The position numbers and the translations under genes were made by a program. Shown piece after piece: positions 1 to 64,000 of a DNA stretch of 64,000 nt (position 1 is its first letter; the number at the start of each line of letters is the position of its first letter). The notes under the pieces were generated by a model. It was not told where the DNA came from. It worked only from the letters and a program-made list of their open reading frames with translations, and made no database searches. The stretch is from Candidatus Altimarinota bacterium (GTDB lineage Bacteria > Patescibacteriota > Gracilibacteria > BD1-5 > UBA2023): positions 1 through 64,000 of the forward strand of contig JAQTWX010000002.1 of NCBI GenBank assembly GCA_028689065.1. Reading direction: 5' to 3'.

Positions 1-184
1 ACTCGACTTCGATACATACAGCGATCTTATGGGGAAATCTATTCCAGAATTTCTCGAGATAGAAGCAACGAACTCAGAGAAAGTATATACCACTGCCGAA
101 GCTCTCGGACTCAAACGATCAGATTGCAAGAAATATGGGCCAGAAGATCTTTTCAAGCACTATTATCCGAACGAGAATATTTAA
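1..184 (+). CDS. CYTH-domain protein, 3' end only
   Basis: Reading from base 2 gives about 60 residues ending in TAA at 182. The stretch IPEFLEIEATNSEKVYTTA followed by ALGL matches the C-terminal half of CYTH domains (class IV adenylate cyclase / thiamine triphosphatase-like), where a P-x-FLEIE strand comes before a helix ending in a leucine-glycine-leucine turn. CYTH proteins bind triphosphorylated substrates in a beta tunnel. The catalytic N-terminal part is outside the window, so the substrate cannot be judged. Confidence 0.6.
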   Translation, partial: LDFDTYSDLMGKSIPEFLEIEATNSEKVYTTAEALGLKRSDCKKYGPEDLFKHYYPNENI

Positions 185-218
185 GGAAAAAAATCAATAA
201 ACATTAATAAATATATTC

Positions 219-1382
219 ATGAAATGATTATTCGGATTCATTTTCCTTGCACTTCTTATGACTCCTACGTATAACCTTTTTGCACAAATGAATTCTTCTT
301 TGAATACCGCCTTTCAATCGGCACTCGATAAAAAACCGACTCTTGCTCAAAAAGAAGTTCTTGTGAAGTTGGTTTCCGAACGAGTTCAGAAGAAAATCAA
401 CTCTCTATTGGAACAGGGGAAATGAGAACTTTTAGAACGTTTTATGCATTTTTCGGATGATGTAGCCGGTATAAATACGCCATTTCCTATTCCAAAAGCA
501 GATGAGGTTACGTCTCTCGATGCAGATATTCGAGCAGGAAATATTACTCTTCAAGCTCGGGCGAATGGCCCGACTCCTATTTTCTATACTGGAGGTCTCA
601 GTAATATATTCGGTGGTGCAACAGGAACTGGACTTCTCCTTGACGAATATCATCAGGTTGATCCACTTGAAACTGTAGCGCTTTCTGGAGCAACATTCCA
701 TATCGTTGGTGTAAGTCTCGATCATGAACATATTATTTATCAGGTTACGACTCCTGATTATCCGTACGCAACAGAGAAAGGATACTATATTGATGCACGT
801 TTCGTAGATGTATTCTGGATGCCTCTTGCAATTCTTCCTCATCGAGAGAGACAACTTCCATCACAAGAAACTATTCTTGCAAATCTCCGTAATTCTCACG
901 GACTTCCTTATATCTGGGGTGGAAATGTACCGACCGGAGTTCCAAAACTTCTTGAATATCATCCACCGAAATGATTTGTCGACGAAAGTCTTCGTGCTAA
1001 GTGGACATTTCGTGGAGTGGATTGCTCCGGACTTCTCTATGCAGCAACCGATGGTTTTACTCCCCGAAATACTTCCGAGATAGTAAATTTCGGAACCGGA
1101 CTCGATATAGCGGGAAAGACCAGCGAAGAAATCATTTCTATGCTACAGCCTCTCGATATCATCGCTCGTAAAGGACATATGCTTATAGTGCTCAATCAAT
1201 CGGAAGTCATCCAAAGTAAATTAGACTATGGAACTGGAACCATCGGATTTCAGAACGGAGTAAAGATAAGTCCTTTGAAAGATATTCTCGATGAACTTCT
1301 TTTAACCCATATTCCTCTTAATTCAGTAGATGATCCAGGACCGGAAGGGAAAAAGAAATTGGTTATCCGTCGCTGGTATTAA
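219..1382 (+). CDS. Secreted NlpC/P60-family peptidoglycan hydrolase
   Basis: A 387-residue protein once UGA is read as Gly; UGA occurs at codon 3, near codon 69 and at 972. It has an N-terminal signal segment (GFIFLALLMTPTYNLFA), a middle part likely to hold an SH3-like region, and a C-terminal NlpC/P60 domain. The catalytic Cys269 lies in VDCSGLL and His320 in KGHMLIV, preceded by the usual YIWGGN. Family members cleave peptide stems of peptidoglycan, so a role in wall turnover outside the membrane is inferred. The ATG at 219 is the only start that keeps the signal peptide. Confidence 0.8.
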
Positions 1383-1406
1383 TATTATCTCTCAGACCCA
1401 TTATTT

Positions 1407-1901
1407 ATGAATACTCTCATTATAGAAAATAATGATTCTACAAGACTTGTTCCGAGTCAAGAAATCGTAGAATTACTTCGGATTTCTTATCTTCATTTAC
1501 ATCATGAAGATGATAAGAAATCTTCAAAGTTCGATGAAATGGTTCGTATAGATTTTTTAAATTCCTTTTCTCATGCCGTTGATGAGTTTTCCTGAAAACT
1601 TAGAACTACTGGAAAGCAAAAAATTATACTCATAAATGAATTTTGATACATAGATGCAGAGTTTCTTAAAAAGGTATGTTGATATGTTAATCCTCCACGA
1701 ATATATAAAGATGAATTTTGTAATGAACTTCATATTTGCCTTCTTGAACACGCCTCAAGAAACCCGATAGGTATGAAAGATTCGGAAATTCATATAGAAG
1801 ATTGAAATATAGTTCTTTCACTATGAGAAGCTTCGATTTGAAAAAATACATCTCTGGTACAAGAAAATACAATGCAAGCCTTAGAAGGAATTGTCATGTA
1901 A
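1407..1901 (+). CDS. Hypothetical protein, 164 aa
   Basis: Runs from ATG 1407 to TAA 1899-1901 through six in-frame UGA codons, a density that supports real coding under code 25. The protein is mixed charge, has no signal peptide or membrane segment, and I recognise no domain. It lies 24 bp after the NlpC/P60 gene and 39 bp before the ribonucleotide reductase gene on the same strand, so it may share a transcript with them. Confidence 0.65.
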
Positions 1902-1940
1902 CTTCATAAAAATTAATTTATCTAAAAAATATTTTTCAAT

Positions 1941-2993
1941 ATGACCTATCAAGATGCAAGCAAGATGCAACAAAATGTTCTTTTCAATCCACAAGGAACA
2001 GATGAAGTTGGGACACGAACTATTATAAAAGGTTCTACTACGGGACTCTTTAATCTCAATGCAGTAAAATATCCTTGGGCAAAATCACTCTATCAGGTAA
2101 TGGTTGGAAATTTCTGGGTACCAGAAAAAGTTTCAGGACTCAAAGATGATGCTCGTATGTTTAAAGATCTTTCCTCAGAAGAACAGCGTGCATATAAATG
2201 AATCCTTTCCTTCCTTATATTCTTGGATTCTATTCAAACTGTCAATCTTCCACATTTTTCAGATTTTATTACTTCTCCGGAAGTAAATCTTGTTCTTTCA
2301 ATTCAAGCATTTCAGGAATCTATCCATTCTCAATCCTATGCAACTATTCTCGAATCGGTTGTAGATAGTCATGAGAGAGATGAAATTTATTACTTCTTTC
2401 GAAATGATAAGATTCTTCTTGAACGAAATACCTATATCGGTAAAATCTATCAAGATTTCATAGATAATCCTTCTGATGAAAATTTCTTCCGAGGAATCGT
2501 TGCAAATTTCCTTCTCGAATCCCTCTATTTCTATAATGGTTTCGCATTTTTTGATACACTTGTGGATCATATGAAGATGCCTGCAACTGGGCGTATGATA
2601 GCATACATCCGTCGAGATGAACTTACACACATCACGATATTTGCCAATATTATTAAAGAAATTAAACGAGAATTTCCTGCAATATATAATGAACAAATCA
2701 TTCTTGATATGATGGATATCGCTGTAAAACAAGAAATCGAATGGAGTACACATATCCTTGGAAATCGTATTCCAGGAATCAATGGAAAAACAACAGAGGA
2801 ATATACAAAATGGCTTGCAGACCAGCGTCTCGGTATGCTCGGGATCACTCCACTCTATAAACTCGCCATCACAAATCCATACAAACATTTGGAACGACTC
2901 CAGGATCCGAACTCCGATAAGAGTAATTTCTTTGAATCAACCGTTGTAAATTACACCCAATCAACAAGTATGAATGGAAGTTGGGAGTTTTAA
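1941..2993 (+). CDS. nrdB: Ribonucleoside-diphosphate reductase, beta subunit
   Basis: The 350-residue protein carries every metal ligand of the class I small subunit: Asp96 (FLD), Glu126 and His129 (QESIHSQSY), Glu193 (LLES), Glu227 and His230 (RDELTH). Tyr133 sits where the radical tyrosine belongs. One UGA falls at about codon 87, right after LSSEEQRAYK. The subunit makes the radical that the alpha subunit uses to reduce ribonucleotides. No alpha subunit is in the window. Its spacing to the upstream hypothetical gene suggests co-transcription. Confidence 0.9.
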
Positions 2994-3053
2994 TTGACTA
3001 TAAATATAATTTATGTATAAATAGAGTGTTTTTATATTTTCATCTCTTTTTAT

Positions 3054-3899
3054 ATGAAAACTAACCTTTCTTCTTCGAGAGCAAAACATCCTATTGAAGA
3101 TATTTTTGCACACTGCTTTGCAAAAGGGAATTCAAAAGAAGAGCGATTATATCTTGCGCTTCTTCGAGATCCATATGAGTCTGGCGAAATCGATGGACAC
3201 AATGTCATAGAACTTTGCGAACTTATCAAAAAAATAACTATAGCATGACAGACAGATGAACAAAGAGAAATAACAAAGAGAGAATTTCTTCATACTCTTA
3301 ATCATCCTACTAACATACTCGATAAACAAAAGGAATCTATTGTTTCAGAAGTAACGAAAGAAGTGCAGATACAAATAGAAGATACTCTTTCTGAAAAACA
3401 GTCTCCCTTCATAATCGATCGAGCTATGATTAACAAGGCTCATTTTGATGCATCGAATTTTCTAAAATGAGATAAAAACAAAAGTATTCTTTCCGAATCG
3501 GAACGTAAATTTCTTTCTCAGATTTCTGAGTGGAAACTTTTAGGTGTTCTCTGAGAAGGGGAAGCATGAGAGAGAACATTTAAGATTATTCAGGAAAAGG
3601 TATGAGACCATGCAGGAAAAAGTCCAGAGCAAAATATTGCTGATATAAAAAATAATTTCTGAATAAATTCAACAAGCTTCTGTCGGATAGCTAAGAAAAA
3701 AAAGATGAAACTTGATTTTCGTTCTTTTTCCCTAGATGCTATGCGTGTTTTGCATCATGATGCAAAACAATTCATTTATATCATGAGCAGAAAGTGAGTA
3801 ATGAAAAAAGGCTTTGATTCAAATATGATTACTCCAGAACAAAATACGATGCTCGAGAAAATATTCCTATCGAAAGGAAAAGAATCGCTCTCAAAATAA
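3054..3899 (+). CDS. Hypothetical protein, 281 aa
   Basis: ATG 3054 to TAA 3897-3899 with seven in-frame UGA codons, among the densest use in the window. It is charged and mostly helical in appearance, with a short Lys-rich stretch (AKKKKMK) near residue 220. No signal peptide, membrane helix or known motif is visible. It lies 30 bp upstream of the DHFR gene. Function unknown. Confidence 0.7.
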
Positions 3900-3929
3900 A
3901 AATCCTTTACAACTCCTCACCTATAAAAT

Positions 3930-4427
3930 ATGTCTCTTCAAAAACCTAAACTCATTCTCATAGCTGCCATGGCAGAAGAAAATCGAGTTATTGGAAATCA
4001 AGGAAAGCTTCCATGGAATCTCCCAGAAGATCTTCAGAATTTTAAACGTTTGACTACAGGTGGGACTATTGTAATGGGACGAAAAACCTATGAATCCATC
4101 GGACGACCACTTCCAAACAGACGTAATATCGTTCTATCTTCACAAAAAATTGAGAAAGAAGGTATAGAAATATATCCTTCCATATCAGAGATGTTTCAAG
4201 TTATAAAAAAAGATTGAATAGACAAAGTATTTATAATAGGTTGACAAAAAATATACGAGGAATTTTTGAATAATGGATATATCGATGAAGTATGGCTCAG
4301 TAAAGTACCATGAAGTTACAAAGGTGATGCTTTTTTGCAATCTTTTGAGAAAGACTTTATAGAACAAGAAACAATACCTTTTGAGACTTTTCGGTTTATA
4401 AAATACACTAAAAAGAGTTTGTCTTAA
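3930..4427 (+). CDS. folA: Dihydrofolate reductase
   Basis: 165 residues. The N-terminus has AMAEENRVIGNQGKLPWNLP, then the acidic active-site residue in LPEDLQNFK, then MGRKTYESIGRPLPNRRNIVLS, all standard for chromosomal DHFR. UGA occurs three times, once in FIIGGQKIYEE, where it supplies the second Gly of the invariant GG that contacts NADPH. This is one of the clearest proofs of UGA = Gly here. The enzyme regenerates tetrahydrofolate. No thymidylate synthase lies beside it. Confidence 0.95.
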
Positions 4428-4428
4428 C

Positions 4429-4456
4429 TTGCGCTCTTGAGTGAAAACGATATACT
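4429..4456 (+). promoter_or_regulatory. Sigma-70-like promoter TTGCGC-16-TATACT
   Basis: The -35 is at 4429-4434 and the -10 at 4451-4456, overlapping the end of folA. The predicted transcript start near 4463 makes ATG 4486 a better start for the next gene than the in-frame GTG at 4441. Confidence 0.5.
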
Positions 4457-4485
4457 CGGGAGTATTAGATGTTTTTTCATCATCC

Positions 4486-5172
4486 ATGAATTATTTTGAT
4501 CAGATTTTTTTTAGTAAGTATCTCCGAGAAGGGGAGGAGCTTTTTTTTGTATGTCATAGACATTCTCTTCTTATTATTGACCGTGTTCTTGTTAGTCTAT
4601 TTATCGGCCTCGCTCTTCCTACTTTTTTTTACTATAACAATTCTTTCTCTCTTCAAGACATTATTCCCTTTCTTTATTTTGAAACATATGCCATCGTGCT
4701 CTATATTTTTCTTTTCTATAAAATATTTGATTGGTATAACGATGTTTGGCTTATAACAAATCTCTGAGTTGTAGATATAGATTGGGATATTTTTACTCGA
4801 CATGTTATTCACATAGATTACAACGATATACTTGGATCAGAAGTTCAAACTCATTCATTTTTTGATTCTTTTTTTAATAAAGGTGATGTTATTCTCTATA
4901 CCGAATGAGATGATAATGATTTTATTCTAGAATGAGCAGAAAGTCCTCATGATATCGTTAATCATATTGAAGATGTTGTTCATGAAATGGCTGAGGAAAA
5001 GAAAAAAAAGGATAAAGAACCAATGGAAATTCTTCTCAATACACTCACTGAAGTGGTACGTGAGCATCTTGAAGGAAACAATTCATCACGACAGGAATGA
5101 GATGATGAACGAAAAAAGATAGAAGAACTGGAACGGATTTTAACAAAAAAAGGAACTATCGATCTTCGATAA
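4486..5172 (+). CDS. Membrane protein with bacterial PH-like domain
   Basis: 228 residues with four or five UGA codons. Two hydrophobic helices (residues about 24-75) are followed by a soluble part: WLITNLGVVDIDWDIF, later THSFFDSFFNKGDVILYTEG and a PHDIVNHIEDV helix. That order (membrane pair, then strands, then a proline-started helix) is typical of bPH/YdbS-like proteins. The C-terminal 70 residues are acidic and helical. Start ATG 4486 is chosen because of the promoter just upstream. Role unknown. Confidence 0.6.
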
Positions 5173-5224
5173 ATTTTCTCTAAAAAACTTTGGCATTTCT
5201 TTTTTTATTGGATATAATCACTTC

Positions 5225-5253
5225 TTGCAGTTCATCTGCAATGCAATTATATT
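5225..5253 (+). promoter_or_regulatory. Promoter TTGCAG-17-TATATT
   Basis: The -35 is at 5225-5230 and the -10 at 5248-5253. The likely start near 5260 leaves a leader of only about 10 nt before the ATG at 5270. Confidence 0.55.
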
Positions 5254-5269
5254 TTAACCACCTATTCTT

Positions 5270-5569
5270 ATGAAACTCGAAAAAAAAATACAGCTCAAGA
5301 ATATAGAACACGATAAAGAAGTGGTAGAACGTCTTGTTGATGAGAATCTCAACGGAAAACTTGATAAATACCTTCAAAAGTTTAATGGGGAAGATATAGA
5401 AGGAGTACTATCTCTCGTTCTTGAAACAAGCAAAGTTGGTTTTAATGGAACACTCAATGTTACTATTGATGGAAATAGTTTTCATTATGCTCGTGAAGAT
5501 TATAAAAAACTTGATGATCTTATTAATCATCTCTTTGATCACCTTAAAGAGGGTCTCAGTCAAAAATAA
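5270..5569 (+). CDS. Ribosome hibernation factor-like protein (HPF/RaiA family)
   Basis: 99 residues with the beta-alpha-beta-beta-beta-alpha pattern of the S30AE/sigma-54-modulation family: EVVERLVDENLNGKLDKYLQKF helix, VLSLVLETSK and FNGTLNVTIDG strands, then a final helix with DLINHLFDHLKE. Family members bind the decoding region of idle 30S subunits. The sequence is divergent and short, so the assignment rests on pattern and size. It has its own promoter and terminator, a single-gene unit. Confidence 0.6.
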   Translation: MKLEKKIQLKNIEHDKEVVERLVDENLNGKLDKYLQKFNGEDIEGVLSLVLETSKVGFNGTLNVTIDGNSFHYAREDYKKLDDLINHLFDHLKEGLSQK

Positions 5570-5584
5570 TTTCCAAACATTTTT

Positions 5585-5615
5585 AGAAAAAGCGGAATTC
5601 TCTTCCGCTTTTTCT
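5585..5615 (+). terminator. Rho-independent terminator
   Basis: Perfect 13-bp stem (5585-5597 with 5603-5615), loop TTCTC, with the T run as the 3' arm. Confidence 0.8.
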
Positions 5616-5649
5616 AAGTTAAAATGAATTAACAATAAATAAACTTTTT

Positions 5650-6834
5650 ATGACTATATTTCTCGGTATCATTCTCGCTATTTTTATCTTTTCGATAATT
5701 GTTTTCTTTCATGAACTCGGACATTTTAGCATGGCGAAGAAATTCCGAGTGAAGGTCGAGGAGTTTGGAATCGGTATCCCTCCTCGTGCCTTACAAGTAG
5801 GAAAGGATAAAAGTGGTACTATTTATACTCTCAACTGGCTTCCAATTGGTGGATTTGTAAAAATGAAGGGTGAAGAAATAAGTGAATCTGGGGCACACGA
5901 TAAAGATTCTCTTGCGAGCAAAAATTTCTGGCAGCAATCAGGAGTTATACTCGCGGGTGTTATTATGAATTTTTTCTTTGCGTTCATTATATTTTCTGGC
6001 CTCTTTATGGTCGGAGTTGAACCACTTGGAATTAATACAAAATTTCCGACACAAACAGAAACAAAACTTATTCCTTCTTTTCAGGAAGCAGTACGTATTG
6101 GACTTGTAAAAACCGATGGAATTATTCTTTCGCCTCTCACTGGAAGTATTGCGGAAAAATCAGGGATTCGCGAAAATGATATTCTTATTTCCATCGATTG
6201 AGAAGATATAAAAAGTCCTGAGGATATGATTACAAAAGTAAAGAAATCATCTACCGCTCTCAATTTTATACTTCAATGAACCGGTGGAGTACGAACAGTT
6301 TCAGTTACTCCAGAGAATGGGAAAATAGGAAGTTTTATTGGGTATAATATCACGGAAATCCGCAAGGATTTTAGATATAAATACGGTTTTTTTGAATCCA
6401 TAAAACAAGGGGGGATTGAGACATATAATCAATCAGCAATGACTCTCGAACTCCTCGGAAGTCTGTTGAAAAAAATCATTACACCAAGAGTTCCAGCAGA
6501 ACGAACCGAAGCAGTTCAGAGTCTCGGTGGACCTATCGCCATTGGAAATCTTTTTGTAAATCTCCTTGATGCAAAAGTAGCTTTTACAGTCATTCTTCTT
6601 ATTGCAGCTATCATAAGTATTAATCTTGGAGTATTTAATCTTCTTCCATTTCCCGCTCTCGATGGAGGACGATTTGTTTTTCTCATCATTCATAATATTG
6701 TCGGGCTCTTCTCAAAAAAGAAAGTTTTGCATCTGAAAATTGAGAGTTATATCCATATAATTGGTTTCTCACTCCTTATACTCCTCAGTATATTTGTAGC
6801 ATATCAAGATATAATAAAACTCTTTCTAAAATAG
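5650..6834 (+). CDS. rseP: Site-2 intramembrane metalloprotease, RseP/MmpA type
   Basis: 394 residues. HELGH at residues 21-25 in the first membrane helix supplies two zinc ligands and the catalytic Glu, and NLLPFPALDGG near residue 335 supplies the third ligand. A PDZ-like region lies between them (GSIAEKSGIRENDILISIDG, its last Gly encoded by UGA). A GGPIAIG segment and a C-terminal helix complete the family architecture. Such proteases cut membrane-bound anti-sigma factors or signal peptide remnants. No anti-sigma partner is adjacent. Confidence 0.9.
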
Positions 6835-6842
6835 AAAGAGTT
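6818..6842 (+). repeat. Inverted repeat across the rseP stop codon
   Basis: An 11-bp perfect stem (6818-6828 with 6832-6842) with loop AAA overlaps the rseP TAG. It lacks a following T run, so it is a poor terminator. Its right arm runs into TTGACA at 6841-6846, a possible -35 for the next small gene. Confidence 0.5.
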
Positions 6843-6926
6843 GACAAATTCAAAAAAATCAATATTTTACCTTGAATTTAATAATAATTATTATATATGC
6901 TGTTGTGAGATTCTTATAAATGAACT

Positions 6927-7118
6927 ATGCGTGAAATAACCATAACTCCTCTTTCTCAGATTAACCTTCCTCGAGAGAAATGTACTATCAATCCTCAATC
7001 TTTCTGTCCTCAATCACTCCATCTTCCTGAAGGAGAAACAGAATGTCCACTACATAATTGTGTTGCAAGAACAGGAGGAAATGTTGTTATTATTCTCTGA
7101 AAACCAGAAGAAAAATAA
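6927..7118 (+). CDS. Small Cys-rich protein, 63 aa
   Basis: ATG 6927 to TAA 7116-7118 with one UGA near the end. It has four cysteines (CTINPQSFC and CPLHNC), which could bind one zinc ion, although the spacing fits no family I can name. It sits alone between rseP and tgt, closed off by the terminator at 7162-7196. Confidence 0.5.
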
Positions 7119-7161
7119 TTTTGTCATTTCTTTTTTAAAAAAAGACATTTTCTATATAATG

Positions 7162-7196
7162 CGGTTCTTTAATAGATTATAAAGAACCGTTTTTTT
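7162..7196 (+). terminator. Terminator ending at the tgt start codon
   Basis: A 9-bp stem CGGTTCTTT / AAAGAACCG with a 10-nt loop and seven Ts (7190-7196). The T run ends directly at ATG 7197. A TATAAT lies just upstream at 7155-7160 but lacks a good -35. Confidence 0.75.
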
Positions 7197-8384
7197 ATGT
7201 TTGAATTCAAAATAAAAGCTACTGACTGACTCGCACGAGCTGGGACTCTTTCAACTCCCCATGGAGATATTCAGACTCCTATTTTTATGCCGGTTGGAAC
7301 ACAGGCAAGTGTAAAAGGAATCCATAAAGACCATATTCTCGAGATTGGAAGTCAAATTATGCTTTCCAATACCTATCATCTTTATCTCCGTCCTGGTGAT
7401 GAAACGATTGCACACTTTGGAGGACTTCATGAATTCATGAATATCAATATTCCTATTTTGACCGATAGTGGAGGATTTCAGGTATTTTCTCTCGGGCAGA
7501 TGAAAAATTCTCCTGGTTCAAAAGAGTCAGGAGAAATAAAAAGTCTTGTAAAAATTACCGAAGATGGGGTAGAATTTCGTTCACACCTTGATGGATCGAA
7601 GCATATGTTTACACCAGAACGAGCGATGCAGATTCAGGCAAATCTCGGAGCCGATATTATCATGGCATTTGATGAATGTGCCCCGGGAACCTCCACACAC
7701 AGCTATGCTCGTGCTGCTATGGGGCGAACACATCGATGGGCAACACGTTGTGTTGCAGAACATACTGAACAACAGAAAATTCGAGCCGATAAGGGACTTC
7801 ATCCACAGGCACTTTTCCCTATTGCACAAGGGGTTATTTATGATGATCTTCGAATAGACTCTGTTAAATATATCTCTGAACTTGATATGCCTGGAATAGC
7901 TATCGGCGGACTTTCTGTTGGAGAATCAAAACCTGATATGATTCGTATTCTTGATGCCATCGCTCCATATCTTCCTCCTTCAAAACCACACTATCTTATG
8001 GGACTTGGAACTCCCGAGGATCTTATCGAAGGAATCTATCGTGGAATCGATATGTTCGATTGTGTACTTCCAACTCGTCTCGGACGACACGGGGTTGCAT
8101 ATACTTCTCGTGGAAATATCAAAGTAACCAATGAGAAATATCGTCTTGAAAAAGAGGGAATTTATACCCGTCCTGAATACTCAACTATGGTTTCACGAAC
8201 CTATTCGCTCGGATACCTCCGTCATCTCTTTAAAGTTGGAGAAATGCTTGCCGGACAACTCATATCTCTTCATAATCTCGAGTTTCTATTAAATCTCAGT
8301 AGAGAAGCTCGAAAGGCTATAATCGAAGGTCGATATGAAGCATTCCGGAAAGATTTTTGGAGTGAATACAAAGGAGAGAAATAG
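7197..8384 (+). CDS. tgt: Queuine tRNA-ribosyltransferase (tRNA-guanine transglycosylase)
   Basis: 395 residues beginning MFEFKIKATDG (UGA at the Gly), the normal Tgt N-terminus. The catalytic segment LTDSGGFQVFSLG, the IAIGGLSVGE loop and MFDCVLPTRLGRHG are all present, as is YLRHLFKVGEML. Tgt swaps guanine-34 of GUN-anticodon tRNAs for preQ1 or queuine. The usual CxCxxC zinc motif is replaced by YSTMVS just before YLRHL, although the distal His (LHNLEF) remains, so the zinc site looks lost. The gene starts directly after a terminator T run. Confidence 0.92.
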
Positions 8385-8460
8385 CTACTTTGAAAAAAAC
8401 TGGAAATCCATAAAAAATATACGATAATGATTTTGTTTTAATTTCTTATTTTTCTATCAT

Positions 8461-9429
8461 ATGAAAACTCTTTCTTTCTGGAAAAAACCTGTTTATTCAG
8501 CATTCATTTTCTTCGGGACTCTTATGATGTTATCTGTGGGATATGCGGTATGGAATAATGTTATGGGTCAGGTGAGTTCTGGTGATACCCTTACATCAAG
8601 TAAATGGAATGCTTTTGTGGATAATATTAATGATCTAAATAGTAGATGGAGTAGGGTAGGAAGTGATATTGCTTTTACAGGATGAAATGTTGGTATCGGA
8701 GCAATAAACCCTTCTGATAAACTTCATGTTTGGTGAGGAATATGGCAATCGGCATGAAACGGAGCATATCCTTGGAGTTGGGCTGTTTCATCTGGTGCAG
8801 ATCAGATATATTTAAGGTCTGAAACTGCCAATGCTTATAGATTCACGATTGATCCATCGGGTAATGTTGGTGTTGGAACTCCAATTCCAGCAACTAAGTT
8901 GGATGTTACTGGAAATATCAGAAATTCTGGAATTTCAGGAAGTTATCTTGAATTATCTGGAGATTTACCAGGGCATGCAATAAATACTTATCCAACCATT
9001 AAAACAAATTATACTAATCTTTATTTTTCTGCAGGATGAACATATTCTGCTTATATGACTACTGGTGGTACTTGGAACGTAGTATCCGATAAAAATAAAA
9101 AAAAGAACATTACTAATTTAAATTATCAGGAAATCCTCAGAAAAATTGATGAACTTCCTATTACTCAATGGACTTATAAAACGGAGAATGAGGATATCCG
9201 ACATATTGGACCATTTGCTCAGGATTTTCATGCTCTCTTCAATCTCAATGGACCAAGTGATAAGATGATATCTACTACTGATCCATCCGGTGTGGCACTT
9301 GCAGGAATCAAATGATTGAGTGAAAAAAACAAGATAAATGAAAATCGTATTACGATACTTGAAAAACAAAATTGAGAGCTTAAATCCCTCGTTTGTCTCG
9401 ACCATCCAGATGCAGAAGTATGTAAATAG
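8461..9429 (+). CDS. Surface protein with C-terminal S74 chaperone-like (tail-fibre type) domain
   Basis: 322 residues with six UGA codons. An N-terminal membrane anchor (YSAFIFFGTLMMLSVGYAVW) is followed by GDTLTSSKWNAFVDNINDL, then two NVGIG/NVGVG...KLHV/KLDV repeats typical of phage tail-fibre shafts. The C-terminal VSDKNKKKNITNL and HIGPFAQDFHALF...GVALAGIK segments match the intramolecular chaperone of endosialidase (peptidase S74), which helps trimeric fibres fold and then cuts itself off. The N-terminal part is shared with the protein at 32246. A cell-surface adhesin is a reasonable inference. Confidence 0.75.
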
Positions 9430-9457
9430 TAATATCGGATTCAAATTTTAGAAGATT

Positions 9458-10003
9458 TTATCTCAAAAATCCCACCCTTACCTCATTTCTGAGATAATAA
9501 AACACCATCCCAAAAATTGCTCCAGATAAGTGTCCAACAAGACTAATATTTCCAGTAAAACCAATAGCAATATTGATGAAAAGAAATACACCAGCAGAAC
9601 GGTATTCTGGATTCCTCTGAGATTTAAGTTCTAGGAATATATAAGCGAGTATCGCCATGGCAAATCCACTAATTCCGATAGTGTTTCCATGAGCAAAGAA
9701 TAGGAGTGATATGCCTACAAAGACCGTATTTAATAAGAAAAACAGTATGAATTTATTCCGTCCAAGAATACTCTCAACCTGATTTCAAAAAAGATAGATG
9801 AAGAAACTATTGGAGAGGAGATGAAGGATTCCTCCATGAAGAAACTGATATAGTAAAAATTGAATAATAAACTCAAAGTATAGTCACTGATTAAAGAAAA
9901 ATAGATTCATTCCATATATAAGCATATTCCCCAAAAAAAAGGAAACTCCAGTAATTATAAAAGACAGGAGAATGAGGATATTTGAGAAACTTTTACTTGA
10001 CAT
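9458..10003 (-). CDS. Rhomboid-family intramembrane serine protease
   Basis: 181 residues, almost all membrane helices. The family signatures are present: HGGILHLLSNSFFIYLFG (UGA at the last Gly), the nucleophile motif GISGFAM, and the partner His in LVGHLSGAIFG. Rhomboids cut single-pass membrane proteins within the bilayer. The gene ends shortly after the convergent surface-protein gene, and its 5' end overlaps the promoter of the RNA gene at 10031. Confidence 0.85.
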
Positions 10004-10024
10004 AAATATTTTTATAAATATAGT
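9997..10024 (+). promoter_or_regulatory. Promoter TTGACA-16-TATAGT for the 10.03-kb small RNA
   Basis: The -35 is consensus at 9997-10002 and the -10 at 10019-10024. It points away from both neighbouring genes, which lie on the other strand, and predicts a start near 10031. Confidence 0.7.
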
Positions 10025-10030
10025 AAATGA

Positions 10031-10113
10031 GCTAAAGGAGCAACATCCTTGCCACTTTTACCCCCTTTAAGTTGGCAAGGCTTTGCGGGTGACTATACGT
10101 CACCCGTTTTTTT
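10031..10113 (+). ncRNA. Small structured RNA gene of unknown family, about 83 nt
   Basis: A self-contained unit on the plus strand between two minus-strand genes. After the promoter comes an 8-bp stem CCTTGCCA (10047-10054) / TGGCAAGG (10073-10080), which extends by CTT/AAG past a bulge. Its C-rich loop carries CCTTT (10064-10068), which can pair with AAAGG (10034-10038) to form a pseudoknot. A terminator hairpin and seven Ts end it. No start codon opens a useful frame. I do not recognise SRP, 6S, tmRNA or a known riboswitch. The 3' end overlaps the stop codon of lgt, so antisense action is possible. Confidence 0.65.
10086..10113 (+). terminator. Terminator of the small RNA
   Basis: Perfect 8-bp stem CGGGTGAC / GTCACCCG, loop TATAC, then TTTTTTT at 10107-10113. 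Confidence 0.85.
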
Positions 10114-10870
10114 ATGTCACCTTTCTTTTATCGAGATATCCTAGATAGAGAAACAGAAAATATCCAATAATTATCATTGGAATCGAGAGAATCTGCCCCA
10201 TAGTGAGCCCAAAAGTAAGATATCCGAGTCAAATATCAGGAGTGCGAACAAACTCGATAGTAAAACGGAATATACCGTACCAGATAAGAAAACTTGTTGC
10301 AACTTTTCCAGGGAAGACATTCTTTTTTCCGAGAAAATAAAGAATCCCAAAAAGTATAACACCTTCGAGAGTTGCCTCCAGAAGTGGGGAAGGGAAGTAT
10401 GAAACTCCATTTTTTACGACAGCAAGAGGCCCAGTATACGGCGAGAATCAGAGAAGTTCCCCATTAATATAATTTCCAATTCGTCCAAACCCGAGTCCGA
10501 TAGGAATTATACTCGTCACAGAATCTGCAATAGAAAAAAATGTTTTTTTGTGTATCCAAGCGAAAAGAATCATCGCAATTATTACTCCAATAACCCCTCC
10601 ATGAAAGCTCATCCCTCCATGCCAAGTCTGGAGAATCTCTATCGGGTGAGCGAGATAGTATGAGAGGTTATAGAACAGAACATATCCCAATCTTCCTCCG
10701 AGCAATACCCCGAAAAATATATACAAGATAAGAGAATCGAGTTCTCATTCAGAAAAGATTTTTCTCCTTTTTAAAATCCAATATCCACCAATAAACCCTA
10801 GAGCATACATAAGTCCGTACCAGCTCGGGGCTATATGAATTCAGAAAAAAGTAATGGAGAAGATAGACAT
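10112..10870 (-). CDS. lgt: Prolipoprotein diacylglyceryl transferase
   Basis: 252 residues, about seven membrane helices. The signature [12 protein letters not shown] and [13 protein letters not shown] are intact, and the following Gly is encoded by UGA. The enzyme transfers diacylglycerol from phosphatidylglycerol to the lipobox cysteine of prolipoproteins, the step before LspA, which is encoded 1.3 kb upstream in the same direction. The gene starts 2 bp after the AMMECR1-like gene ends, so they are co-transcribed. Its TAA lies inside the T run of the opposing RNA terminator. Confidence 0.92.
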
Positions 10871-10872
10871 AT

Positions 10873-11421
10873 TTATTTTCCAAGCTCAGAAAATACCGTT
10901 GATTCTATTCCATAAAGTATCATATCCTCTGGTTTCAAATCAGTAGGATTCAGTCCTGCCTTCTTGCAAACAATCTGAAAATATTCATCTGGACTGGAAG
11001 CTACATTGGTGATATTCGGAAGAAGAACTCAAAGAGTATTCTTAGTTTGGGAAAGGAGAATAAGTCCTTCTCGTTTTGTATCAAGTTCACTTATATTTGA
11101 GAGAATTCGTCGTCCTTCTGGTCGTATCATATCGACACGAATTTGTACATTTACAAGCTCATCAGGATTTTTAACTGCCTCGGCGAAACGAGGATCTCGG
11201 AGACAGAAAAGAGTATTTTCTATAAGCTCAAAAAGTGTATTTGGTTTTTTGATATGAATTCGTCCGCTCGATGCGATAACTCCGCCATTTTTATAGAGTG
11301 TTACAAATATGAGATTTTTACTCGTCTCATGTTCAGTTCCTGAGAGTCCAAGTTCCTCGATAGTAAGAATCTTCTTTTCTTTGAGATAAGTTTCTATGAT
11401 ACGTCGTGCGATTTTGTGCAT
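10873..11421 (-). CDS. AMMECR1-domain protein
   Basis: 182 residues. The order IHIKKPNTLFELIENTLFCLRDPRF, VQIRVDMIRPEG, REGLILLSQTKNTLGVLLPNI and VCKKAGL follows the AMMECR1 fold: an R-D-P-R-F block, a hydrophobic strand pair ending in LLP, and a late KAGL helix. One UGA gives the Gly of NTLGVLLP. The biochemical role of AMMECR1 proteins is unsettled. It is tightly coupled to lgt. Confidence 0.65.
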
Positions 11422-11460
11422 AAAGTAAATTTAATAACTAAATTAAAATATAGACTACTT

Positions 11461-12210
11461 TTATTCAAATGTCCCGAGTTCCTTTTCTGCTTTCGCAACT
11501 ATTTCCTTTTCTTCATTTTCAATCTTGGAGAAAATCTCTCCGAGATAATCTATTCCAGTACTCGTATAAATATTATAATAAGCGTATTCAAAAAGAAGTC
11601 GAGATGCAGTAATAAGAAGATTTACAACAACAATAACTCCCATAAGCGAATATAAAGCACTTCGTGATGGAGAGAAGTTCATGAAAAGTACTATAGAAAT
11701 CAGAGAAACGATGAAAAATCCTATAAAACTTCCATATATAGAAAGGAGAACATATCTATAGCTGGAAAGAATTTCTGAGAGAAGGGAAACTGCAAGGATA
11801 TTAATAAGGATGTGGAAAAGGAAAGCAAATACGATAAAATCTGGTTTTACCCAGTTTATATAGACGTAGAGCGGTGTGATGAATATGAAAAAAAATATAG
11901 AGAGAATAAATATCTGTCGAATAACCACACCCCCTGCTTTGTATTTTTCAGAAAAAAGAAGACGATTCAGTATGAAAGTTACTGAAACGGTAATAAGAAC
12001 CGCAAAAAATCCTATAAGTGAAAGAATATATGGGAATATATTAGAATTTTGGAGAGATCCGAGTATTACATAAGTGAGAAGGAGAGTAAAAAGTCCTCCT
12101 AAAAATCCTGCCGCAATACTTCCGAGGCAAGAAAGTCCGATAGAAACAAGATCTATTTTTGCAGGCCCGAGTATCTCCTCATTGGTCTTATTTTTTTGTG
12201 CTTCGCTCAT
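11461..12210 (-). CDS. Multi-pass membrane protein, unknown
   Basis: 249 residues with six or seven predicted membrane helices between about residues 20 and 215, and a charged C-terminal tail rich in Glu and Lys. No catalytic motif is visible. ATG 12210 is chosen since the sequence upstream overlaps lspA in another frame; it overlaps lspA by 23 bp. Position inside the lspA-lgt cluster suggests an envelope role, but this is inference only. Confidence 0.7.
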   Translation of the reverse strand: MSEAQKNKTNEEILGPAKIDLVSIGLSCLGSIAAGFLGGLFTLLLTYVILGSLQNSNIFPYILSLIGFFAVLITVSVTFILNRLLFSEKYKAGGVVIRQIFILSIFFFIFITPLYVYINWVKPDFIVFAFLFHILINILAVSLLSEILSSYRYVLLSIYGSFIGFFIVSLISIVLFMNFSPSRSALYSLMGVIVVVNLLITASRLLFEYAYYNIYTSTGIDYLGEIFSKIENEEKEIVAKAEKELGTFE

Positions 12211-12631
12211 GTTTGAGATAGATAAAAAAGAGTAAAATTGCTCCAATAGAGATAAATATATCAGCAAAATTGAAAATTGCAAAGTATTTTACTCCAATGA
12301 AGTCGATTACAGAACCGATAAATACTCTTTCGAATCCATTCGAAATTGCTCCTGATAAAATGAGAGTATATGCAAGTTTCGTGAAAGGGAGATTTTTATA
12401 TTGTTCATAGTGAAAATAATAGATGACAATTCCTATTATCAGAGCGATAGTCAAGATTTTGAGAATCATCCCTTCGATAGGGAATGAAAAAGCTACTCCA
12501 GTGTTTTTTACGAATGAGAGAACAAGGAAATCTCCGATAATATGGATTTTTTCAGTCGCCAAAAAATGCTCGAAAAAGTATTTCGAAGCTTGGTCGATGA
12601 AGATAAGGAAAAACAAGAGGAAGACTATCAT
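12188..12631 (-). CDS. lspA: Lipoprotein signal peptidase (signal peptidase II)
   Basis: 147 residues with four membrane helices. Family motifs are present: FIDQASKYF, VKNTGVAFSF, SGAISNGFERVFIGSVIDF and FAIFNFADIFISIG. LspA removes the signal peptide from prolipoproteins after Lgt acts. The first catalytic Asp, normally in N-x-x-D-R, is Glu here (NGFER), while the second Asp (NFAD) is kept. The gene lies between the RluD-like gene and a membrane protein gene, all in one direction. Confidence 0.88.
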   Translation of the reverse strand: MIVFLLFFLIFIDQASKYFFEHFLATEKIHIIGDFLVLSFVKNTGVAFSFPIEGMILKILTIALIIGIVIYYFHYEQYKNLPFTKLAYTLILSGAISNGFERVFIGSVIDFIGVKYFAIFNFADIFISIGAILLFFIYLKHERSTKK

Positions 12632-12657
12632 AATAGTGAAGAATTTTTTAATCTAGA

Positions 12658-13599
12658 TTAATCCACTTTAATTCCATTCTTTTCTAATACTATCGCGATA
12701 TCTCTCTTCAGTGGTGCTACAAAATTATAGTCCACGGAAAAAAGATTGAGAATGAGTCTCCTTGCATGGAGCCACTGGCGTTCAAGTCCATACTTGGTCG
12801 CAATTTCTTTATTTACTTTCTCATTTCCATAAACTTTGTCTCCAATAATCGGATACCCGATGGCAGACATATGAACACGAATCTGGTGAGTACGCCCGGT
12901 AAAGAGTTCAATTTCGAGGAGTGAATACTTATTATCAATATGTTCAAGAAGTGTGAACTTTGTTTTCGCAAGCTTCGGATTAACTGGATTTTCAGTAGTC
13001 ATTTTTTTTCGGTCATTCGGATCTCGTCCGATAAATGACTCAATCATACCTTCCTTGTCTTTTACTAACCCATTAACTACGGCATAATAGAATTTCCGTA
13101 TCTTTCTATCTGCCATCTTCTTCTGAAGCTCTCTCATAGAACGATCATTCTTAGCAACAAGAATAAGCCCACTTGTATCTTTATCCAATCTATGAACAAT
13201 CCCCGGTCGCTCTACACCGTTTATAACCGAGAGATTCCCGAAGTGATGAAGGAGTGCATTTACAAGAGTTCCAGTGTTTCCGAATTCCCCAGGAACCGTG
13301 TGCGTATTTACCCCCGGATCCTTACTTACGACAGCAAAATCAGGATTATCGAAGATGATTTCCAGATTCATATCTTCTGCCTGGAGGTGAGATTTCTCCG
13401 TCTCAAACTCTATCTCGAGTACATCTCATTTTTTTACTCGCTTATTACTATCAAGTACTTTTCCATTTACCTGAAGTCGTCATTTTTCTATAAGCTTCTG
13501 CATATAGGAGCGCGAATGCTCAGGAAAAAGGGTCGATAGATACATATCGACCCTTCGGACTTCTTGTTTAGGTATAAGTATAGAAAATTGAGTCTTCAT
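12658..13599 (-). CDS. rluD: RluD-type 23S rRNA pseudouridine synthase
   Basis: 313 residues. An N-terminal S4 RNA-binding domain (RVDMYLSTLFPEHSRSYMQKLIEKG, Gly by UGA, then VNGKVL) leads into the catalytic domain with the Asp motif GIVHRLDKDTSGLILVAKN. FTGRTHQIRVHMSAIGYPIIGDKVYG follows. The enzyme isomerises uridines in large-subunit rRNA, but the exact target (RluC, RluD or relatives) cannot be told by eye. It lies 6 bp downstream of the ndk stop on the same strand. Confidence 0.88.
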
Positions 13600-13605
13600 A
13601 ATTTA

Positions 13606-14046
13606 TTACGCCGCGAGTTCTCGACCGTAAGTAAATAATTCATTTTCATTAAAGAATCGTGCTACTTCAGCAGTACCAGCCTCGTCACTATCAGAAGAGT
13701 GGATGATATTATTGTCGATGTTCTTTGCGAAATCTCCACGGATAGTTCCAGGTAGTGCATCAGATGGATTCGTTGCTCCACACATAGTTCGAACTACTTT
13801 TACAACATCATGACCTTCAACAGCAACAGCAACAATAGGACCTGACATCATAAATCCAGCGAGGAATTTGTAGAACCCTTTTGTTACATGATCAGCATAG
13901 TGTGCATCACAAAGAGCCTGATCCATCTGAAGCATCTTAATACCTACAATTTTAAGACCTTTGTTCTCGAAACGAGCAAGGATAGTACCGATAAGTGACT
14001 TCTGAACCGCATCTGGCTTAAGAAGAATAAGTGTTTTCTGAGACAT
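13606..14046 (-). CDS. ndk: Nucleoside diphosphate kinase
   Basis: 146 residues with the phospho-accepting His116 in NIIHSSDS, the N-terminal TLILLKPDAVQK strand, and GATNPSDALPGTIRGDF. The start at 14046 (MSQKTLILLKPD) is chosen over an in-frame upstream ATG as it fits the family length. Ndk passes the gamma phosphate between nucleotides and complements the ribonucleotide reductase at 1941. No UGA codons occur. Confidence 0.95.
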   Translation of the reverse strand: MSQKTLILLKPDAVQKSLIGTILARFENKGLKIVGIKMLQMDQALCDAHYADHVTKGFYKFLAGFMMSGPIVAVAVEGHDVVKVVRTMCGATNPSDALPGTIRGDFAKNIDNNIIHSSDSDEAGTAEVARFFNENELFTYGRELAA

Positions 14047-14123
14047 AAAAATATATAAAAAATAATAAAGCACTCGCATTATATGAAAACAGACCTAAAA
14101 GGCAAGTTTAAAGGGAAAAAACT

Positions 14124-14151
14124 TTGACTTTTGAGAGCTTTTTCATACAAT
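14124..14151 (+). promoter_or_regulatory. Promoter TTGACT-16-TACAAT for the tRNA pair
   Basis: The -35 is at 14124-14129 and the -10 at 14146-14151. Predicted start is near 14158, 35 nt ahead of the first tRNA. Confidence 0.7.
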
Positions 14152-14192
14152 ACCGCTCGCTTAGGTCGAAGAGATTATCGATTTACCATTTT

Positions 14193-14271
14193 GCGGGGGT
14201 AACATAACTGAGCGAGTGTACTAAGGCTTCAACCCTTGGGTGTGTCGGTTCGAACCCGATTCCCCGCTCCA
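14193..14271 (+). tRNA. tRNA-Gly(UCA), reader of UGA
   Basis: The acceptor stem GCGGGGG pairs with TCCCCGC (one G-U), the discriminator is U (14268), and CCA is encoded. The anticodon stem TAAGG/CCTTG closes the loop CTTCAAC with anticodon TCA at 14229-14231. The T arm holds TTCGA. G1-C72, C2-G71 and U73 are the glycine identity elements of bacterial glycyl-tRNA synthetase. A UCA anticodon reads UGA, so this is the tRNA that makes UGA glycine in the Gracilibacteria/SR1 code. The D loop lacks the usual GG pair, and one extra base lies between D and anticodon stems. Confidence 0.93.
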
Positions 14272-14287
14272 TTTTTCATAATATTTT

Positions 14288-14365
14288 GCAGCCGTAGTTC
14301 AGTTGGATTAGAATGCCTCCCTGCGAAGGAGGAGGTCACAGGTTCAAGTCCTGTCGGTTGCACCA
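14288..14365 (+). tRNA. tRNA-Arg(GCG)
   Basis: Acceptor GCAGCCG / CGGTTGC, discriminator A, encoded CCA. The anticodon stem CCTCC/GGAGG has loop CTGCGAA and anticodon GCG at 14323-14325, reading CGC and CGU. The D arm has GTTCAGTTGGATTAGAAT and the T arm GGTTCAAGTCC. It follows the UGA-reading tRNA by 16 nt and probably shares its transcript. Most bacteria use an ACG arginine tRNA for these codons, so the G34 form is of some note. Confidence 0.92.
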
Positions 14366-14416
14366 TAAAAATACTCAAACAAGCATATTATATTAAAATT
14401 TAATACAATTTGTGCA

Positions 14417-14662
14417 ATGCCTATAATGGAAAGCTTTGCGCTTCTAAGAAAATTTAAGGAGGATAGTAACACCGATGACTGATTTCCTCAGCCCGTTGCA
14501 TTTGATTGAGAAAAATATATCCTTTCCTCAATGGAAGAAGAAAGAGTTATAAAAACTGTGGCAAGAGAGTTAAAATGAAAAGGATATCTCATTGCAAAAA
14601 TTAAATACGATATAAGAAAGCATACATATATGATATTAGAACTTTTTCCTGAAGAAAATTAA
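14417..14662 (+). CDS. Small hypothetical protein, 81 aa
   Basis: ATG 14417 to TAA 14660-14662 with three UGA codons. It is charged, with a terminal LIAKIKYDIRKHTYMILELFPEEN that looks like two beta strands. TACAAT at 14403-14408 is a possible -10 box. A second in-frame ATG at 14426 is a possible start. No family recognised. Confidence 0.55.
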
Positions 14663-14690
14663 TGATTAATTATAAATCTTTGTTATAAAA

Positions 14691-15023
14691 ATGGCAAATT
14701 CACATGGACTCTCGGCTCGACTGGTTAAAAAACAAGCAGCAGCACGCAAGCTTTCAAAAGGAAAAAAGAAAGCACTTATGGCGTATACCGGAAATGAGAG
14801 CAAAGAAACTCGATATAATCTCAGTTATAAGAAACGTACCCATTATTTTCAAAATAAACAGGCCTTTCCTTCAAAGAAACTTCCGAGTAAAAATATTGAC
14901 ACTCTCGTGGAAATGGGAATCCTCGATGAAAGAGGATTCTTCCGAAAAGGAAAAAAGAAAAACTATATTACTAAAAGTATGGTGGATCAGAAAGGACTTG
15001 ATTTCTATGGTTTGCCTCGATAA
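14691..15023 (+). CDS. Small basic protein, 110 aa
   Basis: A strongly basic protein (NSHGLSARLVKKQAAARKL, then SKGKKKALMAY) without UGA codons. The lysine-rich composition and position between tRNA genes and a cyclophilin gene suggest a nucleic-acid or ribosome-associated role, but I recognise no family. It starts 28 bp after the previous small gene ends. Confidence 0.65.
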   Translation: MANSHGLSARLVKKQAAARKLSKGKKKALMAYTGNESKETRYNLSYKKRTHYFQNKQAFPSKKLPSKNIDTLVEMGILDERGFFRKGKKKNYITKSMVDQKGLDFYGLPR

Positions 15024-15070
15024 GGAGAAATGGAAATAATTATTTTTACGTTATTTTTTACCATTCAATT

Positions 15071-15577
15071 ATGTCTCAACTCGATACTCCAAAAACTGGC
15101 GATACAGTCGCTATTATTGAAACAACTCTTGGAATTATTAAAGTAAAACTCTTTGTACATGAGACTCCAAAAACATGTGCAAATTTTATAGGACTTGCGA
15201 AGAAAGAATACTACAATGGAACTATTTTTCATCGAGTTATTCGCGATTTTATGATACAAGGAGGTGATCCAACTGCAACGGGAATGGGATGAGAAAGTAT
15301 CTATGGGCAGGAATTCGAAGATGAATTCGCTCCAGGACTCACTCATGTAAAAGGGACTCTTTCTATGGCAAATGCTGGACCAAATACAAACGGGAGTCAG
15401 TTCTTTATTGTTCAAGCACCACAAACAAAATATCTTGATAAACATCATTCTGTATTTGGACAAGTATATGAAGGAATGGATATAGTAGATACTATTGCTA
15501 ATGTAAAAACAGACCGAAATGATCGACCAATGATTGATATAGAGATTCTTTCTGTTAATATAGAAGAAATAAAATAG
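15071..15577 (+). CDS. Cyclophilin-type peptidyl-prolyl isomerase
   Basis: 168 residues, cytoplasmic (no signal). [22 protein letters not shown] holds the catalytic Arg and the conserved glycine pair, the second Gly by [21 protein letters not shown] and [15 protein letters not shown] complete the active site. The enzyme speeds cis-trans proline isomerisation in folding proteins. A terminator follows at 15590-15628. Confidence 0.93.
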
Positions 15578-15589
15578 ATTTTTAAATAT

Positions 15590-15628
15590 AAAAAAGAGTA
15601 TACGTTTTTAGAATGTACACTCTTTTTT
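15590..15628 (+). terminator. Terminator after the cyclophilin gene
   Basis: A 14-bp stem with one mismatch (15590-15603 with 15615-15628) and the T run in the 3' arm. Confidence 0.75.
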
Positions 15629-15737
15629 ATTGTAAATTTTTATAAAAAAATTGACTTAGTATAATTTGTATGTTTTAATACTTATAAATAAAGTTATTGT
15701 CTTTATAATACAAAAATAAATAATTTAATTTACTTAT

Positions 15738-16526
15738 ATGAATAATACATCTCAAGACTTTCATATTGATAGAAAAAAACATCATCATATCCCTGTTTCT
15801 GGTTCAAATAAACATAAAAGAGTCTTGCATTCTCCATACAAAACAGATATTCAAAAAGAGACTGGTATTTTTTCACTTATGTGAAAAGTATCGAAAGCAT
15901 GTAAAAATTTTCTTTCCTCGGATCTTCTTTGAACCGATGTTGATGGATATTATCATTTTGAGGAAGATTATGCCTGAAAAGTACAGGTTGTTTCAAGAAA
16001 TAATCTCGAAAAAAATATACAAGGAAAACAAAGAGTAAAGATAAAAGTTGATACCATTCTAAATCGTGCTACAGCTTTTCCCGCTCCTGAAGTTATAGAA
16101 GATCCTGCAATTCGCAGAAAAATGGAATCAAAATCACTTGTACAAAAGCGAAAAGATGAATATATTTATGAGGTTCTCCGAGCTGCAAGAAAAACTTTCA
16201 CAAGTAATGATCTCATAAAAGAGATTACCGATATGCAAATAGGAGATAGAGTATTGCTTCAATTAGCATGACATTCAGAAATGTATTCTGTAACTGTTCA
16301 GGATGCAAGCAAAGAAGTAGGAGGAAAAACATATGCACTCTGTGATATTATGTACAGATCCTGAATTGGTAAAGAAAAAAAAGCAAGACATGTATGTGGA
16401 TTACTTCGCCTTCCTCTTTCTATAGGAACAAAAGTTGTTTTTACTTCTCGAGGAAAACTCGTAGAGGATTTCCATCTTCCTGTACAAAAAATACATTTAG
16501 ATCGTAGTTCTAAATTTAAGAAATAA
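15738..16526 (+). CDS. Hypothetical protein, 262 aa
   Basis: ATG 15738 to TAA 16524-16526 with five UGA codons. The N-terminal 35 residues are rich in His and Lys (DRKKHHHIPVSGSNKHKR). A middle helical part leads to a beta-rich C-terminal half with QIGDRVLLQLAGHSEMYSVTV and IGTKVVFTSRGKLVEDF. Neither signal nor membrane helix is seen. Function unknown. Confidence 0.65.
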
Positions 16527-16565
16527 AAAATAAGAGAGAACTTATAATTTCTCTCTTATTTTTTT
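16525..16565. terminator. Bidirectional terminator between a hypothetical gene and uvrC
   Basis: A long A/T-flanked stem AAGAGAGAA / TTCTCTCTT with A run on one side and T run on the other, serving both convergent genes. Confidence 0.8.
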
Positions 16566-16572
16566 AATAAAA

Positions 16573-18441
16573 TTAAATCTGTGTTAATAATCCATGTTCC
16601 TCAAGTGTTTCTACCTGTTTTTTTGTGAGGATTTTTTCGATTTCTGCACGTGGTACTTCATTGATTCTTTCGATACTTCCAGCAATCTTTAGGATATTTT
16701 TTCGTGCCACTGGACCAAATCCAGGAAGTTCTTCGAGGATATTTTTTTTCATAGCTTTATTACGACTAATTCGATTAAATCCTATCGCGAACCGGTGTGA
16801 TTCATCTCGTATTTTCTGAAAGAGCATGAGCTCCAGGGAGCCTTTCTCAAAGAGAATTGGGTCTTTTTTTCATGGAATAAATACTTCCTCTTCTCGTTTT
16901 GCAAGAGAACATAAAAATGGAAGAGTAATATTTTCTTTTCAATCGATTGCTCGATTCATCGCTTCAAGAGCCGAAGAGAGTTGTCATTTTCCTCCGTCGA
17001 TGATAATCATATCAGGGAAATTATTCTGTTCCAATCCCTCGAGAGTCCGTCTATAAAGCACTTCCCTAATGGAGGCAAAGTCATCAATTATCCCTGGTTC
17101 AAGAGATTTGATCTTGTATTTTCGATACCGAGAAGGTTCACTTTTCCCGTTCACTATAACCGCACGTGAAGCAACAGTAAATTGACCATGAGTATGAGAT
17201 ATATCATAACACTCAAATACAATCTCTCATGACTTTTTCGCTTCGTATCATAGTCGTTCCAGTATATGAACCTGAGTTCCACGGGTCGGATCTTTGACTG
17301 CAAGTGAGCGGATTTCTTCGCGCTGTGCAAAAGAGAGAAGATTATATTCGGCAAACTGGAGGATTTCCATCTTTGGTCCGATTTGAGGATATTCTATATC
17401 TCGCTTATTTTTCATAAAAATATCGAGCAAGATAATGTCTTTCGGTTCTTTTTTTAGAAGAATCTTTACGCTTGTTGGGATGTCTTCAGTAAGGTATCGT
17501 TTTGCGAGGAAGCTCGAAAGCACCTCCTCTGAAGTCTCTTCGAGTTCGTTTGCCACCTCGATCTGCGATACTCCAATAATATGTCCCGAACGAATTTCCG
17601 TAAGTCCAATAAAATTCTTCCCATACTTTTCGATGGAGATTATCGCATCATAATCTCCGGGGATACTGTCCCGAGCAATCTGTCTGGTCCCGAGTTTTTC
17701 AATCTGCTCGATTTGGAGTTTGAGTTTCTGGGCTTCCTCGAACTCGAGTTTCCGAGCTCGCTCTTGCATCCGAGCCCGAAGTTCCTCGATGATTGCAAGG
17801 CTTTTCCCGGAGAGGAATTGCTTCAGAGAGGCGATATTGTCCTCATATTTTCGTATCTTCTCTTCGGTCAGGAGACATGGTGCCGGACAAAGTCCGATGG
17901 AGTAGTCGAGACAGGGGATAGAGCGTCAAGATGTATTTCAGATGGTTATTTTCCCATCTTGTTCTATAAACTCCACCCGACAGCTCCGAATCTGGAATAT
18001 ACGCTTCAAAACTTTCAAAATTTCTGTCACGTTCGCTCCAGCGGTATAGGGTCAGAAATAGAATCCTGTATCCTTCTTGATTCGAGTTTTAATAACCTCG
18101 GGAATAGTCTCGTTCGTGATGTGGATATACGCGAGATTCTTCCCATCCTTCATAAGAATATTGTACTTCGGCTGGTTTTCCTTGATGAGATTGGTCTCAA
18201 GGACGAGTGCCTCAAGCTCGTTCCGAGTCTCGATAATCTCTATGTCCTGAACCTGCGAAATCATGGAACGCTTTGCAAAATTGAGCCGCTTTTCATCGCC
18301 CCAGTAGGAACTCACTCGCGAGTGGAGACTCACCGATTTTCCAACATAAATAATCACTCATTTCTTATTCTTCATGATATAGACTCACGGAGAAGAGGGG
18401 AGTGTGGCAAGTATTTTGGAGATGTGAGAAGGGGTTTTCAT
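16573..18441 (-). CDS. uvrC: UvrABC excinuclease subunit C
   Basis: 622 residues. The N-terminal GIY-YIG nuclease has LPSSPGVYIMKNKKGVIIYVGKS with both PGV and KKG glycines from UGA. A UVR helix pair starts near residue 225 (ERARKLEFEEAQKLK). The RNase H-like nuclease has ECYDISHTHGQFTVAS and MIIIDGGKGQLS (Gly by UGA), and a C-terminal helix-hairpin-helix has LPGFGPVARKNIL. UvrC makes both cuts around bulky DNA lesions after UvrA and UvrB load. It lies 23 bp after pth, so the two are likely one transcript. Confidence 0.95.
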
Positions 18442-18464
18442 GGGGATTAATTTATCTCTATTCA

Positions 18465-18989
18465 CTATAAGTACTTATCTATATTTTCACAAGCATCGAT
18501 AAATATTTTCTTGTTTAGATTTTTCAATTCTTCATCATTAAACTTCGACAGTACCCAATCGGCAACATTGTACCGATTGTCCCGCCCAATTCCGATTTTG
18601 AGACGAGCAAACTCGTCGGTTCCGAGAAGTGTTATAATGGATTTGAGTCCATTCTGCCCACCAGAACTTCCTTTCTCGCGGAGGCGAATCTTCCCAAAAT
18701 CCATGTCTATATCATCAGAGAGTACGAGGATATTCTCTCGAGGGATCTTATAGAAATTCATAAGAGGTACGACCGATTCTCCCGAGAGGTTCATATAGGT
18801 CGTGGGTTTTAGGAGGATGATTTTCTCTCAGCCGAGAATTCCTTCAGAGATTACTCCTTTAAACTTAGAGTCTTTCCAGTCCTCGAAACCCCATTTATTT
18901 CGAAGAAAATCCATGAAAAGAAACCCGACATTGTGTCGGGTAGTGGCGTACTCTTTTCCAGGATTTCCAAGTCAGACAATGAGTTTCAT
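18465..18989 (-). CDS. pth: Peptidyl-tRNA hydrolase
   Basis: 174 residues. [23 protein letters not shown] contains the catalytic His and the conserved first Gly coded by [18 protein letters not shown] and [28 protein letters not shown] contain the Asn and Asp that position the water. Pth frees tRNA from stalled peptides. The stop is TAG at 18465-18467. Confidence 0.96.
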
Positions 18990-19021
18990 ATTATGAATAT
19001 GTTTTAAATACAAAAGATATC

Positions 19022-19957
19022 TTATTCTATTATTGTAGTTTTATTACGATAGTGAGCAATTATTAAAAGCATTATAATTCCTATAGTAAGAAATATTCCG
19101 GTAAATCCATAATCAAATGCTGTTCGTTTTACTCCAACCAAGGTAAGTCATACTGCATAAGGTATATAGTATCACGCTATAAATGCAATACGTTTATATT
19201 TCGTTGTATTTTTATTAAACCATTGTGACCAGAGAAAATAAAGATATATACTAATAAAAATCATTTGCGCGGTCAGTATAATTACGATTGGTTTTGTGGC
19301 AATAAAAAACGAAGTAAGCCAGTTCATAATCGGAAATAATAGACCTGTAAGAAAAAAAATCCAGAATGACATACTTTTTGACTGCGAGTTTTTAATAGAA
19401 ATCACTTTTGAAAACTGTATTAAAAGCAGTATAATAAAAACGAGTATTCCTAGTTTTATCCAGTATCATTCATATCTCACAGGCATAACAATGCTTATCC
19501 ATATAATATAAATAGCAAGAATACCGCTTGATAGGTAAGCTATGAATCTACTTATATGAATTTTTTGTACAAAAAATGATGTAAGCGCTATCGGGATAAG
19601 AAAACTAACAAATAAATGACTGGCAACTAATGAAATTGTCCATACCCATTGGACACCGCCCCACACACCAACGCCACCAAGTACGGAGAGATCTGAAAAT
19701 CAGACGTTAAAAAATGATTTGGTTATCAATCCCTCAATAACAATTCCTGCTATAGGAAATAAAAAGAGTATATTTGCAAAAGATGCCGTTTCTTGTATTA
19801 GATATGCAAGAATAATTATAAGGAGTACGTAAGGGAAAAGTGTTCCTAAAAAAATATTCCAAGAAGTGAGTTCTAAAATTCGAGTTGATCCATTTAAAAT
19901 TTCTGCTGTAAGTGGTGCAATTATTGCGAGTAGAAATATATCTCGTTTTAATAACAT
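19022..19957 (-). CDS. Multi-pass membrane protein, unknown
   Basis: 311 residues with eight or nine hydrophobic helices and four UGA codons. ATG 19957 is preferred to an upstream TTG as it starts at the first helix. A glycine- and tryptophan-rich loop (VGVWGGVQWVW) sits after helix 3. No transporter or enzyme signature is apparent to me. It is in a minus-strand run with a lipoprotein and another membrane protein. Confidence 0.65.
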
Positions 19958-20009
19958 AATTTTTCTGAGCGTAAGAACAATTATTCTAGTCAATCACTAT
20001 AACTTTAAA

Positions 20010-20549
20010 CTAGTTACTACAGTTAAATGTTTTTATCATATCCTCATATTTCGTAGTACTTCCGGTTGTGAGTCCAAGACCAAAAGTCATGAGATATACA
20101 GTATCTCCACAAACTTTTGCAGTCTGGAGGAATTTTTGTTTCGGAGTATTCATATTGTACTTTGCCTCAAAAATATAGAGATTGGATTCGTCCTTATCTC
20201 CAAAGGTAATCGTATTTTCATCAAGTTTTACAAACTCCTGATAAGCACCAGTTGTAAGTGCATAGTTCACGATACTGTATTTCTTAGAAGTCATGATTTC
20301 TGTCATTTTCTCTTTTATGATACTCATATTATTGGAGTAGCCAGAAACGATATCTGTGGAAGTGAGTGCGAGTGCAATAGTTCCATTTTTTGTGGCTGGA
20401 AGAGCAGATTTATCAACTGTAATCCATGTACTTGGAGCACTAATAGAAAACCCATCTCCTGTAAAAGTACTCGTACTAATAGATGTATCGGTTGTACCAC
20501 AAGATGTGAAGAAAAACGTACAGCAAGCGAGAAGAATTATTTTATTCAT
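20010..20549 (-). CDS. Predicted lipoprotein
   Basis: 179 residues. MNKIILLACCTFFFTSCGTT shows a type II signal peptide with a lipobox ending in Cys17. The mature part is beta-rich, including FSISAPSTWITVDKS, a start seen in many PsbP-like or DUF lipoproteins (GFSI..P..W). It would be a substrate of the Lgt and LspA encoded in this window. Its first bases overlap the end of the upstream membrane protein gene. Confidence 0.75.
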   Translation of the reverse strand: MNKIILLACCTFFFTSCGTTDTSISTSTFTGDGFSISAPSTWITVDKSALPATKNGTIALALTSTDIVSGYSNNMSIIKEKMTEIMTSKKYSIVNYALTTGAYQEFVKLDENTITFGDKDESNLYIFEAKYNMNTPKQKFLQTAKVCGDTVYLMTFGLGLTTGSTTKYEDMIKTFNCSN

Positions 20550-21088
20550 AAAAGAGAAAGTAAGGAATTATAATTTGTTTCGATAAATGTTTTCGTAGCA
20601 GAAATTATCATATTGGAAGAATCGAGAAACGAAGTGAAATTTTTTGCAATAAATGCAGTGCTATTCTCCCAATAAGTACTTACAATCAATATTATTGGAT
20701 TCAATAAATCATACAAGAAAGCAGAGACATTGAGATGAATACCTATGATATATAGAAAAGCAAGACTACAGAATATAAAAACCGTATATCGGAGAAATAA
20801 GTATTTTTCCAGATAAATAACTATAAGATATGAGCAGATATTATAAAAAAGAGCGAGGCAAGAAAAAACAAAGAGAGGATAGATAAAAAAGGCAATCTGA
20901 GCAGAAACTTTCACAAACATTCCACCCAAAACCATAAGAAGCACAAAGAAGTAGAAAAATGCCAATAATATGAAGAAATTTTTTGCAATATCGAGATGGA
21001 GTTTAGCTCGTTCTAATGGACTTCAGAAGAGTGTATCCTCAAGTCAGAAAAAAGAATTATTTATGCTTTTGTCCTTGATTTTATCCAT
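20537..21088 (-). CDS. Membrane protein, unknown
   Basis: 183 residues with four hydrophobic helices after a soluble N-terminus (NSFFGLEDTLFGSPLERAKLHLD, both Gly by UGA). The apparent stop at 20546-20548 is UGA, so the protein runs on four codons to TAA 20537-20539, overlapping the lipoprotein gene by 13 bp. Such an overlap suggests translational coupling. No family recognised. Confidence 0.65.
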
Positions 21089-21136
21089 AAATTTATATAA
21101 TGAAATCGAAAGCTTTAATCCTGATTATATAAAAAA

Positions 21137-21433
21137 ATGTCTTTAACACAAGAGCAAGTTATACATATTGCACATCTGGCAAAACTCCACATAACTCCCG
21201 AGGAAGTAGAACAATATCAATGAGATCTCAATTCCATCGTTGGATATATCGATATACTAAGTCAAGTTCCTGATTCAGAGCTCCAGAAAGTACATGGAAA
21301 TATCGAGCATACTCTCATTCCACGACTCGATGAAGAACATCGAGATATTTCTCGTGAAGAACTCCTTTCTTGTACTCCACAAAAAGTTATTCATCATCAG
21401 ATTGCAGTCGATAGTCTCGGAATTCGAGCATAG
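21137..21433 (+). CDS. gatC: Asp/Glu-tRNA amidotransferase subunit C
   Basis: 98 residues: LTQEQVIHIAHLAKLHITPEEV, then LNSIVGYIDILSQV, and an RLDEEHRD segment. This matches GatC, the small subunit that stabilises GatA and GatB when they amidate misacylated Asp-tRNA(Asn) or Glu-tRNA(Gln). One UGA codon occurs after EQYQ. GatA and GatB are not adjacent. It is divergent from the preceding membrane-protein gene. Confidence 0.88.
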
Positions 21434-21513
21434 ATTTTTTTAACTTTCACTAATAGAACAGGAAATAAATAAATCTTGTTCATGATTTATTATAAGACTT
21501 TATAGACTCTTTC

Positions 21514-22581
21514 ATGCTTACCTCCCTTACTCTTGGCTCATTCAAGAATCATTTGAACCGAGTATTTTTATGGAAAGAGAAAAATATACTGACTGGAGCA
21601 AACGGCTCTGGAAAAACCAATATACTTGAAGCTCTTTATCTTTTCGTAAACGCTATTCCTCCAACTGAAAGAACTTTTTTACAATTAGTTCCTTCTGATT
21701 CTTGAATACTTTCTCTCTCATGAGAATTTATAAAAAACAACCTTCCTTATAGTGGTGGGATTGGTTATACAAAAGGGGAGTCAAAGGTATGTTTTCTTTC
21801 TCAGGATACCCTCATTACACGATCTCGCCATAGGGATATACTTCCAATTCGGGCAGTTCTCTTTTCTCCCATGGAGATGAATATACTCTATCTCGGACCG
21901 AGTCTTAGGCGAGATTTTCTCGATGAAGCTATTACTCTCGCATATTCAGAATTTACAAAAGTAAAACGAGAATATACACTCGCTCTCAAGAATCGTAATA
22001 GTCTTCTGAAACAAATTCGAGAAGGAACGAGTATTCGAGATACTCTGGATTTATGGGATTCACTTTTTATAGAAAGAGCAAAGAATTATTACTCTTATCG
22101 AATAAAACTTATCAAATTCATACAAGAACGCATGAGTTCTATTGAACTTCTTTTGGAGTGAAAATACAAACTTACTTTTCAATACATAACAAAAATCGAT
22201 TTTCAAGATATAGAAACAAGTATGTTTGACTATCTTCGAGAAAATAGAGAACGTGATATTATTACTGGACACACATATATTGGGCCTCATCTCGATGATT
22301 TTCAATGTCTAATATCCGAAAATATTTCATCTAATGAATACCTCTCGCGAGGAGAAAATAAGACAATATTAATTGGTCTTAAATTTATCCTCATCGAATT
22401 TATTGAATATTCATCCAAAAAAGATACTATTCTTTTACTTGATGATCTCTTTTCTGAACTGGATACCGAGCATATAGAATCTATTCTCCTCTCTGCTGGA
22501 AAACGACAACTATTTATTACGACGCAAAATATGCCAAATTTCCTGACTGATAAAGATCAATTCTCATTTTATGAGATATAA
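21514..22581 (+). CDS. recF: DNA replication and repair protein RecF
   Basis: 355 residues with three UGA codons. Walker A is GANGSGKT at residues 28-35, the ABC-type signature is EYLSRGENKTILIGLK, and Walker B is TILLLDDLFSELD. The N-terminal LTSLTLGSFKNHLN resembles the RecF start. RecF helps load RecA at gaps. The central coiled part is short, as usual for RecF and unlike SMC. There is no dnaN or gyrB neighbour, so this is not the classic origin cluster. Confidence 0.85.
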
Positions 22582-22617
22582 TATACAACAATAAGTACTA
22601 TTGTAAATAGTATTTGT

Positions 22618-22646
22618 TTGGCACAAACGTTTTTTTTTGATATATT
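22618..22646 (+). promoter_or_regulatory. Promoter TTGGCA-17-TATATT
   Basis: The -35 is at 22618-22623 and the -10 at 22641-22646. Start near 22653, 40 nt before the surface-protein ATG. Confidence 0.65.
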
Positions 22647-22692
22647 AGGCACGTACAGGCTATGGTTCTTTATAATTTATATTGCTCCCACT

Positions 22693-24366
22693 ATGAAAAA
22701 AATATTTACATCTCTCCTTATCGGTTCCATTGGTATTTCCTTTTTTCCTGCATTTGCTGCAACAACAACTACAACAAATAAAGCCGATCATTTTGAGGTT
22801 TCCATTCAATCTCCTGTAAATATAGGAGAGGCGACTGATATAGTAGTAAATGTCCTCGATAAAGCAGGGGCAGTAAAAACAGATTATGCAGGAACAATAT
22901 ATATTGTCGTTGATAACGATTCAAAGGCAACAGTTCCATATGCTGATGACGGATATACTTTCAAAACTTCTGATAAGGGAACTATTACTTTTTCGAAAGG
23001 ACTTTCTTTTACAAAAGAAGGGAAAATGAAAGTTACTGTTATAGATGCAGAGGACGATTATCTTGAATGAGTAGCATCCGTGACAGTAATTCCTGGTGGA
23101 ACTTCAACTACTTGAGCAAAAGAGACAGTAACCATTACTTCTCCAGATAATAATTCTGAGATTCCTTCAGATTCAACAAGCGTAACAGGATCTGCCAAGA
23201 AAAATAGTAAAATTCAATTTTTTCTCAATGGTACAAAAGTAGGGGAAAGTCAAACTAATGAGGACGGATCATTTGTATATGAACTTAAAAAGCTTGAGCA
23301 AGAACAAAATGTTTTACAAGTTAAACTTCTCGATGGTACTGATAAAATAATTGGAGAATCTGATAAGATTTCCTTTAAGATAAGTACTGGAGGACCAGTT
23401 TTTAATACCATTACTGTTAAAGAAGGAAAAACTGTGGCTGTAGGAACTCTTTTAAATATAGAAATCTCTGCGGAAGCAAAACTTCGAGAAGTAAGTGCTA
23501 CTTTTGGAGAAGGTACAGAAATACTTAAAGAAACAACTGATGGGATATACGTAGGAACTCTTACTGCACCAAGTTCAATAGGAAGTTTCCCAATTTCTAT
23601 AAGTCTCAAGAATAATCTCGGGAAAACAACGGTAAAAAATAATGCTGAAACTATTGAAATCACAGAACTTCCAGATCTTTTTAAGAATATCAAGACTCAA
23701 GTAGCTCCTCAAAAAACAACTTTTACTTTTGAAGTAGATGCGGAACCTCTAGATCTTGCAAAGTTTAAATTCCAATATGGAACAGAAAGTGGAAGTCTTA
23801 CAAAAGAATCTATAACTTTTGATAAAGAAAAAATCAAAACAAACGATAATACTTATACGTGGTATATACCTAATCTTGATCCACAAACGAAGTATGTTCG
23901 TATAATTGGACTCGATAAAGCAGGAAACGAACTTCCAAAAATGCGAGCTTCAAATATATTTGAAGTAAATCTCTCTCTTGCCGCTGCTTCAACATGTATG
24001 GTAAATAATATCTCTGGACTTGCTGTAACTGCTGGTGCAGATGGAACAACAACTATTCTTTCTTGGGATGCAGCTCCAGATGCAACAAGTGGTTATAATA
24101 TCTATAAGCGAGATATTGATGGTCAATATACTCTTATCGAAAATGTAAAGACAAATACCTATACTATTTATATATCAAAGGACGTAGTAAAATATGATGA
24201 TTTTGCTGTAACGGGAGTTTGTAATGAAGGGGAAGGGGAATCACCATTCCTTACAGAGGCAACCCGTGTAAAAACTGGACCTACTCAAATTCTCATTCTC
24301 CTTAGTCTCTCTGCTCTCATTGGATTCTTCGTAACTCGTCGAAAACTTATAAAAGCAGGAAAATAA
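22693..24366 (+). CDS. Large surface protein with Ig-like and FN3-like domains, C-terminal anchor
   Basis: 557 residues. A signal peptide (LLIGSIGISFFPAFA) is followed by repeated beta domains: an invasin-like Ig domain near 25-140 (VNVLDKAGAVKTDYAGT), an Ig-like domain with SPDNNSEIPSDSTSVTGSA and VYELKK, and a fibronectin III-like domain near 440-530 (LSWDAAPDATSGYNIYKRD). A C-terminal helix (ILILLSLSALIGFFVT) ends in RRK and lysine, an anchor facing the cytoplasm. There are two UGA codons. It has its own promoter and terminator. Likely a cell-surface or adhesion protein. Confidence 0.75.
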
Positions 24367-24381
24367 GAATCTTTGATTTTA

Positions 24382-24413
24382 AAAAAATAATCCCGAGTTC
24401 GGGATTATTTTTT
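24382..24413. terminator. Bidirectional terminator
   Basis: Stem TAATCCCGA / TCGGGATTA flanked by an A run and a T run; it separates two convergent genes. Confidence 0.85.
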
Positions 24414-24419
24414 AAGGAT

Positions 24420-24764
24420 TTAGCTCTCAAAAGAAGATATTTTTCTTCTCAATCTTTCTATAACGTTTCCCAATAGAGGAAATTCTCGATGATTTCCTCT
24501 ATAACTTGCCACGAGAATAGGAAGGGTTTGTTCAGTCACTATCAGAAGATTTGACTGATAGCCCAATGTCGAGAATCCTACAGCTTGTTTGCTTATAAAA
24601 TTTCTATCCTTATCAAGAATCCATTCTATATACTCTCGAATCATTTTGGCTCGTTGCACAGAATCCACAATATCTCCCTGTCCTGGAATTATACATAAAT
24701 CTCTTGCAATGGCTAATCGCTGTTCTCGATTTGCTTCAAAATCCTCAGGGTATGCCATTGTCAT
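24420..24764 (-). CDS. Hypothetical protein, 114 aa
   Basis: No UGA codons, stop TAA. The sequence is helical and soluble with EDFEANREQRLAIARDL near the start and a basic tail ERLRRKISSFES. No family recognised. It is preceded by a strong promoter with a palindrome over its -10 box, so expression may be controlled. Confidence 0.6.
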   Translation of the reverse strand: MTMAYPEDFEANREQRLAIARDLCIIPGQGDIVDSVQRAKMIREYIEWILDKDRNFISKQAVGFSTLGYQSNLLIVTEQTLPILVASYRGNHREFPLLGNVIERLRRKISSFES

Positions 24765-24801
24765 ATGTAATTTATACTAAAAATATAATTATCTATCTGA
24801 G

Positions 24802-24829
24802 ATAGTAAATATAATATTATCTTTGTCAA
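24802..24829 (-). promoter_or_regulatory. Promoter TTGACA-16-TACTAT with overlapping palindrome
   Basis: On the minus strand the -35 is at 24829-24824 and the -10 at 24807-24802. The 13-bp palindrome CTATCTGAGATAG (24793-24805) covers the 3' part of the -10 and the start site, as an operator would. Confidence 0.6.
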
Positions 24830-24832
24830 GTT

Positions 24833-25903
24833 TTATCTGTGAAACTTCCCATGAATCTCCTTTAGTTTCGGGTTTGTTATATGAGTATAGACCTGAGTTG
24901 TAGTAATAGAAGCATGTCCGAGAAGTTCTTGAATGGCTCTAATATCAGCACCGTTGGTTAGAAGGGTAGTGGCGAAACTATGTCGGAGCGTATGAGCTGA
25001 AACTTCTTTTATAATATTCGCTCGGAGGGCATATTCCTTAATCTTATTGGTGATAAAAAACCGCGTAAGTCGAACATCCACATCCGTAAGAGGTCTTTTT
25101 ATTACATCATTTCATTGTACTGATTTTGAATAGACATTATCAGTACTAAAATTATGACGAATAAAGAGGGAATTGAATGTATCTTTCTCACCAAGTTCCG
25201 ATTTTCTTGCCTCTAAATAAGTTTGAATTTTATCTACAGCCAAATCAGTCAAATATACCGTACGAATTTTACTTCATTTTCCACGAACACTAAATTCATG
25301 CGTATCCAAATTAATTGCTGTTTTATTCAATGCAGTGAGTTCTGAAATACGTAGACCCGTTGAATAAATACATTCAATAATAGCCGCATCACGTTTTCAT
25401 TGAATTGTACTTGTATCGATTTCATTAAAAATTCTCACAATTTCAGCAGTATCTAAGAAAGTTACTTCACGATCTTTTTGTTTTATAAGATCTATCGAAA
25501 CAGGATCTATAGATTCATATCATTGTTTTCGGCAAAATTTCAAAAAAGCCCGAAAAGTAATCATATATGCATTCGCTGTCTTTACCGATAGTCATTTTTC
25601 CGCTATATGAAGCCGAAACTCATTTAAATCGCTTATTTTGACGTTTTCAAGCTCGAGATGACAGTTATCTAGGAGAAAACGTTTTAAAATATCTTTTTCA
25701 GAACGTTTTATGGAATCTTCTGGCGATTCAAGGAAAATAAGCTCATGATTTATGGGCTTTCATTTAAACTCTGAAATCTCTGGTACTAAATACCAAAGAA
25801 ACTTTATTAAATGTCGTTCGTATTGTTCAACAGTTTTTAAACTCAGATTTTTATGTATTCGTATATATACGAGAAACTCATCGATAGCACGGACAAAATT
25901 CAT
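24833..25903 (-). CDS. xer: Tyrosine recombinase of the Xer family
   Basis: 356 residues with six UGA codons. An N-terminal SAM-like core-binding domain (FVRAIDEFLVYIRIHKNLSLKT) leads to the catalytic domain. The five active-site positions are visible: Arg in STGLRISEL, Lys in VRGKGSKIR (second Gly by UGA), HTLRH (His and Arg), His in LLGHAS, and Tyr in TTTQVYTHI. Xer recombinases resolve chromosome dimers at dif. A dif-like site lies 40 bp upstream of its start, as in single-recombinase systems such as XerS and XerH, so one protein probably does both XerC and XerD jobs here. Confidence 0.92.
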
Positions 25904-25924
25904 AGATGAAAAGAAAGGGGACAA

Positions 25925-25946
25925 AAGTGATACATTTCTATCACTT
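25925..25946. repeat. Inverted repeat beside dif
   Basis: Arms AAGTGATA (25925-25932) and TATCACTT (25939-25946) around a 6-bp centre. The last four bases are also the first four of the dif site. It lies between dif and the xer start, so it could be an accessory binding site or an operator. Confidence 0.5.
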
Positions 25947-25970
25947 CACATAATGTAAGTTATGTGAAGT
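25943..25970. other. dif: Chromosome dimer resolution site (dif)
   Basis: 28 bp in the exact 11-6-11 layout of dif: arms ACTTCACATAA and TTATGTGAAGT, perfect inverted copies, around TGTAAG. The inner CATAA-TGTA and TTATG blocks match the inner halves of known bacterial dif sites. Location directly upstream of a Xer recombinase gene strengthens the call. Perfect arm symmetry fits a single recombinase. The site also suggests this part of the chromosome lies in the terminus. Confidence 0.8.
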
Positions 25971-26013
25971 ATTTTAAGTATAATATGGAGAATAGATGGA
26001 AATGCAAGTTTTG

Positions 26014-26036
26014 TTGCAAAAAAATGGTTTTTGCAA
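26014..26036. repeat. Inverted repeat over the barstar promoter -35
   Basis: TTGCAAAAA (26014-26022) and TTTTTGCAA (26028-26036) with a 5-bp centre. The right arm contains the TTGCAA -35 hexamer, so a bound protein would block the promoter. Confidence 0.45.
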
Positions 26037-26058
26037 ATTTAAAAAAACAGAATATACT
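26031..26058 (+). promoter_or_regulatory. Promoter TTGCAA-16-TATACT
   Basis: The -35 is at 26031-26036 and the -10 at 26053-26058, 64 nt ahead of the barstar-like gene. Confidence 0.6.
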
Positions 26059-26121
26059 TTTTCTGAAATAGAAAATAACTTTCTTAATTTTCACTCGATA
26101 ACTATTTTAATATAAAATTCT

Positions 26122-26382
26122 ATGTCCATTCTTAATTTTTCTCACATCCACACCAAATCCGAACTCATGGATACACTCGAGGTTTTTTTCTGACTCCCTA
26201 ACTTCTGGGGACGAAATTGGGATGCTTTTGGTGACTGTATAGCGGATAGAGAGTTCTCTACTCTCCCCTCTCAAGTTCAGATAATCGGGCTCGAAACCCT
26301 CCGAAAAAACTTCGGAGAAGATGCTCAGATTTTAGAGGAAATACTCGATGAAAACAGCATTAAGTATACTCTGCTTCGATAG
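26122..26382 (+). CDS. Barstar-family ribonuclease inhibitor
   Basis: 86 residues. HIHTKSELMDTLEVFFGLPNFWGRNWDAFGDCI is the barstar signature: the helix start, a Gly (UGA) before LP, then WGRNWDAF, where Asp and Trp contact barnase-type RNases. SQVQIIGLETLRKNFG fits the third strand and helix. Barstar proteins neutralise intracellular or incoming barnase-like toxins. No barnase-like gene is beside it, so it may be an immunity gene against outside toxins or act on a distant partner. Confidence 0.8.
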
Positions 26383-26528
26383 ATTTCTAGAAAAAAGATT
26401 TGCAAAAATATAAATTATACATACTATCCATCAGCTGTAAATTTCGGTTATCTCTCAAAATTCCTCAAATAAAATATAGGACTTAGAGATATTTATCAAA
26501 AACACAAATCCATACAGGGAGAAATATA

Positions 26529-27008
26529 ATGAAGGTGAAAACAATTCCGCTTTGTCGTTATTGTCTGAGAATCAAAAGTGGTGATACGATTCATTCTTCT
26601 ATTACTGCTGATGCTATTGATAGCGGTAAGGAATTTGACAGTATCACAAAATTGCAATCTTGGATTTTCCGAAATCCTTCATTGCAAAAAACAATGGCAA
26701 ATGATGTGCAGATTTTATTTCTTGCACAAATTGCCGGCACTGAAGATTTACCAGTCTATGCTGACTGTTTCGAGTTGCATTTTGCTTCATCGCTTTCATT
26801 TCTGGATATCGCAACTACTGAGAATTTCCTCTCGTGCCTGGAAGAAAATTCCCAAAACATGATGAAGAAACACTATTTGGCTGCTGCTGATTTCCTGGAA
26901 ACAAAAAAATCCCCGAGCATCATTGATCTGATTGTTTTCTTGAAAAATAAAGTTGTCGGTTTCCTTAAGGATTTCCGACAACTCACACCTACTCATTGGG
27001 TGGGTTAA
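26529..27008 (+). CDS. Hypothetical protein with atypical codon use, 159 aa
   Basis: ATG 26529 to TAA with a clear ribosome-binding site (AGGGAG) 9 nt upstream, which most genes here lack. It starts KVKTIPLCRYCLRIKSGDTIH with a CRYC pair and is otherwise helical. All five glycines use GGT or GGC, none GGA or UGA, and leucine is often TTG or CTG, unlike neighbours, which prefer GGA, CTT and CTC. This suggests recent transfer from a standard-code donor. It has its own terminator. No family recognised. Confidence 0.65.
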   Translation: MKVKTIPLCRYCLRIKSGDTIHSSITADAIDSGKEFDSITKLQSWIFRNPSLQKTMANDVQILFLAQIAGTEDLPVYADCFELHFASSLSFLDIATTENFLSCLEENSQNMMKKHYLAAADFLETKKSPSIIDLIVFLKNKVVGFLKDFRQLTPTHWVG

Positions 27009-27020
27009 TTCTCATCTATC

Positions 27021-27052
27021 GCGTCCTAAGTTCTGAACTAGGACGCTTTTTT
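27021..27052 (+). terminator. Terminator
   Basis: 8-bp stem GCGTCCTA / TAGGACGC, 10-nt loop, then six Ts. Confidence 0.85.
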
Positions 27053-27071
27053 ATATCCATAAAATCAAATT

Positions 27072-27095
27072 AAAAAGACCGTTTTCGGTCTTTTT
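27072..27095. terminator. Bidirectional terminator
   Basis: 10-bp perfect stem AAAAAGACCG / CGGTCTTTTT with a TTTT loop, just after the pilin-like gene on the minus strand. Confidence 0.8.
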
Positions 27096-27099
27096 AATT

Positions 27100-27513
27100 T
27101 TATCGGTATACCCATGGTGCCACACTATTGAGTATGAATCCTATCAGGAAGAGGAGGACGAGACCCGAGAGTACTTTCACGATTCTCTTTTTTGCATCTT
27201 CTGCTGCTGATTTATCGGCTCCAGAGATAGAATACTGAACACCAGAAACCACGAGCATGAGAACTCCGACGAGTGCGGTGATAAAGGTCGCATACTTGAT
27301 AAGTCCTTTGAAAATCGCCATAACACTTCCGAAACCAGACTGAACCGTACATTTATATTTCTTTGTTTCTGGAGTATCTCCTCCAATAGATGTACAACCC
27401 ATTCCAGGAATTTGTTCTGTAACAATCACTGTTGTTTCTGATGCAGCAAAAACATTTCCCGAACTAAATAATCCCAACAATATGAGACAAAAGAAAAGAA
27501 TAATTTTTTTCAT
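27100..27513 (-). CDS. VirB2/TrbC-like pilin candidate
   Basis: 137 residues. A signal peptide (IILFFCLILLGLFSSGNVFA) is followed by a short Cys-containing segment and two membrane helices. The link between them, VSGVQYSISGADKSAAEDAKKRIVKVLSGLVLLFLIG, is the conserved pattern of VirB2-like pilins common in CPR genomes. It lies 26 bp after the related larger gene. Possible roles are a secretion pilus subunit or part of DNA uptake, but no VirB4 ATPase is in view. Confidence 0.6.
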   Translation of the reverse strand: MKKIILFFCLILLGLFSSGNVFAASETTVIVTEQIPGMGCTSIGGDTPETKKYKCTVQSGFGSVMAIFKGLIKYATFITALVGVLMLVVSGVQYSISGADKSAAEDAKKRIVKVLSGLVLLFLIGFILNSVAPWVYR

Positions 27514-27539
27514 ACATTCGAGAGATTAAGAATAGTATT

Positions 27540-28463
27540 TTATAATGTGAAATCTCCGAGATCCTTGAGGAAAGTATAACTGGCAAGGAGAATGATAACT
27601 GCAATGAAAGTATTGATAACAATGGTCTTCCCTTTCTTTGCCTTCTCATCATCTCCTGCGGAAGTTATATAATAGTACCCACCGAGAAGAAGAAAGAATA
27701 TAGCTGTCGGTCCGGCAAAGAAGAGTGCGAGATTAGAAAGCTGGGCAAATATCCCCTGTCCTCGTCCAATATCTCCACTATATACAACTTGTACCCATGA
27801 TTGTATAACTCCAAGAAATACGAGTCCAAGTACTCCATAAAGAATTCGTCCCTTAGCACGTTTAATCTTCTCTTCTGCACCGCTTGATGTAATAAGTTGA
27901 AATGCAGCAAGTGTAAACATAAACACTGCCGCCCCTATGATACCAATACGAATGAACGAAAGAATTCCATTTTCGACTGTTGAATTCCACTCCATAAAGT
28001 TGAAAAATATATTTGATCCGCTTGTAACACTGGTGGTATAACTTCCTGAGAGATTTTGTGTGACACTTGATACTCGTTTTCCCGCAAAAAGAGCATAAAT
28101 TTCACCCGGAATGTTAACGAAGAGAAATGCTACGAGTGTATAGATGAGCTGTTTCTTTTGTGTCGTAACCGCCTTTTCATCGCCCATAGCGACTATCATC
28201 ATGATACCTATATAGACGATATATATCACTGCAAGAAAACTAATGAGTACTTTTGCACTATGAAGAACTTTAAGTCCTGCGGCTTGAAGTTTCCCGAGAC
28301 TATCACTACTTCCGTCTTCAGTAGTAACTGCTGCTGCCGAAGTAGTACCCAAACCATCTCGTAATGATGACATATCAACTTGCGCAAATGAAAGTGACAC
28401 AAGATTTAAAATAATCCCCAAAGAGAGGAGAAAGTACAAGATATATATTTGAGTTTTTTTCAT
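27540..28463 (-). CDS. Membrane protein with three VirB2-like repeats
   Basis: 307 residues. A signal peptide ends near SFAQ. Three helix-loop-helix units follow, each with a [ST]-x-G-[AD]-x-E-K-x-K-like linker: VAMGDEKAVTTQKK, ITSSGAEEKIKRAKGRI and ITSAGDDEKAKKGKTI. Each resembles the single unit in the gene immediately downstream, so the protein looks like a tandem pilin fusion. The start ATG 28463 opens the signal peptide. Confidence 0.6.
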   Translation of the reverse strand: MKKTQIYILYFLLSLGIILNLVSLSFAQVDMSSLRDGLGTTSAAAVTTEDGSSDSLGKLQAAGLKVLHSAKVLISFLAVIYIVYIGIMMIVAMGDEKAVTTQKKQLIYTLVAFLFVNIPGEIYALFAGKRVSSVTQNLSGSYTTSVTSGSNIFFNFMEWNSTVENGILSFIRIGIIGAAVFMFTLAAFQLITSSGAEEKIKRAKGRILYGVLGLVFLGVIQSWVQVVYSGDIGRGQGIFAQLSNLALFFAGPTAIFFLLLGGYYYITSAGDDEKAKKGKTIVINTFIAVIILLASYTFLKDLGDFTL

Positions 28464-28517
28464 AGAAAAAATATGGCTAAAAATCCCTTCCAGTGTATAC
28501 AAAAAACACGGAAGGTC

Positions 28518-28560
28518 AAAAAAAAATCTCTCTGATTTCTATGATAGAAATCAGAGAGAT
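28518..28560 (-). terminator. Terminator of pilT
   Basis: Perfect 16-bp stem (28526-28541 with 28545-28560), followed on the minus strand by a run of about nine Ts. Confidence 0.88.
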
Positions 28561-28566
28561 AAAATA

Positions 28567-29637
28567 TTAGTCGTCATTAGTAAAGAAACCTGCATAATCT
28601 TCTTCTCGTACGATTCATTTATCACGAAGATTATCAGCAGAATTTTTCATAGAAATCATACCATCTTGCGATCCAAGTTCGATATTATTATTTATCTGAA
28701 CAAGATCTCCTGATTTTATAAGATTCTTAATCGCTGGTGTTATAAACATAATCTCATGAATACCGACTCGTCCAGGTTCATTCGCTTTTGGAATAAGCCT
28801 CTGAGAAAGAACTCCGAGGAGTGAATCTGCGAGACGAACTCGAACCTGACTCTGAATATCTGGATTAAAGAACTGAATGAGACGATTGATAGTTTGAACT
28901 GAACCAGAAGTATGAAGTGTTGAAAATACAAGATGTCCTGTTTCTGCAAGATTCATAGCAGCCTCGACTGTTTCTTTGTCTCGCATCTCCCCTACCATAA
29001 CGATATCAGGATCCTCTCGCATAGCTGCACGGATTGCAGCAATAAAAGAATCAGTATCTCGACCTACTTCTCGCTGTGAGAAGATAGATTTCTTATCTGT
29101 AAATATAAACTCCACTGGATCCTCAATAGTGACAATATGCTCTTGACGCTCTTCATTGATACGATCAATAATCGATACCATTGTCGTCGATTTACCAGAT
29201 CCTGTTGGTCCCGTAATAAGAAAAAGTCCTTGTTTTGCATTAAGAATCTTTTTAACTCCTTCTGGGAGTCCGAGATCCTCCATTTTTTTTGCATCTCGTT
29301 CAATACGACGAAGAACAAACCCGATACGTCCGAGTTTAAAAAACCCGTTCACACGAAATGGAGTTCCATCACTTGAAACATAAGCAAAATCCATATCGTG
29401 TTTCTCGAGAAATTCTTTAAACTTTTTCTCATCTCCATGAAGAAGTTCGAGTGTCAACCGGTGCATCATTTCCTTTGAAACCTTTGCTTGTTCACCTCCT
29501 TGAGACATCTTTCCGATTTCCCCATTTACACGGAACCCGATAAAATCCCCTTCTGCAAGATGGATATCGGAAGCTTTTACCTTAATGGCATAAGCAAGAA
29601 TCCCTTCGATTTCTGGTACTGATGTTGTAGTAGTCAT
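28567..29637 (-). CDS. pilT: Type IV pilus retraction ATPase PilT
   Basis: 356 residues. Walker A is GPTGSGKST, the Asp box is IVTIEDPVEFIF, Walker B is DPDIVMVGEMRD, and the His box is AETGHLVFSTLHTSG; the N-terminal domain has ASDIHLAEG. The apparent stop at 28615 is UGA, so the true end is TAA 28567-28569 after a short acidic tail (EEDYAGFFTNDD). PilT pulls back type IV pili for twitching or DNA uptake. The PilB extension ATPase is encoded at 43781. Confidence 0.93.
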
Positions 29638-29704
29638 AGTAAATATAATAAATTTTATACAGGAAAATTATATAGAAATATTATGAGAATCAAGCTGAAT
29701 TAAT

Positions 29705-30511
29705 CTAGGCTTGCATGGAAAGACGTGCCTTTATTTCTTTGATACGATCATTTTCAAGCTCGATATTTTTTCTCTCATCAAGTGCTTGTTTTGCAGATTC
29801 TCTCGCTTTATCGATAGCTTGTTTTGCTATTTTCTTTGCTATTTCAATAGCTTTTTTCTCTGTTTCTTTTGCCTCAGCAATTTGTGTGTTATAAGAAACA
29901 ATTTCCTCATCTTTTATTTCAGCAAGTCGTATATTACTCGCGATAAATTGATCAAGTTCTGCACTTTTTTCAGCAATATATGCATCGAAATCAATTTTTT
30001 TAAGAGTAGTACCTTCTGTTTTCTGAGATGATTCCATAATTTCCTCCGTTACAGCTACTGTTGTTTTTTCTGGAATAATTTCTGTTTCTACCACAGATTC
30101 TTCTGTGAGAAATGAAGCATCTACTGTTACTTCTGGAGTTTCTGTAAGAAGAGAGTCTATTGTAATTACTGGTTCATTAACCGACATTTCCTCTACGGAT
30201 TCTTTCTCTTCTGTATTTTCTTCAGTTTCTATTGATACTACTGGAGAAATTTCTGATACCTCCTCTGATACTTCCACAGGAACAGATGGCTCAGAAAAAA
30301 ATGAAATTTCAGATGTAGAAACCGTTTCTTTAATATCCTCAACAGGATTTGTATCATTTGCATCGAAAATCTGTACGGCAGTATCAGGAATATTTTCTGC
30401 ATTGACATTTTCATCAATAATAAGAAAAGATCCATCTTGATCATCTTTTTTTGTTGCAGTAGAATTCACTGCTTTAGTATTTTCTTCTAGAACTGTATCA
30501 AAAAATCACAT
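29705..30511 (-). CDS. Acidic repeat plus coiled-coil protein
   Basis: 268 residues. After MGFFDTVLEENT the first 150 residues are rich in Glu, Val, Ser and Thr (SVPVEVSEEVSEISPVVSIE). The last 90 form a charged coiled coil with Ala-Lys heptads (AIEIAKKIAKQAIDKARESA). No membrane segment. Its promoter is back-to-back with that of ybaB. A scaffold or surface-linked role is possible but unproven. Confidence 0.6.
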
Positions 30512-30558
30512 AAGTATAAAGCTTAGGAATAAAATCCGTTTTCCCGGACAACAGAGTC

Positions 30559-30587
30559 AGTGTAGCATATTATAAAAATATTTGCAA
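30559..30587 (-). promoter_or_regulatory. Promoter TTGCAA-17-TACACT
   Basis: On the minus strand the -35 is at 30587-30582 and the -10 at 30564-30559, serving the acidic coiled-coil gene. The palindromic -35 hexamer is shared with the ybaB promoter. Confidence 0.5.
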
Positions 30588-30609
30588 AAAAATGAGTTCT
30601 TTTTATACT
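30582..30609 (+). promoter_or_regulatory. Promoter TTGCAA-16-TATACT of the ybaB group
   Basis: The -35 is at 30582-30587 and the -10 at 30604-30609. Start near 30616, 25 nt before ATG 30641. Confidence 0.6.
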
Positions 30610-30640
30610 TGCCCCTGTTTTACTCATAATCAAACCAAAT

Positions 30641-30940
30641 ATGGATTACAATAAAGCAAAAGAGCTTATGAAACTTCAACAAGAAGCATCTAAGATACAA
30701 AACGAGCTCAGTAATATCCACATAGAAGCAGAATCCGATGGATTTGTTGTAACTATCGATGGACAAATGAAATGTATCAAAGTGGAAATCGAGGATGAAA
30801 CACTTCTAGGAGACAAAGCTCGTCTCGAAAAAGCAGCACTTGAAGCAATCAATAAAGGGCTCAAAAAATCTCAGGAAATCGCTGCTGATAAAATGAAAGG
30901 AGTAATGGGAAATATGGGACTTAATTTCCCTGGAATGTAG
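30641..30940 (+). CDS. ybaB: YbaB/EbfC nucleoid-associated protein
   Basis: 99 residues with the family layout: N-terminal helix (AKELMKLQQEASKIQNELS), central strands with VVTIDGQMKCIKVEI, and a C-terminal helix pair ending in a Gly/Met tail (MKGVMGNMGLNFPGM). EbfC proteins bind DNA as dimers. In other bacteria the gene sits with dnaX and recR; here it is followed by a membrane protein and map. Confidence 0.88.
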   Translation: MDYNKAKELMKLQQEASKIQNELSNIHIEAESDGFVVTIDGQMKCIKVEIEDETLLGDKARLEKAALEAINKGLKKSQEIAADKMKGVMGNMGLNFPGM

Positions 30941-30959
30941 AAAAATAAGAAATAACCTC

Positions 30960-31346
30960 ATGGAATACTTTTTTCTTACCGTTATAATCCTTATACTCCT
31001 TTTTGGAGTATTTTTGACTTTCTGGTTCTCTGGCAAAAAACAACTGACAAAAGGACAAAAAGATTATTATCGAAAAGAGATTGAAAAGACATCTGTACTC
31101 CCCTCTTCGAACGAACAAATCCTTCAATACGATAAAATTCTCCATCATATATTGAAAGATTACGGGTACAAATGAACCGTCGGAGACCAGCTCAAGACAA
31201 AACCGTACATGATACATAATCTCGACACTATTTGGAGTCTACATAAACTCCGAAATAAGCTCGCACATGACATGGAAATTGTTTCCGAAGGATTGCTTGA
31301 ACGAAAAGCTGAGGAATTTGAAAAAGAAGTATTAAAATTATTGTAG
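30960..31346 (+). CDS. Membrane-anchored helical protein with RNxxxH motif
   Basis: 128 residues. One N-terminal membrane helix (LTVIILILLFGVFLTFWF) and a cytoplasmic helical part ending in TIWSLHKLRNKLAHDMEIV. The L-x-x-L-R-N-K-L-A-H-D motif is found in HEPN-like and DUF4145-like helices; R-N-x-x-x-H is the HEPN ribonuclease pattern. Size and context do not allow an enzymatic claim. One UGA codon. It lies between ybaB and map. Confidence 0.55.
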
Positions 31347-31363
31347 AAAATTAATCTCACATC

Positions 31364-32128
31364 ATGGCAAAAACACCAAAAATTATCATAAAAACTCCAG
31401 AACAGATTGAAGGGATTCGAAAGTCTTCTCATCTCGCGGCATCAGTTCTAGATATGATAGAAGCATATATTAAACCAGGAGTTTCCACCGAAGAGCTTGA
31501 CCAGATATGTAACACTTATATCCTCAATAACGGTGGGAAATCCGCTTGTATCGGGTACCATGGATACCCTCGATATACCTGTATCTCTGCCAATGACGTA
31601 ATATGTCATGGAATCCCATCCAAAAAAGAAATTCTGAAGGAAGGTGATATTATCAACGTTGATGTAACAACGATTGTTGATGGATATTTCGGGGATACTT
31701 CGCGAATGTTTGCAGTTGGAAAGATTTCAAAGGCTCGTGAGAATCTTATCAATATGGCACGAACATGCCTAGAAATAGGACTCTCACAAGTCTATCCAGG
31801 AAATCGGTTCGGAAATATCGGATATGAGATCGCTCGTCACGCGGAACGAAACGGATATTGAGTAGTTCGTGAATATACAGGTCATGGGGTCGGAATTTAC
31901 TTTCATGAGGAACCGTACGTGTACCACAAAGCACCGAAGGATTCTGGAGAGCTCATAGAACCAGGGATGATATTTACCATAGAACCTATGATAAATTCTG
32001 GAGCTCATCAAACAAAACTCCTCCCAGATAAATGGACAGTAAAGACCAAAGATGGAAGTGATTCTGCTCAGTTTGAACACACAATTCTCGTGACGGAAGA
32101 TGGATATGAGATATTGACAGTAGCATAA
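31364..32128 (+). CDS. map: Methionine aminopeptidase type I
   Basis: 254 residues. The five metal ligands of the pita-bread fold are visible: Asp in INVDVTTIVDG, Asp in GYFGDTSRMF, His in YTGHGVG, Glu in FTIEPMI, and Glu in QFEHTILV. UGA encodes the Gly before VVREYTGHGVG. Map removes the initiator Met from nascent proteins. It is transcribed with ybaB and the small membrane protein. Confidence 0.95.
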
Positions 32129-32130
32129 CA

Positions 32131-32163
32131 AATAATCCCTTACAAATTTCGTGAGGGATTATT
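32131..32163 (+). terminator. Possible terminator after map
   Basis: 10-bp stem AATAATCCCT / AGGGATTATT with a 13-nt loop, but only a weak T stretch after it. Confidence 0.45.
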
Positions 32164-32245
32164 AAAGTTTCTTAAAAAAACAAACTTGATTTATATAAGA
32201 AAACTGCAATAATAAACCGAGTTTAATTATTTATTTTCATAATTA

Positions 32246-32827
32246 ATGAAAGACTTTTCTTATCTGAAAAAATCCGTATATTCAGGAATCACCTTTTTTA
32301 TGACGGTTCTCATCCTCTCGATAGGATATGCGACGATTGGAAACACTTGGGTATCACCTGCAACGCTCGAAGTAGGTGCGGGTTCTGGACTCACTGCAAG
32401 TGCATGGAATAGTCTTCTGGCGAATTTTAATGTGCTTGATATAAGAACAGCACCTATAAGCTCTTCTTGAGGAAATATAGGGATTGGGCTAGTAAATCCA
32501 GGAGCGAGATTAGAAGTAGCTGGAGATATATTTATTAACGGCAATAATGTTCCTTATAAAAAATTAGTATCATGTAATGGGGCTATATATATACAAGTCG
32601 CAGCATATTATCCAACAGCATTAAATGCTATTTGGTCTCCTGTCTGTAGTAATGCTTGTGCCACTATTGGTGCTGGATTTGCTGGGAAAGTCACTAATTA
32701 CGTATCACAGACTATCGGTACAGGTATTCCTCAAACATGTGGAGGGGTTACTTTTTATCCTACTCATAATGGAGGTGAAACTGTAAATGGACAGGCAGTT
32801 GCACAATGTGTTTGTATGGGTTGGTAA
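32246..32827 (+). CDS. Surface protein sharing its N-terminus with the 8.5-kb tail-fibre-like protein
   Basis: 193 residues with one UGA. The start (LKKSVYSGITFFMTVLILSIGYA, then SGLTASAWNSLLANFNVL) matches residue by residue the N-terminal part of the protein at 8461. A NIGIGLVNPGARLEVAG shaft-like repeat follows. The C-terminal 100 residues contain six cysteines (SPVCSNACA, TCGG, QCVCMGW) rather than an S74 domain. It is probably exported and anchored by the N-terminal helix. Own terminator. Confidence 0.65.
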
Positions 32828-32837
32828 TAAAAAATAA

Positions 32838-32874
32838 CAAAAACCTCCGAATCAATTCGATTCGGAGGTTTTTG
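32838..32874. terminator. Bidirectional terminator
   Basis: Perfect 16-bp stem with loop AATTC and flanking A and T runs between convergent genes. Confidence 0.9.
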
Positions 32875-32883
32875 TTTTACTTC

Positions 32884-35800
32884 TTACCTCTTCACTACCA
32901 CAGTCACGATAATTCCTTCTACATCCACTTCTCGGGAAATATCCCCTTCTTGGAGATTCTCGTCGATGACAGAGAGGGTCTCGGAAGTGATATAGTCCGA
33001 GAAGAGCGAGAGGATTTTCTCCATCTTTTCTCCATGGAGTGCCACTCGTACTCGGTCGGAGACTTCATATCCAGCATCTTTGCGGAGATCTTGGATAACT
33101 CGGACAAGGTCGCGAGCATACCCCTCGAGTTCGAGTTCTTCAGTAATAACAGTATCCATAGCGATGACCATTCCGGTTCCACTCATAACATCGAGCAAGA
33201 CTCCTTCGAGCGGTTCATAGGCAATTTCATACTCTCCTGCCTCGAGTGTGTATTCTCCAACCTGGATTCGTCCGTCATCAAGTTCTTGGAAATTTCCAGC
33301 TTTCGCTTGAATAATCACATCTTGAACAACTTTCCCGAATCGTGGTCCGATGAGTTTGGCATTTGGTTTACAGATAGTACGTGCCACATGGGACATATCC
33401 TCGATTTTGACTTCCTTTACATTCAGCTCCTCTCGGATAATCTCCTGAAAATATACATCAAGTGGTTCCCCGATGGTAATCGAAGAAAGCGGTTGACGGA
33501 CACGGATTTTCTTCTGACCGCGAAGTGCGAGCCCGAGAGTGATAATATCTCGTGCTTTTTTCATGTCAGCTTCGAGGGAGTCGAACATATGAGCCCGAGT
33601 AAAATCTGGGAATCGCTCCAAGTGAACCGATTCATGACCGGTGAGTCCGCGGTACACCGCATCGGAAATCATCGGAGTAATCGGTGCCATAACTTTCGTG
33701 AGTGTTGTGAGTACATGGTAGAGTGTCTCGTACGCCTCGAATTTATCTCCATCATTCTCAGATTTCCAGAATCGACGTCGGGAGCGTCGAATATACCAGT
33801 TCGTGAGGTCATCCATAAATTCGGTGATGGCTCGGGTCGGTATTTGAAGATCATAACATTCAAACCCCCCAGCAACGGTTGCTGTCAAACGATTGAGTCG
33901 AGATATAATCCATGTATCGAGCCGATTACTAAGCGGAGTCGCAAGAAAGTCATGATATTCTGCATTTCCAATCCGACCATTTCCTCGATATCCTTCCTCC
34001 ATAGAAAGATTGAAAAAATGAGTATTGAAGGCACGGAATGTTCCTCCGTGAGCAACGACAAGTATTCGCTTTCCTGGATATTTGGCGATGATATTCTCTA
34101 TAGCGGATTCGATACGTGCTTGATGATCCCTCTCATGCTCCCCTCCTCCATGTTCGTACGCAGCTTTGTAGTGGTACGGTCCATCGAGGTCTTTTCCAGT
34201 TTTTTCTTTATACCAAGCTTCTATCTCAGTATGACTCTTTCCAGAACACTCTCCGGCATGTCGTTCGATAAGCTCAGGAAGAGTAATAATCTCTCCAGTA
34301 TATCCAAGCTCCTTTGCGACGATCTCCGCAGTTTCTTGAGCACGTCCAGCAGGCGAAACGATAATAATATCGAATTCCTTCCCTTCCTGCTTCATGCGTT
34401 TTCCAGCATTTTGAGACTGTTTTCGTCCGGTTTCATTGAGTGGGGAAGTTTCTCCGGCATCGGAAATACGTTTTCCAAGATTTGCATCTGTTTCTCCATG
34501 TCGCATCATGGTAATGCGGGTTCCAGATGGAGTCCAAGAATCTATATTTGCATATGTCGTGAAGAAACTGTACGTATTCCAGAGTGGAAGGAGAACCTTT
34601 TTTACTACTTCTTCGACTCCTGCTTCCGAGAACCGGAGATCGTCCGCTTTCACCACCGGAGATGAGAGGAGATAGAACCGGAGTGCATCGGCTCCGTGCT
34701 TCTCGACGAGTTCGAGTGGGTCCGGATAATTCTTGAGAGATTTACTCATCTTCCGTCCATCTTCCGCGAGGATGATTCCGTTTACGATGACATTCAGAAA
34801 CGGTGTATTGTCGAAAAGTGCCGTCCCGAGGATGAGAAGCGTATAGAACCAACCACGAGTCTGATCAAGACCCTCCGCGATGAAATCGGCTGGGAATTTG
34901 AAATTGGCGGTTCCTTCGAATGGATAATGTTTGCTCGCGTACGGCATAGAACCGGACTCGAACCAACAATCGAGAACTTCTGGGATTCGCATATAGGTTT
35001 TTCCGTCTTTTGAGAGCTTAATCTGATCCACGAAGTGTTTATGGAGATCGACTGGTTTCTTGGAATCCGTATAGAAATATGCACCGTTTTCTTCATAGAT
35101 TTGTCCAAACTCTTTATTTGCTTCGTAGAGCTCTTTTACAGAACCTATAACGATAATATCCCCGTCTTCACTCTTCCACACCGGAATCGCAGAACCCCAG
35201 TAACGGTTTCGGGATATATTCCAGTCTCGCGCACCTTCCACCCATTTTCCGAATCGTCCGTCTTTGATATTGTCGGGCATCCAGTTTACTTTCTGATTGT
35301 TGGCAATCATCCGATCCTTAAGGGATTCCACATTCACGTACCAAGCGGAAATAGCCCGGTAGATAAGCGGTGTATGGCAACGATAACAGTGTGGATATGA
35401 GTGGTCGATGGTTCCGATATGGATGAGCTTCTTCTCGGACTTGAGTCGGTCGATGACAATCTGGTTAAAGTCGAAGACGTATACATCGTTATCGGAAAGA
35501 AGTCCGGTCGTGTGACCGATAGCATCTATATGGGAAATAAATCCGAGCTTCTCTTTCTGTCCGATTTCCGCATCATCCACACCATATGCTGGGGCGATAT
35601 GTACGACTCCAGTACCGGAATCTGTTGTGACATGGTGCCCTGGTACGACTTTGTACGCATTTTCCCCGAGAACCACATCATCGGAAACAGTTCCTGCCGC
35701 AGCAAGAGTTACAACATCATTGAACATCGGTTCGTATTCTAGTCCAATAAGAGCAGAACCAGGAAATTCACGTACTAAAGTATAATCTTCTGGATTTTTG

Positions 35801-36999
35801 TAATACATTGCAATTCGGTCTTTTGCGAGCATATACGTCTCGCTTGTTGCTTTATCAAAGATTTCTGCGTAAATGACATCCGTTCCAACAGCAAGTCCCA
35901 GATTCGCTGGAAGCGTCCAAGGAGTCGTGGTCCATGCAAGTACGTAAAAACCATTATCTCTAGAAGGTTTTCTCAATCCGAGCAATATATCAACTGCCTC
36001 TCTTGAAGCTACAAAAATATCCTCCGGCAATGTATCTTTTGGAAAAAATCGCCATTCAGTAAATGTTTCTGGTTCTTGTCCGTTTCACGGAATGATTCCT
36101 GAAGATTGAATATGAAAAACTCGATTATCGTAAACTTTTTGTTTCACGAGATCGTATTGTTCTGAAATAATATGCTCCGTACCGATATTTATTTGGATTC
36201 CCGATTCTTCGAAAACTTCTCGCATCGCCGCCTGTTCGAAAGTCTCATCTCCCTCGACTTTCCCCCCAGGAAGAGACCAAAATGAATATTTTTTATTATA
36301 CCCGAGCAGTATCTCGCCTTTTTCATTCTCGATAATCACTCCTACTGCTTTACGGGCTTTCACCTTGAATTTCACCGTCACCGCCTTATCCTGCTTGTCC
36401 TCATAGCCTTGATTCACCTCGAAATTGGAGAGAGGCGTGGAACAACGCGGACAGTATGGAACAACCCGGTACGATTCGTACACATAGCCCTTGTCGTAGA
36501 TACTCTTAAATACCCACCAAACAGACTCCATAAAGTCGGTATCCATGGTCTTGTAGTCGTTGTCCATATCGACCCATCGACCCATACGCTCGACGGTCTG
36601 TCGCCAAACGTCCGTGTATCCGAACACGTTCGCACGACACTGTTCGTTGAACTCGAATACTCCGACCTTATCCTCGATATCCTTCTTCCCAGAGATTCCG
36701 AGCTTTTTCTCGACGATATTCTCGATCGGGAGACCGTGACAATCCCATCCGAAGCGTCGTTCTACGAACTTGCCTTGCATGGTCTGATATCGTGGTATAA
36801 CATCCTTGATGGTTCCCGCCAAGAGGTGACCATAGTGCGGAGTCCCGGTCGCAAATGGAGGACCGTCGTAGAAGTTAAATTCTGGTGAATCCTTTCGGAT
36901 TTCAAGGGATTTCTGAAATATTTGATTTGTTTTCCAGTACGCAAGCATCTCATTCTCGAGAGCTGGGAAAGATTGACGGGAGTTGATTGTAGGAAACAT
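32884..36999 (-). CDS. ileS: Isoleucyl-tRNA synthetase with inserted Nudix and histidine-phosphatase domains
   Basis: 1371 residues, about 330 more than usual for this IleRS type, with one UGA (codon 305). HIGH is HYGH at 55-58 and KMSKS at 750-754. A complete Nudix hydrolase domain (about 214-347) sits between the KFKVKA strand and the TTTPWTLPANL editing region; its box runs from GG at 245 through REVFEESGI. A complete histidine-phosphatase domain (about 825-1020) lies between the catalytic core and the anticodon-binding domain, with RHGE at 833-836, the second Arg in SPAGRAQETAE, and the late His in VVAHGGTFRAF. Both extras look catalytically intact. Their roles are unknown. Confidence 0.93.
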
Positions 37000-37010
37000 A
37001 TGGATAAAAA

Positions 37011-37781
37011 TTAAAAGATAAATTCGGATTGTTTTTTATCAGGAATTCTTTGATAATACTTTCGTATTTCTGATATGAAATATGGATAAAGTCAAAATAG
37101 ATTCGGGTTGTCATCGATAATTCTTATAAGAGATCGTGAACTTTCATAACTATAAAGTATATCTTCTCACCATCATGCAAAGAAACCAATACCATTACCA
37201 GAATCCATTGTATATTTGAAAGCTAATTCCGATAGAAGATGGGGAATACAATGATCTTCGAAGAAATAAACGAATTTATTGAAATCAAGTCCTTGTTTAA
37301 AACAAACTCATTTAATTCTCTGAAAATGTATTTCAAATTCTTTGTCTAATGAACTTCCTGTCATGTATAATGCTTCAAAGAAAGGTTCATCAAATTCGTT
37401 TACAAGTAGTTTAATAAACAAATCCTCATCGTTCATAATATCAGATAATCCATATTGTTCCACAAGAGCTATAAGAATATCTTTCTTTTTTCTCTCTCTT
37501 GCAAGAAATCACTCGAACCAATTATTTATATCATCCCGAAATTTATCAAATTCAGCGTTACCTGACTTCTTTTTTGAAGCAAATCATTCCCCAGATTTTT
37601 GTTTATTTCCCATCAAGAAATCATATGCTTCTCTGATTTTTGCAAGATTTCTCACCACTCCATCAAACTTCGCGGAATCTGGATGCCCCTTACTTCGTAA
37701 TAGTCTATAGTGTGATTGAATTGATGATAATTCAGTTGATTCAGGGAGTTCCAGTAATTCCAGCGCCTTATCTCTATTCAT
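37011..37781 (-). CDS. J-domain-like protein
   Basis: 256 residues with seven UGA codons. The first 65 residues form a J domain: RDKALELLELPESTELSSI, YRLLRSKGHPDSAKF with the HPD motif between helices II and III, then IREAYDFLMG. The rest is helical with many aromatic residues and no zinc or Gly/Phe region, so it is not DnaJ itself. J proteins stimulate DnaK ATPase. The gene is 12 bp after ileS starts, in the same direction. Confidence 0.7.
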
Positions 37782-37805
37782 ATAAAATGAAAGTAAAAAG
37801 TAAAA

Positions 37806-38426
37806 TTACATTATCTTCCCTATCTCCAAAAACAACTCCACGAACGAAGACTGTCCGAAAAAGTGTCACCGATTCTGGAACGTATGAAGTTTGGAATCTT
37901 GTATCCCTGCATGATACCGCTCGGCATGATTATACGGAACTACTGGGTCATCCACAGAGCTCCAGATATGTACTTCATCCGATTGCGAGGCGAGATTCGG
38001 GAGACGATTCGTGTCGAATGCGAACGAGCCGATGGATTCTCCGACGAGTCCTTCATTATCGAGCACTGGGGCGATGAGGTGAAGCTGTGCAAGGTGCTTC
38101 GGAAAGGTATTTTCCGAAAGGTACTTGGCAATAAAAATACTGCCGAGCGAATTCCCAATAAGAATCGTTTTTTGATTATTGAGATACGGAAAGAGTTTCT
38201 CAAACCAAATCTTCCATGCTTCATATTCTGCTTTCTGCTTGCAAGGCATATCGGGCGCGAACGATTCAAATCGATCGGAAAGTCCATCTATAATCCATTT
38301 CTTCCAGCTTGGAAAACGTTTATATGGATTATACTCCCATTGAACAAGATAATCCATATATGCTACATCCGAATCGAATGTTTCTCATCCATGAATGAAT
38401 ATTATCTGATGTTTTAATGGAGTCAT
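37806..38426 (-). CDS. RBBP9/YdeN-type alpha/beta hydrolase
   Basis: 206 residues. IIFIHGGETFDSD starts the fold, the nucleophile elbow is LIGNSLGSIF, SVDDPVVPYNHA carries the Asp, and GHFFG carries the His with its Gly from UGA. This matches the small serine hydrolase family around RBBP9. The natural substrate is not known. It lies between the J-domain gene and a small membrane protein gene. Confidence 0.8.
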
Positions 38427-38457
38427 AATTAAGAAAACTAGAGAAATTAAAAAGGTT

Positions 38458-38706
38458 CTATAATATCCAATAATTCAAAACCCCGTATCCGAATATAATC
38501 GTGAGAGCGATGGTATTGATGAAAATCGCAATTTGTCCGGCCTGTTTCCATGCCTTATAAGAAGAATACACCCAGAATATCTGAGCAATGAGTGTTACTA
38601 TAAGTCCGTATTGTGGCATTTTCATGGACATAAGAAGGAATCCTGCCGTCGTGAAGACGAGAAGTCCAACTTGCATAATATTGTTGAAAGTGAAGTATTT
38701 TTTCAT
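38458..38706 (-). CDS. Small three-helix membrane protein
   Basis: 82 residues: MKKYFTFNNIMQVGLLVF, a second helix IVTLIAQIFWVY and a third IAIFINTIALTIIFGYGVLNY. The in-frame start at 38706 is preferred to one 13 codons earlier since it begins with a lysine-rich N-terminus. No family recognised. Confidence 0.6.
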   Translation of the reverse strand: MKKYFTFNNIMQVGLLVFTTAGFLLMSMKMPQYGLIVTLIAQIFWVYSSYKAWKQAGQIAIFINTIALTIIFGYGVLNYWIL

Positions 38707-38717
38707 ACAAAAAATTG

Positions 38718-39323
38718 TTATTTTCAGAGAATAATAGTAAACCATTTCTGTCCTCGTAAGTCCTGATATTCTACCTTATTCCAACTGTAGTCTTTTCCGC
38801 CTAGATCGAGAATATCTTGTGGACAATAGTAGTAATAGGTGCGAGTTCAAAATTCATCGGTTTTTGTAAGTTCTTCATAAACATCGGAATATTTGAGCGA
38901 TATGAATACTATTCCTCATGGATTAAGTGCGGATAGCATATTCTGGAGTACTTCTTGGAGTTTTTCTCTCGGTGTATGAAGGAGTGATGCAAATGAAAAA
39001 ATAATATCTGTTCACTCTGGAAACTCGAAACCTTCCACGTCAGCCACGATGAATTTCGAAGAAACCTCCGGGAGAGCTTCCTTTGCGAGACGAATTATCT
39101 CCGAAGATATATCGATTCCGAGATAGTCTGAAGTATGGTTCAATATCTCCCGAGCATCTCGACCATTTCCACATCCAATCTCCACTACCTTTGGAGAGTC
39201 TTTTTGAACGTATGAAAAAGCGTGGAGAATATCTTCCACTCTTGCACCAATACCTGCAAATTTTGCTGTCATTTCTTGAGCGGTGGCATTATATACATCG
39301 ATTGTTTGCTGTTTCTTGTTCAT
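38718..39323 (-). CDS. Class I SAM-dependent methyltransferase
   Basis: 201 residues. Motif I is VVEIGCGNGRDAREIL, the acidic end of strand 2 is YLGIDISSEII, motif II is FSFASLLHTPRE, and LSALNPGGIVFISLK is the post-II region with Gly from UGA. Four UGA codons in all. The substrate is unknown. ATG 39323 lies three bases after the T run of a terminator that closes a structured leader RNA, so expression probably depends on readthrough. Confidence 0.82.
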
Positions 39324-39325
39324 AC

Positions 39326-39355
39326 AAAAAAGCACCCATTAGAAAATATGGATGC
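39326..39355 (-). terminator. Terminator at the end of the 39.4-kb leader RNA
   Basis: On the minus strand GCATCC (39355-39350) pairs with GGGTGC (39337-39332), followed by six Ts ending at 39326. Confidence 0.7.
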
Positions 39356-39503
39356 TTTCGGTCCCGGGTTTGGGAAGGTACCACCGGAAAGCGGGTACTT
39401 GATTTATGTTCTATAACGGGAACTTCCGGGAGATTCTACTATCCGCCGTGGCGGGTTTCTTTCTCCGGCTCGCGGGTGATAGCCGCTCAGATGCCTTTAT
39501 TAC
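39331..39503 (-). ncRNA. Structured leader or stand-alone RNA, about 173 nt
   Basis: GC-rich against an AT-rich background and bounded by a good promoter and a terminator. Helices readable on the minus strand: CTATC...GATAG enclosing GCCG...CGGC; TCCCGG...CCGGGA enclosing GTTC/GAAC and GTACC/GGTAC hairpins. A GGTGGTACC recalls the T-box core, but it is buried in a hairpin and the rest does not fit. The downstream gene is a methyltransferase. No known family recognised. Confidence 0.6.
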
Positions 39504-39509
39504 TCGGAT

Positions 39510-39537
39510 AGTATAGGGAGAAATCTAGTTTTGGCAA
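39510..39537 (-). promoter_or_regulatory. Promoter TTGCCA-16-TATACT
   Basis: On the minus strand the -35 is at 39537-39532 and the -10 at 39515-39510. It drives the structured RNA, start near 39503. Confidence 0.7.
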
Positions 39538-39555
39538 ATTTTTTTGAGAGAACTT

Positions 39556-40347
39556 CTATGCGGCAATTCTCATAAGAGTTTCATTTACAGCCTCTTTTGT
39601 CGCGAGCGCTTTATCACCAGTACTGTTCACGAGATCAAGATTATCGGTGTGGACTCGAATAATAGGAGTATCTTTATAGTATTCTCCGAGAAAATCCCTC
39701 CCGTTTTCACTGTAATAGCTATGAAGTTCTTCTGTATGTTTCTGTATCTGCTCATCAATAAAACTCCCACGTGCCTGGAGTCGTCCGAGAACCATCTCTG
39801 GTTCAGCACTTATATGGACAAGAAAATCTGGTTTTGGAAGATTCTTGAAAGATTTGTTAAATGTTTGAACAAAATCCTTACCTGCTGTTCATTTGATTTT
39901 CATATGAGCATAGACGAGTACTTGAATAATCGAAAAATCCATAACAATCACGGAATCTTTTGATTCAAGAGAAGCCTTGGTAAGGATAGCCTCATCGAGT
40001 ACACGGAAAAGCTCCTGATTCTTTTCCCAGAGAGTCTGGTCAGAGAGACCGTCCGAAGAAGCCTTGATAATCGGAAGATATGGGCTCATCTGAGGAAGTT
40101 CCGTGAGTTTTTTTACACTCGGAGGCATGAGAGGAAAATCCGATTTCAGCCGTTCATTCAGACTTTTTATAAAGATTTCCGTAAAAGTAGTTTTTCCGAC
40201 TCCAGATTGTCCGGTTATAGCAATAATAGGGAATCTTCTATGTTCAAGAAGAAATTCACGAAAAGATACTCCTGAAATCTTCATGAGCTGCATATTTTCA
40301 ATATCCGAAACATATTCGGCTACAGCTTGTGTTTTTTTCGATAGCAT
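39556..40347 (-). CDS. P-loop nucleoside/nucleotide kinase, deoxynucleoside-kinase-like
   Basis: 263 residues. Walker A is IAITGQSGVGKTTFTE. A later VIVMDFSIIQVLVYAHMK and PDFLVHISAEPEMVLGRLQARG fit the dNK/thymidylate kinase fold, the latter being the LID region with arginines. A Gly from UGA precedes TAGKDF. The first 50 residues before the P loop are extra. ATG 40347 is chosen because a promoter lies at 40404-40376. Probably nucleotide salvage, substrate not certain. Confidence 0.65.
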
Positions 40348-40375
40348 AGATGGTCTTTTAAAAATACATACATCA

Positions 40376-40404
40376 AGCATATCATAAATTGAAATGATTC
40401 GCAA
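40376..40404 (-). promoter_or_regulatory. Promoter TTGCGA-17-TATGCT
   Basis: On the minus strand the -35 is at 40404-40399 and the -10 at 40381-40376; start near 40369, 22 nt before ATG 40347. Confidence 0.5.
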
Positions 40405-40415
40405 CTCCTGAGGTT

Positions 40416-40961
40416 TTAAAGTCTGTAGTATTCATTATAGAATGGTGCTATCGCCGCCTTAAATGCGAGACTGAATTCATCCTTTCGAACGAGCATATTG
40501 TCCGACCAAGCACCCATACTCCCCTCTTCGCTCCTACTATGAACACTTCATTTAAGTGCTTCCATTACTGGTCAAAGTTCTTTTCCTTCTTCATAGAGCA
40601 TCTTTTCTATGAGAGATGGAACTTCCATAACTTGAGAAATTCCAAAGTGCCCCTCTCCTGCTTTATTCATAATATAAATCGTTCCACCAAGTACTTTCTT
40701 ATCAAGAACTGACCAAACTCCTCCTTCAATTCCCACATAAAAATCAGCTTCGATTCACTTTTTCCGAAGGTTCATGGCACGATTTCGAGCTCATTCAAGG
40801 GTTACTTCAAGTGAGAGTGGCATATCAGAAACATCGGATGGAACTTTCTCGAGAACGTACTCGATAGTGTCTCGGATATCCTTGAAATACGGACAAACAG
40901 CGACAGCTTCCTGAACTCCGGCTACTTTCGGGGAACTGGTCGTTCCAATGGCAATTTTCAT
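40416..40961 (-). CDS. Inosine/xanthosine triphosphatase, YjjX (DUF84) family
   Basis: 181 residues. MKIAIGTTSSPKVAGVQEAV, SDVSDMPLSLEVTLEGARNRA (Gly by UGA) and YVGIEGGVWSV are the conserved blocks of the YjjX/DUF84 family. These are house-cleaning NTPases that remove deaminated purine nucleotides such as ITP and XTP. Five UGA codons occur. It lies upstream of the nucleoside kinase in the same direction. Confidence 0.8.
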
Positions 40962-41048
40962 AAGAAAATAAGTGAGAAAATATTTTTTAATAAAGAGGAT
41001 ATGGAAATTACAAAGAAAAACAAATATTTCTATTCTACATATTTTTCC

Positions 41049-41076
41049 TTGCTTATTATTCGTTATTTTTTATACT
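41049..41076 (+). promoter_or_regulatory. Promoter TTGCTT-16-TATACT
   Basis: The -35 is at 41049-41054 and the -10 at 41071-41076, 33 bp before ATG 41109. It decides the htrA start. Confidence 0.55.
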
Positions 41077-41108
41077 CTCTTTCATATATTTACATACCTC
41101 AATATTAT

Positions 41109-42290
41109 ATGAAAAATCCACATATTCTCTTTATATTGACTATTCTCTGTGCATTCTTCACAACTATTTTTTCCAATATATTCCTTCAAGGAATCGGATT
41201 TTATACAATGGAAAATACTCCTTCAAATTGAGTAAAAGAAGATGTGAAAATAGATACTGCATCTTTGAAAAATTTTTCGATGAGTGTAAAAAGTGTGGCA
41301 AAGAAACTTTCCCCCTCTGTTGTAAGTATTATTGTTTCCAAAGACGTACAAACTTACAAAACTGATCCTTTTGGATTTTTTTATGAACCATCCGGAACTA
41401 TTCGTAAAAAAGTAGGTGGTGGAACTGGATTTTTCATCACAAAAGATGGACTCATGCTTACAAATAAACACGTTGTTTCCAATACTCAAGCGAGCTATAC
41501 CATCATCACTGCATGAGGAGAAGAATTTACGGGGAAAATTCTTGCATTTGACCCAACTACCGATCTTGCTATCATGCAAGCCTACGATGGGAATGGAAAG
41601 AAACTCGATGAATGTGAACCAGTAAGTTTTATCGACAATACAACTTCTTTAGAGGTAGGGGATTTTCTTATCGCTATAGGAAATGCTCTCGCAGAATTCA
41701 ATAATACTGTAACTTTCTGAGTTGTTTCCGCTCTGAACCGCACTATTGAAGCGGGAGATATAAATACAAACGAGACCGAGCTTCTGAGCGGGCTTATTCA
41801 AACTGATGTTGCTATCAATCCTGGAAATTCTGGATGACCGCTCGTGAATCTCGATGGGAAGGTTATAGGAATCAATACTGCTATCGCGAGTAATGCGACT
41901 GGTCTCGGTTTTGCTATTCCCCTCTCAGAAAAAGAAGTTACCTATCTCGTGGATTCTGTACAAAAAACAGGAACTATCAAACGAGCCTTTGTTGGAGTTC
42001 GAATGATTTCACTCAATCCAAGACTTGCTAAAAATCTCAATCTTCCACTTTCTTATGGAGATATGCTCGCCGAATCTCCCGATGCAATAGTCAAAAACTC
42101 TCCCGCAGAAAAAGCGGGATTGGAAAGTGGAGATATTATCACAGAAGCAGCAGGAATTACGATTGGAGAATCTTACAGTCTTCGAGATGTTATAAAAGAT
42201 AAAATCCCAGGAGATAAAATCACTCTAAAAGTATGGAAGAAAAAAACTCAAAAAATAGAAGTAGTAGAGCTTATTCTTGAGGAAAAATAG
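41109..42290 (+). CDS. htrA: HtrA/DegP-type serine protease with PDZ domain
   Basis: 393 residues. After an N-terminal membrane anchor (ILFILTILCAFFTTIFSNIF), the trypsin-like domain has His in LTNKHVV, Asp in TTDLAIMQ and Ser in NPGNSGGPL, whose second Gly is UGA. A C-terminal PDZ domain follows (AGLESGDIITEAAGITIG). HtrA degrades misfolded proteins outside the membrane. An in-frame ATG at 41001 would add 36 tyrosine-rich residues across the promoter and is rejected. Confidence 0.92.
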
Positions 42291-42296
42291 AAAGTG

Positions 42297-42323
42297 TTGA
42301 TTTCGAGAAAAAAACACTATAAT
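42297..42323 (+). promoter_or_regulatory. Promoter TTGATT-15-TATAAT
   Basis: Consensus -10 at 42318-42323, -35 at 42297-42302, ahead of a small gene. Confidence 0.55.
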
Positions 42324-42392
42324 CCTCTCCACTTCGGGACAAATGAATCCGAATACAATTTTTGTTCAACCAAAAAGAAGGGAGTTAAGAAT

Positions 42393-42569
42393 ATGTTGGG
42401 AAATGCAATGCATCAAACAACTTCTACTGGAGGTAGCCAAAAACAAACTCCTCCTCCATCAGCATTGAGTCATATACATGGCTCGAGTTCTCGTCCAACA
42501 ATTTTTGCCTTGCGTCGTGAACAACACTTCGCAAATCAACAAACGGGAGAAATGCAAAAACAAGCATAA
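42393..42569 (+). CDS. Small hypothetical protein, 58 aa
   Basis: MLGNAMHQTTSTGG opens a polar, Gln/Ser/Pro-rich protein without a hydrophobic core. It has a promoter, a strong ribosome-binding site (AAGGGAG about 11 nt before the ATG) and a terminator, so it is a complete single-gene unit. Such a composition suggests a disordered peptide. Function unknown. Confidence 0.6.
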   Translation: MLGNAMHQTTSTGGSQKQTPPPSALSHIHGSSSRPTIFALRREQHFANQQTGEMQKQA

Positions 42570-42584
42570 CGAACAATATGCTTC

Positions 42585-42612
42585 AGGTCGTACTTTGTAC
42601 GACCTTTTTTAT
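42585..42612. terminator. Terminator between a small gene and mltG
   Basis: 9-bp stem AGGTCGTAC / GTACGACCT with loop TTT and a T run. Confidence 0.85.
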
Positions 42613-43586
42613 TTTCCGAGAAACAGTACTCGATTTCTATTATGTTCCTCAAGAGTTTTCCCATAGTGGATAGATCCAGAATTATCATGAAGATAATAAT
42701 AATACGGAGTCGATTTAGAATAAATAGTTGCAGAAATAGTATCAACACTCGGATTTGAAATAGGAGTCGGTGGAAGATTGAGATTATTTCTCGTGTTGTA
42801 AGCGGTTTTATCATAGATATGTCCTCCGATAAATGCGGGCGTACAATCAGTCATAGTGAGACGATACGCATAACAAACTGTCGCATCTGCACCAATAAAC
42901 CATTTTTCCTCATATCGTTTTTTCAGAATTCCTGCTACAATCGGTTTATTTTCATTACTTTTTTCTTCTTTTTCCACGATGGAAGCAAATATAAGTATTT
43001 TATATAATTCAGTATTGGAAGTGAAATGAAACTGTTTATATACTCGCTCGTGAAAAGCCTTTAGAAGTGTTCGGATTATATTATCCGCTTTCGCCTCGGA
43101 ACTAATTCTATAAGTATCAGGGATAAGAAAACCTTCCAAGGTGCTTGCTTCCTCAAGAAATAAAAATTCTGTTTTTAATGTTGATGAAATATTCTCTGCT
43201 AAAGCGGTAAAATCTCCCGCCTGTATAATTCCTTTTTTTGTCAAATATGAATCTATATCCCATATATTCCACCCGGGAAGAAGTGTAATGGTAATATCTT
43301 TAGAAATAGGATTTTTAAGGACCTGACTAAAGAGTTTTTCTATTGTCGTATCTTGCTCTATAGAATATGTCCCTGCTTGAAAAGTAAATTTTCTCACAAA
43401 ATATTTTGTATATATTTTAAAAAAAATTGAGTTTACATCTATAGAAAGTTTCTGTGGGAGACTTGCAACCGTATCTCATCGATTCACGATAAAATCCTGT
43501 TTTACTACAACGATATTTGGTAAAATAGAAGTAATATAAACCACTCCTATAAGGATACTCGTAAGAAGAAAAGAAAGAAATTTCAT
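42609..43586 (-). CDS. mltG: Endolytic murein transglycosylase MltG (YceG)
   Basis: 325 residues. N-terminal membrane anchor (FLSFLLTSILIGVVYI), a LysM-like region (VNRGDTVASLPQKLSID, Gly by UGA), then the YceG domain with LEGFLIPDTYRIS, the catalytic Glu in FASIVEKEE and NLNLPPTPISNPS, whose PT-PI-NP string is diagnostic. MltG cuts new glycan strands at the membrane and limits their length. Confidence 0.92.
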
Positions 43587-43780
43587 GCAAATAAAAAAAG
43601 AATACAACTGACAGAGTATAGTGCTTTTTAGATTTTTTCAAGTGGATATACTTTTTTTTAGTTTACCAATAAATAAGTATATTTGTAAAGGTATTTTATA
43701 GGTATTAATGGTGTGCATTTTTGTATTTCTCAATTTTATATGATATATTGTTTCTATTCTTATCTGAACCATTATAAAAT

Positions 43781-45118
43781 ATGTCTCTTTCTCCAAAAAT
43801 CCAAGATACTCTTGTAAAAATAACCAATGTTTTTAAATGAATAGGAAAGAAAAATGATACCATTATGACAGGAACATCATTATCTTCCACAAATAAAACA
43901 TATGCTCAAAATAGTGATATAAAGACCCCGTCTCTCGGAGATACTGCTGTGGAGCTCGATAGTATTTTTGCAAAAGCACTTTCTCTCGGAGCATCCGACA
44001 TTCACATAGAACCAGAAGAGGAAGGTCTCCTTATACGAATCCGAGTCGATGGTCGTTTCGTGGAATATGGACGATTTTCTGCTTATGAAAAAGCTCCACT
44101 TATCGCTAAAATCAAGATTCTCTCAGGATTAAAAATCGATGAACAACGTCTTCCTCAAGATGGAAAAGCAACCTATCATGATACTACTAGTGGTAAGAAT
44201 GTTGATCTGCGAGTAAGTGCCATTCCTACTATCTATGGAGAAAAGGTAGTTATACGACTTCTCCGCAAGGAAAGTGAACTCATGGATCTTCGGTCTATAG
44301 GGGTTCTCCCGATGAATATGGTAAAAATAAAAAAACATCTCGAAAACCAATTTGGACTCGTACTTATCGTCGGACCAACAGGATCAGGAAAATCTACGAC
44401 ACTTTATTCTATGCTTTCACGATTTGATCCAGAAGAAAAAAATATATCTACTCTCGAGGATCCAGTTGAGTATCGTATCAAGTGAGTAAATCATACACAA
44501 ATCAATCCGCAAATCGGATTCAATTTCGCCGATGGACTTCGAAGTCTCCTTCGTCAAGATCCAGACATTATCATGGTTGGGGAAATCCGAGATACTGAAA
44601 CCGCTCGTCTCGCGGTCGAAGCATCCATCACTGGACATCTCGTATTTTCTACTATCCATGCAAATTCCACTGTTAATACTCTTCAACGTCTCACAAACCT
44701 TGGAATCGACCCACTTCTCATTACTTCGAGTCTTCGTCTTATTATTTCACAACGTCTCGCTCGAAAACTCTGTCCACATTGTAAGGTTGCGTATAAACCT
44801 GATGAGCTTACTAAGAAAAAAGTACTTTCTCGTATCGGGAAATATGTAAGTGAGCCAGATGATATGGTTTTCTATCGCGCTCTTGAGGGTGGCTGTGAAA
44901 AATGTAATCACAAAGGGCATAAAGGACGAACTGGTTTTTTTGAAATTCTCGAGATAACCGAAGGTATCGAGAAGATGGTTCTTGCACACGCTTCCAAAAC
45001 GCAACTCGAAATACAAGCCATTGGAGATGGAATGATTACTATCAAGGATGATGCACTTATAAAACTCGTACTCGGGGAAGTAAGTCTCGAGGAAATACTT
45101 CAAGTACTTGGTGGATAA
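43781..45118 (+). CDS. pilB: Type IV pilus assembly ATPase PilB/GspE family
   Basis: 445 residues. The N-terminal 45 residues are short compared with classic PilB. The ATPase core has SLGASDIHIEPEEEG, Walker A GPTGSGKST, STLEDPVEYRIKG (Gly by UGA), Walker B DPDIIMVGEIRD and ITGHLVFSTIHANS. A tetracysteine zinc motif (CPHC...CEKC) marks PilB rather than PilT. It powers pilus extension and pairs with PilT at 28567. A terminator follows. Confidence 0.92.
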
Positions 45119-45133
45119 AAATTATTCGTACAA

Positions 45134-45164
45134 AAAAAATCTGAACGCTTCGTTCAGATTTTTT
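45134..45164. terminator. Bidirectional terminator
   Basis: 14-bp stem AAAAAATCTGAACG / CGTTCAGATTTTTT with loop CTT. Confidence 0.88.
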
Positions 45165-45186
45165 AAATAGCAATATATTAATTGTA

Positions 45187-46128
45187 CTAAGCTAAATTAT
45201 TACTAAGATAACTTGCAGGATAATAATCTGCAAGAATCGATTTTATATGATCTCCTCCTTTATCTTCAAGTAATCATACAACCTGACATAATAATTCCCC
45301 GAGTTCAACATCTTTGCTAGAATTTGAATCCATACCTACAATAAATTCTTCAATAACAGAAGAAAGAACTTGTATATCTTCTTTATTTCACCGATTAGCA
45401 AGGATTCGCAAAAATGATTTCGGAGCCTTATTTATAAGAGTTTTTGCAGAAATTAACGATGTTTTACCCATTAAAGTCTCTGTCCAATCTGTTAATCGAC
45501 CAACAAGAACGAGAATGGTAGATATTTCTAAAAAGGCTATGATAGATCGTCGTGGATGATGTTCTGATTTTCAAGAACCATTGAAAAATTCTTTAATAAT
45601 ACTTTCTTCTGTAAAATGCTCTACAATAAACTGATTAAAATAAGAAATATATCCAGGCGCCTTATGTTCTCGATATGTACGAGTAAGAAGCTCTGTTTCA
45701 AATGTATCAGTATCTTTAAAGCCAGCATTTATAATATGTTCTAATATCTCAGTAGGTCCAATATCTGGCCCTCTGTATTTTCAATTATCAAGTAAGTACT
45801 GACTTCTTGTATGTATAGAATCTTGGATTACACTAACATTAACTCTATCAGTTTCGGAAAAATCCTCATAAATATCTGGATATTTATCCTCCACCATGCG
45901 TTTGAATGCTTCTATATTGGAAGCACTACATTTTCCAATATTAGTTCTATCATAAAAACCAAATTTCTTACAAGCATCAAGCCATGCAGCCTGAAGTTCA
46001 AGACTTAATTCTGCATCTACTGATTCTATTTTTTTTATCTCAGCTAAAAGAATACGGAGACAATATTGCTTTTGAGTTTTGTCTGTCATCGCGACTAAAC
46101 GTTTTGTTCCATCAAGTTGATTTACCAT
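45187..46128 (-). CDS. Hypothetical protein, 313 aa
   Basis: ATG 46128 to TAG 45187-45189 through four UGA codons. All-helical, soluble, with no visible motif; KYRGPDIGPTEILEHI is the most distinctive stretch. It stands alone between pilB and era, both on the other strand. Confidence 0.65.
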
Positions 46129-46305
46129 AAAATAAATTATTTATTATAAAAATATAATTCTATATAAAGAAAGCTTTATACATTTTTTTGTATTCTTGTC
46201 AAGAGTTTTTAATTAAAATGACAATAAATCTACATTAGATTTTGATATTTCTCCATATTCTCTATACTATCCGCAAGTAATTATCCCTTATTATTCCTTT
46301 TATTC

Positions 46306-47190
46306 ATGGCAGTAGAACTCGACATATCACAATTTATTAAACCGACTATAGAGAAGAAAGTCGGGTACGTTGCACTTATCGGGCGACCAAATTCTGGAAA
46401 ATCCACCTTCATCAATGCACTCATAGACGAAAAAGTTAGTGCTGTTTCCAGCAAACCGCAGACCACTCAAAAAACCATCCGAGGGATTTATAATGATATT
46501 GATTCGCAGATTATTTTCTTCGATACTCCAGGTATTCATGAGTCTAAAGAAGATTTGAATATTATTATTAATAGTCAGGCGGAAACTTCTCTAAATGATG
46601 CGGATGTAATCGTCCGATTTATCGATCTCTCTCGACAACGTGGAGAGGAAGAAGAAAAGATTGGCGAACTTCTCAAATGAATAAAAAAGCCAGTGATTCT
46701 CGTGTATTCTAAGTCTGATCTCAAACATGCAACCGAAGCAAGAAAAGACGCTATTAGCATATCTTCACGCAATAAAAATGGATTTCAAAAACTCCTTGCT
46801 ACTATTAAAAAATCTCTCCCCATTGGTCCGCTTTTCTACGACGAAGATTATTATACCGATCAAGATATGGAAACTCGTATTCGTGAGATTATCCGTGAAA
46901 AGATATTTCAAAATCTCGGAGAAGAACTACCGTATGATGTTCTCGTGGATATAGATAATCTCGAGGAGGAGAATGGAATGATAAAAGCCCTTGTTATGCT
47001 CTATGTTGCGAAAGATTCCCAGAAAAATATTCTTATCGGAAAAAACGGAGTAGTTCTCCAAAATATTGGGAAACTTGCCAGAGTTGAACTCGAAAAAATT
47101 CTCGAAAAAAAAGTATTTATACTCCTTCGAGTAAAAACTATGTCCAAATGGAATAAGAATCCAAATGTATTAAAAAAGTATTTTGGATAA
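46306..47190 (+). CDS. era: GTPase Era
   Basis: 294 residues with one UGA. G1 is GRPNSGKST, switch II is FFDTPGIHE, and the C-terminal KH domain has ILIGKNGVVLQNIGKLARVELE. The G4 motif reads VYSKSD where NKxD is usual, an Asn-to-Ser change at a guanine-binding residue. Era assists 16S rRNA maturation and 30S assembly. An N-terminal 20-residue extension precedes the G domain. Confidence 0.92.
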
Positions 47191-47201
47191 TCCTTTCTTG
47201 T

Positions 47202-47570
47202 ATGCTCAAAATCTCATCATCAGGAGAATATGCCCTTCTCCTTATAAAACATCTCTCTGATAATCCTGGAACTCATACCATCAGTGCGGTGAGCGAGAAA
47301 CTCGGTATGAAAGAGCCGTTTCTCCGAAAGACCGCGAACAAACTTGAGAAAGCGGGTATTATTTTCTCGCATAAAGGGCGATACGGCGGTGTGGAGCTCG
47401 TAAAGAAAGACATTTCCGTGTACGATATACTTTCAGCAGTTTGAGAAGATCTGAGTATTGCTATTTGTTCCAATGGAAAATGTGCTTCCTCTGAGAATTG
47501 CGGTATCACTCCGACCATTGTTAATATCCAACGCGGATTCGATACTATTTTAAAAATTACACGGCTATAA
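47202..47570 (+). CDS. Rrf2-family iron-sulfur transcription regulator
   Basis: 122 residues. A winged helix starts at LKISSSGEYALLLIKHL, and GGVELVKKDISVYDILSAVGED (Gly by UGA) precedes a cysteine loop C-x4-C-x5-C (CSNGKC, SSENC), the same spacing as in NsrR. Such proteins hold an Fe-S cluster and sense nitric oxide, iron or redox state. The stop TAA overlaps the ATG of the next gene, so they are translationally coupled. Confidence 0.82.
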
Positions 47571-48325
47571 TGTCCTACGATGCTTTTGCTTCCACATTCT
47601 CACGGTCACGAAAAAATCTCCGATGGGGAGAGATTGAATATTTTATAGAATATATGAAAAAATATTCTTCCGATGAGAAAATCTCCATCCTCGATATCGG
47701 ATGTGGAAACGGCCGATTTCTAGACACACTCAAGACTTCCTGATTCCCCTACTCCTATCTCGGAATCGACGAATCCTCTGGGATGATAAATGAAGCTCGG
47801 AAGCTTCACCCGCAGCAGGATTTCAAGGTTCTTGATATGAATCATTTGGGGAAGTTGCTCGATTCAGGAATCTCTCAAAAACGAAGTGATTCGAGTGCAA
47901 ATCGAGACCCTGAATGAACCGTACGAAGTCAGTACGGAGAATGAGGAAGCGGAGATTTAAGCTCGAAGGACAAGTTTTTCAGAGATTCATATCAATTCAT
48001 TATATTTATAGCATCATTCCACCATCTACATACAAAAGAGGAACGGAAAGAAGTACTTTTGCAAGCAAAAAGACTCCTTGTACCCGATGGAGTAATTATG
48101 ATGACGAACTGGAATCTTATAGGAGAGAAATTATTCAAAAAATACGAAAAAAGTTACAGATGAAATGGAGATTTTGGGATCAAAATAGGAATACATGAGC
48201 GATACTACCACGGATTTAGTGTGATGGAATTAGATGAGTTATTCCAAGAAAGCGGATATGAGATTCTCGAAAATCGGATATTTGAGGGAGAGAAAAATAT
48301 CGTATCTCTTATAAAAAGCAAATAA
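47570..48325 (+). CDS. SAM-dependent methyltransferase, Trm9-like
   Basis: 251 residues with five UGA codons. Motif I is SILDIGCGNGRFLDTL, and YLGIDESSGMI follows. IIFIASFHHLHTKEERKEVLLQAKRLLVPDGVIMMTNWN closely recalls the Trm9/ABH8 wobble-uridine methyltransferase family. Between them a 35-residue polar insert (KRSDSSANRDPEGTVRSQYG, then EGGSGDLSS) breaks the fold. Its DNA carries CCGTAC/GTACGG inverted arms. Coupled to the Rrf2 gene. Confidence 0.75.
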
Positions 48326-48330
48326 AGCGG

Positions 48331-48358
48331 TTGTATTTTCGTTAAATCCACATATAAT
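48331..48358 (+). promoter_or_regulatory. Promoter TTGTAT-16-TATAAT of dnaG-rpoD
   Basis: The -35 is at 48331-48336 and the -10 at 48353-48358; start near 48365. Confidence 0.65.
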
Positions 48359-48393
48359 CCGGAAAAATATTCACTCTCTTTTCTGGTTCTTTC

Positions 48394-50076
48394 ATGTCCA
48401 TCTCACAAGAAATAGAATCCAAAATTAATATCGTCGAGCTTGCTGGGCGATATTTGCAGATGAAAAAAGCAGGGGTCAATTACAAGGCACTCTGCCCTTT
48501 TCATTCAGAGAAAACTCCATCTTTTACCATATCTCCGGTCAAAAATCTCGCTTATTGTTTCGCCTGCCACCACGGAGGTGGCCCGATTCGATTCCTAATG
48601 GAGATTGAGAAGATAGAATTTTCCGAAGCACTCCATATTCTCGCAAAAGAAGCGGGAGTGGAGCTCAAAACCGATTATTACAAGGAGCGGTGAGAAAAAA
48701 CAGGTGATATCTATGATATGCACCGCATCGCCACCGATTTCTATCACGAAGAAATCAAACGTGAAGAAAATACAGAAAAGCTCAATTATCTTCTAAATCG
48801 TGGTATTACTCTCGAAACTATCGATCGATTCAAGCTCGGATACTCTGGAAATCCTCGAGAGCTTTTCGCTCGCCTCAAAGAAAAAGGATTCACCGAACAG
48901 AATATCATCGATTCCGGAATTTTTGTTGGTCCTGGACGAGATAAATTCTATGGACGCATCATCTTCCCTATCGCAAATTTTGCAGGTCATACGGTTGCTT
49001 TTACGGGACGTATCACGGGACAAGGTGAACCAAAATATCTCAATTCTCCAGTTTCTGATATCTTTAACAAGAGTGCTATTCTTTATGGATTCCATCTCGC
49101 AAAAAGTACCATTGCCAAAGAACAGAGCGTTATTATTGTCGAGGGACAGATGGATACGGTTGCCCTCCATCAAGCTGGTATCACCAATACAGTTGGTATC
49201 AGCGGAACTGCACTGACCAAGGAACATATCGGACTCATCAAGCGGTTCACAAAAAAACTTTATCTCTGTCTCGACTGAGATAAAGCCTGAGTGGAAGCAA
49301 CTTTCAAAAGTCTAGAAAATCTCTACAATGAAGATCTCGATATTTATATTATTTCTCTCCCCGAAGCAAAAGATCCTGACGAATTTATAAAATCTTGAGG
49401 AAATTTTCGCGAAGAAATGAAAAAGGCTTTGAGTCCAGTGGCTTTTTATATCAAAGAGGGGGCGAAGAAATATAATATAACAGAGATGACTGGTAAAAAA
49501 GCTATTTGGGAAGAACTCAAAAAAATGCTCAAACATATTCGAAATCCCATCGAAATCGATGCCTATATCCGAGAGATTGGAAAGATACTCAATCTCAGTA
49601 CTGATATACTTTACTCAGAGCTCAAAAACTTCCGAGAAAAGCGTGTTATTGAGGATGTAAAAAAGAAGGATGGATTTGAAAGAGCGGAACTTATCGCTGG
49701 ATATATACGACTTTACAGCTACTTTGACTTGTTTTTAGAGAAATTTCAGTATACTCTCTCCGATGGAATGTCTATTCCCTCTTTTTTCGTAATTAAAAAT
49801 CTCCTCTCTGCGAGGGAGTCTGGAAAAGAAGATGAGAACATAGACATTGATCGTCTTTCTGCTATAGAGTTATTTATAGAAGAAGAAAACACAACATTAT
49901 CTCAAGACATTATTACTGGGAAGTTTTTGGAACTTGTCGGATATCTTAATAAGCTCTGTTTTGAACAGGAGAAGAAAAAACTTCTCGAAAATATCGACCC
50001 AAACAGCACGGAATATATGGTTGAACGTCATAAACTCCAAGAAAAAGCAAAAAAAATAGGTGTGAAATTTAATTAA
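48394..50076 (+). CDS. dnaG: DNA primase
   Basis: 560 residues. The zinc ribbon is CPFH...CFAC, followed by the RNA polymerase-like core. The Toprim motifs are VIIVEGQMDTVAL and LCLDGDKAG, where both glycines are UGA codons. DPDEFIKSGG is the later acidic block, and a helical DnaB-binding C-terminus ends the protein. DnaG makes RNA primers for replication. It heads the dnaG-rpoD cluster, as in many bacteria, lacking rpsU. Confidence 0.95.
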
Positions 50077-50103
50077 ATTAAAAATTTTTTAACATTCTCT
50101 CTC

Positions 50104-51630
50104 ATGTCAAAAAAAGATTCTAAAAAAGACAATAGTCATATAGAAGAAATTGATCTTAATACCCTTATCGGAACCGATGTGATTTTCGATATTGGAAAAA
50201 TTCGAAAAAAGGCTATTTCTGAAAAAGAAAAACCTCTTGCTTCCAAAAAAGAAGAAATATCTTCACATAAAAATAACATGGAACATGAGGCACATGATGA
50301 CGAGGATGATATTCTTATTGAAGATACTCTTCCTCCACTGAAGGATGACGATTTATTTCTACTTGAAGATGATTTAGATGATTTAGATGATTTTAAAGAT
50401 GATGAGGAGGAGGATAATGAAGAAGAAGGGGAGGAAGAAGGGGTTAGTAGAAAAAAACGAGAACGTGGACTTAAAAAAGTACCTATTGACCGAAGTGCTG
50501 ATAAACGACGTATCGGGAAAGGACTTCAGAAATTTATCGATATTTCTGTACCGCAGGAATTTCTTGAAGGACTATCTGAAAATCTTCAACTTCTTATAAA
50601 GAAAGGGAAAGTAGAAGGAAAAATCACCTACGATGAACTCCTTGCTGCTATGCCTCATGCAGAAGATGATGTAGATAAACTCGATGATATCTATACCCGT
50701 CTTATGAAACTCAATATTGAGATTGTTGATAGTTTCGACAAAGATGAGATGTTCAAGCCAGGTCATACGAGCGAGGAAAAAGCTCAAGAAATCGATCTCT
50801 CTGATATCTCTGATGATTCTATTCGAATGTACCTCAATGAGATTGGACGATTTCACCTCATCGATGCGGAAGAGGAAGTACGTCTTGGTCGTCTTATTAA
50901 AAAAGGTTCTCAAGATGCTCGAAAGAAACTTGCGGAAGCCAATCTCCGTCTCGTTGTCTCAATTGCTAAAAAATATATGGGACGAGGTCTTGGACTTCTT
51001 GACCTTATCCAAGAAGGAAACGTGGGACTTTTCCGTGCAGTTGATAAATTTGATCCAGAAAAGGGTTTCAAGTTCTCGACATATGCTACTTGGTGGATTC
51101 GTCAGGGAGTAACTCGTGCTATTGCTGACCAAGCTCGAACGATTCGTGTTCCAGTTCATATGGTAGAAACTATTAATCGTTTTACACATACTTTCCGTCG
51201 TCTGACTCAGGAACTTGCCCGTGAGCCACTCATGGAGGAACTTGCTCTGGAACTTGATATGGATATTCGAAAGGTACGTCAAATTATGCGTATCTCTCAA
51301 GACATACTCTCTCTCGATTCTCCTGTTGGAGGTGAGGAAGACACTACTCTTTGAGACTTCGTAGAAGATGATAAATATCTCACACCAGATCGAGCAGCAA
51401 ATCTTACTCTTCTTAAAGAAAATCTCTATGAGATGCTTGATTTTCTTACTCCTCGTGAACGAAAGATTGTTATCATGCGTTTTGGTCTCGATGGAGGAGA
51501 AATTCATACTCTTGAAGAAGTCGGAAAAGAGTTCTGAGTAACCCGTGAGCGTGTTCGTCAGATTGAAGCTAAAACACTCGAAAAACTCAAAAGCCATCCA
51601 AGTGCCGATAAGATTCGATTTTTTAATTAA
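50104..51630 (+). CDS. rpoD: Primary sigma factor RpoD
   Basis: 508 residues. A strongly acidic region ([20 protein letters not shown], residues about 90-115) lies in region 1. Region 2 has [27 protein letters not shown] and [11 protein letters not shown], region 3 has HMVETINRF, and region 4 ends [20 protein letters not shown] with UGA coding the invariant Gly. Another UGA supplies the Gly in TTLGDFVED. It directs RNA polymerase to TTGnnn/TATAnT promoters like those listed here. 27 bp after dnaG. Confidence 0.96.
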
Positions 51631-51636
51631 TTTTTT

Positions 51637-51990
51637 ATGTTTCAACTCAACATTACAGACCTTCTCTCGAGCTACACGGGAGACTCCCGAGAACTCGCTT
51701 TTAGTGGTGAAGTTCTTCCTGAGTATTATTCTGATCTTATATTTACAAAACCTCTTGATTTCACTGTAAAACTTGTTGCACTAGATGATGGAATAGAGGT
51801 AATATTTGAGAAGCTACAGACAGAGATTATATACGAAGGGAATACTCATATTATTTCGCTTTCCGATATTTCTCGGACCTTCAAGGAACAATTTGATCCT
51901 CTTGCTCCTGACGATATCAAATTCATCGAAAATGGAAATATCGATCTCAAAGAAATTCTTCATGAAGAGATACTTATCGCGATACTTTAA
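51637..51990 (+). CDS. YceD-like (DUF177) protein
   Basis: 117 residues, 6 bp after rpoD. A beta-rich N-terminal half (FTVKLVALDDGIEVIF) leads to DDIKFIENGNIDLKEILHEEILIAIL, the typical YceD ending where a hydrophobic I-D-L helix precedes E-x-I/L-L. YceD is linked to 23S rRNA accumulation in other species. The usual cysteine pair is absent. Confidence 0.6.
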   Translation: MFQLNITDLLSSYTGDSRELAFSGEVLPEYYSDLIFTKPLDFTVKLVALDDGIEVIFEKLQTEIIYEGNTHIISLSDISRTFKEQFDPLAPDDIKFIENGNIDLKEILHEEILIAIL

Positions 51991-52026
51991 AAAAATAAAC
52001 TGTTCAATTGAACAGTTTATTTTTTT
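51989..52026. terminator. Bidirectional terminator
   Basis: Near-perfect palindromic stem ATAAACTGTTCAA / TTGAACAGTTTAT with A and T runs. Confidence 0.88.
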
Positions 52027-52712
52027 TTACAATTAAATCGGGGATTATTTTTATTTTTTCCCTCAATATAATCTAATATTTCTTGGATCATTTCCATGGT
52101 AGATTCTAGTATTTCTCTTGTTTTTTCTCGATGTCTATGAATCTTAAATATATTTCCATCGATTCTTCCCATATATTCTCATTTAAAAATATGAGGAATT
52201 GTTATGGTTTCTGGTTTATTATCTTTTCCAGAAAAGGCTATCCAGAGATAATTATATTCTAATTTATCATCTAAAGAATGATATTTATTTTTTCCTTCAA
52301 GACAAATACTTGTCACATCGATAATTTTATCTAAAGATAAGTCAGGAAGCCAAGACTGAATGATTGGGAAAGTCTGTTCTTTGAGGGAAGTTTTATTAGA
52401 AAATAATTTCCTCAATTCAAAATTTGCCTCTTCTCGAATTTCTTCAAGAAATCAGAGTCAAAATTCAAAACTCTCCTCTATACGACTATATGGATTCACT
52501 ATTTTAAATCTTATAAATTCAGATGTGACAGATATGAAATTAATACTATTCATCGCATCTTCCAGATTAAAACGAGGATTATACATCTCAATATATCTCT
52601 TGAGCCAAAGACGAATAAGCTCATTAACTCCTGTATAAAATTCATCTGAAGTATTTATAGAATCGTAAGGAGGAACAGTTTCAGGAGAGAGAAAAGAATA
52701 AAAGTTTTCCAT
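52017..52712 (-). CDS. Hypothetical protein, 231 aa
   Basis: ATG 52712 to TAA 52017-52019 with two UGA codons. Helical soluble protein with TSDEFYTGVNELIRLWLKRY near the start and a poly-Lys end. The 3' end runs into the terminator stem shared with the dnaG-rpoD group. No family recognised. Confidence 0.6.
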
Positions 52713-52752
52713 AATAACTAGAGAAAAAGAAGTATAAAATAATCTCTATAAC

Positions 52753-53019
52753 TTACTCTAAATATCGCCCCACATCAGAATGGATCTGGTTTCTCAATTT
52801 CTGTACCTGTCAAATTTTTTCTTGATGTATTTCTAGTGTTTCTGCAGGACAGGAAGTTGGAACTCCATTATGTAAAAACAATAGAGTATTATTATCGCTA
52901 TTTAATTCGATATCCGAAATATTTCCATTAAAACCCCAAGAGTCTATAATTCTTCTATATCAATTGGATTGCTCGATTTCTTTATTATCCAATATACAAC
53001 AGAGTGATTGGTATCCCAT
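52753..53019 (-). CDS. Small hypothetical protein, 88 aa
   Basis: MGYQSLCCILDNKEIEQSNG opens the frame, with two UGA codons and TAA at 52753-52755. It contains a CC pair and a SCPAETLE stretch. It follows valS by 12 bp on the same strand, so it is probably on the valS transcript. Confidence 0.5.
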
Positions 53020-53031
53020 AAATATAATGTA

Positions 53032-55677
53032 TTATATAAGGCTATTGAATTTCTCCTCCAACTTTTTAAGCTGATCTGCTGCTTGAGCACGTTTATCCTG
53101 TTCCATGCGGACTATTTTTTCTGGAGCATTGCGAATAAAATCAGCATTGAGGAGTTTAAGGTCTTGAGCTCGAAGGTATTCTTTACGGTTCTCGATTTGT
53201 TCTTTGAGACGTTTCTTTTCTTCCTCGACATTCGCTTCATTGACAGGGATAGTTATGAAAAGTTCAATATCTCCAGTAACTGCATATGCAATATCTGCCC
53301 CTTCAATCTTATTTTTAGTTATAATCATTTCGTTAAGTTTTGCAAGTCCAAGAAAAATAATCTTATTCTCTTCAAGAATATCAAGTGATTTCTTTGGAGC
53401 CATAATAGCAATATCCACCAAATCTCCCGGCTTCACCCCCTTAGTTGCTCGAATGTTTCGAATAGTACGAATTGCTTCAAAAAGTACAAGCGTGTCAGAC
53501 TCGATTTTCTTATTACGAGTAATATTGAGATTTGCCCACTCACTATCCATAAGAGATTTCCCATTTGTAACAATGCTGTAGAGTTCTTCTGTTGCAAATG
53601 GAATATATGGATGCCAGAGTTTCAAAAGTGAAAGAAGTGTAAATGCAAGAACATCACGACCATTTTCAGTTGTGTCTTTGGTAAGTTTGTATTCCTCTAT
53701 AAAGAAATCAGCGAACTCATCACGAGTGAAAGTAATAAGATCTTGTCCAGCATCAGAGAAATTATATTTTTCCATACCCGTAGTTACTTCATCGATTGTA
53801 CTCTTCAGACGAGAAAGAATCCATTGTTCATGAGGAAGAAAAGTAGTCCAATTTGTTTCAATCTTCGTTCGAAGCTCGTTATAATTATCTGTCACCTCTC
53901 CAATATTTGCATGCACAAAACGTACCACATTCCAGAGTTTATTAAGAAATGTCGAATTGTTCTCCACATTTTTCATAGAAAAACTGAGATTATTTCCTGG
54001 AGTATTCCCAATAGAACATGTGAGTCGAAGTGCATCGGTGGAATATTCTTCAATAACATCAAGCGGATCAATAACATTTCCCACTGATTTACTCATCTTC
54101 TTTCCATCTTCGGTTAATATAAGTCCATGGAGATAGATTGTCTTGAATGGAGTTTGTCCTGTATATTCATACCCCATAAGAAGCATACGGATTACCCAAA
54201 AGAAGAGGATGTCGTATCCGGTTTCGAGGACCTGTGCAGGGTAGAACTTTTTAAAGAGTTCACCTGGATTTTCCGGAGTCCAGTTGAGAATGGAAAATGG
54301 CCAAAGTGCTGAAGAAAACCATGTATCAAGTACATCTGCATCTCGATAGACATTCTCTTTTCCATATTTCGCGAACACTGCTTCCTCATCGAGAGAAACA
54401 GTCAAAAGCTCCTTGGTTTTCACATCGTAGTACGCAGGAATCTGATGCCCCCACCAGAGCTGACGAGAAATACACCAATCACGAAGATTATAGATCCAAT
54501 CCTCAAATGTCTTTTCAAAACGCTGTGGCACAATCTCGAACTCCCCTTTCTTGTACCCGATGATAACTTTCTTGGCAAGCTCTCCCGATTTTACGAACCA
54601 CTGAGTAGAAACAATACTTTCAACTCGACAACCTCCACGAGAACAATATCCTACTTTATGAATATAGGGTTCAATTTTCACAAGATTCCCCTTAGATTTG
54701 AGGAGCTCTACAATATTCTCACGAGCAGTTGCGGTATCTTGTCCAGCAAAAATACCTGCTTCTTTAGTCATATATCCATTCTTATCAATCACTCCGTAAT
54801 CGAGGCGAAGGTTATGTCGTTTTCCAGTTTCAAAATCAGCTGGATCATGTGCAGGAGTAATCTTTACAACTCCCGTTCCAAATTCCATATCTACCATTTC
54901 ATCACCAATAATATCAATCTCTTTATTCACAATCGGGAGTATAACCTTTCGTCCGATAAGTTTCTTGAAACGTTTATCTTTCGGATGTACTGCCACTGCT
55001 TGATCAGCAAGAAGCGTCTCTGGACGAGTTGTTGCAAGTACGAGCTCTTTGTCAGAACCTGAAACAAAATATGTAATATAATAAAGCTTTGCTTCCTCTT
55101 CCTTGTAATCTACCTCGATATCAGAGATAACAGAACCAAGAGCCGGAGAATAATTCACCATGTATTCTCCCCGATAGAGAAGCCCCTTGTTGTAGAGATC
55201 TACAAAAGTATGCATTACATTTTTGTTAAGTCCTTCATCGAGCGTGAATCGTTCACGAGTCCAGTCACAAGAAGCTCCCATCTGACGAACCTGATTATTG
55301 ATATTGGAAGCATATTTATCCTTCCATTTCCATACTTCCTCAAGAAATGCTTCTCTACCCATTTCTTCACGTTTTTTCCCTTGCTCAGCGAGCATCTTCT
55401 CTACACGAGCCTGTGTCGCAATACCAGCATGATCAGTTCCTGGAACCCAAAGAGTAGAATCTCCTTTCATTCGATGATAACGCACCATAATATCCTCAAG
55501 CGTGAGTGTGAGTGCATGTCCGAGGTGGAGGTATCCAGTTACATTCGGAGGTGGAATAGGAATATAAAAGGTCTTCCCTGTTGTACTTTCTTTTGGTTGA
55601 AACTTCCCTTCCTCTTCCCATTTCTGTGCGAGGTTTTTTTCAAAATTTTTCGGTGTATACTGCTTTGGAAAATCCAT
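53032..55677 (-). CDS. valS: Valyl-tRNA synthetase
   Basis: 881 residues. HIGH is HLGHA in PPPNVTGYLHLGHALT, the editing domain has VLATTRPETLLADQAVAVHP, KMSKS is GKKMSKSVGN, and a C-terminal coiled coil (NVEEEKKRLKEQIENRKEYL) is present. Remarkably it contains no UGA codon in 881, whereas small genes nearby contain several. The enzyme charges tRNA-Val. Confidence 0.97.
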   Translation of the reverse strand: MDFPKQYTPKNFEKNLAQKWEEEGKFQPKESTTGKTFYIPIPPPNVTGYLHLGHALTLTLEDIMVRYHRMKGDSTLWVPGTDHAGIATQARVEKMLAEQGKKREEMGREAFLEEVWKWKDKYASNINNQVRQMGASCDWTRERFTLDEGLNKNVMHTFVDLYNKGLLYRGEYMVNYSPALGSVISDIEVDYKEEEAKLYYITYFVSGSDKELVLATTRPETLLADQAVAVHPKDKRFKKLIGRKVILPIVNKEIDIIGDEMVDMEFGTGVVKITPAHDPADFETGKRHNLRLDYGVIDKNGYMTKEAGIFAGQDTATARENIVELLKSKGNLVKIEPYIHKVGYCSRGGCRVESIVSTQWFVKSGELAKKVIIGYKKGEFEIVPQRFEKTFEDWIYNLRDWCISRQLWWGHQIPAYYDVKTKELLTVSLDEEAVFAKYGKENVYRDADVLDTWFSSALWPFSILNWTPENPGELFKKFYPAQVLETGYDILFFWVIRMLLMGYEYTGQTPFKTIYLHGLILTEDGKKMSKSVGNVIDPLDVIEEYSTDALRLTCSIGNTPGNNLSFSMKNVENNSTFLNKLWNVVRFVHANIGEVTDNYNELRTKIETNWTTFLPHEQWILSRLKSTIDEVTTGMEKYNFSDAGQDLITFTRDEFADFFIEEYKLTKDTTENGRDVLAFTLLSLLKLWHPYIPFATEELYSIVTNGKSLMDSEWANLNITRNKKIESDTLVLFEAIRTIRNIRATKGVKPGDLVDIAIMAPKKSLDILEENKIIFLGLAKLNEMIITKNKIEGADIAYAVTGDIELFITIPVNEANVEEEKKRLKEQIENRKEYLRAQDLKLLNADFIRNAPEKIVRMEQDKRAQAADQLKKLEEKFNSLI

Positions 55678-55710
55678 ATATCGCGTAGGTAATAGATTAT
55701 AATGACCACA

Positions 55711-55738
55711 AATATATGGAAAAGGAAGAGAAAAGCAA
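55711..55738 (-). promoter_or_regulatory. Promoter TTGCTT-16-TATATT of valS
   Basis: On the minus strand the -35 is at 55738-55733 and the -10 at 55716-55711; start near 55704. Confidence 0.55.
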
Positions 55739-55843
55739 GGTTGAGAATACAGGAAAGTACAAAATAGAACCTAAAAATATTGACAAAAAAATAAAATAAA
55801 GTAAAAATACAAAGTTAGATAAAATATTTTTAAGTAAATTATT

Positions 55844-56803
55844 ATGTATTCTAAGAGAATAACTCCCGAAGATATCCAAAAAGTCTATGACAATCTTCAA
55901 GATCCTAATCGTATAGATAATGTGATTCGCTCTGTAAGACTCGCATTTGAAAGTCTTCATATCCCTTTTAATGATCAAAATAAAGAAATGGTCAGAGATT
56001 TTATTCTTCAGAAGGCAAATCGTATCCTTATGCAGGGATGAAAAAATATAACCGAGCTTCCATTATCTTCAGAAGAACCTTCTCCTTTTTCTCAAAGAGA
56101 ATTCACTCAAGATGACATAAAAAAACTCATAAGAAATACAAATAGCGTACCTTTATTAGAAAAAGCAATCAACTGTACAATAAATACTTTAGAACAAAAT
56201 CTTCATATTCGTGTGAATAATGAATGAATTATTGATTTACTTACTCGAACAGGGAAAAAAACACTTGAGTCTGCTGAAAGGAAAGATCTCGATTTCTTAC
56301 AAGAAAACATAAAAAAACTTGAAACCGAAGATTTTCGTATTGATTCAACTTGATGGAAAGAAATAGTTTTGCCCGAAGGTATAAAAGTTCGTATAAATCC
56401 AAGAGAAGATATTATAGAGTTTCTCGAGGGAGAGTTCAGAGGTGTACAACATTTTTCATATGATGCAGCAGTACGTGAGACTCAAAAAGCAGGGAAAATC
56501 ATAGCAGATAATAATAACTGGGAATCTATTATAAAAAGATTAATTCCTGAAATTGTTTTCGGTAGTGATTTAATAAGTACAACCACCTATATTCATCAAA
56601 AACTTGGTATCAATCTTTCTGGTTTTCAGTATAGTGCTATGAATCACGTAAGAGGACATGGAAAAGTTGGATACTACTGGACATCATCTCCTTATCCAAA
56701 CTCAAATTTTGCTCATTATATAGTCATAAGTGCGAAAAGAGTCGAAAAAATAAATACTGCGGAACGAAAAAACATGTTCGCTGTTCGTTGTCTGAAAAAT
56801 TAA
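55844..56803 (+). CDS. Hypothetical protein with Lcl/FISUMP-like C-terminal end
   Basis: 319 residues with three UGA codons. The N-terminal two thirds are helical, and an ITPEDIQKVYDNL / TQDDIKKLIRNT pair hints at an internal duplication. The last 60 residues (GKVGYYWTSSPYPNSNFAHY, then NMFAVRCLKN) have the YYWTSS...VRC ending of DUF1566/Lcl and FISUMP domains, which resemble C-type lectin folds. No signal peptide, so a cytoplasmic role is possible. A TTGACA at 55780 may be its -35. Confidence 0.5.
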
Positions 56804-56892
56804 AAAAGGTTGAGAGTTATTTTATTCTCATAAAACATATCAATATATATACTCGTCTATTTATATACATTTAACAACTAATATACTAAAAT

Positions 56893-58350
56893 ATGTTCGG
56901 AAAAAAATCCCCTCCCGTAAATCTTGAAGCACAAATTACATCACTTACACAACAAATTGAACAATCAGAACAATGAAGACTATCAGCTGAATTACAAACA
57001 AAAATATTTAAAAATACCCTTAATCTTCTTGAAATGGGTGTATTTTTAATAGATAATCCTGAAACAGGTATTATCATCTTCAGTAATGAAGTAGGAAAAA
57101 AAATGGTTCATAAAATAACATCAAAACATATAATCGATGGAGAGACATCTATACATGATTTTCATAAAACACCAGAGAGATCAAAAGGAATACTGAAACA
57201 ATTAGAGCCTGGACAAAAACACCAAAATATGACCATCTCTATAGGAGGAATGATAATAAAATCTTCTTCGAATGTTATAAAAATAGAAGATACCACTTAT
57301 TATATCGGACTTTTTGAAGATGGAACACCGGAACGAGAAGAAATAGATAGATTATTTATTATTCAGGATCAGATTTTCTCTCTTTTTCAGCACATTGCCA
57401 ATGACTCAGATTTATGAGTAGATTGCATGATTACGCGCGAAACCTTTGAGGAAGCAAGAAAGTTTATAGGAAAACAAAAACAAGAAACAGATGATATATT
57501 TCATAAAGCTATGGAACGTTTCGAAAGCAATCTTACGATTTTTCGGCAAGTCATGACTTCCAATGCGGAACTTTCCAATATATTCAAAGAATTGAATCTC
57601 ATTGCATTAAACGGTTCTATAGAAGCTGCTCGTTTAGGGGATGGTGGACGTGGATTTGCAGTAGTAGCAGATGCCACAAGAAAAATGGCCGATAAAAGCA
57701 AGGATATCGCTGAAGGAAATATCAAAGAACTTACATGACAAATTTCAGAAGACACTGAACAAATTCGCGCCGTTTCACAACAACTTGAAACAATTATGCA
57801 AAATACCGATATGATGACTCGTATTGATGCTAATATAGCACTCATAGATGATATTATTAAAGAGCTTCAGATTGCTCTACATGGAAAAATCGACAGCCTT
57901 GCAAAAACTATCACACTATTGAAGAATTTTTATCAAGAAAAACTCACTGGAAACGAAAGAATGCGAGCACTTCTTTCTATGACAAAATTCGATCATCTTC
58001 TCTTCGTTATTAAACTCAATTCACAACTCATTAAGTATGACGAAAGTATAAAATTTTCTGATCATACAGCTTGTGATCTCGGAAAATTTATCTATAGTTC
58101 AGAATTCATAGAGTCAATTTCTGATGGAAAAGAGAATAAAACATATCAAGAACTTCTCTGAATTCATGAATGAGCCCATAAGATAGCAACGAAACTTCAT
58201 AATGAAATTACACAATATACAAAAGAGGATGCTTCCGAACTTCACAAAGATCACCTTGTTTCAATCGCTCATGGAATAAAAACAGAGTTGAGTACATATG
58301 TACAAAAGGTACTTGGACTTATTGATAAAATTAAAGAAGAAATTAAATAA
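56893..58350 (+). CDS. Soluble PAS-MCP-CZB chemoreceptor-like protein
   Basis: 485 residues without membrane helices, five UGA codons. An N-terminal coiled coil ([18 protein letters not shown]) and a PAS-like domain (residues about 45-165) lead to a short MCP signalling region with the hairpin [36 protein letters not shown]-terminal CZB-type zinc domain follows ([36 protein letters not shown]). In other bacteria CZB receptors sense zinc or hypochlorous acid. No cheA or cheW is in the window. Confidence 0.78.
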
Positions 58351-58396
58351 AATCTAAAAAACTCCTCTCAAGATTGAGAGGAGTTTTTTAGATTTT
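58349..58396. terminator. Long bidirectional terminator
   Basis: 23-bp perfect stem with a 2-nt centre between the receptor gene and ftsH, A and T runs inside the arms. Confidence 0.9.
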
Positions 58397-58413
58397 ATTT
58401 CTATTTTCTCTTA

Positions 58414-60375
58414 TTATCCGATTGTCTTTTCTGGAATTCATTCTATTCCTTCAAAGAAGACATCAAATTCTTCCTGAGTAAGCTCCTCTACTTCAAGGAG
58501 ATGTCGAGTAATCTTCTCATGAAGATCTTTGTGAGCAAGAATAATTGATCGAGCTCGTTCATATCCATTCTTTAATATCTCGCGTACTTTCTCATCAATT
58601 TTTTCCTGTGTTTTTTCACTAAATATCTTCCCTCCTCCTTCTGCACCGAGATGATTTCCTTCAAGAGCTGCAGATGCAAAGTTTTCAGGGCCAAGTTCAT
58701 CATCGAATCCATATCGCATTACCATAGCTCTCGCTGTTTCTGTCGCGTTTTCTATATCACTTGACGCTCCAGTAGTAATATAATCCTTTCCAAAAAATAT
58801 TTCTTCAGCCACTCGTCCTCCATACCCCATGGCAATCTGATCAAGAAACTTCGCTTTACTCACATACGTTGTATCTTTTTCTGGAAGAAACCAAGTTACT
58901 CCACCTGTTGATCCACGTGGAATCATAGAGATTTTATAAACTGGATCAGTGTTTGGAAGCATCTTTCCGACAAGAGCATGTCCAACTTCATGATAGGCAG
59001 TAGTTTCTCGTTCTTTTTGTGTAAGAATATGGGATTTCTTTGTACTTCCGATAGCAATCTTTTCAAAAGCTTTTTGAAGAATAGCATGCGTAATGGTTTT
59101 AGAACTTTCTCTTCCTGCGAGAATCGCTGCTTCATTAAGAAGATTTCCGATATCCGCTCCAGAAAATCCAACCGTTGCAGAAGCGATTTTGCGGAGATCT
59201 ACACTCTTATCGAGCGGTTTATTCTTCGCATGCACTTCAAATATCTTTACACGATCTTCCATATGAGGAAGTCGAATAGTAACCTTTCGATCGAATCGTC
59301 CTGGGCGAAGAAGTGCTTTATCAAGAACATCAGCACGATTAGTTGCTGCAAGAATTATTACATTTGTTTCATTATCAAATCCATCCATCTCAGTAAGAAT
59401 CTGATTGAGTGTCTGCTCTCGTTCATCATGTCCTCCACCGATTCCAGGAGAACGCTTTTTTCCAATTGCATCAATCTCATCAATGAAGATAATGGATGGT
59501 GCATGTTCCTTTGCTTCTTTGAAAAGATCCCGAACACGAGCTGCTCCAACTCCGACGAACATCTCCACAAACTCCGAACCAGAGATAGAGAAAAATGGAA
59601 CATTTGACTCCCCTGCTACTGCTCGAGCAAGAAGGGTTTTACCGGTTCCTGGAGGTCCAACCATGAGAATTCCACGAGGAATCTTTGCACCGAGATCTTT
59701 ATATTTTTTCGGATTTTTGAGAAAATCCACAACCTCTTCCAAATCCTCTTTTTCTTCTTCTGCTCCAGCAACATCTTTAAAAGTGATTTTTTCATCTTTT
59801 TCTGGATCATACATTCGTGCTCGTGATTTTATGAATGCCATTGGTCCGCTTTGTCCACCAGACATCCGTCCAAAGAGAAATATAAGCAACACGACAAAAA
59901 TAATTGTTCCTATAATGCTTGGGATTGCATCCGCGAGAAGTTTTCCCCAATATTCATCTTTGATTGTTACTTTTGTATCATTTGTTTTGTCATTGAAACC
60001 AAGATCAGTAATACCATCTCTAGGAGGAAGTATGATTTTATCTATTTCTGTTATTATAACTGGTTTATTATTGAAACCCGTCTCTGTTTTTTGTTCTTTC
60101 TTTTTTGCGAGGAGAGAATCTCATTGTATAACCAATTCAGAATACATTCCAGAAGCGTATTGTGCCTGAATATCATTCAATCCAATATCCGTATTTATTA
60201 CCTCCCTAGTCGGAGAAGCAAGAAAAGTATATATCCCCGACAATAAAATAGCAAGTATAAAAAGAACAATGAAAGGATTGGTTCCTTTGTTATTTTTTGG
60301 ATCCTTTTTGTTTGTATTTTCAAGTTTTTTAAGAGTCTTTAGAAGATTAATTTGTTGCTTTTTCTGTTTTTTCAT
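58414..60375 (-). CDS. ftsH: ATP-dependent zinc metalloprotease FtsH
   Basis: 653 residues. Two membrane helices ([18 protein letters not shown] and [15 protein letters not shown]) flank a small outer domain. The AAA module has [19 protein letters not shown] and [20 protein letters not shown], and the protease has HEVGH. The apparent stop at 58438 is UGA, so the protein ends nine codons later at TAA 58414-58416. FtsH degrades membrane and regulatory proteins. Confidence 0.96.
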
Positions 60376-60429
60376 GCTCGATAGATAGTAAATATACATC
60401 CCTCATATACAATCTTTTTGGGAGGAGAG

Positions 60430-60457
60430 ATAATACAAAAAAAAGATATAAAAGCAA
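60430..60457 (-). promoter_or_regulatory. Promoter TTGCTT-16-TATTAT of ftsH
   Basis: On the minus strand the -35 is at 60457-60452 and the -10 at 60435-60430; start near 60423. Confidence 0.5.
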
Positions 60458-60591
60458 GTTTGTATTTAAGTTTTTATAGAGAAAATGAAAGATCTTCCGC
60501 GGAAAGAATTTCTTTCATTTAAAAATAGAGAAAATGAAAACAAACCATTTATGAAACGGCTTGTTTTTAAGATTTACTTTAGATACATTTC

Positions 60592-61107
60592 TTATTTTTT
60601 CATCGTAGAGACTGTAGATTTCATAACACGGTTCATATAATCCATAATAATTTTTACAGTATCCGAAGGTGCATGTTCTCCTCTGAGAAAGTTTGGAAGT
60701 TCTTCTTGATAGAGAAATGGTGCAGAAAAGAAACTTATATTTTTAATATCTTCTGTACGATATATATCATGTTTATTTTGAAATTTCCAATCCCTTGCCT
60801 TATCTCCCAATTCTCTCAAAAGACATTCATGTAACTGAGCTCTTTGTAAGCAACCTTGATTTTTTACATCTTTCTTCTCGAGAAAACTACGCAGTTCCAC
60901 AGCTTGCTCCACACTACGAAGAGATAAAGGAAGTTGTTCTTTTTCTCATCCATGTTCCAGATAAAATCGTCGTCATTTTTTCATTATCTTAAATACCTGT
61001 CATTGATTTAATCTATCAAGAACGGAGAGATTTTCTTGAAGATAAGCACTCTCACCATCAATATCTTCACCAACAAATGCTGGACTGTAATCTATTTTTT
61101 CGGCCAT
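60592..61107 (-). CDS. Hypothetical protein, 171 aa
   Basis: ATG 61107 to TAA 60592-60594 with three UGA codons close together (LNQG, KKG, HGG). Charged and helical: SVEQAVELRSFLEKKDVKNQG. No family recognised. The 215 bp downstream hold two weak hairpins (AAATGAAAG/CTTTCATTT near 60517 and AAACAA/TTGTTT near 60545) and the ftsH promoter. Confidence 0.6.
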
Positions 61108-61213
61108 ATAAACATAAATTATTAATAAGTATTTCCTTCAAGATATCACAAAAATGATATTTTTACAAATATATGGACAAGTCTATTTACATGATTTTTG
61201 CGCTAAAATATAG

Positions 61214-61257
61214 AAAATCCCTCTATCGCCATTTCATAGCTTAATAGAAGGGATTTT
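61214..61257 (-). terminator. Terminator after a methyltransferase gene
   Basis: AAAATCCCTCTAT pairs with ATAGAAGGGATTTT with one bulged A; T-rich on the minus side. Confidence 0.65.
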
Positions 61258-61305
61258 AATATATGAGGATACGTGGGATTTAATTTAAAAAACACAAGTT
61301 TATGT

Positions 61306-62502
61306 TTACTTTTTCTGAAGAATAATATTCAGATAGTATCCATTATACGGTGCTACTTTTCCATGACTCATATCAAATTCAAGTGCTTGTTTCACACGAG
61401 CACTCTCATTAAAGAACACAGGAGGTTGCATAGTACAAAGAAGGGGGAAACTAGAAACTTCTCATAGAACTAAATCTGTTCCTTGTAATTGTTCCTCAAT
61501 CTCTGAAATGGAAAGTGGTTTTGCATAGATTTTATATACCTCACAAGTTTGTTTCTCATTATCTATAATAGGAACCTCTAGTATATGAGCGATAGGATTC
61601 AGAACTACTTCTATAGAAGTTTGTCATGGTTGCCACCATTTATGAGCAAGTGCGTCTTTATTGTAAAATGAGAGCCATGCTTTTCCATCTTTCCGAAGTA
61701 TTCGATTTACCTCTTGAAGTAATTCATCTGTGATCTCGCTTGCAGATCAGAAATTAGCTATTATACAATCAATACTTTCATCCTCTTCAGGAATTCAGAG
61801 AGAAAGATTATGTACTTTGTAGTTTTCAGATGCATGTATTTTGTTTTCTGTAGCAACTTGTATCATATCAGGAGAAATATCATACCCTATTACCTGTTCA
61901 AATCACTGTTCTGCAAGAACTCGTGACATACTTCCATTGGCACACCCGAGATCTATAGCAACCCCTCTTGAATCAATAGATTGGAGCATGTTCTTAATCT
62001 CGTTTATTTCTATATCTCTCGTAAACTTTGTTGCACTAAAATCATTCCCATAGCAATCATAATTTCGAGCAATTTTTTGTGTAAGACGGAGGAGATTATT
62101 AGTAAGAGTAGCTTTATCTAACTTTTCTTCGACGAAGACAGAATCTCTTCCGAGTAATTTTCGTTGTTTTTCCTTTCCTGCTGCCGTTATAAGCCACATA
62201 AGCATCTCAGCATATTCAGGATCTTCTCGTGATTCAATTGCCTTGTTTCGAGCCCAGAGAATGATTTCAAACTCTCTTTGAAGCTGTAAAATAGGATCCC
62301 CCTGTCTTTTGGAAGAAGCTATTATAGACATAAGTAACTGTCTTTTGAGAAATGTAAGAAGAAGACTATCGTTATCTTCGTCAAGAATCATCCTTGTTAG
62401 TTTTCTTGCTTCTGTTAGCTCTGTTGGATTTTGAGAAGCAAGAAGTTGTTCTATCTCAGTAAGTCTTGAATCTTCTAACCCTCAAGTCATTTTATTTTCC
62501 AT
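61306..62502 (-). CDS. SAM-dependent methyltransferase with helical N-terminal domain
   Basis: 398 residues with six UGA codons. The first 130 residues are helical. Motif I is GVAIDLGCANGSMSRVLAEQG (last Gly by UGA), then VIGYDISPDMIQVA, and VNRILRKDGKAWLSFYN is the post-motif strand. The C-terminal 110 residues are an extra domain of unknown fold. GCANG instead of GxGxG is still compatible with SAM binding. Substrate unknown. Confidence 0.72.
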
Positions 62503-62518
62503 AAAAAATAGATGATTA

Positions 62519-62821
62519 TTATAAAGATTTTAAACTTTGCCGTACCCTGGATTTTATCCAGTCTCCCACATTCTCGGAATTCATTAACCATTCTTGCATA
62601 AAATGATCGGAATATCGTATCTCCGTAAGTTTATCATCCTTTACTTGTTGAACAAGAAATCGAAAAGAACGTTCATCAGTAAGAGAAGTATGATAATACA
62701 AACCTGATGTAGTTCTGAGTTGTAGTACACCCCAATTACTTTTTTCTACACCAGGTTCTCTTATTAGTCCACTTTTAATAGAAAGTTTATCCGTACACCA
62801 GTCTGGCTTATGTATACTCAT
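62519..62821 (-). CDS. Hypothetical protein, 100 aa
   Basis: No UGA codons, stop TAA. VLQLRTTSGLYYHTSLTDER and RFLVQQVKDDKLTEIRYSDHF suggest a small alpha/beta protein. It precedes the methyltransferase gene by 16 bp and is likely co-transcribed with it. Confidence 0.6.
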   Translation of the reverse strand: MSIHKPDWCTDKLSIKSGLIREPGVEKSNWGVLQLRTTSGLYYHTSLTDERSFRFLVQQVKDDKLTEIRYSDHFMQEWLMNSENVGDWIKSRVRQSLKSL

Positions 62822-62962
62822 ATAGAAAATATGACGATTAATGAATTAGTTTATAAAGATTTATAATAAAAAGTCAAAAATAATAAAGAAAACAACTCAA
62901 GATCACACTAAAAAAATCCCTAGTAGTAAGATACTTTATTTCTTAACAAAGGAATTTTTCGT

Positions 62963-63139
62963 TTATAAATGTAATATGGTGGACCGGGCGGGGCTCTTTT
63001 TTTCGAGTGTCATACTGACTATTTGATAGCCAGTACTCGCTCTCAAAAACGCTTTGACACGGAAATCCCCATCCAAGGGGATTTCTCCCGGATTCACTTT
63101 TTCAAAGTTCATCCGTGTACCTGCAGTTTCTCGCCCCAT
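62963..63139 (-). other. GC-rich structured island; possible short ORF
   Basis: In an AT-rich region, 62975-63190 is strongly GC-rich and full of inverted repeats: CGAGT/ACTCG with TACTG/CAGTA inside (63004-63039), CACGGA/TCCGTG (63058-63117) enclosing the perfect GAAATCCCC/GGGGATTTC hairpin (63062-63085). One minus frame runs 58 codons (MGRETAGTRMNFEKVNPGEI..., TAA 62963-62965) with atypical codons. I cannot decide between a structured RNA and a transferred gene remnant. The flanks at 62822-62962 hold nothing else I can see. Confidence 0.4.
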
Positions 63140-63156
63140 CGAGCTACTTTTTCGTC

Positions 63157-63188
63157 AAAAAATCCCATCTGCTTCTCGCAGACGGGAT
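63157..63188 (-). terminator. Terminator
   Basis: ATCCCGTCTGC / GCAGATGGGAT, 5-nt loop, then six Ts on the minus strand. The one non-Watson-Crick pair is G-U on the minus strand but A-C on the plus strand, so minus is preferred. Confidence 0.7.
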
Positions 63189-63192
63189 GTTT

Positions 63193-63258
63193 TTATCGAA
63201 ATGGTGGATTACCATCTTCAATCAAATTTTTTGCAGACTCTGGAATTACTGTTTCCAT
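63193..63258 (-). CDS. Possible 21-aa small protein
   Basis: ATG 63258 to TAA 63193-63195 encodes METVIPESAKNLIEDGNPPF plus a final Arg. It lies about 30 nt after a predicted start site and 5 nt before a terminator, so promoter, short ORF and terminator form a unit. Too short to prove by eye. Confidence 0.35.
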   Translation of the reverse strand: METVIPESAKNLIEDGNPPFR

Positions 63259-63294
63259 AGTCAGAAAAATTATGAAGTAATACTGTATGGATAT

Positions 63295-63322
63295 AGTATA
63301 TTCGGAAAGTTTAATTTGTAAA
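63295..63322 (-). promoter_or_regulatory. Promoter TTTACA-16-TATACT
   Basis: On the minus strand the -35 is at 63322-63317 and the -10 at 63300-63295; start near 63288. Confidence 0.5.
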
Positions 63323-63323
63323 C

Positions 63324-63355
63324 TTTACTTTAAAAAGGTATCAATTTAAAGTAAA
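63324..63355. repeat. Palindrome upstream of the 63.3-kb promoter
   Basis: TTTACTTTAAA (63324-63334) and TTTAAAGTAAA (63345-63355), perfect 11-bp arms with a 10-bp centre directly before the -35. A third ACTTTAAA follows at 63362. It looks like a regulator binding site. Confidence 0.5.
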
Positions 63356-63375
63356 TTATCCACTTTAAAATCATA

Positions 63376-64000
63376 TTATTTCCCACTCACATCTCTTCTT
63401 TCTTTTGGAAGCATCTGGAAACATTGTTTGGCAAGCTCCGGGGTAATGTATCCTTTTTTGAGATAGTCTTTCAGATCACTTTCATATATGGAAAGTTGAC
63501 GGGTTGATTTTCCATCATTCATACTATATGGATCTTCATAATTCGCGAGTCGTCCAAAGATGGGACTTTTTGGATCACATTGGAGAGGTAAAACATTTTG
63601 AAGTTCTTTTAATGCCAGTTGAAACAGTTTTTCGTCTCGAATAATCCCTTTCGCACGAAAGGCTTCAATATCCTGAAATCGGATTCAACCACGCTTAATA
63701 GTAAACATTAGTGCCTTCTCACTGTACTCAGTAGGGGTTCTGAGTAATGAAAGAGTATCAATAATATCTGCGTGAAATTGAACATCGTTCCACATTTCAA
63801 ATCCTTCTTCGGATTCCTGATCAATGAGCTGGTTAGCTCAATAAATATCGAAACGGGTTCATTCTTTTTTCTCCGAAAGACCAAGATCAGCAAAAGCCTT
63901 TCCATCTTCTATTCCTCTTCGCTTTTTAACGAAAGCCACATTGAAAAGTATTTCCCCTTTCTCATTGAGGTAATAGTTTACATTTCCAGTTGCATTGTTT
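63376..64000 (-). CDS. Hypothetical protein, C-terminal 207 residues
   Basis: Open to the window edge, ending TAA 63376-63378, with three UGA codons. The N-terminal visible part has beta character (GNVNYYLNEKGEILFNVAF, then KKRRGIEDG), the rest is helical with SPIFGRLANYEDPYSMNDGK. No family recognised. The start lies outside the window. Confidence 0.6.

Follow-up and report, generated by a model that had tools for sequence, protein, structure and literature searches.

Xer/dif systems with two recombinases or with a single one have been described in bacteria and archaea. XerCD/dif has a 28-bp site with CATAA and TTATG at the inner ends of its arms and involves FtsK-gamma; two recombinases act on arms that are only partly symmetric (PMC2731167, PMC3025954, PMC5357621). 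The archaeal XerA is a single recombinase acting on a symmetric 28-bp dif, unlinked to its gene in Thermococcales and predicted near xerA in Sulfolobales (PMC2958812). In streptococci and lactococci, the 356-aa single recombinase XerS is encoded by a gene adjoining difSL, a 31-bp site with an 11-bp centre and unlike arms, and in Helicobacter and Campylobacter the single recombinase XerH (354–362 aa) has its site, difH, near its gene, with imperfect arms (PMC5357621). The single recombinase XerL of the Legionellales is associated with a dif whose arms are perfectly symmetric. In L. pneumophila, a distance of more than 400 kb separates dif from xerL, and the arms of the site are described as without homology to known Xer-binding motifs (PMC9765430). 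In the open-access literature searched, we found no description of dif sites in CPR, Patescibacteria, or Gracilibacteria.

We analyzed a stretch of 64,000 nucleotides (hereafter the window) from the genome of a Candidatus Altimarinota bacterium (G000). It carries a 28-bp palindrome upstream of a gene for a tyrosine recombinase of the Xer type, whose product is named P0001 (table 1). We consider it very likely that this site is the chromosomal dif, served by one Xer recombinase alone, the product of the adjacent gene. A preliminary description of the sequence had recognized an 11-6-11 palindrome with CATAA/TTATG inner motifs as a dif architecture lying about 40 bp before an Xer gene. The sequence bears out this architecture, and the gap measures 39 bp. 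Like Xer/dif sites in general, this one is about 28 bp long, with inverted arms, a 6-bp centre, and a dif core. Its arms are symmetric at 11 of 11 bases, and the right arm is one base off that of the Frankia alni dif as printed in PMC3025954. As the window contains six perfect 11-6-11 palindromes, perfect symmetry was dropped as evidence by itself; what is remarkable is the sequence of the site and its copy number. The asymmetric spacer would give the site its polarity. An inverted repeat overlapping the left end of dif, GTGATA-CATTTC-TATCAC (25928–25945), was rejected as it is unconserved in four genus members.

Table 1. Features of the dif-xer locus (positions in the 64,000-nt window)
Feature	Position	Strand	Description	Basis
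xer gene	24833..25903	-	XerC/D/A-type tyrosine recombinase, 356 aa in code 25	
Gap from dif to the xer start codon	25904..25942	.	39 bp, holds a T-C block	
dif site	25943..25970	.	28 bp, 11-6-11, ACTTCACATAA-TGTAAG-TTATGTGAAGT	sequence, copy number, conservation in relatives
Left arm	25943..25953	+	ACTTCACATAA, one predicted Xer monomer site	sequence, arm covariation in the family
Central spacer	25954..25959	+	TGTAAG, asymmetric; CTTACA on the xer sense strand	
Right arm	25960..25970	+	TTATGTGAAGT	sequence, arm covariation
Possible -10 element of xer	25980..25985	-	TATTAT	sequence, genus alignment

The xer ORF contains six TGA codons, read as glycine in genetic code 25. An alternative in-frame ATG further upstream falls inside dif, and the relatives start where the ORF of table 1 does. 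In an alignment of five genus members, the T-C block of the gap reads TTTTGTCCCCT in three and carries two changes in the other two. P0001 combines a Phage_integrase domain and a SAM-like N-terminal domain. Residues R185, K209, H304, R307, H330, and Y339, which we take to be the catalytic set, are invariant among 20 aligned proteins of the family. Its nearest relatives belong to Candidatus Gracilibacteria, and the solved chains nearest in sequence are XerD and the archaeal XerA. P0001 nevertheless scores below every NCBIfam cut-off for XerD (219.2 bits vs. 329.6), XerC (209.6 vs. 335.15), XerA (186.7 vs. 220), and XerS (92.4 vs. 267); its E-value is 1.3e-12 for XerH versus 1.7e-29 for XerD. 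A structure model was used for fold confirmation only; its mean pLDDT is 83 and its pTM 0.56, and the part around residues 327–340 is of low confidence. Its best structural match was XerA (5hxy), with a large rmsd, probably because the domain orientation is uncertain. The genome also encodes an FtsK_gamma domain (E 1.7e-26).

Each of the described systems shares part of these features. With XerA/dif, the locus has in common one XerC/D-like recombinase and a 28-bp 11-6-11 site with few or no arm mismatches (PMC2958812), the recombinase being the only one in 11 of the 27 genomes of the family but not in G000 itself. It differs in that XerA has an archaeal host, FtsK-gamma is present here, and P0001 stays under the XerA cut-off. 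As in XerS/difSL, a single 356-aa recombinase and an adjoining site form a module; however, the site here is 28 bp long with a 6-bp centre, and the XerS score is below the cut-off. The resemblance to XerH/difH lies in a single recombinase of similar size and a site near its gene, whereas the site sequence is another one and P0001 is nearer to XerD and XerA than to XerH. XerL/dif likewise pairs a single recombinase with symmetric arms, but here site and gene are neighbors and the core is canonical. Finally, the locus shares with XerCD/dif the 28-bp site, its inner arms, and FtsK-gamma, but not the two recombinases and the partly symmetric arms of that system. The system of this family works like XerS, XerH, XerL, and XerA and, by the tests made, is no member of XerS, XerH, or XerL. 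It combines linkage and symmetric arms with a bacterial core of the canonical type and one protein that is XerCD/XerA-like. To our knowledge, a canonical symmetric dif with one recombinase and linkage has so far only been predicted for some archaea (Sulfolobales). The locus is best read as an Xer/dif module that has one recombinase and a canonical 28-bp site, works in the manner of XerA/dif, and resembles XerS and XerH in its linkage.

The core pattern ACATAA-STTACA-TTATGT, scanned with at most one mismatch, was found in 57 of the 77 genomes of the order, as one copy in 55 and two copies in 2; a reversed-pattern control matched in 3 of the 77. It occurs in none of 197 sampled genomes of the class outside the order, and a phylum sample of 378 other genomes gave a single positive. 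On these counts, the core is order-specific. In G000, the site gives a single match at up to three mismatches in 1,038,859 bases, and the reversed control gives none. The preliminary description had called for a motif present once per chromosome, and had named several copies, or a lack of conservation beside xer in relatives, as findings that would speak against it. Both were looked for and neither occurred: there is one copy in G000 and in 55 of the 57 site-positive genomes of the order, as in Xer/dif systems generally. An xer ortholog (match with E < 1e-100) is present in 68 of the 77 genomes. Both site and xer were found in 55 genomes, xer only in 13, the site only in 2, and neither in 7, the last three classes being inflated by incomplete assemblies. 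Genome G037, 94% complete, has neither, and the two genomes with two sites each (G046 and G079) gave no xer ortholog.

The family of the window (f1) comprises 27 genomes, 22 of them with the xer ortholog, and in 16 of these 22 the site lies 37–572 bp upstream of xer. The gap is 37–88 bp in 11 of the 16: 37 bp in G023, 39 bp in G000, G021, G022, and G024, about 48–60 bp in G011 depending on the start, 57 bp in G016, 72 bp in G014, 82 bp in G001, 86 bp in G002, and 88 bp in G012. It is 226–572 bp in the other five (226 in G005, 369 in G010, 523 in G009, 525 in G006, and 572 in G018). In G017, xer is at a contig end, and a twin gene on contig L070 (JAQUCU010000257.1, labelled Desulfuromonadaceae) has a site 197 bp upstream. 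This contig is probably misbinned, because it carries a Gracilibacteria xer at zero branch length from that of G017. In two further genomes (G003 and G008), contig ends interrupt the locus. G004, G013, and G026 are without close linkage (3 of 22); the site of G013, perfect though altered in sequence, is 9.3 kb from xer. A second family (f2) is linked in two of two cases, with a gap of 39 bp. Conversely, among the 48 genomes of a third family (f3), the 33 with both site and xer are all unlinked, 12–154 kb apart on 10 shared contigs and on different contigs in the remaining 23. Linkage is also seen at three loci of more distant origin, labelled Moraniibacteriota, with gaps of 209, 518, and 217 bp. 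In the Xer tree, f1 and f2, the latter on a long branch, group together (97/96) as sister to f3 (100/98), and the Moraniibacteriota loci fall outside. The dif beside xer of the preliminary description is therefore conserved in f1 and f2 but fails as a rule for CPR bacteria using code 25, as the unlinked f3 belongs to the same order.

The gene neighborhood is common to G000, G021, G023, and G024. Among 20 other loci, including that of G022 from the same genus, 13 share xer alone with the window and 7 have one or two extra scattered matches. Because the flanking genes are unshared beyond the four close species, the linkage is not merely inherited gene order; site and gene stay paired while their surroundings change. 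About 1.1 kb adjoining dif in the window (26016–27107) is missing in three close relatives, where about 57–88 bp separate the homologous blocks flanking it. This segment contains a Barstar homolog (26122–26382) and a 159-aa ORF (26529–27008) without Pfam match. In G022 (L062, 1–7628 and 8767–9897), homology to the window consists of dif and xer only, and the upstream DNA, read by eye, holds genes for ABC transporters and acetyltransferases, one Fic-like and one LD-carboxypeptidase-like gene. In G022, then, either the module changed place or the DNA around it was exchanged.

The preliminary description expected GC skew to flip at the site, which is partly supported. In three of the four f1 contigs, the cumulative GC-skew maximum lies 1–13.3 kb from dif; the fourth, contig C2 of G018, has no skew turn at the site. 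The distance is 13.3 kb in G000:C15 (131-kb contig, weak skew), 1.0 kb in G014:C4 (284-kb contig, weak signal), and 11.5 kb in G023:C1, where skew climbs overall across 505 of 534.6 kb up to the peak. In f3, the 971-kb contig G027:C3, identical to G058:C3 by site position, has its global skew maximum at 306.7 kb and the canonical site at 324.6 kb (324,620), a distance of 18 kb; a second, near-equal peak lies 4.0 kb from a dif-like motif near xer. In the single-contig f3 genome G071, the site is at 621 kb of 1,343,103 bp (46%), where a strong skew rise ends and the skew transition sets in, and the maximum is 76 kb beyond it, within the 400 kb covered. The f3 contigs agree loosely with a terminus position. 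Against a terminus position, dnaA and dif of G014 are separated by no more than 134 kb; skew does not, however, turn at dnaA in the stretch of G023:C5, and dnaA was therefore dropped as an origin marker. In the window, an ORF that looks RecF-like by eye (21514–22581) is found about 3.4 kb from dif, and dnaA of G000 is on another contig. The recF gene is usually found near the origin.

Thirteen of 21 f1 sites are perfectly symmetric. This set includes those of G013 and L070 and omits G026; the two f2 sites are in neither this set nor that of f3. The 14 distinct f1 arm pairs have 84 outer cells, of which 69 are symmetric where 56.7 (sd 2.8) would be expected, a value reached by none of 5000 shuffles that ignore kinship. 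The arms change together, as expected if one recombinase binds both, and this supports the proposal of the preliminary description that arm symmetry points to one recombinase. For f3, the set is made up only of sites within three mismatches of the symmetric 28-mer pattern; 13 of its 33 sites are perfect, and its arms show no significant covariation (79 symmetric cells of 120, with 76.1 expected, reached by 1134 of 5000 shuffles). Oriented to the core, the 21 f1 spacers read GTTACA (11), CTTACA (8), CTTATA (1), and GTCATA (1).

Exactly one PF00589 protein, the P0001 ortholog, is encoded in 11 of the 27 f1 genomes. The xer gene had been called lone, which is correct for its neighborhood and for these 11 genomes, but not for G000 itself, with four PF00589 tyrosine recombinases in total. 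One of them, at C15:86519-87247, has an XerC/D-like C-terminus, with C-terminal matches in G020 and G022, so that its distribution in the genus is patchy. With three further tyrosine recombinases, one of them XerC/D-like at its C-terminus, a second Xer partner is possible in G000. On these grounds the site could be a classical dif on which XerC and XerD both act, with just one of the two encoded next to it. We regard this as very unlikely, given the single PF00589 protein of the 11 genomes and the perfectly symmetric, covarying arms, which misfit two specificities. Two tyrosine recombinase genes lie tail to tail at G000:C7:170270-171389, with a like pair at G017:C16:63804-64927, and are possibly a mobile element.

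The palindrome might instead be mainly an operator in the leader of xer, bound by Xer to repress its own gene, with dif lying elsewhere. The short gap of 37–88 bp in 11 of the 16 linked f1 genomes is in line with this, as is a motif in f3: although dif is unlinked there, of 38 xer genes examined, 16 are preceded at a distance of up to 150 nt by ACATAA-N6-TTAT with no more than one mismatch, 14 of them exactly, against 3.3 expected by shuffles and 312 of 7089 random windows. On the other hand, G000 has no other dif candidate at up to three mismatches, the spacer of the site is conserved although an operator would not need it, and the same site is conserved far from xer in f3. Moreover, in five of the 16 linked f1 genomes 226–572 bp of other sequence separate site and gene, and an operator role cannot therefore be general. 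That the site is mainly an operator thus has little probability.

Self-regulation, raised in the preliminary description, may be plausible where the gap is 37–88 bp. On the xer sense strand, the possible -10 element is found some 10 bp past the site, reading TATTAT or TAATAT in four of five genus members. With such an element, the xer transcript would contain dif at about +3 to +30. A promoter scan beside xer returned none that was convincing and did not list this TATTAT. The f3 motif near xer reads AGTTAACATAATATTTATTATTTTAAGT. In 11 of the 16 cases its spacer is TATTTA or nearly so, and as this differs from the f3 dif spacer, mostly GTTATA or GTTACA, these motifs should not recombine with dif. 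They suggest, in one clade of f3, an operator derived from dif or shared with it. The motif of G027 was dropped as a candidate dif of that genome and is read as operator-like, because the canonical site lies on the same contig near the global skew maximum. In two f3 loci (L079 and L077), the dif-like motif overlaps the xer start codon and its right arm encodes the first residues. We tentatively propose, as a possibility short of an even chance, that in f1 and f2 dif may serve for recombination and at the same time be the operator of the only xer, Xer tuning its own supply. In f3, the two roles would be split, the true dif being 12–154 kb or more away, and one clade would keep the TATTTA-spacer motif as a pure operator.

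Variable DNA adjoins the site: the 1.1-kb segment of the window is missing in three close relatives, and homology with G022 ends at the site and does not resume past xer. Such a pattern could arise if a mobile element used the site for attachment and the gene were its integrase. This is highly improbable, however, as the P0001 ortholog is the sole tyrosine recombinase of 11 of the 27 f1 genomes and has orthologs in 68 of the 77 genomes of the order. Furthermore, the G022 genes beside the site, from ORFs read by eye, are neither phage nor plasmid genes, and six viral contigs with exact core matches carry no xer in the stretches examined. A phage-borne mimic of dif, which these matches might suggest, was set aside; in one of the viral contigs, L304, the core match lies inside a 1304-aa ORF. 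Lastly, the palindrome folds well as RNA (-14.3 kcal/mol, z about -4) and a pattern scan lists it as terminator-like, but a role in the xer transcript as intrinsic terminator or as RNA hairpin is hardly credible, since any 11-bp palindrome folds, six are present in the window, the stem has only three G-C pairs, and the conserved part is the inner bases and the spacer, matching dif.

As the single-recombinase module, the 28-bp site very probably serves to separate fused chromosomes before division. From the features above, we infer Xer binding, catalysis, dimer resolution, its timing, and its dependence on FtsK. Once two sister chromosomes have been fused into a dimer by recombination, their dif copies would come together where the cell divides. 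The four arms, being alike, would each be bound by an identical Xer monomer to form a synapse, and strand exchange across the 6-bp spacer would then separate the chromosomes. FtsK would pump the DNA and, through its XerD-activating gamma domain, switch the reaction on. Given such arms, it would be the asymmetric spacer (STTAYA) and FtsK, not two different recombinases, that decide which strands are exchanged first.

Consisting of one gene and 28 bp, the module is small enough for testing in E. coli, and dif may provide a terminus marker for uncultured genomes. As the order has both linked (f1 and f2) and unlinked (f3) versions of the site, it offers a natural series on what holds site and gene together in systems with a single recombinase. 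It seems that in the reduced genomes of Patescibacteria chromosome dimers are resolved by one recombinase acting at a symmetric dif of the canonical type.

Follow-up and report, generated by a model that had tools for sequence, protein, structure and literature searches.

The leader and its operon

The stretch of DNA analyzed here (the window) comprises positions 1 to 64,000 of contig JAQTWX010000002.1 of Candidatus Altimarinota bacterium, a member of the Gracilibacteria with a draft genome of 1.04 Mb in 24 contigs. The minus strand of the window harbours a methyltransferase gene preceded by a leader that consists of a promoter, a structured RNA of ~150 nt and a terminator. Five codirectional genes with short gaps follow. 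The first encodes a SAM-dependent methyltransferase (38718..39323, read in code 25; Methyltransf_25, 3.8e-18), the second a small protein without Pfam match (38458..38706), the third an alpha/beta hydrolase (37806..38588, PF00561; these are the limits of the longest frame, the true start lying probably further in) and the fourth a DnaJ-domain-like protein (37011..37781; PF00226, just below the cut-off). The last gene of this methyltransferase-led operon, 2.3 kb downstream, is ileS, encoding isoleucyl-tRNA synthetase (32884..36999; TIGR00392, 925.7 bits at a cut-off of 621.4). A strong terminator directly 3' of ileS (32836..32876, minus strand) forms the end of the operon, and no strong terminator was found on the operon strand before it. 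The ileS product (1371 amino acids) is an unusual composite synthetase: residues 216-327 form an inserted NUDIX domain and residues 829-1013 a histidine-phosphatase domain. ileS is among the genes that are open only with TGA read as glycine. A tRNA with anticodon UCA at 14193-14271 (plus strand), called as tRNA-SeC by ARAGORN, is most likely a glycine tRNA reading UGA, as in code 25.

A promoter, a structured leader and a terminator had been predicted at 39326-39537, which was borne out, with all three on the minus strand and with the support of 100 homologous leaders. The promoter is sigma-70-like (TTGCCA-16-TATACT, 39510..39537), similar elements being present 5' of the leaders of relatives, and transcription is expected to start near 39503. 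An AT-rich promoter-like block akin to this promoter is also conserved without the leader in relatives (L021, L022, L029) and may be a promoter type common in the family. The leader RNA itself (39352..39498) is matched over its whole length by a covariance model, R1, with 139 bits. The intrinsic terminator (GAAAGCAUCCAU / AUGGGUGCUUUU, followed by a T run; 39326..39359) is a 12-pair hairpin (39359-39328) of -15.2 kcal/mol, and its run of six T residues ends at 39326. The hairpin was not among the results of a simple terminator scan, probably because T run and stem partly overlap. The terminator indeed lies just 5' of the methyltransferase gene as originally described, although the gap between the T run and the ATG (39323-39321) measures 2 nt and not 3 bp.

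Anatomy of the leader RNA

The leader starts with an ultrashort Stem I (39467..39495), built from a GGC/GCC stem, a K-turn-like internal loop (AUCU-GA / GA), a GCGG/CCGC stem and a 7-nt apical loop, CUAUCAC; both of its helices (1 and 2) show covariation. Positions 3-5 of the apical loop form the specifier codon AUC (Ile; 39478..39480), preceded by U and followed by A, which matches tRNA-Ile(GAU). Among 100 leaders of the order, 94 have a hairpin loop of 7 nt with the codon as its middle triplet (loop positions 3-5), and in 97 an A directly follows the codon. The geometry of this loop is that of a tRNA anticodon loop, with the codon and the A at the places of the anticodon and base 37. In the K-turn-like loop, GA is found 5' of the specifier stem in 92 of the 100 leaders, and the 3' side reads GA in 59 and AA in 40. 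The specifier loop caps Stem I; the long Stem I and the elbow-binding motif are absent.

Stem II (39429..39466) contains an S-turn (loop E) motif, GAA / AGUA-GAA. A permissive sequence pattern for this motif (AGUA/GAA) was found in all 100 leaders, flanked by the covarying helices 3 and 4. The stem IIA hairpin that follows (CGGAAGUUCCCG, 39417..39428) is conserved across leaders and is supported by covariation of helix 5. A IIB pseudoknot between GUUC in the stem IIA region and a downstream GAAC is possible; this pairing is present in the genus and weak order-wide (3.07 versus 2.77 in shuffled data). An A-rich strand with a conserved AAUYAAG connects stem IIA to the antiterminator.

The antiterminator (39354..39392, -13.0 kcal/mol) consists of helix A1 (39392-39384 with 39361-39354) and helix A2 (39375-39372 with 39365-39362), and the T-box bulge UGGNACCU sits between them. 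This bulge (UGGUACCU, 39383-39376) is apparently 8 nt long, compared to 7, and holds the T-box sequence UGGU (39380..39383), complementary to the ACCA 3' end of tRNA-Ile. The original prediction had noted that GGTGGTACC resembles a T-box core and had then dismissed the likeness for an unfit target gene and unfit remaining sequence. The resemblance stands and the dismissal does not. The remaining sequence matches an ultrashort-Stem-I T-box in its K-turn-like GA/GA loop, its apical AUC and its stem II AGUA/GAA S-turn, and equally in the UGGN bulge between A1 and A2 and the strand shared by terminator and antiterminator.

Homologous leaders and covariation

A nucleotide search revealed the leader twice in its own genome, with matches in 24 of the 59 genomes searched, its own included. 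A first set of 17 hand-assembled leaders, aligned with MAFFT and scored for the proposed structure, gave a covariation of 0.551, versus 0.216 in shuffled alignments. For this set L005, L006 and L019 had been manually shortened in their stem III inserts and L028 in part of its A2 loop; the untrimmed full sequences of these four were found by the model and used in the analysis of 100 leaders. Covariance model R1 found two copies in the genome under study (139 and 123 bits). Within the order it matched 66 of 77 genomes, as a rule with two copies in each. Across the phylum 108 of 380 sampled genomes had matches, mostly weaker. Related ultrashort-Stem-I leaders were also observed 5' of ileS in Saccharibacteria and other Patescibacteria (L087, L088, L069, L141 and the Saccharibacteria loci L107, L137, L140, L157, L167 and L173).

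Covariance modelling with related leaders, which had been put forward together with the original prediction, thus supports the proposed structure. In the 100 leaders of the order 94.7% of the structure cells are paired, and 29 of the 34 pairs have changes on both sides. Covariation amounts to 0.567, versus 0.211 ± 0.006 in shuffled alignments, none of 500 shuffles reaching as high, and 722 double-change cells were counted where shuffling yields 209. Shifting the pairing partners by 1-3 columns lowered the covariation to 0.13 or less. The alignment of 100 leaders was fitted to model R1 and leans towards it, while the score of the 17 leaders was obtained with the MAFFT alignment.

Folding energy is less informative. 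RNAfold gave -56.9 kcal/mol for the leader (z = -2.1 versus shuffles), a modest value that is only mildly unusual, and the minimum free energy fold is partly wrong, since it pairs stem II with the -10 region of the promoter (ACUAUCC), a region unlikely to be transcribed. The resulting helix (ACUAUCC/GGAUAGU) was discarded for the overlap of its 5' strand with the -10 box and for its disruption of the covarying stem II. The real support for a structured leader is comparative and does not come from folding energy.

Terminator versus antiterminator

The original prediction had described the layout as that of a riboswitch or attenuator, and had pointed to mutually exclusive antiterminator pairing as a feature to look for. 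Such pairing was found. Two antiterminator helices around the bulge, both covarying (helices 6 and 7), are mutually exclusive with the terminator through strands in common: GAAAGC, the 3' strand of A1, doubles as the 5' strand of the terminator, so that six bases belong to both. For the leader in the window simple energies favour the terminator (-15.2 versus -13.0 kcal/mol). A terminator with T run is present in 96 of 99 leaders and overlaps the antiterminator strand in at least 79.

Translational T-boxes of Actinobacteria are described as having an ultrashort Stem I with an apical specifier (PMC7583486), and the element could accordingly be imagined as a T-box-derived leader acting in translation, of class II type, instead of on termination. 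The prevalence of T-run terminators makes this very unlikely. No sequestered Shine-Dalgarno sequence was seen, and the variation of the first gene, together with ileS at a distance that can be kilobases, suits control of transcription.

Target gene, specifier codon and tRNA

In close relatives the small protein or a HAD hydrolase is encoded after the leader in place of the methyltransferase, while ileS is constant. The methyltransferase is therefore a passenger, and the regulatory target of the leader appears to be the operon's last gene, ileS, and not the adjoining first one. The earlier objection that the target gene does not fit a T-box had taken the adjoining gene for the target.

Downstream synthetase genes on the same strand were sought by tblastn with code 25. 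The specifiers of the 100 leaders are AUC (57), AAC (42) and GAC (1). ileS was found downstream of the AUC leaders in 50 of 50 cases with enough sequence, the other seven having less than 1.8 kb, and aspS downstream of the AAC leaders in 40 of 40, the other two having less than 100 nt. The T-box sequence follows the same division, with UGGU in all 54 readable AUC leaders and UGGC in 39 of 40 readable AAC leaders (the exception being L256). No crossover occurs between AUC/UGGU/ileS and AAC/UGGC/aspS leaders. The association of codon and T-box base has a Fisher p of ~1e-25, a value that ignores kinship: the Ile and Asn leaders may derive from one duplication and the loci are related, so the counts are not independent events.

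The tRNAs agree with this division. tRNA-Ile(GAU) of the same genome ends in ...CCC-A-CCA, its discriminator A fitting UGGU, and tRNA-Asn(GUU) of a congener ends in ...GGA-G-CCA (Rfam and ARAGORN), its discriminator G fitting UGGC; for both, the four-base match between T-box and tRNA 3' end is exact. tRNA-Asn was not located in the draft genome to which the window belongs. The second copy of the leader in this genome (C1:5234-5373; L002, L032, L243) carries AAC and UGGC, with a C-A mismatch in helix A1, and lies directly 5' of aspS. This paralog should sense tRNA-Asn. None of 76 genomes searched in the order yielded an asnS above the cut-off, so Asn-tRNA probably arises there from Asp-tRNA-Asn, which makes sense of an Asn specifier 5' of aspS.

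Other specifiers were also observed. One leader 5' of aspS (L296, G029:C1:6194-6348) has the Asp codon GAC in place of the Asn codon AAC and may represent a natural change in which tRNA is sensed. Elsewhere in the phylum GUC is found in the Stem I loop (L062, L066, L067, L071, L072, L078, L082, L083, L085), and several of these GUC leaders possess larger loops with the sequence AUGUCA. All five GUC leaders outside the order that were profile-checked (L062, L066, L071, L072, L078) lie 5' of valS.

The three-way agreement of codon, T-box base and gene in these sequences is the prediction of tRNA sensing and is predicted by no metabolite model. A metabolite riboswitch governing the methyltransferase, for instance a SAM-related one, might be suspected from the ATG of this gene 2 nt after the terminator and from a sub-threshold SAM-II match 5' of the leader (17.4 bits, cut-off 44). 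The match is at chance level (E 0.99), and SAM-II identity was discarded. With codon, T-box base and gene covarying as expected for tRNA sensing, and with ileS and not the methyltransferase as constant neighbour in close relatives, such a riboswitch is extremely improbable. It is also extremely improbable that the leader is a stand-alone small RNA unrelated to the downstream operon, since ileS or aspS lies downstream of it at every locus with sufficient sequence, and since it has a competing antiterminator with covariation and nearly touches the first gene, even though it has its own promoter and terminator and a short RNA is the expected default product.

Proposed mechanism

Anatomy, covariation, agreement of codon, T-box base and gene, the tRNA match and the common strands together indicate that the element is very probably a transcription-attenuating T-box riboswitch with an ultrashort Stem I, specific for tRNA-Ile. 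By all function-defining features that are testable in sequence it is a T-box riboswitch, and it is a reduced structural variant. A tRNA-sensing leader had been one of the options of the original prediction, and the tRNA match argues for it. Most likely the leader senses uncharged tRNA-Ile and switches on the operon ending in ileS.

The tRNA binding, response to charging and direction of regulation in the following scheme are what we infer. When isoleucine is short, the GAU anticodon of uncharged tRNA-Ile would pair with the AUC specifier in the apical loop of Stem I, a pairing braced by the stem II S-turn. The free ACCA end of the tRNA would pair with UGGU in the bulge between A1 and A2. This second pairing would stabilize the antiterminator, and the polymerase would continue into the five-gene operon. 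The 3' end of charged tRNA could not dock, in which case the stronger terminator would capture the 3' strand of A1 and transcription would stop just before the first ATG of the operon.

These leaders may, as a tentative proposal that we consider somewhat doubtful, represent a third structural class of T-boxes. Such a class would be transcription-terminating, with a Stem I that replicates an anticodon arm (a 7-nt loop with the codon at positions 34-36 and A at 37); its IIA/B pseudoknot would be strongly reduced and its T-box bulge enlarged. It would be ancestral to or specialised in Patescibacteria, with Ile and Asn forms across the order and related Val forms elsewhere in the phylum.

Comparison with known T-boxes

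Existing models do not recognize the leader. Rfam RF00230 scored 10.8 bits on it (gathering threshold 93), no informative Rfam family was found for it at the gathering threshold or at E up to 10, and a search of 20 loci of the order with the same E limit brought up no T-box. In other Patescibacteria the Rfam T-box model matched 132 of 380 genomes at E 0.01, 13 of them above the cut-off. The T-boxes of the phylum at large are thus visible to existing models, while those of the order are missed, and annotation understates T-boxes there. No paper joining T-box and Gracilibacteria was found in the openly licensed literature (subscription papers and TBDB lie outside this scope). This literature likewise gave no paper combining T-box, riboswitch and candidate phyla radiation, and only irrelevant papers on T-box and Patescibacteria. 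The leaders point to amino-acid-responsive control in streamlined, host-dependent, ultra-small, UGA-recoding Gracilibacteria, and so compact a T-box would be a good minimal system for structural work and for tRNA-responsive tools.

A 2013 study by Saad and co-workers, listed in PMC7778990, is said to have described Asn-specific T-boxes 5' of aspS-type genes, including a two-codon T-box. The Asn leaders of the order are like these in that tRNA-Asn is tied to the gene making Asp-tRNA-Asn, as in the amidotransferase route; they differ in their single codon, their ultrashort Stem I and their occurrence in an order without asnS above the cut-off.

With the class I transcriptional T-box of Bacillota type (RF00230) the element shares a specifier complementary to the anticodon, a UGGN complementary to NCCA, an antiterminator competing with an intrinsic terminator, and the association with aminoacyl-tRNA synthetase genes. 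Unlike class I it has no long Stem I and no interdigitated T-loop motif for the tRNA elbow, its specifier is not in a side bulge and its score is far under the Rfam cut-off. In the review literature transcriptional T-boxes are associated with a long Stem I (PMC7583486). This reported link with a long, elbow-binding Stem I would be broken here, a Stem I of ~30 nt being apparently enough for a decision taken while transcription proceeds.

Features in common with the class II T-box of ileS in Actinobacteria, which has an ultrashort Stem I (Sherwood et al. 2015; structures 6UFM and 6UFG, as covered in PMC7583486), are an apical specifier loop, a stem II S-turn and a UGGN bulge, along with tRNA-Ile specificity and ileS as target, both predicted here. 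A K-turn-like loop stands where the actinobacterial element has its K-turn. However, the actinobacterial element sequesters the Shine-Dalgarno sequence, whereas an intrinsic terminator is found here. The IIA/B pseudoknot is not clearly conserved in the present leaders, their T-box bulge has 8 nt, and they occur in Gracilibacteria, where Asn versions exist as well, with Val versions in other parts of the phylum. The element is not a new ligand class and its mechanism is known; the novelty lies in the lineage, in the joining of transcription attenuation to an ultrashort Stem I, and in the invisibility to Rfam.
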